DNA from: an uncultured Silvanigrella sp.
Lineage (GTDB): Bacteria; Bdellovibrionota_B; Oligoflexia; Silvanigrellales; Silvanigrellaceae
DNA: 33,083 nucleotides
Direction of reading: 5' to 3'
NCBI GenBank assembly: GCA_903932045.1
Contig: CAIZES010000437.1
Location: 1-33,083 of the forward strand
The stretch's first letter is position 1. Each line of letters opens with the position of its first letter. Below are positions 1 through 33,083 of the stretch, one piece after another. The notes below the pieces were generated by a model. That model was not told where the DNA came from. It saw nothing but the letters and a program-made list of their open reading frames with translations, and made no database searches. A program made the translations under genes and the position numbers.

Positions 1-588
1 AACCTTGAAGCCATGCGCAATGGGGTTGGCGAATTGGTAAGCCGAAACACACAAGTTTTATCACAAGAAGAATTACTGGGCGCTGCAGTTGAAACTACCA
101 TTGAAAATATCACCGACGCAATTATTGCGCCTCTCTGTTTCTATTTTGTGGGCGGACTGCCATTCGCCATGGCGTATCGAGCGATCAACACCCTTGACGC
201 CATGATTGGATACAAAGATAAGTATTTTTACTATGGAAAAATCAGCGCACGTATAGATGACGTGGCTAATTTTATTCCGTCCCGCGTAGTAGCGACGCTG
301 TTGCTTGCAATTGCCTGGAGTCGCAGAAGGCTGTCTAAAAATGCATGGAGAGTTTTCCTAAGAGATCGCAACAAAACCGACAGCCCCAATGCTGGACAGA
401 CCATTGCGGCCGCAGCGGCTATTCTCGAAGTGCAACTCAGCAAGCGCGACACCTACAACTTGGGCGATGGCAAACAGTCGCTCACGCTGGAAGTTTTTGA
501 AGAAAGCATTCTCTATCTTAACATCACCACATTTGCTTTTTACATTTTTGCACTCACTTATGCCGCAACTTTGGGAACATGGCTATGA
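1..588 (+). CDS. cbiB: Adenosylcobinamide-phosphate synthase CbiB, C-terminal part (5' end outside window)
   Basis: The reading frame is open from the first base, so the gene starts upstream and only about 195 C-terminal residues are visible. The family joins adenosylcobyric acid to the aminopropanol arm in cobalamin synthesis and is an integral membrane protein. Visible family signatures are GELVSRNT, then AVETTIENITDAIIAPL, then YRAINTLDAMIGYKDKYF and ARIDDVANFIPSR, in the expected order. Hydrophobic stretches lie near residues 40-55, 98-108 and at the C-terminus. The stop TGA at 586-588 overlaps an ATG of the next gene (ATGA), indicating translational coupling to the aminotransferase, a standard pairing in cobalamin operons. 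Identification is by recalled family motifs. Confidence 0.9.
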   Translation, partial: NLEAMRNGVGELVSRNTQVLSQEELLGAAVETTIENITDAIIAPLCFYFVGGLPFAMAYRAINTLDAMIGYKDKYFYYGKISARIDDVANFIPSRVVATLLLAIAWSRRRLSKNAWRVFLRDRNKTDSPNAGQTIAAAAAILEVQLSKRDTYNLGDGKQSLTLEVFEESILYLNITTFAFYIFALTYAATLGTWL

Positions 589-1637
589 CAATAATTCGAT
601 CTGAGTTGAAATCAGTCCGCGCTGTACCCCATGGGAGTACCCACAAAAAAGACCTGCTGGATTTTAGTTCGAGCGTTATTCCCCTGGAGTTGCCACTGCT
701 TGAACTCATGCACGAAACCGAATTTTTTCGATATCCAGACAGCGAATCGCAGGAACTACGCAATTCCATTTCCCAACATTCTGATGTGCACGCAAGCAAT
801 GTCATTTGTGGTAATGGCGCCTCGGAGCTCCTTTGGCTTGTTGGTATGGCATGTATTTCTTCCAACACCAAAGTTGGGACGCTCGCACCAACATTTGGCG
901 AATACGCTCGCATCACGGCAATAATGGGCGGCCAACTGTGTTATTTCCCCTTGCAAGAACACCTTGATTTCAAACTTGATGAAAGAGAACTTTCAACTTG
1001 GATTCGCAATAAAAATATTCAGGTGTTTTTTCTGTGTAATCCGAACAATCCAACAGGCCGCTACGTTTCCATTGAACATGTCGAGTTGCTGTTTGTTGAG
1101 AACCCAGAGTGTTTGTTCGTTTTTGACGCCGCTTATATTGACTACACAAACAGCGCCATCCCGCTCAAGAATTGGGTAGAAAAATTTAACGTTATTGTTA
1201 TTTACTCGCTTACAAAAGCCTTTGGCATCGCCGGCATTCGCAGTGGATACGCGCTTGCAAATGAAGCCTACATTGAAGCACTCAACAAAGTTAAACCCGC
1301 ATGGAACCTAAATGCATTGGCGCAAACAGCATCAAAGCACCTCTTTGACAAAAGAAACAAATACAGCGATGTCGCAAAGGAATACCGAGATCAGACAATA
1401 CAAATGATGGCAACTCTTTCCACCATGCGATTTCGAATTATTCCGTCTGATACTGACTATTTTATGATGGGAGTGAACAACCCCAAAAAATTCAAGAACA
1501 ATCTTTTGGAAAAAGGATTCCTGATTCGCGAGCTCGAATCCATGGGAGTTCCAAATTACGTTCGCATTAATGTCTGCGACAGAGAAACCAATTCTCGTTT
1601 CATAGAAACAATATCAAAATTATTTAACACCTTTTGA
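579..1637 (+). CDS. cobD: PLP-dependent aminotransferase, probable L-threonine-O-3-phosphate decarboxylase (CobD/CobC type)
   Basis: This is a fold-type I PLP enzyme of about 350 residues in the HisC-like group. Visible motifs are the glycine-containing GNGASELL near the N-terminus, FLCNPNNPTGRYVS (PLP-phosphate/substrate region), DAAYIDY, and YSLTKAFGIAGIRSGYA with the Schiff-base lysine. The late Arg motif near YVRINVCDRE is also present. Sequence alone does not separate histidinol-phosphate aminotransferase from threonine-phosphate decarboxylase. Position directly behind cbiB favours the cobalamin enzyme, which makes (R)-1-amino-2-propanol phosphate, the substrate CbiB attaches. Start may be ATG 579 or ATG 585; the latter overlaps the cbiB stop as ATGA. 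The 3' end overlaps the convergent Rrf2 gene by 14 bp. Confidence 0.8.
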   Translation: MAMTIIRSELKSVRAVPHGSTHKKDLLDFSSSVIPLELPLLELMHETEFFRYPDSESQELRNSISQHSDVHASNVICGNGASELLWLVGMACISSNTKVGTLAPTFGEYARITAIMGGQLCYFPLQEHLDFKLDERELSTWIRNKNIQVFFLCNPNNPTGRYVSIEHVELLFVENPECLFVFDAAYIDYTNSAIPLKNWVEKFNVIVIYSLTKAFGIAGIRSGYALANEAYIEALNKVKPAWNLNALAQTASKHLFDKRNKYSDVAKEYRDQTIQMMATLSTMRFRIIPSDTDYFMMGVNNPKKFKNNLLEKGFLIRELESMGVPNYVRINVCDRETNSRFIETISKLFNTF

Positions 1638-2031
1638 ACTGAGAAAGGTTCGCGTTCTTCAGACGATCCCTAATTAAGTCATTTATTTGCACAAACGCAT
1701 CACCCATCATACAACGACCGACAGCACAGGTTTCGAGGCTTAATAAACACTTTGGCTCGCCAATAGGACCTTCCATGGCCTCAAAAACTTCCAGAAGCGA
1801 AAAATTTTCTGGGGGCTTAGCAAGCAGAAAACCACCCTTTGGACCACGCACTGAAACCACAATCCCGGCCTTAGTAAGACGTTGCAACACCTTTGCCAAA
1901 TGGTGCTCCGAGGCGTGCAAAGTTACAGCTATGTCATGCACCGACAAGTGCTTCTGAGAGTTAGCAGCAAGCAATGCGGCCGCATGAAGAGCCAAGGTGC
2001 CCGCCTCCGATATTTTCAGCAAAGAGCTCAT
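1624..2031 (-). CDS. Rrf2-family transcriptional regulator with putative Fe-S cysteines
   Basis: A 135-residue winged-helix regulator. MSSLLKISEAGTLALHAA opens the Rrf2 domain, followed by a helix-turn-helix region (SVHDIAVTLHASEHHLAKVL) and the family wing RGPKGGFLLAKPP. Three cysteines, about residues 95, 102 and 107 (KCLLSLETCAVGRC), sit where IscR/NsrR/RirA-type members bind an iron-sulfur cluster; spacing is x6 and x4. The ATG at 2031 is chosen because GGAGG lies just upstream and the domain begins there. An upstream in-frame start at 2127 would add 32 non-family residues. The gene faces the cobD-like gene and overlaps its end. Members of this family sense Fe-S status, nitric oxide or redox. 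The target here is unknown. Confidence 0.85.
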   Translation of the reverse strand: MSSLLKISEAGTLALHAAALLAANSQKHLSVHDIAVTLHASEHHLAKVLQRLTKAGIVVSVRGPKGGFLLAKPPENFSLLEVFEAMEGPIGEPKCLLSLETCAVGRCMMGDAFVQINDLIRDRLKNANLSQFKRC

Positions 2032-2186
2032 TGTCCGGCCTCCATACGCAATTGATACAATATGGAATATCAGAAAACCCACCAGGATGTCGAGAATAGC
2101 AGGAAGGATTTTACAGCATAATAACACGATAGAATTGTGAATCTACTCCCCAAAAACACATATACAAATACCGAATAACAACAATA

Positions 2187-2699
2187 TCACGATACCGAGG
2201 TCAAATAGTAACGAAGCTCGGCAATGGATTCTTCGATATCTTCTAGAGCCCTGTGCTTTTCTTGCTTCTTATACTTTTTCTGCATCGTGTTTTCAAACAC
2301 CAGCTTCCACGAAGACACATCCAACATCCGATAGTGGAGGAGTGAAGTGAAGTTTGGCAAATAGCGCTCAACAAACCGACGGTCTTGCCAAATTGAATTT
2401 CCCGCCAAAACAACCTTGTCTGTGCCCCAGTACTTTTGTGCGATTTCAACGAGTTTTGCGTCAACACCTTGTTCAGAAATACCACCTGGCACTCGCGCTG
2501 TAAGCCCGCTCTTTCCATGATGTTCTTTACACCACGCATCCATTCCATCCAAAATTTCGGGTTTTTGAAAAACAACACTCTCCCAGCGCTCCAAAACTTG
2601 AAACTGCAAATCGGTTACAATGGCCGCCACCTCCAAAACACGATCGGTCTCGGGCTTGAGACCCGTCATTTCCATGTCAATCCAAAGTAGATGTTTCAT
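2187..2699 (-). CDS. orn: Oligoribonuclease
   Basis: This 170-residue DEDDh 3'-5' exonuclease degrades 2-5 nt RNA fragments and pGpG, the breakdown product of c-di-GMP. The N-terminal LLWIDMEMTGL carries the catalytic Asp-Glu pair. AGNSIWQDRRFVERYLP supplies the next Asp region, and EKHRALEDIEESIAEL carries the catalytic His and last Asp. Length matches the family (about 180). The ATG at 2699 is preferred over a TTG four codons upstream because GGAGGG lies about 6 bases before it and the family starts at this point. It is divergent from the hydrolase gene. The link to c-di-GMP is relevant because a PilZ-domain protein is encoded elsewhere in the window. Confidence 0.95.
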   Translation of the reverse strand: MKHLLWIDMEMTGLKPETDRVLEVAAIVTDLQFQVLERWESVVFQKPEILDGMDAWCKEHHGKSGLTARVPGGISEQGVDAKLVEIAQKYWGTDKVVLAGNSIWQDRRFVERYLPNFTSLLHYRMLDVSSWKLVFENTMQKKYKKQEKHRALEDIEESIAELRYYLTSVS

Positions 2700-2750
2700 C
2701 AATCCCTCCAACGCCCGCCAGACGAGAGTCAGTCATCCAGCAGCCAAATG

Positions 2751-2779
2751 TTGCTTCAACCTTTGTCGTGACTTATCCT
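2751..2779 (+). promoter_or_regulatory. Possible sigma-70 promoter for the secreted hydrolase
   Basis: TTGCTT (2751-2756), a 17-base spacer and TATCCT (2774-2779) lie about 40 bases upstream of the GTG start at 2820. The -10 region overlaps that of the divergent candidate for orn, so the two could exclude each other. Weak-to-moderate consensus match only. Confidence 0.3.
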
Positions 2780-2799
2780 ACTCTCAAAGACAGAGTCAA
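2772..2799 (-). promoter_or_regulatory. Possible sigma-70 promoter for orn
   Basis: On the minus strand TTGACT (plus coordinates 2794-2799) is followed after 16 bases by GATAAG (2772-2777), about 70 bases before the orn ATG. It is a four-to-five-of-six match in both boxes, so moderate. It overlaps a plus-strand candidate promoter. Confidence 0.3.
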
Positions 2800-2819
2800 T
2801 TTTTAGCATTGGATTTTGC

Positions 2820-4331
2820 GTGAATACGTCAACTGCCGCCTTAGCCGTATTTCTTTGCGCCTTCAGCGTTACCAAATGTGGTAAAGAAGATAGAGTTTCA
2901 AACTCGAAAACATCCGGATTGAGTGCACAAAGTGCAAATCAGAGCCACAAATCAATCCCAAAGCACTTGTCATTCGGCTCGAACCCGGAAATCAAATCAA
3001 CCTCAGTGTCGGAAAACACATCCTTCGCCGAACCCCTCACATTTGCATTTCAAACAAACCTTGACTGCGAAAACGCTTCTTCAAACTGGATTCAAATCGT
3101 CGACACCGAAACGAAACACGAAGTTCCAGGGCGAATTCTGTGCGAAAAAAACTCGCTTACCTTCATCCCTCAAATGCAGATGCTTTGGGAAGTAACTACC
3201 CTACAAGCCAAAGTTGTCACATCCTGGATTGGGCTTCATCCGTCTGGCAAATATGAAGCAAGCTTCTCACCTCACTTGGGGTCAACAAACACAATTCCCT
3301 TTTCCATGACAAACCTCGATTTTGGCACCTATTGGTTTAATGAAAACGGGCTGGGTGAGCGCCGTTTTGAAAACATTCCGTCGCCATTTGTAAAGTCCGA
3401 CGCACCCACGGTTGTATTTTTTCATGGTCAGCAACCGGGAGCTACTGCCGCAAACATTTGGCGTGGAAATCCATTTCTAAAAAGCTTTGCCAACGAAACA
3501 CCCGAAAACTTGCTGCCACTTTGGAAAAACAAAGGATACAATATTGGGATTTTCTTCTGGGAACAGTTCTCGGACGAACAAAATCCACGTCACATTGAAT
3601 TCAAACTCTGGGAAAAACCAAACAAGGATTCTCCGGGGATACGATTTCTCACCAAAGATAACAAGGAAGAGTATCTCAAAACCGATCAAAAACTTTCAGA
3701 TGTTTTGTGCAACAATTACGATAGCGCCATTCGTGACATCACAGCTCCCACATTTCGAATTGTTGCGCACTCCGCCGGCACGCAACTAGCCCTTCACTGT
3801 ATTGAAAGACATCGCGAATCGACCCAAAATCTTCCCGACCGCCTCGTTTTGCTTGACCCCTATTGGAGCAAAAGCAACAAAAACTATGGTGATTTTGTTT
3901 GGACGGGCTCCTTCTCGGAAGAAAAGCTCAAGTGGATATTAAAAACGAAAAATGTTGCCGTTGAACAATATAAAACCTCTCTGCTTGGTGGAATGATAGG
4001 CGACGAAAATCTAGCCTTTAGAAAGTACACTGCGTTTGGCCGTGTGTGGGCGAGCTTTATTCCACGTTATGCTTTTGCCGTTCACCACAATTACGCCATT
4101 GCCTGGTATTTTGAATCGATGGCACATCCGCTCCCTGTTGAAGCCACACGAGGCTCCGGTGTGCCTACAAGATATTTAGGCGCAGCCGCAACAAATGAAC
4201 AAATTCAGGCACTCATGAACACCCCTGATTCCGAAAAACTTCACTTTTTTTCAACCATAGGAAAAGGCGTACTAACATCCTCATCGAGCGATGATACTTT
4301 TCAAGAACACCCCGGGGTTTCAACCTGGTAG
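2820..4331 (+). CDS. Exported alpha/beta-hydrolase (lipase/esterase-like), possible lipoprotein
   Basis: A 503-residue protein starting at GTG. The N-terminus is a short hydrophobic segment ending in SVTKCG, a poor lipobox, so it could be a lipoprotein or a plain secreted protein. Residues about 70-155 (PLTFAFQTNLDC to SGKYEASFS) resemble a bacterial Ig-like (SbsA/Big_5-type) beta-sandwich. From about residue 190 it reads like an alpha/beta hydrolase: TVVFFHGQQPG suggests the oxyanion strand-loop, and RIVAHSAGTQLALHC holds a G/A-x-S-x-G-type nucleophile elbow with Ser about 318. LVLLDPYW suggests the next strand (acid residue) and a His lies later (VHHNYAIAW). Substrate is unknown. The stop codon lies inside the first copy of a 21-bp tandem repeat. 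I recognise the fold class, not the exact family. Confidence 0.7.
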   Translation: MNTSTAALAVFLCAFSVTKCGKEDRVSNSKTSGLSAQSANQSHKSIPKHLSFGSNPEIKSTSVSENTSFAEPLTFAFQTNLDCENASSNWIQIVDTETKHEVPGRILCEKNSLTFIPQMQMLWEVTTLQAKVVTSWIGLHPSGKYEASFSPHLGSTNTIPFSMTNLDFGTYWFNENGLGERRFENIPSPFVKSDAPTVVFFHGQQPGATAANIWRGNPFLKSFANETPENLLPLWKNKGYNIGIFFWEQFSDEQNPRHIEFKLWEKPNKDSPGIRFLTKDNKEEYLKTDQKLSDVLCNNYDSAIRDITAPTFRIVAHSAGTQLALHCIERHRESTQNLPDRLVLLDPYWSKSNKNYGDFVWTGSFSEEKLKWILKTKNVAVEQYKTSLLGGMIGDENLAFRKYTAFGRVWASFIPRYAFAVHHNYAIAWYFESMAHPLPVEATRGSGVPTRYLGAAATNEQIQALMNTPDSEKLHFFSTIGKGVLTSSSSDDTFQEHPGVSTW

Positions 4332-4358
4332 ACATAAGTTTCAACCTGGTAGACATAA
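4317..4358 (+). repeat. Perfect 21-bp tandem duplication across the hydrolase stop codon
   Basis: Two identical 21-base units lie head to tail at 4317-4337 and 4338-4358; each contains CAACCTGGTAGACATAA. The TAG of the hydrolase gene is in the first copy. The array ends 16 bases before the lysA ATG, next to its ribosome-binding site. Confidence 0.95.
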
Positions 4359-4374
4359 AAAAGAGAGGACAAAT

Positions 4375-5700
4375 ATGAAGTGGCACGGATGTAAAACTTG
4401 CAATAATCGCCTTTATGTTGGCGACATGGACACAGTGAGTTTGGCGCAACAATTCGAAACACCGCTCTATATTGTGAATGAAGAACGCGTACGAAGCCGG
4501 TGTCGTGAATTTCTACACGAAGCTCGCGCTCGCTGGCCCAAATCAGAAATCGCTTACGCAAGCAAAGCTTTTTGCTGCAAAGCCATGTGCGCACTTGTGG
4601 CCTCCGAAGGCTTGCACCTCGATGTTGTTTCGGGTGGCGAAATGCATACGGCGCTCAGCGCGGGATTTCCACCCGATCGAATAGAGTTTCACGGCAACAA
4701 CAAAAGCGAAAAAGAGCTTGGCTTTGCAGTAGAAAACAATGTGGGACGCATCATTATTGACAGTCAGTCCGAATTGCAGCTTCTTTCAAAAGTTTGCACA
4801 AAACTCAAAAAGACAGCAACAATTCTCATCCGCCTAAATCCGGGAGTGGATCCTCACACCCACGCATCTATTTCCACGGGCAATCACGATTCAAAATTTG
4901 GAGTGCCTATTATTGATAAACAAGCCATTACGCTTGTAAAAGAAATTGCCAACAACAAATACCCAAACACAAAACTTATTGGTTTTCATTGTCATGTGGG
5001 ATCGCAGCTTCTTGATCTGGAAGGGCTCGGAGAGGCGGCAAACGTAATGGTGTCATTCGCAAACGATGTCAAAATAGCAACTGGAATTGAAATTGAAGAA
5101 CTCAACCTTGGAGGGGGCTTGGGAATTCGATATCTCAACGACCACAATCCTCCTGCCATTGGCGAATTTTTTGATGCGCTTCTGGAGCCTGCAAAAGCCG
5201 CAATTAAAAAGTTTGGCCTTAAACCACCACGAATGGTATTTGAACCCGGACGTTCCTTAATTGGCGATGCAGGAATCACCATTTACGAAGTTGGCGCAAT
5301 AAAGGCATCCGCCTCCGGAAAAAAATTTGTGAGCGTTGACGGGGGCATGAGCGACAATCCTCGTCCCGCGCTTTATCAAGCAAAATACCACGCTCTGCTT
5401 GCGAATAGAGCCACCGAGAACCCAACAGAAACCGTTTGTGTTGTCGGAAAATCATGCGAATCTGGTGACATTCTTATTCCACAAATACAACTTCCCGAGG
5501 CCCAACGTGGCGACTATTTGGCCGTCTTTTCAACGGGGGCCTATAATTACTCAATGGCGAGCAACTACAATCGACTTCCCAAACCTGCCGTTGTTTTTGT
5601 CATGAATGGCAAAGCGGATGTGGTTGTTCGACGCGAATCGTTGGAAGATATCACGTCTCACGACGAACTTCCCAGTAGGTTTATTTTGAGCCGCTCGTAA
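4375..5700 (+). CDS. lysA: Diaminopimelate decarboxylase
   Basis: PLP-dependent fold-type III decarboxylase that converts meso-diaminopimelate to lysine in the cytoplasm. Visible motifs are IAYASKAFCC (Schiff-base Lys), HLDVVSGGEM, FHGNNKSEKEL, GFHCHVGSQ, LNLGGGLGIRY (phosphate-binding glycines), FEPGRSLIG, VDGGMSDNPRPALYQAKYH, and GKSCESGDIL with the catalytic Cys, then GAYNYSMASNYN. About 441 residues, normal for the family. The ATG at 4375 follows AGAGAGGA by 6 bases. A frame extension back to 4291 would translate the 21-bp repeat as a duplicated FQPGRHK and lacks a good ribosome-binding site. The 3' end overlaps nadE by 43 bp in convergent orientation. Confidence 0.96.
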   Translation: MKWHGCKTCNNRLYVGDMDTVSLAQQFETPLYIVNEERVRSRCREFLHEARARWPKSEIAYASKAFCCKAMCALVASEGLHLDVVSGGEMHTALSAGFPPDRIEFHGNNKSEKELGFAVENNVGRIIIDSQSELQLLSKVCTKLKKTATILIRLNPGVDPHTHASISTGNHDSKFGVPIIDKQAITLVKEIANNKYPNTKLIGFHCHVGSQLLDLEGLGEAANVMVSFANDVKIATGIEIEELNLGGGLGIRYLNDHNPPAIGEFFDALLEPAKAAIKKFGLKPPRMVFEPGRSLIGDAGITIYEVGAIKASASGKKFVSVDGGMSDNPRPALYQAKYHALLANRATENPTETVCVVGKSCESGDILIPQIQLPEAQRGDYLAVFSTGAYNYSMASNYNRLPKPAVVFVMNGKADVVVRRESLEDITSHDELPSRFILSRS

Positions 5701-7610
5701 GCAAATCCATAGTGAACGGCTGCAAGAGCCTCACGATGATCATATCCAAATGCACGTTGGGTAAGAGCCACAACCGGCGGAGCTTGCATGCGCTTCACCG
5801 CGCCCATTCCCTGATAAAGATTCCACCATCTTTCTAAATCTGCCACGAAGGCGCGAACATTTGGAAAAAGCTTTCGAACAATTCCAGTTTCACAACCTAT
5901 GAGTTCTTCAAGCTTACCGTCTTTATACGCTTCTAGGCATTCATAGGGAGTGAGCCTGCGCCACGATTCTACCCACGAGCGGAACAAACAATCATGATAA
6001 GCATATTCAATGGGATCACCCAATCCGCGAGTGACGTCGTGATCAGCGCTCAATTCCGCACTGGGTTTCACATTCAAAGTATCCGTTGGAATAACTTCGC
6101 GCTTGTAAACTTCATCGTTGTAATACTGAGCAAGCAAGTAAACATCACGCTTCCAAAGATCGGCAAGTGGAGCCAAAAATCCAGCTTGATCACCATACAG
6201 CGTAGAATATCCAACGGTGAGTTCTGTTTTGTTTGCGTTGCAACTAAACACACCACCCACAGTTGCAGCAACTGCGGCCAAAATTCTTCCACCACGATCA
6301 CGCGCCTGAATGTTTTCTTTAACAAAAGATGTAGGCTGCATTTCCATTTCTGTTGCAGAAAACTGAGTAGAAATAAGTTGTGCCACAGTGTGTTCACAAC
6401 TCTCTTCAATGGGAATTACGGCATATGGCGAACCCAAATTTGATGCCAAGTCGCGAGCGGCATTACGCGTGAGACTGGAGTTAAATTTCGATGGCATGTT
6501 CACAAGGAAAACGTTTTCCGGCCCCAAAACTCTCGCGAATAAAACAGCAGAAAGGGCAGAATCAATTCCACCACTTGCCCCTACTACAACCCGACGCACA
6601 TTCCACTCTTGGAGAGTATTTGCAAGAATACTCTCCAAGGATGCAGCTAGCTCTTGAGGACGAGAAAACTCGGATACGGATTGCCACTGAGACAAATGCA
6701 CAGAGTCAGGCGAAAATACTCGATTTTCGACGCTATCTTCAGGCTGAAACTGCACAGCGCCTTCCTGTTTTGTTGCTTCAAAAACAAGAGCGTCCTCTGC
6801 AAAAAAACGAGCTCCAATAAGCGTTTTGCCTGAGGGTCCTATAAGGCCCGAAGAACCGTCAAAACCAAATACTGTTTTTCCAATGTTCTGCACACCTACA
6901 CAATTCACATGCAGCAAATTCTTAGAGGTACGCACGGCAAGGGCACCGAAAGTCCGTTCACGCTTCTGCCTTTTTCCGAAGGTATACGGAGAACAATTGA
7001 TATTAAGTACGAAATCAATGTTATGCCGCTTCAACATACCATCAAAAATTGACACATTGTAGTCATCGGCCCAAGCATCCTCACAAATTCCAATTCCCAA
7101 ATTCCACTCGTACTCATCCAAACCAGAAAGAACTAAAGGAGACACCAAATCATCCACACGGCATCCACGTTCTTGCGCAAGTTTTCGAAGATCGTAAAAA
7201 TGCCGAGAATCGTCAAACTCGCGATAATTTGGCAAAAGCGTTTTTGCCCAAAATGGCATTCGCAGAGCCGAATTCTCTACAAAAACGCCGTCCCGTGCGC
7301 AAAACATAGCGTTGAACTTTCGAACACGCCCGTCTTCGCCCCTTTTTTTCCAATCAACGCCAACACTGCCAAAAATAATCACAATATCTCTAGCCAACGA
7401 CGCAATGGCTCTTGAAGCCTCTTCGCAATCACGCAAAAAACCTTCACGCTCCCAAGCATCGCCCACAAAATAGCCAGGAAGACACATCTCTGGAAATACC
7501 ACCAGCGAAATACCATTGGAACGCGCAGCCTCAATGACTGTCCTCATGTTTTCAAAGTTGCGACGAACATCTCCAGAAACAACGCGTATTTGACCAAGCA
7601 TGATGCGCAT
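5658..7610 (-). CDS. nadE: Glutamine-dependent NAD+ synthetase
   Basis: A 650-residue two-domain enzyme making NAD+ from deamido-NAD+, glutamine and ATP. The N-terminal nitrilase-like glutaminase domain (about 1-280) shows the Glu-Lys-Cys triad in VVFPEMCLPGY, FWAKTLLPNY and GIGICEDAWADDY. The C-terminal synthetase domain shows the ATP-pyrophosphatase loop VVGASGGIDSALSAVL, then ENIQARDRGGRILAA, CNANKTELTVGYSTLYGD and LNVKPSAELS. Length is within the range for this type. The start ATG at 7610 matches the family's usual MRI-LGQ opening. The gene is divergent from panC and its last 14 codons overlap the end of lysA. Confidence 0.96.
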   Translation of the reverse strand: MRIMLGQIRVVSGDVRRNFENMRTVIEAARSNGISLVVFPEMCLPGYFVGDAWEREGFLRDCEEASRAIASLARDIVIIFGSVGVDWKKRGEDGRVRKFNAMFCARDGVFVENSALRMPFWAKTLLPNYREFDDSRHFYDLRKLAQERGCRVDDLVSPLVLSGLDEYEWNLGIGICEDAWADDYNVSIFDGMLKRHNIDFVLNINCSPYTFGKRQKRERTFGALAVRTSKNLLHVNCVGVQNIGKTVFGFDGSSGLIGPSGKTLIGARFFAEDALVFEATKQEGAVQFQPEDSVENRVFSPDSVHLSQWQSVSEFSRPQELAASLESILANTLQEWNVRRVVVGASGGIDSALSAVLFARVLGPENVFLVNMPSKFNSSLTRNAARDLASNLGSPYAVIPIEESCEHTVAQLISTQFSATEMEMQPTSFVKENIQARDRGGRILAAVAATVGGVFSCNANKTELTVGYSTLYGDQAGFLAPLADLWKRDVYLLAQYYNDEVYKREVIPTDTLNVKPSAELSADHDVTRGLGDPIEYAYHDCLFRSWVESWRRLTPYECLEAYKDGKLEELIGCETGIVRKLFPNVRAFVADLERWWNLYQGMGAVKRMQAPPVVALTQRAFGYDHREALAAVHYGFAYERLKINLLGSSS

Positions 7611-7635
7611 AAGAGAGCCTCAAACGGTTGAGAGC

Positions 7636-7664
7636 TTGAAATCCAACAAGCCCAATGACATAGT
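7636..7664 (+). promoter_or_regulatory. Possible sigma-70 promoter for panC-plsB
   Basis: TTGAAA (7636-7641), a 17-base spacer and CATAGT (7659-7664) lie about 50 bases before the panC ATG in the divergent nadE/panC intergenic region. Four of six bases match in each box. Confidence 0.3.
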
Positions 7665-7716
7665 CCGACACTTGCTGTGTTAACATACTCACAGACACAA
7701 AGACGAAAGGAATGGT

Positions 7717-8631
7717 ATGTCTAAACCCCTCGTATTCACAAGACGCTCTCAGCTTACGGAATTCGTGCAAAATACGAAAGCTCGAGGAGACCATATTGGT
7801 CTCGTGCCAACCATGGGAGCCCTTCATGAAGGTCATGCAACACTTATTCGTCGTTCAGTGAGCGAAAATTCGGTTACCATCGCCACAATTTTTGTAAACC
7901 CCAAGCAATTTGGCCCCTCTGAAGACTTTGGTCGCTACCCTCGCCCGCTTGCCGATGATCTTGCTCTTCTGGAATCGTGTAAAGCAACAGCAGTCTTTGC
8001 TCCTTCTATTCAAGAAATGTACCCAGAGGGCTTCAAAACATCTGTTCGCGTTCCCGATCTCAGCGATGTCATGTGCGGCAGCTTTCGGCAAGGCCATTTT
8101 GACGGCGTGTGTACGGTAGTCCTTTTACTGCTCAACTTAGCTTCAGCGCACAAGGCCTATTTCGGTCTAAAAGATTTCCAGCAGTTTTTTATCATGCGCC
8201 GCATGTGTCTTGATCTGGCTCACCCTACAGAACTTATTCCTGTAGCCACCGTTCGCGAAAGCGATGGCCTTGCCATGAGCAGTCGTAACCGCTACCTCAA
8301 CCCAGAAGCCCGGCAGAAGGCATCTGCAATTCCCCAAGCGCTCGCTCAAGCAGCAAAACTTTTCTTAAACGGAGAGCGCAAAGCTGAAATTATTGTTTCA
8401 AAAGCTGTACAAGTTCTTTCCGCTGAAAAATTGCAGCCCCAGTATCTCGATCTTCGCGACCTAGAAGCGCTTCAAACTGTTGTTGGTGAAATTCAAAATG
8501 AAGCTGTTCTTGCTCTCGCACAACCCATGAGTGTTCCCAACGGATCGTGTCGTCTCATTGACAATATTGTTCTCTCGACGAATCCGTTCTATCGTGGAAT
8601 TTTGGAAGATCTCATTGCACGCACAACTTAG
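7717..8631 (+). CDS. panC: Pantothenate synthetase
   Basis: Cytoplasmic enzyme that condenses pantoate and beta-alanine with ATP to pantothenate, the CoA precursor. The family signature is complete: LVPTMGALHEGHATLI (ATP-binding HxGH), TIFVNPKQFGPSEDF, FGLKDFQQFFIMRRM, and VRESDGLAMSSRNRYL (KMSKS-equivalent). It is 304 residues, a little longer than the usual 280, from a C-terminal tail. ATG at 7717 follows GAAAGGA by 6 bases. It is followed 9 bases later by plsB, so a panC-plsB operon is likely, linking CoA supply with acyl transfer (inference). Confidence 0.96.
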   Translation: MSKPLVFTRRSQLTEFVQNTKARGDHIGLVPTMGALHEGHATLIRRSVSENSVTIATIFVNPKQFGPSEDFGRYPRPLADDLALLESCKATAVFAPSIQEMYPEGFKTSVRVPDLSDVMCGSFRQGHFDGVCTVVLLLLNLASAHKAYFGLKDFQQFFIMRRMCLDLAHPTELIPVATVRESDGLAMSSRNRYLNPEARQKASAIPQALAQAAKLFLNGERKAEIIVSKAVQVLSAEKLQPQYLDLRDLEALQTVVGEIQNEAVLALAQPMSVPNGSCRLIDNIVLSTNPFYRGILEDLIARTT

Positions 8632-8640
8632 AGGATAAGC

Positions 8641-11289
8641 ATGTACAAGATCTTAGGACTTCATTTCTCGAATTTTCTATTTCTACTGTGGCCCTTGCGA
8701 TTGATCGCAAAAATTTCCATACAGCCCAACGATCTCAACAAAAGAAAGTTCCTTCAACAAACCGAGGGCAAAGATGTTATTTTCATTCTCCCCCGAATGT
8801 CCCTAACCGATATTTTTATCCTAAACACTGCCCTACGCAAACTTGGTTTACCAAAAATAAAAGTCCAGGCAGTTGCACACAGACGCCGTCAATACAGCCT
8901 TTTAGCCATAAAACCCCAACTGCCCTTTACACCCATCAGTGTGGAAACTTCCGAAATTTTCGACACAACCATGGAATCCATTCTGAGATCCGATCCACGA
9001 ATTGCCAAAAAAAAGCTCCTTTTGCAGCCCGTCAGCATCTTCTGGGGACGCGTTCCAGAGCGCGTTGGTCGGAATGCTATTCTGAAACTTCTCTTTCCCG
9101 ACGATGGCCATGCAAATCCTATTCAAAAAATTTGGATCGTATTGCTGCATTTTCGCAATATTCACGTCCATTTTTCAACACCAATTGATCCCTCAAAAGA
9201 GCTGGCAACCGACGAATCAACCGTACAGAAGCCGGTTACGTCTGAAACCTTGACACCAGAACTACTAAGAGCACGTCGCGTGCGGAGAACTCTCCAAATT
9301 GAATTGAACCGCGAACGAAACCTAGCGCTAGGGCCCGAACTTTACGACTTCAATTCCATGGTCACCGACATTTTGTCCAATCCCGAAACAAAAAAACTAG
9401 TTGCTGGCAGTTCAAAAAACACCAAAAGTGTTGAATCTGAAATAATTAGATATCTTGCTGAAATCACATCTCGATTCAATTATCTCACTGCTATTGCTTT
9501 TGAACGCATCCTCGACTTTGTATGGACCCGTATTTTTCAGGGAATACGCATCCGCAACTTCGAAAACATCGCTCAAATTGCAAAGCAAGGTTCCGTCATT
9601 TGGATGCCCTGCCACCGCAGTCACCTCGATTACATGGTTCTTTCATACGTGCTTAAAAAACGCGGAATTGGACTTCCGCACATTGCAGCCGGAATAAACC
9701 TAAACTTTTGGCCAATTGGATTGATTCTACGCCGTTCGGGTGCGTTTTTTCTGCGCCGTTCCTTTCAAGGAAATCGCGTCTACTCCCATGCTTTTTCACA
9801 ATACGTTTCCTATTTATTGCGCAACGGATTTCCCATTGAATTCTTTCAGGAGGGCGGGCGCACTCGCATTGGAAAACTTCTGGCACCAAAACGCGGCATG
9901 CTGAACATGTGCGTTTCCAGCATTATTCAAAATCAGCAAGAAAACTGCTATCTCGTTCCAATATATTTGGGCTACGAAAAAGTCATGGAAGATGATGCCT
10001 ACGCCCAAGAACTTTTAGGTTCAAAAAAGAAAAAAGAAACCCTATTTCATTTTGTAGCTTCTCTCCGCAATCTTTTTGAAAATTATGGCCAGGTGGATAT
10101 TTCATTCGGAGAGCCCATACGATTTGGCGACTATTGGAACGAATTCTTTTCAAAAAATCCACAATACGGACATCTCCCTGAATTCAGTCGAATTCAACCC
10201 GATCTCGACCCTCGCGACAAAGGAGTTCAAGACTTCGTTAAATCACTTGCCCGTCGCGTTAATATGGGCGTTAACAGTGCAGCAACTGCATCGGGTACTG
10301 CAATTATGGCAACAATTCTTTTGGCCATGAGTGAACAACGCTTGCCACGAAAACTCCTTTGCGAAAAAATAGAAATTCTTCACTGGGTCATCGACTCCAT
10401 AAGAACAAAGCTTCAGTGGCATGTTGCAACAAACAGTGGAACAGAAAATTCAAACGACTACATGCTTTCCAGTCGTATACCCACAAACCATAATTCCAAC
10501 AATCCGGAAAATGTGGAAAATGTGGAAATCATTTCTGTTCCGCTCTTTGGAACTCAGAACTTAGACACGATTGCTAGCAACATTATTCAAAGTGCACTTT
10601 CCTGGAAATTTCTTTTGCCGAACAGCAGCACCGAGAGCGAAGATGTTTGCCGAAATCCTTTGCGCGAAGAAAATCTTTGGTGGTATCGAGGAACTGTTTT
10701 TCACCTTTGTGCGATTCCCGGGATAGTGTCTGCCATTCTTTTAGACCTCGCCCCCGACGATCGCAGCGTAAGTGAGGTAGAGTGGAGGCTAGATTCCATC
10801 CGAAAACTTTGGCAAGAAGAACTCTATTGGCACGACAACACCAGCAGTCATAAAATTGCAGAGGCTGGTTTGCAAATCCTAAAGGAACTGGAAGTTATTT
10901 CCATCAGCCCAAACGGGAGAATTTCGCTATCTCCCAACGAGAACAGCCTTGAACATATCTATTTCTTTGCCGACATCGTCCGCCCCGAGCGCGAACTCTA
11001 CAGCCTTCAAGTCACGGCGGCTCTTGCACTTGTGCAGGAAAAAGGCTCGTTCACAAGAGAGGATCTCTTGCAACGAGTGATTCAAGCTCACCGAGCGGCT
11101 TTCCTGCGAGGCGCAGCTCTTCAAACAGCCCAACACTCACAAGTTTTTGGACGTCGCGTATTTGATGCTCTTGTCCACGTAGATATTTTCCGCGCTACAG
11201 AGAACAATCACTTCACTGTGGCTACAGAAAGACTGTCGCCAATTCAGTATTTTTTTGAAACCAGCGTCTGGCGAGACTTTTTGCGATAA
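8641..11289 (+). CDS. plsB: Glycerol-3-phosphate 1-O-acyltransferase
   Basis: An 882-residue PlsB-type acyltransferase that makes lysophosphatidate at the inner membrane. The four acyltransferase blocks are visible: PCHRSHLDYM with the HX4D pair (His about 325, Asp about 330), GAFFLRRSFQGN, EFFQEGGRTRIGK, and LVPIYLGYEKV. The long N- and C-terminal regions match PlsB rather than the short PlsC (E. coli PlsB is 807). A poorly ordered insert near residues 595-625 contains a 9-bp duplication (ENVENVE). GAGGATAA precedes the ATG, and panC ends 9 bases upstream. A hairpin terminator follows about 50 bases downstream. Confidence 0.93.
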   Translation: MYKILGLHFSNFLFLLWPLRLIAKISIQPNDLNKRKFLQQTEGKDVIFILPRMSLTDIFILNTALRKLGLPKIKVQAVAHRRRQYSLLAIKPQLPFTPISVETSEIFDTTMESILRSDPRIAKKKLLLQPVSIFWGRVPERVGRNAILKLLFPDDGHANPIQKIWIVLLHFRNIHVHFSTPIDPSKELATDESTVQKPVTSETLTPELLRARRVRRTLQIELNRERNLALGPELYDFNSMVTDILSNPETKKLVAGSSKNTKSVESEIIRYLAEITSRFNYLTAIAFERILDFVWTRIFQGIRIRNFENIAQIAKQGSVIWMPCHRSHLDYMVLSYVLKKRGIGLPHIAAGINLNFWPIGLILRRSGAFFLRRSFQGNRVYSHAFSQYVSYLLRNGFPIEFFQEGGRTRIGKLLAPKRGMLNMCVSSIIQNQQENCYLVPIYLGYEKVMEDDAYAQELLGSKKKKETLFHFVASLRNLFENYGQVDISFGEPIRFGDYWNEFFSKNPQYGHLPEFSRIQPDLDPRDKGVQDFVKSLARRVNMGVNSAATASGTAIMATILLAMSEQRLPRKLLCEKIEILHWVIDSIRTKLQWHVATNSGTENSNDYMLSSRIPTNHNSNNPENVENVEIISVPLFGTQNLDTIASNIIQSALSWKFLLPNSSTESEDVCRNPLREENLWWYRGTVFHLCAIPGIVSAILLDLAPDDRSVSEVEWRLDSIRKLWQEELYWHDNTSSHKIAEAGLQILKELEVISISPNGRISLSPNENSLEHIYFFADIVRPERELYSLQVTAALALVQEKGSFTREDLLQRVIQAHRAAFLRGAALQTAQHSQVFGRRVFDALVHVDIFRATENNHFTVATERLSPIQYFFETSVWRDFLR
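10506..10523 (+). repeat. 9-bp tandem duplication inside plsB
   Basis: GGAAAATGT occurs twice head to tail (10506-10514, 10515-10523), followed by a partial third copy. It encodes a duplicated Glu-Asn-Val in a region without recognised motifs. Confidence 0.8.
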
Positions 11290-11341
11290 CTTCGAAAAAC
11301 GAAAAAAAAAATAAAAAAAATTCGTAAGAAAGCAAATATAG

Positions 11342-11369
11342 AAAGAGTTTCTCCAAAGAACCTCTTTTT
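11342..11369 (+). terminator. Intrinsic terminator after plsB (possibly bidirectional)
   Basis: AAAGAG (11342-11347) pairs with CTCTTT (11362-11367), and an inner TTCT pairs with AGAA around a CCAA loop with one internal mismatch. The 3' arm runs into TTTTT. It lies between the convergent plsB and P5C dehydrogenase genes. A poly-A/T tract at 11303-11330 on the plsB side could serve the minus strand. Confidence 0.6.
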
Positions 11370-11387
11370 AGTGGGCTCGCCGTCCAA

Positions 11388-13019
11388 TCATTTTTCCAAC
11401 ATGTGCGGATATTCATAACGACGAGGCGGCACAAAGTTTTCCTTAATTGTGCGCTGCGAAACCCAACGTTGCAAATTAATCAGACTGCCTGCCTTATCGT
11501 TCGTTCCAGAAGCGCGTGCACCACCAAAAGGCTGCTGCCCAACGACAGCTCCAGTGGGCTTGTCGTTAACATAAAAGTTTCCAGCGGCGTCGCGAAGTGC
11601 GCAAGACATGTGATTAATCACTGTACGCTCCGTTGCAAAAATAGCACCGGTAAGAGCATAGGGAGATGTTTCATCACACAGCTGCAGAGTTTCATCGAGC
11701 TTGTTGTCTGGATAGACGTACACTGTAAGAACTGGTCCAAAAATTTCTTCTTCCATGGTTTTGAATCGAGGGTTGGTTGTTTGAATAACCGTTGGACGAA
11801 TAAAATAACCAACCGACTTATCGCACTGGCCACCCATGATAACTTTAGCATCCGGAGCGGACTTCGCAAAATCAATGTAGCCCTTAATAGTGTCGAAGGC
11901 TTTTTCATCAATCACAGCGCCCATAAAGTTTGTGAAATCTTCCACGTCGCCCATTTTGGCCTCAGAAAGCATAGCATCCATGCGATCTCTTACTTTTGGC
12001 CACAGACTTTCGGGAACGTAGGCGCGTGAAGCAGCCGAACATTTTTGACCTTGATACTCAAAAGCACCACGCACAAGTGCAACGGCAAGAGTTTCGGGAT
12101 CGGCAGAAGCGTGCGCAAAAACGAAGTCTTTGCCGCCGGTTTCACCAACAATGCGCGGATAAGTTTTATATTTCTCGATATTGCCGCCAATGCGACGCCA
12201 CATATCATGAAACACGCCCGTACTGCCTGTAAAATGCAAACCAGCAAACTCAGGAGATTCCAAAACAGGGTTTCCAACCTGGCTTCCAGAACCAGGAATC
12301 ATGTTAATAACACCTGGAGGAAGACCAGCTTTTTCTAGCAGCTGCATAATAAAGTATGCAGAATACACTGCTGTTGAAGCAGGTTTCCACAACACAACGT
12401 TACCCATCATGGCAGGAGCAGTGGGAAGATTGCCGGCAATTGCTGTAAAATTGAACGGAGTTACGGCAAGCACAAAACCTTCGAGTCCACGATGTTCAAC
12501 TCGGTTCCAAATCCCACGCGATGATGATGGTTGTTGTTCATAAATTTCTTGCATAAATCTTGCGTTGAAACGCCAAAAATCGATAAGCTCGCATGCAGCG
12601 TCGATTTCTGCCTGAAATACATTTTTGCTCTGCCCAAGCATAGTGGCGCCGTTCAAAGTAGAACGCCACTCAGTAGCAAGCATATCGGCAGCCTTTAAAA
12701 AAATAGCGGCACGCTCCTCCCAGCGCATAGCCAACCATTCTTTGCGAGCCTCGCGTCCAGCCTTGATTGCCATTGCAACTTCTTCGGCTCCAGCTTGATG
12801 AAACTTTGCCAAAACACGCTTGTGATTGTGTGGCGAACGGGATTCCGCCATACGACCTGTGCGAATATCCTGGCCACCAATGCGAAGAGGTATTTCAATG
12901 GGGCTTTGCCCCATTTCTGCAAGCCTTGCTTTAATATCTTTGCGCTCGGCACTGCCTGGCGCATACATCAAATTCGTTTCATTCGTAATTTCAGGGAGCT
13001 TATAAACGCCGCCACTCAT
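11388..13019 (-). CDS. pruA: 1-pyrroline-5-carboxylate dehydrogenase (L-glutamate gamma-semialdehyde dehydrogenase)
   Basis: A 543-residue NAD-dependent aldehyde dehydrogenase for the second step of proline breakdown to glutamate. Visible motifs are VTPFNFTAIAGNLP, VLWKPAST (NAD-binding Lys), HFTGSTGVF, VGETGGKDFVFAH (catalytic Glu), YQGQKCSAASRAYV (catalytic Cys) and EEEIFGPVLTVYVY. The C-terminal QPFGGARASGTNDKAG is characteristic of stand-alone P5C dehydrogenases, as in ALDH4A1 and its bacterial relatives. ATG at 13019 follows TTGGAG by 8 bases; an upstream start at 13064 would add 15 atypical residues. No proline dehydrogenase is nearby, so the partner is elsewhere or P5C comes from ornithine. 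Confidence 0.9.
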   Translation of the reverse strand: MSGGVYKLPEITNETNLMYAPGSAERKDIKARLAEMGQSPIEIPLRIGGQDIRTGRMAESRSPHNHKRVLAKFHQAGAEEVAMAIKAGREARKEWLAMRWEERAAIFLKAADMLATEWRSTLNGATMLGQSKNVFQAEIDAACELIDFWRFNARFMQEIYEQQPSSSRGIWNRVEHRGLEGFVLAVTPFNFTAIAGNLPTAPAMMGNVVLWKPASTAVYSAYFIMQLLEKAGLPPGVINMIPGSGSQVGNPVLESPEFAGLHFTGSTGVFHDMWRRIGGNIEKYKTYPRIVGETGGKDFVFAHASADPETLAVALVRGAFEYQGQKCSAASRAYVPESLWPKVRDRMDAMLSEAKMGDVEDFTNFMGAVIDEKAFDTIKGYIDFAKSAPDAKVIMGGQCDKSVGYFIRPTVIQTTNPRFKTMEEEIFGPVLTVYVYPDNKLDETLQLCDETSPYALTGAIFATERTVINHMSCALRDAAGNFYVNDKPTGAVVGQQPFGGARASGTNDKAGSLINLQRWVSQRTIKENFVPPRRYEYPHMLEK

Positions 13020-13072
13020 GGGTGTTCTCCAAAAGAATATGTTGAAAGACATGACTCGGAACAAAACGTAAG

Positions 13073-14245
13073 CTACCCTAGAGGCCCCTCCTTTTCAAGA
13101 ACAGCGCTCTCAAAAAACGCAAAGAAGCCCGCTACCGAAGCCGTGCGCAACAATTTCGTTTGCGCTATGGAATTATTGCCAACCTTTAAAAGCTTTGTAA
13201 TTTGCTTCAAACGCGAAATCACTCGCTCATCACAAGTCAAATCCTTGGGCTGCAGGATTTTTACAAAAAGATGTGCGCTCAATTTTTCATAAAAATCCTG
13301 CCATGCTTGAACATCAACTCCAAGCAACAGTTCCCACGGACGAAACGTTCGCACCACATGAAGCACGGAATCTGGTCCACGGAACTGAGCCTCCTGAAAA
13401 AGAGCGAACACGCCTAGCGCCCAATAGAGTGTTCCAAATTCAACATTCGTATTTGATTGCTGCTGCGATAGCGAACCACAATCACAATTCAAATATTTCA
13501 AGTTCCAGAAAACCCATGGATTCGCGATTGCTCCCCGCCCAATCATAATTCCCTGAATAGCAGGTGCCACGGCTCGTTTTTCCAGCAATGTCCTAGAATC
13601 AACCACATCACCAGACCCATACACCGGGCATGGCAGCTTCACTGCAGCTTGCTGAATGAGATCCCAGCGAGACAGACCCGTGTAACCTTCTTTTTGAGTG
13701 CGGCCATGAACCGTAATAAGCGCAGGCTTCAGCTGCTCCAAAGCAGATAAAAGATCCGCAAACTCTGCGGGCGAGGCAACACCCACACGAAGTTTTACGC
13801 TATATTTACGCTGTCCCAGAATTTCCTCACAGCATTTCAAAAACAAAAAGAAACGATTCGGATCTTTCAGAAGAGCACTTCCCGCACCATTGCGAAAAAC
13901 AGTTGCCGATGGACAACCGCAGTTGATATCCACATAGGGGGAGTGATCCAAAAAAGGCAGCGCCACTTTGCAGAGATCTTCTGGCGAGGAACCCATGAAT
14001 TGAGGAATAACTCTTAATCTTTTATGGAAACATTCATCAAAAATTTCTGGACAAAATAAAGGCGGAACCGAACGGAAATCGTACCCCGCAGTTGCTCTCA
14101 AGAACGGTGTGACAAGAAAATCAAACGGACAAATGGCACTTAACCACATTCGAAAAGCAAAATCGGAAACACCCTCCATTGGAGCCAAGCCTATGGCGAG
14201 ATTTTGACTTGCTGAAGACGCAAACTCTTCGTACATTTGAAACAC
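13073..14245 (-). CDS. tRNA-dihydrouridine synthase, DusC-like
   Basis: FMN-dependent TIM-barrel enzyme reducing uridine to dihydrouridine in the tRNA D-loop. Visible motifs are LAPMEGVSDFAFR at the N-terminus, VDINCGCPSATVFRNGAG with the catalytic Cys, YSVKLRVG, ITVHGRTQKEGYTG, YGSGDVVD and GIMIGRGAIANPWVF (FMN phosphate). The APMEGV-type opening followed by DFLVTPFLRA most resembles DusC, but subfamily is uncertain. It is 390 residues, slightly long, with a poorly conserved C-terminal third. Start is GTG 14245 (GGGAGA 7 bases upstream) or ATG 14236. It lies 53 bases upstream of the P5C dehydrogenase ATG on the same strand, so co-transcription is possible. Confidence 0.88.
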   Translation of the reverse strand: MFQMYEEFASSASQNLAIGLAPMEGVSDFAFRMWLSAICPFDFLVTPFLRATAGYDFRSVPPLFCPEIFDECFHKRLRVIPQFMGSSPEDLCKVALPFLDHSPYVDINCGCPSATVFRNGAGSALLKDPNRFFLFLKCCEEILGQRKYSVKLRVGVASPAEFADLLSALEQLKPALITVHGRTQKEGYTGLSRWDLIQQAAVKLPCPVYGSGDVVDSRTLLEKRAVAPAIQGIMIGRGAIANPWVFWNLKYLNCDCGSLSQQQSNTNVEFGTLYWALGVFALFQEAQFRGPDSVLHVVRTFRPWELLLGVDVQAWQDFYEKLSAHLFVKILQPKDLTCDERVISRLKQITKLLKVGNNSIAQTKLLRTASVAGFFAFFESAVLEKEGPLG

Positions 14246-14317
14246 AACCTATTCTCCCTTTTCTGCGCGACAATGTGGGAAAGCGAAAAAAGTTGCAAGC
14301 TATTGGGAGATGCTTTC

Positions 14318-15277
14318 TTGAAAATCAGAACGTGCGTCCATCATAATTTCAAAGTTCTTGCAGCTCTCGCTACTGCAGTAACCTTTGTTTTCAACACCGC
14401 GCTTGCCGAAAAAAAAGAAAACTTTTCCACGCTGTCAAAAGGCGATTTCCAACGACAGCTAGAGTTGCCAGATTCCGAAAACATTCAACCTAACACTCCC
14501 TTGCTTATAGAAGCTCGCGAACAATACGCAAAACTTCCCTTTGATGTTGGAGAACGGCTCCGTTTTATTGTGACTTACCTAGGCGTCAAAGCGGGTGTTG
14601 CCGAAGCCATTGTGCAACCTCCCATCAAATGGAAAAAGACTTGGGCCCATCGCGTAACAGGTGAGGTTAAAAACGCGGACTGGTTTTCGTGGATGATTCA
14701 GCTGCACGATTCCGTTGAGTGCGTGTTCTCGGGCACACCGGAAATGTTCCCTCTGCGATTTTATATCAATCAGCAAGAGCCCGTGACATTTCGACAGTCT
14801 AAAATTATTAACTTTGACATCGAAAAAGGAGAAATTCGCCAACTTACCCAACGCAAGGAACGGGAACGCCAAGAACAAACCTTTCCTTTGTCGCGCGAAA
14901 CCAAAGACGCCATGGCTCTGTTGTATTATTTCCGCGAAAATATCAAAGAAGGAATGGGGAAAGACACTATAAAATTCCCCATCTTCACCAGCGAAAAAAC
15001 CTGGACAGCGGAAGCCACACTTTTGAAACAAGAAAAAATCAAAGTCTCTGGTAATGAATTTGATACCGATGTTTACCGCCTACTCTCACATTTCGGTCAT
15101 TTAATGGAGCAAAAGGGAGATATTAAAATATGGATGACACGAGATTCGCGCCGCCTTCCCGTCTACATTGAGGCACAAGTGAAGTTTGGATACATAAAAG
15201 TAGCACTCACGGAGTGGGACCAGGGAGCTGTAGACCCCACCAAAAAGAAGGTTTTCGAACAAATTCGCCAAAATTGA
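14318..15277 (+). CDS. Periplasmic DUF3108-family protein
   Basis: A 319-residue exported protein from a TTG start at 14318. This start is chosen because GGGAGA lies 7 bases upstream and it gives a clean signal peptide: basic KIRTCVHHNFK, hydrophobic LAALATAVTFVF, cleavage after NTALA. Earlier in-frame starts (TTG 14237, ATG 14273) overlap or crowd the divergent dus gene and spoil the signal peptide. The mature part contains LPFDVGERLRFIVTYLGVKAG, a DUF3108 hallmark, then an alternating beta-rich pattern ending in YIEAQVKFGYIKVALTEW. Function is not established. Proteins of this family are periplasmic and are often found with envelope genes. No partner gene is adjacent. Confidence 0.75.
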   Translation: MKIRTCVHHNFKVLAALATAVTFVFNTALAEKKENFSTLSKGDFQRQLELPDSENIQPNTPLLIEAREQYAKLPFDVGERLRFIVTYLGVKAGVAEAIVQPPIKWKKTWAHRVTGEVKNADWFSWMIQLHDSVECVFSGTPEMFPLRFYINQQEPVTFRQSKIINFDIEKGEIRQLTQRKERERQEQTFPLSRETKDAMALLYYFRENIKEGMGKDTIKFPIFTSEKTWTAEATLLKQEKIKVSGNEFDTDVYRLLSHFGHLMEQKGDIKIWMTRDSRRLPVYIEAQVKFGYIKVALTEWDQGAVDPTKKKVFEQIRQN

Positions 15278-15318
15278 ACTGCCGCAAAGAAAAACCGTAG
15301 GGGAATTTGTGCGATACC

Positions 15319-15348
15319 TTGACCAGCGAAGCGCTCTGTGCTTAACAT
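15319..15348 (+). promoter_or_regulatory. Likely sigma-70 promoter for rpsR
   Basis: TTGACC (15319-15324), an 18-base spacer and TAACAT (15343-15348) match the consensus at five and four of six positions. Transcription would start near 15355, giving a leader of about 115 bases before the rpsR ATG. Confidence 0.5.
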
Positions 15349-15361
15349 GTGCCCCTATTGT

Positions 15362-15452
15362 CTGACTTTATTTAAGTCAGCGTTGCTGCGCCAAAAAGTT
15401 CTCTATTGTTGAACACTTCAGGCGCTGCTGCCCGCACGACGCAAGGCCGTGC
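15362..15452 (+). promoter_or_regulatory. Structured rpsR leader with two hairpins
   Basis: CTGACTT (15362-15368) and AAGTCAG (15374-15380) form a perfect 7-bp stem with a TATTT loop at the start of the predicted mRNA. GCACG (15434-15438) and CGTGC (15448-15452) form a second stem close to the ribosome-binding site GGAGG. A leader of this sort could bind S18 for autogenous control. The known S6:S18 leader motif was not identified with confidence. Confidence 0.4.
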
Positions 15453-15471
15453 TCAACCGATGGAGGCTTTT

Positions 15472-15717
15472 ATGGCAGTACCCGTAGCAAAGAAGAAACG
15501 TCGTTTTTCGCGTCCAAAGCGCACTCTCGACCCCCGTATTTCGTTCGACTACAAAGACACCGCTCTTTTGCGCCGTTTTGTAACCGAGCACGGCCGCATT
15601 GTGCCCCGCCGTATTAGCGGTGCTAGCACTCAGCAACAGCGCGAACTCACAATCGCTGTGAAACGTGCACGCCTTTGCGCTCTGCTTCCTTACGTTCCTG
15701 GAGCAGAATCTCGCTAA
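15472..15717 (+). CDS. rpsR: 30S ribosomal protein bS18
   Basis: An 81-residue basic protein. [30 protein letters not shown] and [19 protein letters not shown] follow the bS18 pattern closely over the full length. The ATG at 15472 follows GGAGG by about 6 bases; the frame is open further upstream but without family sequence. S18 binds S6 on the platform of the small subunit. In many bacteria rpsR lies between rpsF and rplI. Here it stands alone between a DUF3108 gene and a nuclease gene, with its own promoter, leader and terminator. Confidence 0.96.
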
Positions 15718-15735
15718 TTTGGGAATCATGCAAAA

Positions 15736-15836
15736 CGGAATGACTCAGTCATCACGTGAGCAGAAAAGAGGGTAGGTTTTCGGCCTGCCCTCTTTTTTTA
15801 CGTGTTTTTTTGAGATAATTTTAATCAGTCATTCCG
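15736..15836. repeat. 10-bp perfect inverted repeat flanking the rpsR terminator
   Basis: CGGAATGACT (15736-15745) and AGTCATTCCG (15827-15836) are exact inverse complements separated by 81 bases that include the rpsR terminator. The left arm also nests the short palindrome ATGAC-TCA-GTCAT. Flanking bases are A-rich on both sides. It could be a remnant miniature element or an enlarged terminator structure. Confidence 0.7.
15766..15799 (+). terminator. Intrinsic terminator of rpsR
   Basis: AAGAGGGTAGG (15766-15776) pairs with CCTGCCCTCTT (15784-15794) over 11 bp with one G-T pair, loop TTTTCGG, running into seven T residues (15793-15799). This is a strong rho-independent terminator about 50 bases after the rpsR stop. 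Confidence 0.9.
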
Positions 15837-15912
15837 AAACCTTCTTGACCAAGTGTTCAAAAGACTGCAAAAAGATATTGACTCATTATACCAATCAATG
15901 TAGTCCATAAGC

Positions 15913-15927
15913 GTCACAAATAGTGAC
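15913..15927. promoter_or_regulatory. Palindromic operator-like site before the endonuclease gene
   Basis: GTCAC-AAATA-GTGAC is a perfect 5-bp inverted repeat with a 5-base centre, 26 bases before the endonuclease ATG. A TTGACT lies at 15878-15883, but no good -10 follows at 16-18 bases. It could be an operator or a weak mRNA hairpin. Confidence 0.35.
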
Positions 15928-15953
15928 AACCAAAAACTTGTGAAGGAGACCGC

Positions 15954-16721
15954 ATGCAACGCATTACAGTTTCAACGCTTCTCTCAATTCTTGGAATCCT
16001 CGCTATTGCCCCTCTGGCACTTGCCGATCTCACAAACAACACGTCCCAATCTAATACACCCTCCAGTTCCGACCCCTTTCACTGCCAAGCAGACGCCAAA
16101 TCTGCAAATGACTGCAACAAAAAAGCGTTGGGCGACCTGGCGCGACAGGGCCGCAAAACGATTGGCTACAACCAAGCACGCGTTCAAATTTTTCAGTTTG
16201 TTGATGCAAACGAAGTGAACGGAAAAAAACTAGTGCAATCGGTTTATTCAAACGATGTTTTAGAAGTCCGCACCGAAGGCATTCCCATGGGGCAATTCAA
16301 CGCCGAACACACATGGCCCCAAAGCTTTCTTAAAAAATATTCCAATTTTGAGTCGTCCCGAGCCGATATTTTTCACCTGTTACCATGTGAAATCAAAGCC
16401 AATGGCGAACGCGGGAACATGCCTTTTGGCGAATGCGAAGGCGAACCTGCGGGGCAAGGACGTATTTCTGAAACTTGTAACGGACATTTTGAACCACCGG
16501 AACAACAAAAAGGCATGACAGCGCGCGCAATGTTCTACATGTCTGTTTCGTACAACATGCCCATCGATCCCCAACAGGAAAAAGTACTGCGCGGCTGGAA
16601 CAGACAGTTTCCGCCCAATCAAACAGAAATTGAGCGTTCAAACCGTGTTCATCAGGTGCAAGGAAACATGAATCCGTTTGTCGTTCACCCGGAGTGGGTT
16701 GAGCTCGTCGCCGATTTCTGA
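15954..16721 (+). CDS. Secreted endonuclease I (EndA/NucM-type)
   Basis: A 255-residue nuclease with a signal peptide (about 1-24, ending LALADL). Family motifs of the beta-beta-alpha-Me endonuclease I group are in order: FNAEHTWPQSFLKKY with the catalytic His, SSRADIFHLLPCE, NGERGNMPFGEC, HFEPPEQQKGMTARAMFYM, and the C-terminal QGNMNPFVVHPEWV. Such enzymes are periplasmic or extracellular and cut DNA or RNA nonspecifically, often for nutrient use. Several cysteines in the mature protein could form disulfides. AAGGAG stands 6 bases before the ATG. The 3' end overlaps the convergent RR-PilZ gene by 37 bp. Confidence 0.92.
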   Translation: MQRITVSTLLSILGILAIAPLALADLTNNTSQSNTPSSSDPFHCQADAKSANDCNKKALGDLARQGRKTIGYNQARVQIFQFVDANEVNGKKLVQSVYSNDVLEVRTEGIPMGQFNAEHTWPQSFLKKYSNFESSRADIFHLLPCEIKANGERGNMPFGECEGEPAGQGRISETCNGHFEPPEQQKGMTARAMFYMSVSYNMPIDPQQEKVLRGWNRQFPPNQTEIERSNRVHQVQGNMNPFVVHPEWVELVADF

Positions 16722-17782
16722 GCTGCAATAACCGCTTCAAACAGCCTTTTCGCAAAAGCAGCGTTTTCTGCCTGAAGTCCAATCAACCACTCACTTGCTT
16801 CGTCAGGCTCTAACGACCACGCAACACGTCCACGCATTGAAACCGCATTTTTCGTTGAAGAATTTTTTGCATCATCTGCTTTTAAACTCAAAGTTTTTCC
16901 ATCACCAACTGAGGACTTTTTAATTTTGTCGGCAGTTGTTTTTGTGCCCGTTTTTGCCACCGTGGAAGAACTAAGAGCCTGAACACGCGCAATTTGATCC
17001 CAACTCGGCAACTGAATACTGAGCACTTCACCAGAAGAAATTGCAGACACCGCTGCACTTGCGTGCTTGGCCAAACTCAGCGCTTCTACTTTCGAACGAG
17101 GCACCCGAAGCTTCACACCACCCACACTGCAGTCTTGCACAAAAGCAGGAATCCAAGTGCGATTAATTGTTGTCACTTCTTTCATCGTGGGTTCAGATTT
17201 TTTAAGTTTAGTAGATTTTGACGCCACTGAACCCTTAGCCCCCGTAACCCCCTTAGCCCCCTTAACCACCTTGGAACTTACTTTTGCACCTATTGTTTTT
17301 GATGCAACACCCTTCGCGTTTGGCATAGGAATCAGCGTCGTAACAGGAACAGCCAACTCAAACAAAACAGGAACCTCGCATTCAACGCGTCGCTGTGTCC
17401 TGTATCTACCGTCACAATATCGTTGAACAATAGAAACTAAAGTTTCGGCTCGCACGGGCTTCCTAATCCAATTCATGCAATCATCGTAGGCTGCCAATTC
17501 TTCGACAATCGCGGCATCAACGCCAGGCCTGTCAAATCCCGTGACTAACACAGGCGTTTGTAAAACTTTTTTGATACGCGCGGCGGTTTCAGCTCCATCA
17601 CGATCAGGAAGATCATAATCAACAACAACCGCATCAAAAGCCTTATCTCTGTTGATGATATCCAGCGTTTCAGCGCTTGTCCGCGCGACCACAACCTGCA
17701 CGCCAGGAAAAAAATCTTTCAAAACTTCGCTTGTCATCACAAGACTCGCCTTGCCAGCATCAGCAATCAGAATGCGCTTCAT
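16685..17782 (-). CDS. Response regulator receiver-PilZ fusion with low-complexity inserts
   Basis: A 365-residue protein. Residues 1-120 form a receiver domain: Asp55 in VVVDYDLPDRDG (phosphoacceptor), Thr81 in LVTGF, Lys108 in RKP. The usual acidic pair at the N-terminus is reduced to one (IADAG). Residues 126-132 (RYRTQRR) give the RxxxR half of a PilZ c-di-GMP site and 217-222 (DCSVGG) match D/NxSxxG; GRVAWSLEPDE near the end resembles the last PilZ strand. Between the two binding motifs sits a Lys/Gly/Ala/Ser/Thr-rich insert (about 155-200), and a second Lys/Ser/Thr-rich insert lies near 265-320. GGGGAG precedes the ATG by 5 bases. It follows a lipoprotein gene by 18 bases. The likely role is to combine phosphorylation and c-di-GMP signals; the output is unknown. 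Confidence 0.82.
   Translation of the reverse strand: MKRILIADAGKASLVMTSEVLKDFFPGVQVVVARTSAETLDIINRDKAFDAVVVDYDLPDRDGAETAARIKKVLQTPVLVTGFDRPGVDAAIVEELAAYDDCMNWIRKPVRAETLVSIVQRYCDGRYRTQRRVECEVPVLFELAVPVTTLIPMPNAKGVASKTIGAKVSSKVVKGAKGVTGAKGSVASKSTKLKKSEPTMKEVTTINRTWIPAFVQDCSVGGVKLRVPRSKVEALSLAKHASAAVSAISSGEVLSIQLPSWDQIARVQALSSSTVAKTGTKTTADKIKKSSVGDGKTLSLKADDAKNSSTKNAVSMRGRVAWSLEPDEASEWLIGLQAENAAFAKRLFEAVIAAQKSATSSTHSG
17232..17261 (-). repeat. 9-bp G-tract array, G-quadruplex-like motif
   Basis: On the coding (minus) strand runs of 5, 5, 5 and 3 guanines are separated by 4-base loops CTAA, TTAC and CTAA. The plus strand shows CCC, CCCCC, CCCCC, CCCCC at 17232-17234, 17239-17243, 17248-17252 and 17257-17261. 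It encodes part of the Lys-Gly-Ala-rich insert of the RR-PilZ protein. Confidence 0.85.
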
Positions 17783-17800
17783 TGTGGCTCCCCTTTTATA

Positions 17801-18394
17801 TTATTTAGACTGTTCTTCTGCTTTATCTTGTTGAATATTCTCTTCGCGACTGGAAATAATTTCTTTGGGTTCTTCACCTGGCTTGAGTTCTTGAGCTTTT
17901 ACGTCATCAAGCGGTATACCAACCTCCCACTCAAAACTCGAACCCAGACTTTCAACTTTCGAAATTGCCCATCGCCCATATTCGTAAACAAGATATGCCC
18001 TATTTTTAGTATCGAGCACGGGAGCTCTTTCGGGTCGCTCACCCACTTTCCACGACTTGTAAACAATTCGAAAATCGATTTGCACTTCCTTTTTGGACGC
18101 GTCACGACGCTCAATAATTTCAAAATTTCTGAAGTCATATTTCCTATCGATATACGCTTGTTTAAAGGAACTTTCAGACATATTCACTAACGACGTTTTG
18201 AGGGAGTCCGCAGAAAGGTCGACAAGGTCCAACCTATCCAACGGTTTCAAAACATTTACCGCTTTCTCTATATATGTGTGAAGCTGTTCTTCTGGAGGAA
18301 TATCCCTGCGAGACGAACATCCTCCACCGGTACAACCCGCCAAAAGACTCGCAAAGCCAAACACCACAATAGAACGTGCGAGCGATCTGTACAT
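17801..18394 (-). CDS. Lipoprotein of unknown function
   Basis: A protein of about 197 residues with a lipoprotein signal: basic RSLAR, hydrophobic SIVVFGFASLLA and lipobox LLAGC with Cys about 21. A Gly/Cys-rich GGGCSS follows. The body (HTYIEKAVNVLKPLDRLDL to AYLVYEYGRWAISKVESL) alternates helix and strand as in NTF2-like folds, but I do not recognise a family. The tail is Glu/Lys-rich (about 165-197), probably disordered. The ATG at 18394 is preferred over ATG 18400 because GGGGA then stands about 6 bases upstream. It lies 18 bases before the RR-PilZ gene and 34 bases after the PLD-like gene on the same strand. Confidence 0.75.
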   Translation of the reverse strand: MYRSLARSIVVFGFASLLAGCTGGGCSSRRDIPPEEQLHTYIEKAVNVLKPLDRLDLVDLSADSLKTSLVNMSESSFKQAYIDRKYDFRNFEIIERRDASKKEVQIDFRIVYKSWKVGERPERAPVLDTKNRAYLVYEYGRWAISKVESLGSSFEWEVGIPLDDVKAQELKPGEEPKEIISSREENIQQDKAEEQSK

Positions 18395-18428
18395 GAGCAT
18401 CCCCAGAAAAAAAATTACTGACTACAAA

Positions 18429-19217
18429 TTATTCGGGCAAGGTGCTTTCTCGATCGGAAACATCGGGTTTTCGGGTTGGAACACTTCCGCGATTTCCACC
18501 CGGCACAACCGTTTCAGGTTGCAAAAGCCCAGCCTCAACAAGACTGCCGCGAGTTGTACGTGGCAGGCCTCGATCCACAAACTTTCTCCGAATAACTCGT
18601 TCTCCACGACCAATTGTACCAGAGGGGATGCGAGACGCGGGGGCACTCGTCGGTTTCTTGGCACCAGCAAGAGGAATCGGCGCGAATTTGACCGGATTGC
18701 TCAAAGCCTCGAAAAACCACTGAGCAACATCTTCGGGTGGCAATGCTGCCGGGGAAAAGTTCACCCCTCCTTTGTGTTTAGGATCCAGTGATGCGGAAAC
18801 CGCCCAAACCCCATCATCAACAACCAACAATGTTTTCCAATTCCTGTTCGAATTTACCAACGGAGTCATACTGATTTCCACGTTGTTTTCCATAAGATAT
18901 GTATGTCGTGAGAGGTACCCTCGCGATTTTTTAGGGTCCAAAACAACACGAACATTCAACCCTCGCAACTTTGCAGAAAAAAGCGCAGAAGCCACATCAC
19001 CATCGAAAATTTGCGGAGTCACAACCAGAACACGCGTGCGAGCCTTTTGCACCGACTCCAAAAGAAGGTCGCGAAACACACCGTAGGAAGGGAATTGCAA
19101 AGGTGATAGCGGCAAAACAACCTGACTTGCAAATGCCTCAGGCACATAAAAATAAAAAATGAAACCAACGTGCAAAATTTTAAAATACTCAGAAACTCGC
19201 AAAGAACAACACCCCAT
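18429..19217 (-). CDS. PLD-superfamily-like exported protein with degenerate active site
   Basis: Residues from about 35 read like one phospholipase D fold unit: FRDLLLESVQKARTRVLVVTP, ALFSAKLRGLNVRVVLDPKK, YLMENNVEISM, and NRNWKTLLVVDDGVWAVSASLD. The last block is where H-x-K-x4-D should stand; the His is absent and Lys-Asp spacing is off by one, so catalysis is doubtful. The C-terminal 100 residues are Pro/Arg/Gly-rich and low in complexity. The N-terminus looks like a signal peptide (ILHVGFIFYFYVPEAFA). The start is uncertain: ATG 19217 is given, TTG 19202 has a better GGGGTG upstream, and the frame is open to TTG 19304. It heads the trio with the lipoprotein and RR-PilZ genes. Confidence 0.62.
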   Translation of the reverse strand: MGCCSLRVSEYFKILHVGFIFYFYVPEAFASQVVLPLSPLQFPSYGVFRDLLLESVQKARTRVLVVTPQIFDGDVASALFSAKLRGLNVRVVLDPKKSRGYLSRHTYLMENNVEISMTPLVNSNRNWKTLLVVDDGVWAVSASLDPKHKGGVNFSPAALPPEDVAQWFFEALSNPVKFAPIPLAGAKKPTSAPASRIPSGTIGRGERVIRRKFVDRGLPRTTRGSLVEAGLLQPETVVPGGNRGSVPTRKPDVSDRESTLPE

Positions 19218-19313
19218 CCAAAAATCTAACTCAACAAAGAAACAAATTTTAGCCTGTGGATTGAAAACCTTCAATGAGCTTCGCGCGAATTGAGTGAGTT
19301 GCAATGAAGTTTA

Positions 19314-19373
19314 GAAAGCAAAAGAAAGCAAAAGAAATCAAAGGGAGGCAAAGGGAGGCAAAAGGAATCACAC
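19314..19373. repeat. 10-bp-period polypurine tandem repeat
   Basis: Six consecutive 10-base units: GAAAGCAAAA twice, GAAATCAAAG, GGAGGCAAAG, GGAGGCAAAA, then a degenerate GGAATCACAC. Apart from the fixed C at position 6 the strand is nearly all purine. It lies between the rsmB stop and the PLD-like gene. Confidence 0.85.
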
Positions 19374-19376
19374 CTA

Positions 19377-20741
19377 TCATGCACGCCGGAAGACGACGGC
19401 ATAAAAGCCATCGATTTCTTCGGAATTTCCAGGAAACACAAGAACTTCATTGCAATTGGTAAGATATTTTCGATAATAATTGTGAATTCTGCCCGACAAA
19501 TGAACAATTGAAAACTCAGGATGCGTCGATAGAAATTGCTCGGTTTGCTTGACGGTTTCTTCTATTTCGTTACTACAAACCATATACACAAGCTCGCCGC
19601 CACTTTGCACAGCCGAGGCAAGCCCATCCAAAAGGCGCTTTTGTTCTTCGGCGTTACGCAAAATATCGTTTATATTACGAAGCCATTTAATTTCGGGATG
19701 TCTGCGAATAACACCCATAGAGGAACAAGGCGCATCCAAAACAACTTTAGAAAACGAGCGTCCTTTGGAAACTTCAACGGCATCGCCTTTACAAACTTCA
19801 CATCCAGAAAGGCCAACTCTCTCAAAATTCATTGCCATAACATCAATACGCTTCTGAGAAGAGTCAGACACCGTCAAGCGTTCGGGCGCAACACCCTCGT
19901 CCCACAAGTAAATAGCCTTCATACCCGGAGCTGCACAGGCATCAAACACCGTATCATTCGGGCCGGCCTGCACAAGGCTCGAAACCAGCTGGGCAGCTTC
20001 ATCTTGCACCATAAAAGCACCCATTTTAAAGGCTTCACACCTTTCAAAGGGCGGCAGCGACTCCAGATGCAAACAATTGCGCAAAGGACGCCCATGACTG
20101 GAAATACCGTAATTTCGGAGCAGAAACGAGGGCAATTCCTCACCATCTGGCAAAGGATTTTTCTGAATAATGCGAATGGAATGTTTGGGATGAGAGTTAT
20201 TTCCTTGACAAAGATGCTCCAAACGTTCTGGAGTCATCACCCTTAACCAGCGCTCAATCATCCACTGAGGGTGAGAACAATGCATTGCATAATATTCTGC
20301 CGTGGCCAACTCTTTATCGGGCTTTTCAAAATACTCACCTTTGCGAGCCACGCGTCTTAAAATAGCGTTCACAAATGATGCTGTATGACCAGCACCCACA
20401 ATTTTGATTGCCTCAACAGTTTCGGAAACGGCAGCACGATCGGGCACACGGTCCATATAATAAATTTGATAGCAACCCACACGAAGTGCATTTGCAACAC
20501 GGGGATCGAGCGATGCAAATGACCTCTCCATCATGTGCGACATAATCCAATCCATTTTTGAAAGCCAACGAAGGGAACCATAAACCATTTCAAAAATGAA
20601 AGCTCTATCGAGCGCACGCAAATCAGAATGATAAGCAAAAAGCCTATCAAGTGCCATATCGGCATGAACGCGGCGAGTAAGAACATGAGTAAGAGCATCA
20701 ATAGCGATTGCGCGCGTAAGCGCACCTTGACGTGTTGACAT
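19377..20741 (-). CDS. rsmB: 16S rRNA (cytosine-967 C5)-methyltransferase
   Basis: About 454 residues. The N-terminal NusB-like RNA-binding domain (about 1-150) includes RRVHADMALDRLF, LDRAFIFEMVYGSLRW and ASFVNAILRRVAR. The C-terminal SAM methyltransferase domain has VFDACAAPGMKAIYL, VSDSSQKRIDV, CKGDAVEV, and the two catalytic-cysteine motifs VVLDAPCSSMGVIRRHPE and VYMVCSNEIEE. Length fits RsmB (429 in E. coli). ATG at 20741 follows TTTGGAG by 7 bases; an extension to 20789 lacks family sequence. It is commonly found beside fmt/def, but here it follows the lapB-like gene after a 118-base gap on the same strand. Confidence 0.93.
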   Translation of the reverse strand: MSTRQGALTRAIAIDALTHVLTRRVHADMALDRLFAYHSDLRALDRAFIFEMVYGSLRWLSKMDWIMSHMMERSFASLDPRVANALRVGCYQIYYMDRVPDRAAVSETVEAIKIVGAGHTASFVNAILRRVARKGEYFEKPDKELATAEYYAMHCSHPQWMIERWLRVMTPERLEHLCQGNNSHPKHSIRIIQKNPLPDGEELPSFLLRNYGISSHGRPLRNCLHLESLPPFERCEAFKMGAFMVQDEAAQLVSSLVQAGPNDTVFDACAAPGMKAIYLWDEGVAPERLTVSDSSQKRIDVMAMNFERVGLSGCEVCKGDAVEVSKGRSFSKVVLDAPCSSMGVIRRHPEIKWLRNINDILRNAEEQKRLLDGLASAVQSGGELVYMVCSNEIEETVKQTEQFLSTHPEFSIVHLSGRIHNYYRKYLTNCNEVLVFPGNSEEIDGFYAVVFRRA

Positions 20742-20859
20742 GGATGTCTCCAAAAAAAGAACTTCGCGAACAGGTTTCCAAGGAACCAAAGCTCAGTTTT
20801 TCAACGAACTCAGCACAATGTCAAGCAAAAGAAAGAGAGTCAGAAACCCATCAAGAGTT

Positions 20860-22164
20860 CTAGACGGTTGCCTCAAAATTCTCGGAAATTTCAAAATTCA
20901 GCGTCGCAACAGGAAAAAACGACTCGAGTTCAAAGCATTGAGGACACTCCCAAACAAACTCACCCACCATGGCTGAACAAACCTTGCAACGGTGAGCTTT
21001 TAAGCCAACTTGCAACCCCTTTATCGTTCCCTCGGAAAGCGATGAAGACACCGATGAAATTCTAAAAATAACGGTTGGCACCACCAGAGCCGCCACCGGT
21101 AAGAAGGCATCCGCCGACAACGAGTTCCACCCTTGCGGTTCACAAACGAGCGTGGCCAGAACGAGACTTTCCACTGCACGGCGCGTATTTTTTTCCCCTG
21201 CTCGCCCCATACCGGAAGCAACCAAAAACTCAGCGTGAATATCGGGAAAAGCATTTATGGAATTTGGATTTTTCCCAAGTGCAACCATTAATTTCCGTGC
21301 ATGAGAGGCTGTAGCCATGGGAGAAAATTCGACTTCAGAATAAATTCGAGCCCAAGAATCGAGATCCGCAGCCAGAGCAATCCAGCGCCTCCGCACATCA
21401 CCCTCCACTTTTTCCAACATTTCCTCACTTGTGGTTTGCCACAGAAGCAAACGAGCCCTCGCGCACACAAACGACCACCGCGTTGCCAACGCCGCCGCAT
21501 CTTTGGCAGCAGCAATTTGCCCCGAACGTAATAAACTCTCACTATGTTCGCAAATGGCATGCGCAATTCGCGTACGAAGTTGGGAGTCGGCATCCCCCTT
21601 CCACAACGGCAAAAGTTCAAGTACGCGAACATAACGTTGAGACTTCGAAACAATACCAAGCAAAAACAGAAAAACCTGCCGATGCTTTGGTTTTCTACTG
21701 AGCAATTCAATACCCACGTCAAAGGCTCGCCCCGATAAACCAATAATAGAATAAGCTTGCGCCAACTCAAAAAGAGCCCTATTCGTTTCACCCTTGGAAA
21801 CACGTTCGTCGCCCAAAATATCAAGATACATCTGCACTGCATCGCGAGGACGATTTCCTTGCACCAAGCTTCGAGCATGCACAAACAGCGCCTCAATAGA
21901 GAAATCACCCAGGGTTTTTCGACGCTCGGCTTCATCGCCAGACTCTTCAAATGCTTTCAGCGGGGAAGAAACTGTTTGCTCAGGCAATGCGCTAGCAAAA
22001 CGCTTGATATTGCGAAAACGACGACGAAAGGCTCGCCACATTGACGGAAAAAGAAATCCAATCACTACGCCAGCAGAAAATCCGGCCACAAGAAAATACA
22101 CTGCCTCAACTGTGTCCCAAAGAGGAAGTCCTTCTGTTCCTGTTAAACCCAGGGGCCTTGGCAC
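20860..22164 (-). CDS. lapB: LapB/YciM-like TPR protein with C-terminal rubredoxin-like zinc motif
   Basis: A 434-residue protein with one N-terminal membrane anchor (VYFLVAGFSAGVVIGFLFP, about 21-40), then helical TPR-like repeats (ALFVHARSLVQGNRPRDAV, NRALFELAQAYSIIGLSGRAF and others). It ends with a metal knuckle, HRCKVCSAMVGEFVWECPQC, followed by ESFFPV. This order (anchor, TPRs, CxxC...CPxC) is that of LapB, which recruits LpxC to FtsH and so sets LPS synthesis. Overall similarity cannot be judged here, and the middle repeats are divergent. The start is GTG 22164, with AAGGAG 5 bases upstream. It is divergent from kdsB, another LPS gene, which supports the call. Confidence 0.72.
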   Translation of the reverse strand: MPRPLGLTGTEGLPLWDTVEAVYFLVAGFSAGVVIGFLFPSMWRAFRRRFRNIKRFASALPEQTVSSPLKAFEESGDEAERRKTLGDFSIEALFVHARSLVQGNRPRDAVQMYLDILGDERVSKGETNRALFELAQAYSIIGLSGRAFDVGIELLSRKPKHRQVFLFLLGIVSKSQRYVRVLELLPLWKGDADSQLRTRIAHAICEHSESLLRSGQIAAAKDAAALATRWSFVCARARLLLWQTTSEEMLEKVEGDVRRRWIALAADLDSWARIYSEVEFSPMATASHARKLMVALGKNPNSINAFPDIHAEFLVASGMGRAGEKNTRRAVESLVLATLVCEPQGWNSLSADAFLPVAALVVPTVIFRISSVSSSLSEGTIKGLQVGLKAHRCKVCSAMVGEFVWECPQCFELESFFPVATLNFEISENFEATV

Positions 22165-22259
22165 GCTGACTCCTTTCTATTATGGTCACCCACATAATGA
22201 GCACCGAACACATCATAGTGCCCTTCAATCTTATTGCGCAACGCCACGGGAGAAAAACC

Positions 22260-23165
22260 ATGGATGAAGCTTCCAATTCAAAACCAGAAACCAACACCAC
22301 AACCGACAACAGCCACACAACACGCATCTTTCTTGCCATTCCTGCCCGTCTTTGTTCTACCAGACTTCCCGAGAAACCACTTCAGGATCTCTGCGGAAAA
22401 CCTATGATATCTCGAGTTGCAGAACGCGCCCTAAAATTTGCAGAAGACTTGCAAAGGGCGCCTCAGATTGGAAACGTGTCTGTTTTGGTTGCAACCGACG
22501 ACACAAGAATTGCAAATGCGGTAAAGCGCCTGGGCGCGCAGGCTGCCATAACCTCCCCCGAACTCCGAAGCGGAACCGATCGCATATTTGCGGCACTAGA
22601 ACCTCTGCATTTGAACGAAGACGATTTGGTTATCAACATTCAAGGCGATGAACCTTTTTTTTCGTACGAAGACGTTTTTGCGCTCATTCAAAAAATGTTG
22701 GAATCTCCCACTATTCCCATGGGAACCCTCGCATTTTCAAGAACATCTGCCGCTCATTTTTTTAGAAGTTCGGTTGTCAAAGTTATTGCAGATGCAAATA
22801 TGCGCGCCATTTATTTCACCCGAGCTCCTGCTCCCTGGCCGCGCTCATTGCTAGGAGCCTCGGGGAATGAGTGGATGAAGAGTGACCTCACGAACACCAC
22901 CATTCAACCCTTCTTACATCACCTTGGTGTGTATGCATATCGATGGAAGGCTCTGAGAGAATTCTCTCGGAATCTTCCTCAAAGTCACCTAGAAAACCTT
23001 GAAGGACTAGAACAACTTCGCGCCGTTGAGGCCGGGTGGCACATCATTCTCGCCTTAGCAAAAGAAGAACCCTTTGGAATTGACACACCAGAAGATCTTG
23101 CTCAAGCTAATCAAATCATGTTGCAAAAACAAAATATCCTTCACGAAAAGGAAAAAAACTCATGA
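22260..23165 (+). CDS. kdsB: 3-deoxy-manno-octulosonate cytidylyltransferase (CMP-Kdo synthetase)
   Basis: Activates Kdo as CMP-Kdo for lipid A-core assembly. Visible motifs are AIPARLCSTRLPEKPLQDL (nucleotide-binding loop), VLVATDDTRIANAV, ELRSGTDRIFAAL, NIQGDEPFF, HHLGVYAYRWKALREF, and FGIDTPEDLAQAN at the end. The ATG at 22260 has GGGAG 7 bases upstream. It leaves an N-terminal extension of about 20 Thr/Asn/Ser-rich residues relative to E. coli KdsB, plus a longer C-terminus (302 versus 248). Starts at 22182 or 22197 would lengthen it further. The TGA stop overlaps the ATG of the next gene (ATGA at 23162-23165), so the two are translationally coupled. Confidence 0.93.
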   Translation: MDEASNSKPETNTTTDNSHTTRIFLAIPARLCSTRLPEKPLQDLCGKPMISRVAERALKFAEDLQRAPQIGNVSVLVATDDTRIANAVKRLGAQAAITSPELRSGTDRIFAALEPLHLNEDDLVINIQGDEPFFSYEDVFALIQKMLESPTIPMGTLAFSRTSAAHFFRSSVVKVIADANMRAIYFTRAPAPWPRSLLGASGNEWMKSDLTNTTIQPFLHHLGVYAYRWKALREFSRNLPQSHLENLEGLEQLRAVEAGWHIILALAKEEPFGIDTPEDLAQANQIMLQKQNILHEKEKNS

Positions 23166-26100
23166 AACCTTTTCAGCGTTCCCTAAAATTTCCACGCTCT
23201 TACAACAAATCATTTGTGAAATCATTTGTGAAATCATTTGTGAAATCATTTGTGAAGTTTTGTACTCTTTCCTGGATCGGAGTAGCACCAATTGCTCAAG
23301 GAGTTCCCACGGCATTCTTGCTCACCGAATCGGGAAACCAGAAAGATACCAAATGGAAAACAGTAGAGTCGAATAAATTCAAGGTCTATCACGAAGAAAA
23401 CGCAAAAAATCTTGGAGAATACGCTTTAAAATCAGTGGAAACAGCATGGCCATATCTCAGCTTTCTTTTGAACGAACGAATGGCAAACGAATCTAACAAC
23501 GAACGCTTTGCACTCCGAGAAAATACAGAGAACGTCCTGTTCTCACCAATATCTCTCATTTTAAATACACGCGCTGATAATGGTGGATTTGCAAACTTTG
23601 CAACACAGAATATTGAAGTCCAGGCCCAATCAGGAGCAAATGCCTCTCTGTTTCAGCATGAACTTGTACACCATGTTATGTACGAAAGAATGGACCCAAA
23701 AATGGGTCCAGGTGGACGCGCCTTCAGCATTGGCCTTATGCCCACGTGGTGGATTGAGGGACTCGCAGAATATTTTACTGAAAGCATGGGTCGCAACGAA
23801 ACCAACGGTATTGCCAGAACAATGGCACTCAGAAACGCTTGGCCAACGTGGGATTCTTTACATAATCTTTACAACTCGAACGGCGACTACGGAAAAGGAT
23901 ACGTCACATCTGGTCGGTTTTTTGGATTTCTTCGCAATAAGATTCCGCAAACCACAATTTCCAACTTGCACGATTCATTTTTCAAACGCGAACTCATCCC
24001 CCCCTTTGTCACAGCCACAAAATTTGCGGTTTCAGGAATATGGGACAAAAGTGGGCCCTCACTCTACTCCGAATTTCAGCAAAATCAAAAAGACTCTTGG
24101 ACACAAGATCTGGCCAATATGCCATCACTCCAAGCAAGCACAACCTCAAAAAACATTGCACAAAACAGAGGAACTCCCAAAACGATAGTTCTTGACCAAA
24201 AAACTTTTGTGCAAAGCTTTTTAGATTCCAAGCCCTATGAAAGCGCATTAATTGTTACAGAAATAGAATCCGGAAAAAGGACACGATTACCACTCGACAT
24301 AGAAGGTTCACAGATATTTTCATTTGCTCCTTGGGAACGCGCAAATGGCGGCTTTTGGACAACAGGTGAACACCTTTTCCCAAATGCAGTGCGAGGCAAT
24401 GATGTTCGCTACATTCGATTTGCAAACGACATCACGCACATTGAAAGCAAGTCTCTCAAACAACGCATCACTTTTCCTTTAAGCACGCGAAAAAAGCCAG
24501 TACTTGTTTCCCAAATAAAAGCTCTAGGAAATGGAAAAGCCTTTGCTGTTGGGCTTATGAAAGGCGATTCTTCGCTCTATCAAATTGATGCCGACAATAA
24601 GCGGTTTGAAGAAAAAATGCACTGGCCGGCCCCAATCCGAGTCAAACTTATTGAAGCCTCGGGAAACTTCACAAACTCCGAACTTCCTTGCAGCGACGTA
24701 TTAATCGAAAAAGATCTCGAACAAACATCCATCGAAAAATTTTGTTGGGACGGCACACACTCTACAATTCTTCCCGCGGGAAAATTGACAATCCTGAGCG
24801 CCGTAGAACGGGCGCCTGAAACCTTTCTGTTACGCATCGCTTGGGGGAACGCCTCTGGAATAGTGGAACTCAAAAATGGCAACGTAGCGGCCGGATTTTC
24901 TATTCCCGAGTGGGGCGAAGACCTCGTGGCATGGACAGCAAACAGCCAAGATACCGGTTTTTGGGTGTATAACGGAAACAGCTTCGACCTCGTGCGATTT
25001 TCGTTTGAAAAATCGCATTCCGAATGGGAAAAATGGGTAGCAACCCAACCTGCCAACTCTCCTTGGAAAAAGCCGAACGACTGGAATCCCTATGTTCCAC
25101 CCTTTGTGAAAATTGCAGAATCCGAAAAAAAATTACTTGCGCAAAATGCTACAAACAAAAATATCGCTGCACAAAATGCAAATGAAAACGAGAAAGATAA
25201 TGAGAAAGATAATGAGAAAAATAAGGATAAGGATAAAGAAACAAAAGACCACAATTCAACACAACACAATTCAACAGAGCCGCTGACAAAAACTTCTGCA
25301 CCGTATGTGGGACGCACCTTTTTTACGTATCCCACAATGCTACCCCCCTACTATGGAGGATGGGCGCTTGGCTTAGTGAGTATTCCATATATGGATGAAA
25401 TGGAACGTCATAGAATTGAAGTTTCTGGACAATATTACTTGCCCACAAAATCAACCAACATCGAAGTGCGATATGTCAACAATCGGATTTTTGACGCATT
25501 TGTGGTATCAGCTTTCTCTTTAGATAGGTACAACGGCACCTTTTATAATCAGTATTGCAAAATAACGGAAGAAAACCTCTATAGGCGGTGCGGTGCCTCG
25601 CAATATCCTGTGCCTGGACGTTACAACTTTGGATACGACGACTACCTCCACGACACGGGTATTTCTGTTGGAACAGCCCACAGACTACTTCCCTCCACAG
25701 CAATATTAAACTTCAACCTTCGCCTCTCAAAAATTCAACCGTATACCCAGCTTCTTGCCGACGAAGGGGGGGCTCTGGGAGCTCAAAGGGCAATGCTAGG
25801 TGCCGTGGGAGCAAGTCTCAGCGCACAAATCCATGAAAATGCGTTTTATATGGGCCCTCGCAACGAACCTGGGCACCGTTATCTCTTATGGAAAACTTCC
25901 TATTCACTCACCGGAGAAGGCAACCACGGCTTCGGAAAATCCTATGACTATAACAACAAAACAGTTCCAACACTAAACTTTCAACGGTATCGCCTCTCCG
26001 GCACATCTTCCTTCTCTTATAAGAATAATAGCGTTTCCATTCATGGCGAAATCGGCGGCACAACCGGTCCTGAAACACTCAATCTACGCGAACTTTATCA

Positions 26101-26494
26101 ACCCTACCGGACATATCTCTTAGGTTCGGGAATGGCCATGAACGGAATCAATATTCCGTTGCTGGGAAACGGCGGAATTTTCGCACGCGACAAAGGCAGT
26201 TATTCGTTCCGTTCTGACGTCAACTATTCCTTTCCTCTGTTGGATAACCTCGATTATGAATTCCTTGTTCTTTATCTCGAGTCCCTTCGCGGAGAAATTG
26301 TTGTGGGACGCGGCGGAGTTGCACAAACCGAGAGCTTCAAGAATATAGCCACCCGTGATGCAGTTAGCGCAGCCATTCGAGCCACAATAAACATCAAAGG
26401 TTTCCAAATCTTCCCCAGTTTGGCCTACGGACAGCTCATCGGAGAACCAGGATGGTCGTTGTTCTCGGAAATTTCATTTAGCCAGTTCTTTTGA
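23162..26494 (+). CDS. Gluzincin-type metalloprotease-like protein with C-terminal outer-membrane beta-barrel
   Basis: A 1110-residue protein. The N-terminal 50 residues resemble an unusual signal peptide carrying four KSFV repeats before FCTLSWIGVAPIAQG. Residues about 60-300 read as a peptidase_MA-like domain: FQHELVHHVMYERM has HExxH (His166, Glu167, His170) and WWIEGLAEYF supplies the likely third ligand Glu199. Residues about 330-660 alternate strands and WxxG-type turns like a beta-propeller. An Asn/Glu/Lys/Asp-rich linker (about 660-712) follows, then about 400 residues of amphipathic strands ending in SFSQFF with terminal Phe, as in outer-membrane barrels. The start overlaps the kdsB stop; AAGGA precedes it. 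I do not recognise a named family for the whole protein. Confidence 0.72.
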   Translation: MKPFQRSLKFPRSYNKSFVKSFVKSFVKSFVKFCTLSWIGVAPIAQGVPTAFLLTESGNQKDTKWKTVESNKFKVYHEENAKNLGEYALKSVETAWPYLSFLLNERMANESNNERFALRENTENVLFSPISLILNTRADNGGFANFATQNIEVQAQSGANASLFQHELVHHVMYERMDPKMGPGGRAFSIGLMPTWWIEGLAEYFTESMGRNETNGIARTMALRNAWPTWDSLHNLYNSNGDYGKGYVTSGRFFGFLRNKIPQTTISNLHDSFFKRELIPPFVTATKFAVSGIWDKSGPSLYSEFQQNQKDSWTQDLANMPSLQASTTSKNIAQNRGTPKTIVLDQKTFVQSFLDSKPYESALIVTEIESGKRTRLPLDIEGSQIFSFAPWERANGGFWTTGEHLFPNAVRGNDVRYIRFANDITHIESKSLKQRITFPLSTRKKPVLVSQIKALGNGKAFAVGLMKGDSSLYQIDADNKRFEEKMHWPAPIRVKLIEASGNFTNSELPCSDVLIEKDLEQTSIEKFCWDGTHSTILPAGKLTILSAVERAPETFLLRIAWGNASGIVELKNGNVAAGFSIPEWGEDLVAWTANSQDTGFWVYNGNSFDLVRFSFEKSHSEWEKWVATQPANSPWKKPNDWNPYVPPFVKIAESEKKLLAQNATNKNIAAQNANENEKDNEKDNEKNKDKDKETKDHNSTQHNSTEPLTKTSAPYVGRTFFTYPTMLPPYYGGWALGLVSIPYMDEMERHRIEVSGQYYLPTKSTNIEVRYVNNRIFDAFVVSAFSLDRYNGTFYNQYCKITEENLYRRCGASQYPVPGRYNFGYDDYLHDTGISVGTAHRLLPSTAILNFNLRLSKIQPYTQLLADEGGALGAQRAMLGAVGASLSAQIHENAFYMGPRNEPGHRYLLWKTSYSLTGEGNHGFGKSYDYNNKTVPTLNFQRYRLSGTSSFSYKNNSVSIHGEIGGTTGPETLNLRELYQPYRTYLLGSGMAMNGINIPLLGNGGIFARDKGSYSFRSDVNYSFPLLDNLDYEFLVLYLESLRGEIVVGRGGVAQTESFKNIATRDAVSAAIRATINIKGFQIFPSLAYGQLIGEPGWSLFSEISFSQFF
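23207..23254 (+). repeat. 12-bp tandem repeat, four perfect copies, in a signal-peptide region
   Basis: AAATCATTTGTG is repeated four times without change at 23207, 23219, 23231 and 23243, followed by a degenerate start of a fifth. Each copy encodes Lys-Ser-Phe-Val in the N-terminal region of the metalloprotease-barrel protein. Copy change would keep the frame. Confidence 0.95.
25187..25240 (+). repeat. 12-bp imperfect repeats in the linker of the metalloprotease-barrel gene
   Basis: AACGAGAAAGAT, AATGAGAAAGAT and AATGAGAAAAAT follow each other, then AAGGAT twice and AAAGAA. They encode an Asn-Glu-Lys-Asp repeat in the charged linker before the barrel. Confidence 0.85.
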
Positions 26495-26833
26495 AAAACA
26501 TTCCTCTAAAGCTAATGTGACGCGCTTTTGACACCCAAAATCACCAAACCCTCGAAACAAAACAAATTTTTCAAAAGCTGATCAAAATCAACAGCAGACC
26601 CTGAAAAAAAATTCCGCCAAATATTTGAACGGAGATGCAGTTATTATTGACTGTATCATAATTTTGACCGCACTCACCCCGCGAAAACATAGGGAAAATT
26701 CACGGTGAAAAGATTGCGCGTCAAAAACCCTATCTTGGTCAAAATTCAGACAGAAAACGCGCTGCAAATTTGAGGTAAAGTAAATTCAGGCAACAGCAAA
26801 TATATGCATCCTCGATTCTGAAATGGAGATCCT
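26495..26833. other. Intergenic region without recognised gene
   Basis: 339 bases between the metalloprotease-barrel gene and the flagellar operon, AT-rich. Several TTGAC-like boxes occur (TTGACT near 26648, TTGACC near 26670) and a CATAAT lies between them. No pair has good 16-18 base spacing. I found no sigma-54 (GG-N10-GC) or sigma-28-like promoter, no clear terminator and no tRNA. It presumably carries the promoter for the downstream operon. Confidence 0.5.
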
Positions 26834-29041
26834 GTGAAGTTTTCTTCGCTTGCAAAATTCGCGATTTGCACCGTATCGGGCCTTGTAGCACCGATCGAAA
26901 GCACGCGCGTTCTTGCAGCCGACGTCAGTTCACCGTCATCCAGCACAAATACAGATGAGAGTTTCAGACTTTCCTTTGAACTCAAAACACCGCGTCGCTT
27001 TGCTTCTCGATTTCGAAAAGCAACACGCACATTAGAAGTGCGCGTCACGCCAGCACAGGCAAAGGAATTCGATTCATCAACATTCTATGACACTCGATTT
27101 GTTCATCGCCTCGTCATTAGAGAAGACGCTGGCGAAGTGATTTTGGGATTTCAGTTGCGCAACGAAAACTTGGGTTGGCTTGTCACCTATCAAGAAAACC
27201 CGTGGCGTTTGGTTCTAGATCTCTGGAGAACCGATTCTGTTCCACACCTGACTCTTGAAGAACAATGGCAATGGCAAAATGACTTCGCCGGTGAACAACG
27301 TTCACAAAACGGCGCAGGTGCACTTTCGGGGAAACCGATCGCGAATAGCGGCACAAATAGTAACACAACCAAAATGCTCAGCAGCGTATCTAGCAGCGGA
27401 AACCCTCGCTCTAGCTCTGACTCTGGCTTACTCGAAGGTACCTCCAGAGGCACATCCGGAGGCAACGTTGCCCCACTGCAACAACCCACACGCAAAGGCT
27501 CAATCCCCGCAGCCTATGGGCGCATAGAAGAACTCATGACTTTTCCCAACGATCGCATTGAAGACCTTCAGCGACAAAGCGGCGAAGCCGTTGGGACAAC
27601 AAGCGAGTTTGCTCGCGTTAATGATCTTGCTGCGGCGCTTTACCTCTCTGGACGATCGGAGCCAGCCATTGGTGTTTATCGCCGTTTGGTATCGATGTCT
27701 GAAACAAAATTCCGCGAAAATCCCGAAAACCTATGGCGTGCCGGCGAGTCGGCGTTTCTAACGAGAAGATTCGACTTAGCAAAAGATTATTTCCGCACAC
27801 TTCAAAGTCTTTATCCAGACACAGGAGCAGGAAGTCAGGCTCGTCTCCGTTTGGCAGACATCGACATCCTTTCAGCCGAAGGACAACTCGAAAAATCGAA
27901 GTCCGATTCCATTGCGGTAACATATGCCGACATCGCTCTTTCAAAAACAAGCTCTGGTCCCGCAAAAATTGCCTCCAGTTTGCGAATATTGAAAGAAAAA
28001 ATCGATTCAAATCCGGAATCGGCAGGTATTTACCAACAAAATCTTGCACTCTGCGTTGGAAAAGATCTAGTTCCATTTGAAATGAGAAAAGATTGTTCGT
28101 ACATTAAAACTAGAAGCATCATCGAGAAAATCGAAATCAATAGCGCGGATAGGGAAGTGCAGGAATTTAAAAAGTTCACTTCGCAAGACCCTCGATGGCA
28201 ACAACTGGACGCCCGCATAGCTGCGCGCGTTCGCGACTTACTTATGGAATGCCAACAAAAGAAAACATGGGATACCTGGATAGACTTTGAACAAAATGCG
28301 CGTGCCAAACTTCTCGATTTCACACGCAGCGATGCCAACCTTCTCATGGCTCGCGCAAGTGCATGGGAGGCAGCCGGAAACATGAAGAACGCAGCAAAGC
28401 TCTACAGCCTTACATGGGACTCTACGTCCAACAGAATACTCAAAGATAACGCTGCTGCTCATGCCGCACTTGTTTCTGTAAAAAGCAAAAACTTGTCGGT
28501 TGGAGAAAAATATCTGCGCAGTTTAGAAAAGAGTCCAGCGCGCAAACAAGATGGTTTTAGCGCAGACACAGCCGAAACTTTGCGCACGCTTGCCCAACCA
28601 CCGTATCGCAACAAAACGGCTTTGAAACTTCTTGTGCACGAAATTTCAAATGCACGTTTTGTAGAACGAGACCTCTCAGCTCTATTAAATTATGCAAAAA
28701 TTCTTCGCGGAAGCAAAGAATCTGATACTGTTTACGAAAAAATATTAGCGCATCCCTCAAAAACTCCCGACGAAACCAAGAGCATCGAAACAATACTTTT
28801 CCAGTACAGCGAAGATCTCTCTCGTACCGGAAAAAATCAGAAGTCCGCAGAAATTCTCGCCGCTGTGGCGAATATACAAAGCGGAACCCGTCGCGCCGAA
28901 GCTGCCTACAAAGCTGGAATCGCATTTGCGCGCGCCGGGCAATTAGAAAAGGCCAAAACCAGTTGGCAAATTGCTGCCAGCGACATTTCGGACAAACGTT
29001 TCTCGACTCTGGCTAACGAAAGATTGGATCGAATTCGATAG
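26834..29041 (+). CDS. Exported AMIN-like/TPR protein heading the flagellar operon
   Basis: A 735-residue protein from GTG 26834, with GGAGA 5 bases upstream. A signal peptide is visible (KFSSLAKFAICTVSGLVAPI, cleavage near VLAAD). Residues about 40-135 (RLSFELKTPRRFASRF to NPWRLVLDLW) resemble an AMIN-type beta domain that binds envelope polymers. A Ser/Thr/Asn/Gly-rich stretch (about 155-215) follows. From about 240 on there are TPR-like helices (ARVNDLAAALYLSGRSEPAI, NLWRAGESAFLTRRFDLAKDYF, AEAAYKAGIAFARAGQLEKA). It ends 26 bases before the AAA+ regulator, so it is likely co-transcribed with the basal-body genes. A periplasmic scaffold or motor-accessory role is inference; I do not recognise a named protein. 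Confidence 0.7.
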   Translation: MKFSSLAKFAICTVSGLVAPIESTRVLAADVSSPSSSTNTDESFRLSFELKTPRRFASRFRKATRTLEVRVTPAQAKEFDSSTFYDTRFVHRLVIREDAGEVILGFQLRNENLGWLVTYQENPWRLVLDLWRTDSVPHLTLEEQWQWQNDFAGEQRSQNGAGALSGKPIANSGTNSNTTKMLSSVSSSGNPRSSSDSGLLEGTSRGTSGGNVAPLQQPTRKGSIPAAYGRIEELMTFPNDRIEDLQRQSGEAVGTTSEFARVNDLAAALYLSGRSEPAIGVYRRLVSMSETKFRENPENLWRAGESAFLTRRFDLAKDYFRTLQSLYPDTGAGSQARLRLADIDILSAEGQLEKSKSDSIAVTYADIALSKTSSGPAKIASSLRILKEKIDSNPESAGIYQQNLALCVGKDLVPFEMRKDCSYIKTRSIIEKIEINSADREVQEFKKFTSQDPRWQQLDARIAARVRDLLMECQQKKTWDTWIDFEQNARAKLLDFTRSDANLLMARASAWEAAGNMKNAAKLYSLTWDSTSNRILKDNAAAHAALVSVKSKNLSVGEKYLRSLEKSPARKQDGFSADTAETLRTLAQPPYRNKTALKLLVHEISNARFVERDLSALLNYAKILRGSKESDTVYEKILAHPSKTPDETKSIETILFQYSEDLSRTGKNQKSAEILAAVANIQSGTRRAEAAYKAGIAFARAGQLEKAKTSWQIAASDISDKRFSTLANERLDRIR

Positions 29042-29067
29042 TGCTCACGAGACAAGGAGGAGTATCA

Positions 29068-30147
29068 ATGGGCGAACCTAGACCTGTCGGACTTTTTGAT
29101 TTGGATGTTCAGTCATTTGCTGGCAATATGTCAAGCAATTTGGCTGCTAAGGACCTCGGAATGTCGGACGTTCGACAAACCGAACAACGAATTTCTGAAG
29201 AGGAAATGCTCCGTCACTTCCCAACGCGCGACGAGAAAGTATACAAAGTTCTTGAAGTCGCTCGTACCATCGCACCTACAAAAGTCCCTGTTTTGGTGAG
29301 TGGCGAATCGGGAATCGGAAAAGAAATGCTAGCAAAGGCTGTGCATATTGCCGGCGGACGCGATCGCGGTCGCTTTATTATGGCAAGCTGCGGCAACCTT
29401 CCGCAAAATTTCTTTGACATGGAAATATTCTCTGCTCCCAATCGAAATCCTCATGATTTTGGCACGCGCGCTCCCGAAAGCTGCACGCTGATGCTCGATG
29501 AAGTTGCTGATCTCGATGCCACCATGCAGCTCCGCCTCCTCCGCGTACTGCGTGAGCAAGACACCGGCAAAGGAATTATCCGTCGCGGTACCGCTGCCGA
29601 TGCTCGCATCATTGCTTGCACATCAAAAAATTTGCAAGACGAAGTCAACGCGCAGCGATTTCGTGCAGATCTCTTTTACAAGATTCACGTCATCCATCTT
29701 GAATTGCCAAATCTTCGCACTCGTGCAATGGACGTCGATTTTTATTCAGAGATATTCTTACACGAATATAATAAGCAGTTCTCGAAGAACGTACAGCTTT
29801 CTCTTACAGCGAAGCAAGCTCTGCGCACATACACCTGGCCTGGAAATGTTCGCGAACTTCGCAATGTTATTCAACGTGCTGTATTGCTGGCAACTCGCGA
29901 CAGTATTGGTGTTGATGAACTCCACCTTGTACGCGCAAACAGTCGCACCGAAGTGGCACTTAACGACACACTTCCTCAAATTACACTGCGCGAACTTGAA
30001 CAACGCCTTATTTTGCAAACATTGCGCCGCATGAATGGCAATCGCACCCACACTGCAAAGGCACTGGGCATTTCGCTCCGCGCTCTTCGATACAAACTCA
30101 ACGAACTCGTCGACTGCGGTTACGAGGTAGAAGGCAAGAACGTATGA
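29068..30147 (+). CDS. AAA+ transcriptional regulator of NtrC/FlrC type lacking the GAFTGA loop
   Basis: A 359-residue protein from ATG 29068 with AGGAGG 7 bases upstream. There is no receiver domain; the first 50 residues are short and unlike known sensor domains. The AAA+ core is clear: Walker A GESGIGKE (79-86), FIMASCGNLP, Walker B TLMLDEVAD (about 140-148), LRLLRVLREQ, ARIIACTSKNL, arginine-finger region RFRADLFYKI, and WPGNVRELRNVI. A Fis-type helix-turn-helix closes it (NRTHTAKALGISLRALRYKL). Between helix NFFDMEIF and Walker B the segment is about 6 residues shorter than in NtrC, and the GAFTGA motif that contacts sigma-54 is missing. Its stop overlaps the flgB start (ATGA). Confidence 0.88.
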   Translation: MGEPRPVGLFDLDVQSFAGNMSSNLAAKDLGMSDVRQTEQRISEEEMLRHFPTRDEKVYKVLEVARTIAPTKVPVLVSGESGIGKEMLAKAVHIAGGRDRGRFIMASCGNLPQNFFDMEIFSAPNRNPHDFGTRAPESCTLMLDEVADLDATMQLRLLRVLREQDTGKGIIRRGTAADARIIACTSKNLQDEVNAQRFRADLFYKIHVIHLELPNLRTRAMDVDFYSEIFLHEYNKQFSKNVQLSLTAKQALRTYTWPGNVRELRNVIQRAVLLATRDSIGVDELHLVRANSRTEVALNDTLPQITLRELEQRLILQTLRRMNGNRTHTAKALGISLRALRYKLNELVDCGYEVEGKNV

Positions 30148-30569
30148 AGGTTGTTGCAAACCAGATGTTCTCAAAAGCCGATGCAGTCTTGGAGAGCGGA
30201 CTCAATCACCGCCTCAAACGCCAAGACGTGATCGTCTCAAATCTGGTGAACGCATACACACCTGGATATCGCGCTCTTGGCTACGAATTCGAAAATCAAA
30301 TGCAATCGGCATTGGAAAACAACGACGCTCTTCCTCTAAAAACAACAAATGAGCGTCACATGAAACACCCGGGCGTCACTGGCGACGGCGACGTTCGAGC
30401 CGACTTGCACGTAAAACCATCGGAAAGCATTGGAAACGATGGCAACTCAGTGGATGTCGATAAAGAAATGAGCGACATGGCAGCAAACCAACTCATCTAT
30501 CGCGCCACTGTAGAAGTCCTCAATAGGCGTATTGGAATGATGCGATATGGAATCAACGGAGGGAGGTAA
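30144..30569 (+). CDS. flgB: Flagellar basal-body rod protein FlgB
   Basis: A 141-residue proximal rod subunit. LKRQDVIVSNLVNAYTPGYRA is the conserved N-terminal rod signature; DVDKEMSDMAANQLIYRATVEVLNRRIGMMR is the FlgB C-terminal helix. Length is typical. It lacks a cleaved signal peptide, as expected for export through the flagellar type III apparatus. The start overlaps the regulator stop by four bases, indicating coupling. flgC follows 3 bases after the stop. Confidence 0.93.
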   Translation: MKVVANQMFSKADAVLESGLNHRLKRQDVIVSNLVNAYTPGYRALGYEFENQMQSALENNDALPLKTTNERHMKHPGVTGDGDVRADLHVKPSESIGNDGNSVDVDKEMSDMAANQLIYRATVEVLNRRIGMMRYGINGGR

Positions 30570-30572
30570 TCT

Positions 30573-31016
30573 ATGGGCTTCTTAGACACGCTCAAGATCA
30601 GTTCTTCGGGCCTTGCAGCCGAACGTATCCGCATGAACACAATTTCGCGGAATATAGCAAACGCAAATACAACGCGAGTAGAAGGACAAGAAGGCCCGTA
30701 CAAACGACAAGACGTGGTTTTTACCGCTACCAATACAGGAAATGAATTTGATGACCTCATGCGTCAAGCATTCGACCCTGGAGTTAAAGACGTAAAAGTA
30801 ACGGGCATCGTGCAAGATCAACGTGCACCAAAAATGGTGTACAATCCGGGACATCCTGACGCCGACAAAAACGGAATGGTAGCCATGCCCAACATTTCAG
30901 TTATGGAAGAAATGGTGAACCTGATAACAAGCAACCGTTCCTTTGAAGCAAACACAACGGCACTAAATTCAACAAAACAAATGGCGTCAAACGCGATTAA
31001 CATTGGTCGCGGCTAA
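30573..31016 (+). CDS. flgC: Flagellar basal-body rod protein FlgC
   Basis: A 147-residue rod subunit. The N-terminus FLDTLKISSSGLAAERIRMN, then SRNIANANTT, is the rod-family motif, and the C-terminal SVMEEMVNLITSNRSFEANTTALN with QMASNAINIGRG is characteristic of FlgC. The body carries KMVYNPGHPDADKNGMVAMPN, a FlgC hallmark. A strong GGAGGGAGG precedes the ATG. It continues the flgB-flgC-fliE-fliF order seen in many bacteria. Confidence 0.95.
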   Translation: MGFLDTLKISSSGLAAERIRMNTISRNIANANTTRVEGQEGPYKRQDVVFTATNTGNEFDDLMRQAFDPGVKDVKVTGIVQDQRAPKMVYNPGHPDADKNGMVAMPNISVMEEMVNLITSNRSFEANTTALNSTKQMASNAINIGRG

Positions 31017-31040
31017 GATTAGTTTTTCAGGGGTGGATTA

Positions 31041-31376
31041 ATGATTACAAAAGTTGGTGGCAACAGAATTGATCTCTCCCGAATTGAGTCAGACATTCGC
31101 TCAATGAACGATTCATTTGGATCGAAGGGCGCGAGTGCTACGGGCGACACAAAAGACTCTGGATTTCTGAATCTTCTCGAACAGGGAATTAAGGAAGTCA
31201 ATCAACAAATGAAAACAAGTGAAAAGGCTTCGATGGACTTGGTTTCGGGACGATCTTCCAACATCCACGAAACGATGTTGTCTGTTTCGCGCGCTGAAAT
31301 TGGCTTTAACATGCTTGTTCAGCTCCGAAATAAAGCCCTTGAAGCTTATCAAGAAGTCATGCGTATGCAGGTTTGA
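31041..31376 (+). CDS. fliE: Flagellar hook-basal body complex protein FliE
   Basis: A 111-residue protein. The C-terminal half, INQ-like KEVNQQMKTSEKASMDLVSG followed by NIHETMLSVSRAEIGFNMLV and LRNKALEAYQEVMRMQV, is the conserved FliE region that joins the MS ring to the rod. The N-terminal 40 residues are Ser/Asp-rich and variable, as usual. CAGGGGTGG lies 4 bases before the ATG. It sits 10 bases upstream of fliF. Confidence 0.93.
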   Translation: MITKVGGNRIDLSRIESDIRSMNDSFGSKGASATGDTKDSGFLNLLEQGIKEVNQQMKTSEKASMDLVSGRSSNIHETMLSVSRAEIGFNMLVQLRNKALEAYQEVMRMQV

Positions 31377-31386
31377 GGAGTAACCA

Positions 31387-33006
31387 ATGGTTGAACGTTT
31401 CCGAGCCTTCGTTGCGCAATTTTGGACTCAAGCCAAAACATTCTACTCGGGCCTTACAAAGGGACGCCGCATTGGAATTGGAATTGGCTTGGGCGTCGTT
31501 ATTGTCGCTCTTGTCTCGGCTGTTTTCTGGCGTCCTGAAAAAAGCTACGAAGTTGCCTACACAAATCTCACACAAGAAGATCGCACGGCCATCTTGGCGT
31601 ACCTCAAAAAAAGCTTGGTACAAGATTTTAAGCTTGAAGGCGGCACAATTTCATTTCCACAAGATCAAGTTCTAGACATCAAAATGAAACTCGCAGAAGA
31701 AGGACTTCCTGCAAGCGGTGTTGGCGTAGGTTGGGAAAAATTTGACGAAAAAGCTTTTGGAGCAACAGATTTCGATCAAAAAGTAAACAAACTTCGAGCC
31801 ATTCAAGGCGAACTTTCGCGTTCTATCAATCGCCTCGACCCTGTAGAAGCCAATCGCGTTCACATTGTTCTTCCCGATGGCGCTGTTTTTGCGGAAGACA
31901 AAAAACCAGCTACCGCAAGCATCTCTCTCAGACTTAAAACAGGAAAAACGCTTTCACAGCGGCAAATTCAAGGTATTTTGCACCTTGTTGCACGCGCTGT
32001 TGAAGGACTCGATCCTCAGAATATTGCAATTGTCGATCAAGAAGGAAACATGCTCACACGTCCCGAAGAAGACGACGGAGGGATTGATAGAGTCACAAGC
32101 GCACAACGTGAGTACCAAAAAAAGATAGAACGTGAACTCTCTGCAAAAGTAAAAGAAATTCTCGGGAGAGTTGTTGGATTCAACAAAGTTGTCTCAACAA
32201 TTCAGGCCGATGTCGACTTCAAAAAAGTGGAAACCACAATTCAGGACGTCGATCCCGAACGTTCCGCTGTTGTTTCGCAATCTCGCAGCGAACAGAGTAC
32301 GAACGGCACAGGCGTAAATCCCACGGGAGTACCTGGAGCCAAAAGTAATTTGCCCGGAGAAAAGGACGACATACAAGCCACATCCTCACAAAATAGCAGC
32401 AAACAAAATCAGGAACAAACGAACTTTGAATTCAAGAAAACTCTCAGTAAAGTTGTTGAGCCAATTGGCGCAATCAAAAAAGTGAGTGCAGCCGTTCTTG
32501 TTGATAACAAAATGGTTGAAGGAAAATACACCGCCAGAACACCTGAAGAAATGGCGATGATTACAAAACTAGTCAAGAGCGCAATTGGATTTCAGGAAGG
32601 TCGCGATACGCTTTCTGTTGAAACGGCACAGTTTGAAATGGACGAATTTGCACAAGCAGAACAAGCCTCGCTCACAACAAGACGAACCTCACTCATCCAA
32701 ACTGGAATCATTGCACTCGTTGCCATCAGCGGTCTCATCTTCCTGTTTTTCGCAGTTATCAAGCCTTACTTTCGTTGGCTTACGTTTGATCCCGAAAAAA
32801 GATCACAGGATCAATTCGGCGTGGTGGAATACGAGTTGGAACGCTCTGGAACCGCCGCAAAACGCGTGCAAGTAAAAGAAGAAGTTCCTTTCGAAAAACT
32901 TTCAGCTCGAGAACAAATTCTATACTTGGCCAAGAACGACCCCAAGAAGACCACGGAGGCCATTCGACAACTTCTATCCCCCAATGGTTACGGCGGTGGC
33001 GGCTAA
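31387..33006 (+). CDS. fliF: Flagellar MS-ring protein FliF
   Basis: A 539-residue MS-ring subunit. The first transmembrane segment is at about 28-47 (IGIGIGLGVVIVALVSAVFW). The ring-building motif YAYTNL-like VAYTNLTQEDRTAILAYL follows, then GLPASGVGVGWEKFD, ELSRSINRLDPVEANRVHIVLP and KTLSQRQIQGILHLVARAVEGL. A Gln/Ser/Asn-rich periplasmic loop spans about 290-355. The second transmembrane segment is at about 438-460 (GIIALVAISGLIFLFFAVI). The C-terminal LAKNDPKKTTEAIRQLL matches the FliG-binding tail. GAGGAG precedes the ATG. It ends at a TAA, and no fliG start is evident in the remaining 77 bases. Confidence 0.96.
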   Translation: MVERFRAFVAQFWTQAKTFYSGLTKGRRIGIGIGLGVVIVALVSAVFWRPEKSYEVAYTNLTQEDRTAILAYLKKSLVQDFKLEGGTISFPQDQVLDIKMKLAEEGLPASGVGVGWEKFDEKAFGATDFDQKVNKLRAIQGELSRSINRLDPVEANRVHIVLPDGAVFAEDKKPATASISLRLKTGKTLSQRQIQGILHLVARAVEGLDPQNIAIVDQEGNMLTRPEEDDGGIDRVTSAQREYQKKIERELSAKVKEILGRVVGFNKVVSTIQADVDFKKVETTIQDVDPERSAVVSQSRSEQSTNGTGVNPTGVPGAKSNLPGEKDDIQATSSQNSSKQNQEQTNFEFKKTLSKVVEPIGAIKKVSAAVLVDNKMVEGKYTARTPEEMAMITKLVKSAIGFQEGRDTLSVETAQFEMDEFAQAEQASLTTRRTSLIQTGIIALVAISGLIFLFFAVIKPYFRWLTFDPEKRSQDQFGVVEYELERSGTAAKRVQVKEEVPFEKLSAREQILYLAKNDPKKTTEAIRQLLSPNGYGGGG

Positions 33007-33012
33007 TTATTG

Positions 33013-33083
33013 TTATTCAATCAAGAAGCATTTCTGCAATATTTCCTTCAACAATTCGAATGCTTTATTACAATATCCAGATT
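33013..33083 (-). other. Possible C-terminal end of a convergent gene (partial, weak)
   Basis: One minus-strand frame is open from the window edge to a TAA at 33013-33015 and reads NKAFELLKEILQKCFLIE, helix-like and amphipathic. At 22 codons in AT-rich DNA this could be chance. It would explain the absence of fliG directly after fliF. Confidence 0.2.

Follow-up and report, generated by a model that had tools for sequence, protein, structure and literature searches.

Apparent departure of a flagellar-operon bEBP from sigma-54 in the Silvanigrellales

The flagellar bEBPs FlrC, FlbD and FleQ are textbook activators of sigma-54 promoters. The DNA analyzed here (the window, a stretch of 33,083 nucleotides from a genome of the Silvanigrellales, Bdellovibrionota, assembled to 4.2 Mb in 503 contigs) encodes, within an early flagellar operon, a protein of this type, here termed EBP1, that lacks the GAFTGA loop. 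A preliminary description of the window had proposed that EBP1 acts independently of sigma-54 or, alternatively, as the ATP-driven partner of another activator. In the literature collection searched, there was no study on flagellar regulation in the Silvanigrellales or on the EBP1 protein.

Composition of the operon and of EBP1

The last 6 kb of the window are occupied by close-packed genes on the + strand, namely tprX (26834..29041), EBP1 (29068..30147), flgB (30144..30569), flgC (30573..31016), fliE (31041..31376) and fliF (31387..33006). The contig ends after fliF, and the other flagellar promoters of this genome are covered by genome-wide pattern search only. Assignments are based on TIGR01396 and TIGR00205 scores over cut-off for flgB and fliE, respectively, on domain search for fliF, and on domain search and gene order in relatives for flgC and tprX. 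The latter ends 26 bp before EBP1, is the first gene of the operon in all relatives examined and encodes a 735-residue TPR protein whose N-terminus is signal-like. The EBP1 frame starts with ATG, just downstream of an AAGGAGG ribosome site, and is coupled to flgB by an ATGA overlap, as previously described. Just upstream of the operon, a 1110-residue ORF (23162-26494) presents weak matches to collagenase M9 and flagellinolysin (HExxH), and in a relative, G011, a large ORF close to the flagellar operon (L157:2046-8042) matches the Pfam TcdA/TcdB domains.

EBP1 (359 residues) is composed of a Sigma54_activat AAA+ domain (residues 54-211), an AAA_lid_14 lid (217-288) and a near-invariant Fis-type helix-turn-helix (HTH_8, residues 306-346, positions 29983..30105, delimited by domain search and ortholog alignment), with no receiver (REC) domain. 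Its PF00158 score (113 bits, cut-off 20.2), its PF25601 and PF02954 domains, and its Walker A and B motifs, lid and sensor 2 place it in the bEBP family, and AlphaFold and Foldseek assign it the bEBP fold, with matches to ZraR, NtrC1, FlrC, FleQ and VpsR. The best NCBIfam score is that of FlbD (NF050807, 221.5 bits), which falls below the curated cut-off of 750, and EBP1 is consequently not classed as an FlbD equivalog. The Walker motifs (GESGIGKE and LMLDE) and the helix-turn-helix are intact, in agreement with the preliminary description, and the 40-sequence alignment reveals retention of Walker A Lys85, Walker B Asp144/Glu145, the first finger Arg199 and the sensor-2 Arg262.

The preliminary description had also reported that the stretch before Walker B is about 6 residues short and devoid of GAFTGA. 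This holds: the stretch from the L1 replacement to Walker B (residues 119-145, codons 29422..29502, delimited by loop alignment and AlphaFold) reads EIFSAPNRNPHDFGTRAPESCTLMLDE and comprises 27 residues, as opposed to 33 in GAFTGA orthologs. A GAFTGA-like sequence elsewhere in the domain, the finding named beforehand as fatal to this reading, was sought throughout the AAA+ domain in the 40-sequence alignment and is absent. The claim of an intact arginine-finger region, on the other hand, proved wrong. Only Arg199 is kept, while the second arginine (equivalent to NtrC1 R299 and PspF R168 by alignment to NtrC1 and the literature), which contacts the gamma-phosphate in trans (PMC7175178), is replaced by Lys205 (codon aag, 29680..29682) in EBP1 and in all the Silvanigrellales orthologs aligned; it is arginine in 29 of the 30 other proteins of the alignment. 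The loss goes deeper than initially reported in other respects too, since the switch asparagine has become S107, the sensor-1 asparagine S186 (both of which vary within the Silvanigrellales, whereas Lys205 is invariant), and loop L2 (ERIGG...) a Silvanigrellales-specific NKGxIRRGTAAD. The structure model, in which the L1 loop had been suggested as a check, leaves residues 125-134 below pLDDT 50 and does not form the L2 strands, while a nearly identical alignment yields L1 and L2 loops with pLDDT of about 87-93 for the GAFTGA ortholog of G020, with block means of 87-91 across L1; these models are single chains built on shallow alignments (38-40 sequences).

EBP1 hence lacks what defines a functional sigma-54 activator (an L1 GAFTGA, a complete arginine-finger pair and, as reported below, a -24/-12 operon promoter) and presents the L1 deletion with retained helix-turn-helix that characterizes GAFTGA-less bEBPs acting with sigma-70. 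It has gained an N-terminal peptide (GLFDLD, 29089..29106) conserved as [GQ]LFD[LIV][DE] in all 13 readable Silvanigrellales orthologs and in none of 16 others, which lies in a disordered stretch with pLDDT below 50 and constitutes a possible docking motif.

Orthologs and the promoter upstream of tprX

The gene order tprX-EBP1-flgB-flgC-fliE-fliF is identical in the five relatives examined (G011, G016, G020, G034 and G054), and in the four of these outside the Silvanigrellales (G016, G020, G034 and G054) a fliI-like gene is found two genes after the flagellar set. In a tree inferred without the loop columns, the Silvanigrellales proteins form a single clade (100/100) with a stem of 1.51 changes per column, so that gene order and phylogeny both identify EBP1 as an ortholog of the class-wide flagellar protein. 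GAFTGA is absent from all 13 Silvanigrellales orthologs read at the loop (the window's own, L095-L105 and L107), and all present the lysine finger; outside this set, the G003 protein matches EBP1 at 73% over 358 residues. Assembly error or chance can be rejected as the cause of the loop loss, given the agreement of all Silvanigrellales orthologs. In the other families of the class, syntenic orthologs carry GAFTGA or GSFTGA, with the exception of G034 (L109) and G054 (L108). The latter are placed separately among GAFTGA proteins in the same tree, which implies three independent losses of GAFTGA. Both G034 and G054 keep the -24/-12 promoter and the arginine finger, and in G034 the Walker B glutamate has changed to aspartate.

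Within the Silvanigrellales, dN/dS for EBP1 ranges between 0.006 and 0.05 in measurable pairs, and the helix-turn-helix is almost unchanged. Both observations indicate a functional gene, and the dN/dS values lead us to reject a pseudogene. As far as can be read from the sequences, the history of EBP1 is one of rapid change followed by strong constraint.

A -24/-12 site is located upstream of tprX in all 14 testable genomes outside the Silvanigrellales. The site was identified in G016 (TGGCACGGCATTTGCT) and G020 (TGGCACACAAATTGCT), as well as in G034, G054 and L023, and it lies 2.4-2.7 kb upstream of EBP1 in G018, G031, G041, G043, G045, G046, G047, G051 and G053. For these last nine genomes, a genome-wide pattern search was compared with EBP1 positions (G025 was left out, its contig being too short), and chance is not a plausible source of nine sites in that interval because each genome contains only about 4-20 such sites. 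Across nine Silvanigrellales genomes, the region upstream of tprX scores at most 7.7 of 20.5, and mostly below 5, against 15-19 in the other genomes, the score matrix being approximate, written from the known consensus and untrained. Likewise, none of the exact -24/-12 sites of nine Silvanigrellales genomes lies upstream of the flagellar operon. Of the 10 exact sites in S. cienkowskii (G010), not one adjoins any flagellar locus located, including fliG, fliM-fliA, flgG, flgD-flgE, the flagellins, motAB, flgI and flgK; 2.0 Mb of this genome were read and flagellar promoters beyond were assessed by pattern search. Some of the ten flagellar starts scored in G010 are operon-internal, and the genome-wide exact search covers the true starts. 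The scan was able to detect a -24/-12 site in G011 (L157:17573), 60 bp before the tssB-like type VI secretion genes right behind fliF, and hence works in that genome. Across the whole window, the canonical pattern with up to two mismatches matched 18 times, versus 20.8 expected, and is indistinguishable from noise. A sigma-54 promoter within tprX, just before EBP1, was also considered and rejected (best score 7.2 of 20.5). The contrast in putative sigma-54 promoters between the Silvanigrellales and the outgroup is firm for the tprX operon only.

In the place of that promoter, an element reading GTCAAAA...GGTCAAAATTCAGACAGAA (26720..26755, + strand) constitutes a candidate operator or promoter, and its pattern (GTCAAA-N-[GT]G[AT]CAA-N5-AGAC[AT]G) is common to seven Silvanigrellales and has a single match in the 2.0 Mb of G010, upstream of tprX. 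The dyad TTTGAC-N1-3-GTCAAA has two perfect copies in the same 2.0 Mb, one preceding tprX (with N2, 67 bp before the frame) and the other a flagellin gene. Upstream of tprX, the Silvanigrellales and the outgroup alike show an enrichment of CGYCAAA, although this motif was chosen after inspection and its shuffle values carry no selection correction, and it suggests that the sites of EBP1 may have outlived the sigma-54 promoter.

Sigma-54, EBP2 and the likely mode of action of EBP1

The promoter loss does not reflect loss of sigma-54 from the genome, which was rejected: rpoN, one of the genes that the preliminary description proposed to look for, is present in all 14 family genomes searched. In 10 of 11 Silvanigrellales, against none of 11 other class members, it is located directly 3' of a pair of flagellin genes (G000 C241, L172:8427-11927, with a gap of about 40 bp; also G002, G004-G008 and G010-G012). 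A second flagellar activator with GAFTGA, also suggested beforehand, was found in part. EBP2 (PocR-type by eye, C292:113-1729 in the genome of the window) has an ortholog, 52-59% identical, in each of the 11 other genomes searched; in several relatives, but by coordinates not in the Silvanigrellales, its gene is linked to flagellin. Its loop is GAFTGA or GSFTGA in all nine proteins read outside the Silvanigrellales, G034 and G054 included, and near-GAFTGA (GSFTNA, GAFTNA or GAFTSA) in all Silvanigrellales read. NorR with asparagine at the same glycine still opens sigma-54 promoters, and with serine is active without signal (PMC2941729); by analogy, Silvanigrellales EBP2 may still be sigma-54-competent and could bring sigma-54 into the flagellar cascade through a non-canonical promoter.

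That L1, L2, the arginine finger and the -24/-12 promoter have been lost together, in a genome that retains rpoN, supports the sigma-54-independent control first proposed. At the level of sequence, what is shown is a concerted loss of the predicted sigma-54 contacts, the finger and the promoter, with retention of ATP-binding residues, helix-turn-helix, synteny and constraint. We consider it probable that EBP1 regulates the early flagellar operon, and with it its own gene, independently of sigma-54 and together with a sigma-70-class holoenzyme, and that it binds DNA and ATP but hydrolyses the latter poorly. It descends from the sigma-54 activator that members of the class encode within their first flagellar operon. 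As the comparison shows, this protein lost L1, had L2 rewritten and exchanged its trans-acting arginine finger for lysine in the ancestor of the Silvanigrellales, and the operon lost its -24/-12 promoter. The kept nucleotide-binding residues, lid, fold and almost unchanged helix-turn-helix, together with strong purifying selection, indicate that EBP1 most likely forms an ATP-stabilised oligomer on its former enhancer-type sites upstream of tprX, for which the CGYCAAA elements are candidates, and thereby controls the operon that encodes it. There it would recruit or occlude sigma-70-class RNA polymerase without ATP-driven sigma-54 remodelling, and the conserved GLFD[LI][DE] peptide might, speculatively, contact a replacement partner. 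Counting against this explanation, a consensus sigma-70 promoter is not recognizable upstream of tprX: of the 3 sites in the region, against 3.4 expected, none is located there.

The partner role envisaged in the preliminary description would take the form of mixed EBP1-EBP2 hexamers in which EBP2 supplies the sigma-54 contact, as in the FleQ/FleT pair of Cereibacter (Rhodobacter) sphaeroides, where the FleT gene shares an operon with fliEFGHIJ and its product acts together with FleQ (PMC7277832, PMC11999139). The wide distribution of EBP2, its flagellin linkage in several relatives and the activity of the NorR variant speak for this arrangement, and G034 and G054, with an EBP1 devoid of GAFTGA and an intact -24/-12 promoter, arginine finger and EBP2 GAFTGA, look like such partner states. 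In the Silvanigrellales, however, the finger that a neighbouring subunit would need in trans is a lysine, a -24/-12 element is missing from the target promoter and EBP2 is, by coordinates, not linked to flagellin, so that the partner role fits the genome of the window poorly. We hence regard mixed hexamers as unlikely in this group.

A dedicated repressor, that is, a negative autoregulator occluding the flagellar promoter, partly overlaps the auto-regulator proposed above and seems to us somewhat less plausible still. Several sigma-70 promoters are known to be repressed by Caulobacter NtrC (PMC10274813), and the one further perfect copy of the G010 dyad lies just upstream of a flagellin gene, but exact copies of the dyad are confined to the G009/G010/G012 group and sequence does not separate activation from repression. 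Least probable of all is that the replacement segment is a remodelled L1 engaging sigma-54 at a diverged promoter: sigma-54 is indeed retained and every Silvanigrellales ortholog read has an acidic-aromatic pair ([DE][YF]) in the segment, but its length (from the ELF equivalent to DE) varies between 22 and 30 residues, it is unstructured in the AlphaFold model while the loop of the GAFTGA ortholog is modelled with confidence, the -24/-12 promoter is absent, and G[AS]FT[GN]A is still present in five of the genome's six other bEBP domains, which leaves sigma-54 with no reason to change its contact.

In a further reading, which we put forward only tentatively and consider rather doubtful, the hierarchy is inverted and Silvanigrellales sigma-54 stands below the flagellar cascade instead of above it, with the early operon freed by a degenerate bEBP, the EBP2 loop drifted to G[AS]FT[NS]A and rpoN behind two flagellin genes. 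If so, expression of sigma-54 targets, such as type VI secretion genes, would follow that of the flagellar genes.

Precedents and related bEBPs

Several known regulators provide partial precedents. The NtrC proteins of Caulobacter and R. capsulatus and VpsR lack GAFTGA and act at sigma-70 promoters, and in R. capsulatus NtrC it is ATP binding, not hydrolysis, that matters (PMC10274813). Similarly, the flagellar bEBP FleQ can dispense with ATP hydrolysis when it acts at sigma-70 promoters (PMC10723142). EBP1 shares with both NtrC proteins a deletion around the L1 loop and a retained helix-turn-helix but, unlike these REC-bearing regulators of nitrogen genes, it is REC-less and resides in a flagellar operon, and both its arginine finger and the sigma-54 promoter of that operon have been lost as well. 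Vibrio cholerae VpsR, another bEBP-like protein without GAFTGA, matches EBP1 in sequence and fold (7v2b), although it responds to c-di-GMP, regulates biofilm formation and carries an N-terminal domain, and core identity is about 30%. With FlbD and FlrC, EBP1 has in common its location in a flagellar operon, and FlrC structures are among its matches, but FlbD and FlrC keep GAFTGA and drive sigma-54 promoters. In a similar vein, FleT is an unusual bEBP encoded with early flagellar genes that works beside a second bEBP; FleT, however, lacks the DNA-binding domain, whereas EBP1 lacks the sigma-54 loop and keeps its helix-turn-helix.

Beyond these precedents, what is new, judging from the sequences, is the joint loss of L1, arginine finger and target promoter of a flagellar bEBP in a single ancestor, along with two separate later losses of the loop (G034 and G054) with the promoter kept. 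In the Silvanigrellales, a flagellar gene switch thus appears to have passed to a different form of RNA polymerase. The putative conversion maps to an identifiable ancestor, close relatives retain the original system and two show an intermediate state (loop lost, promoter kept), a natural series that makes testable the order of the steps by which a bEBP leaves sigma-54.

Other bEBPs of interest were encountered in these genomes. A second GAFTGA-less bEBP (ELFGLSRDGCATRAGRLEF; G000 C216:50015-50503, L165:9151-10704) adjoins a chemoreceptor-like gene, and in G011 a bEBP is found beside a similar chemoreceptor-like gene (L163:16093-17580). The type VI secretion cluster of G011 has its own GAFTGA response-regulator bEBP nearby.
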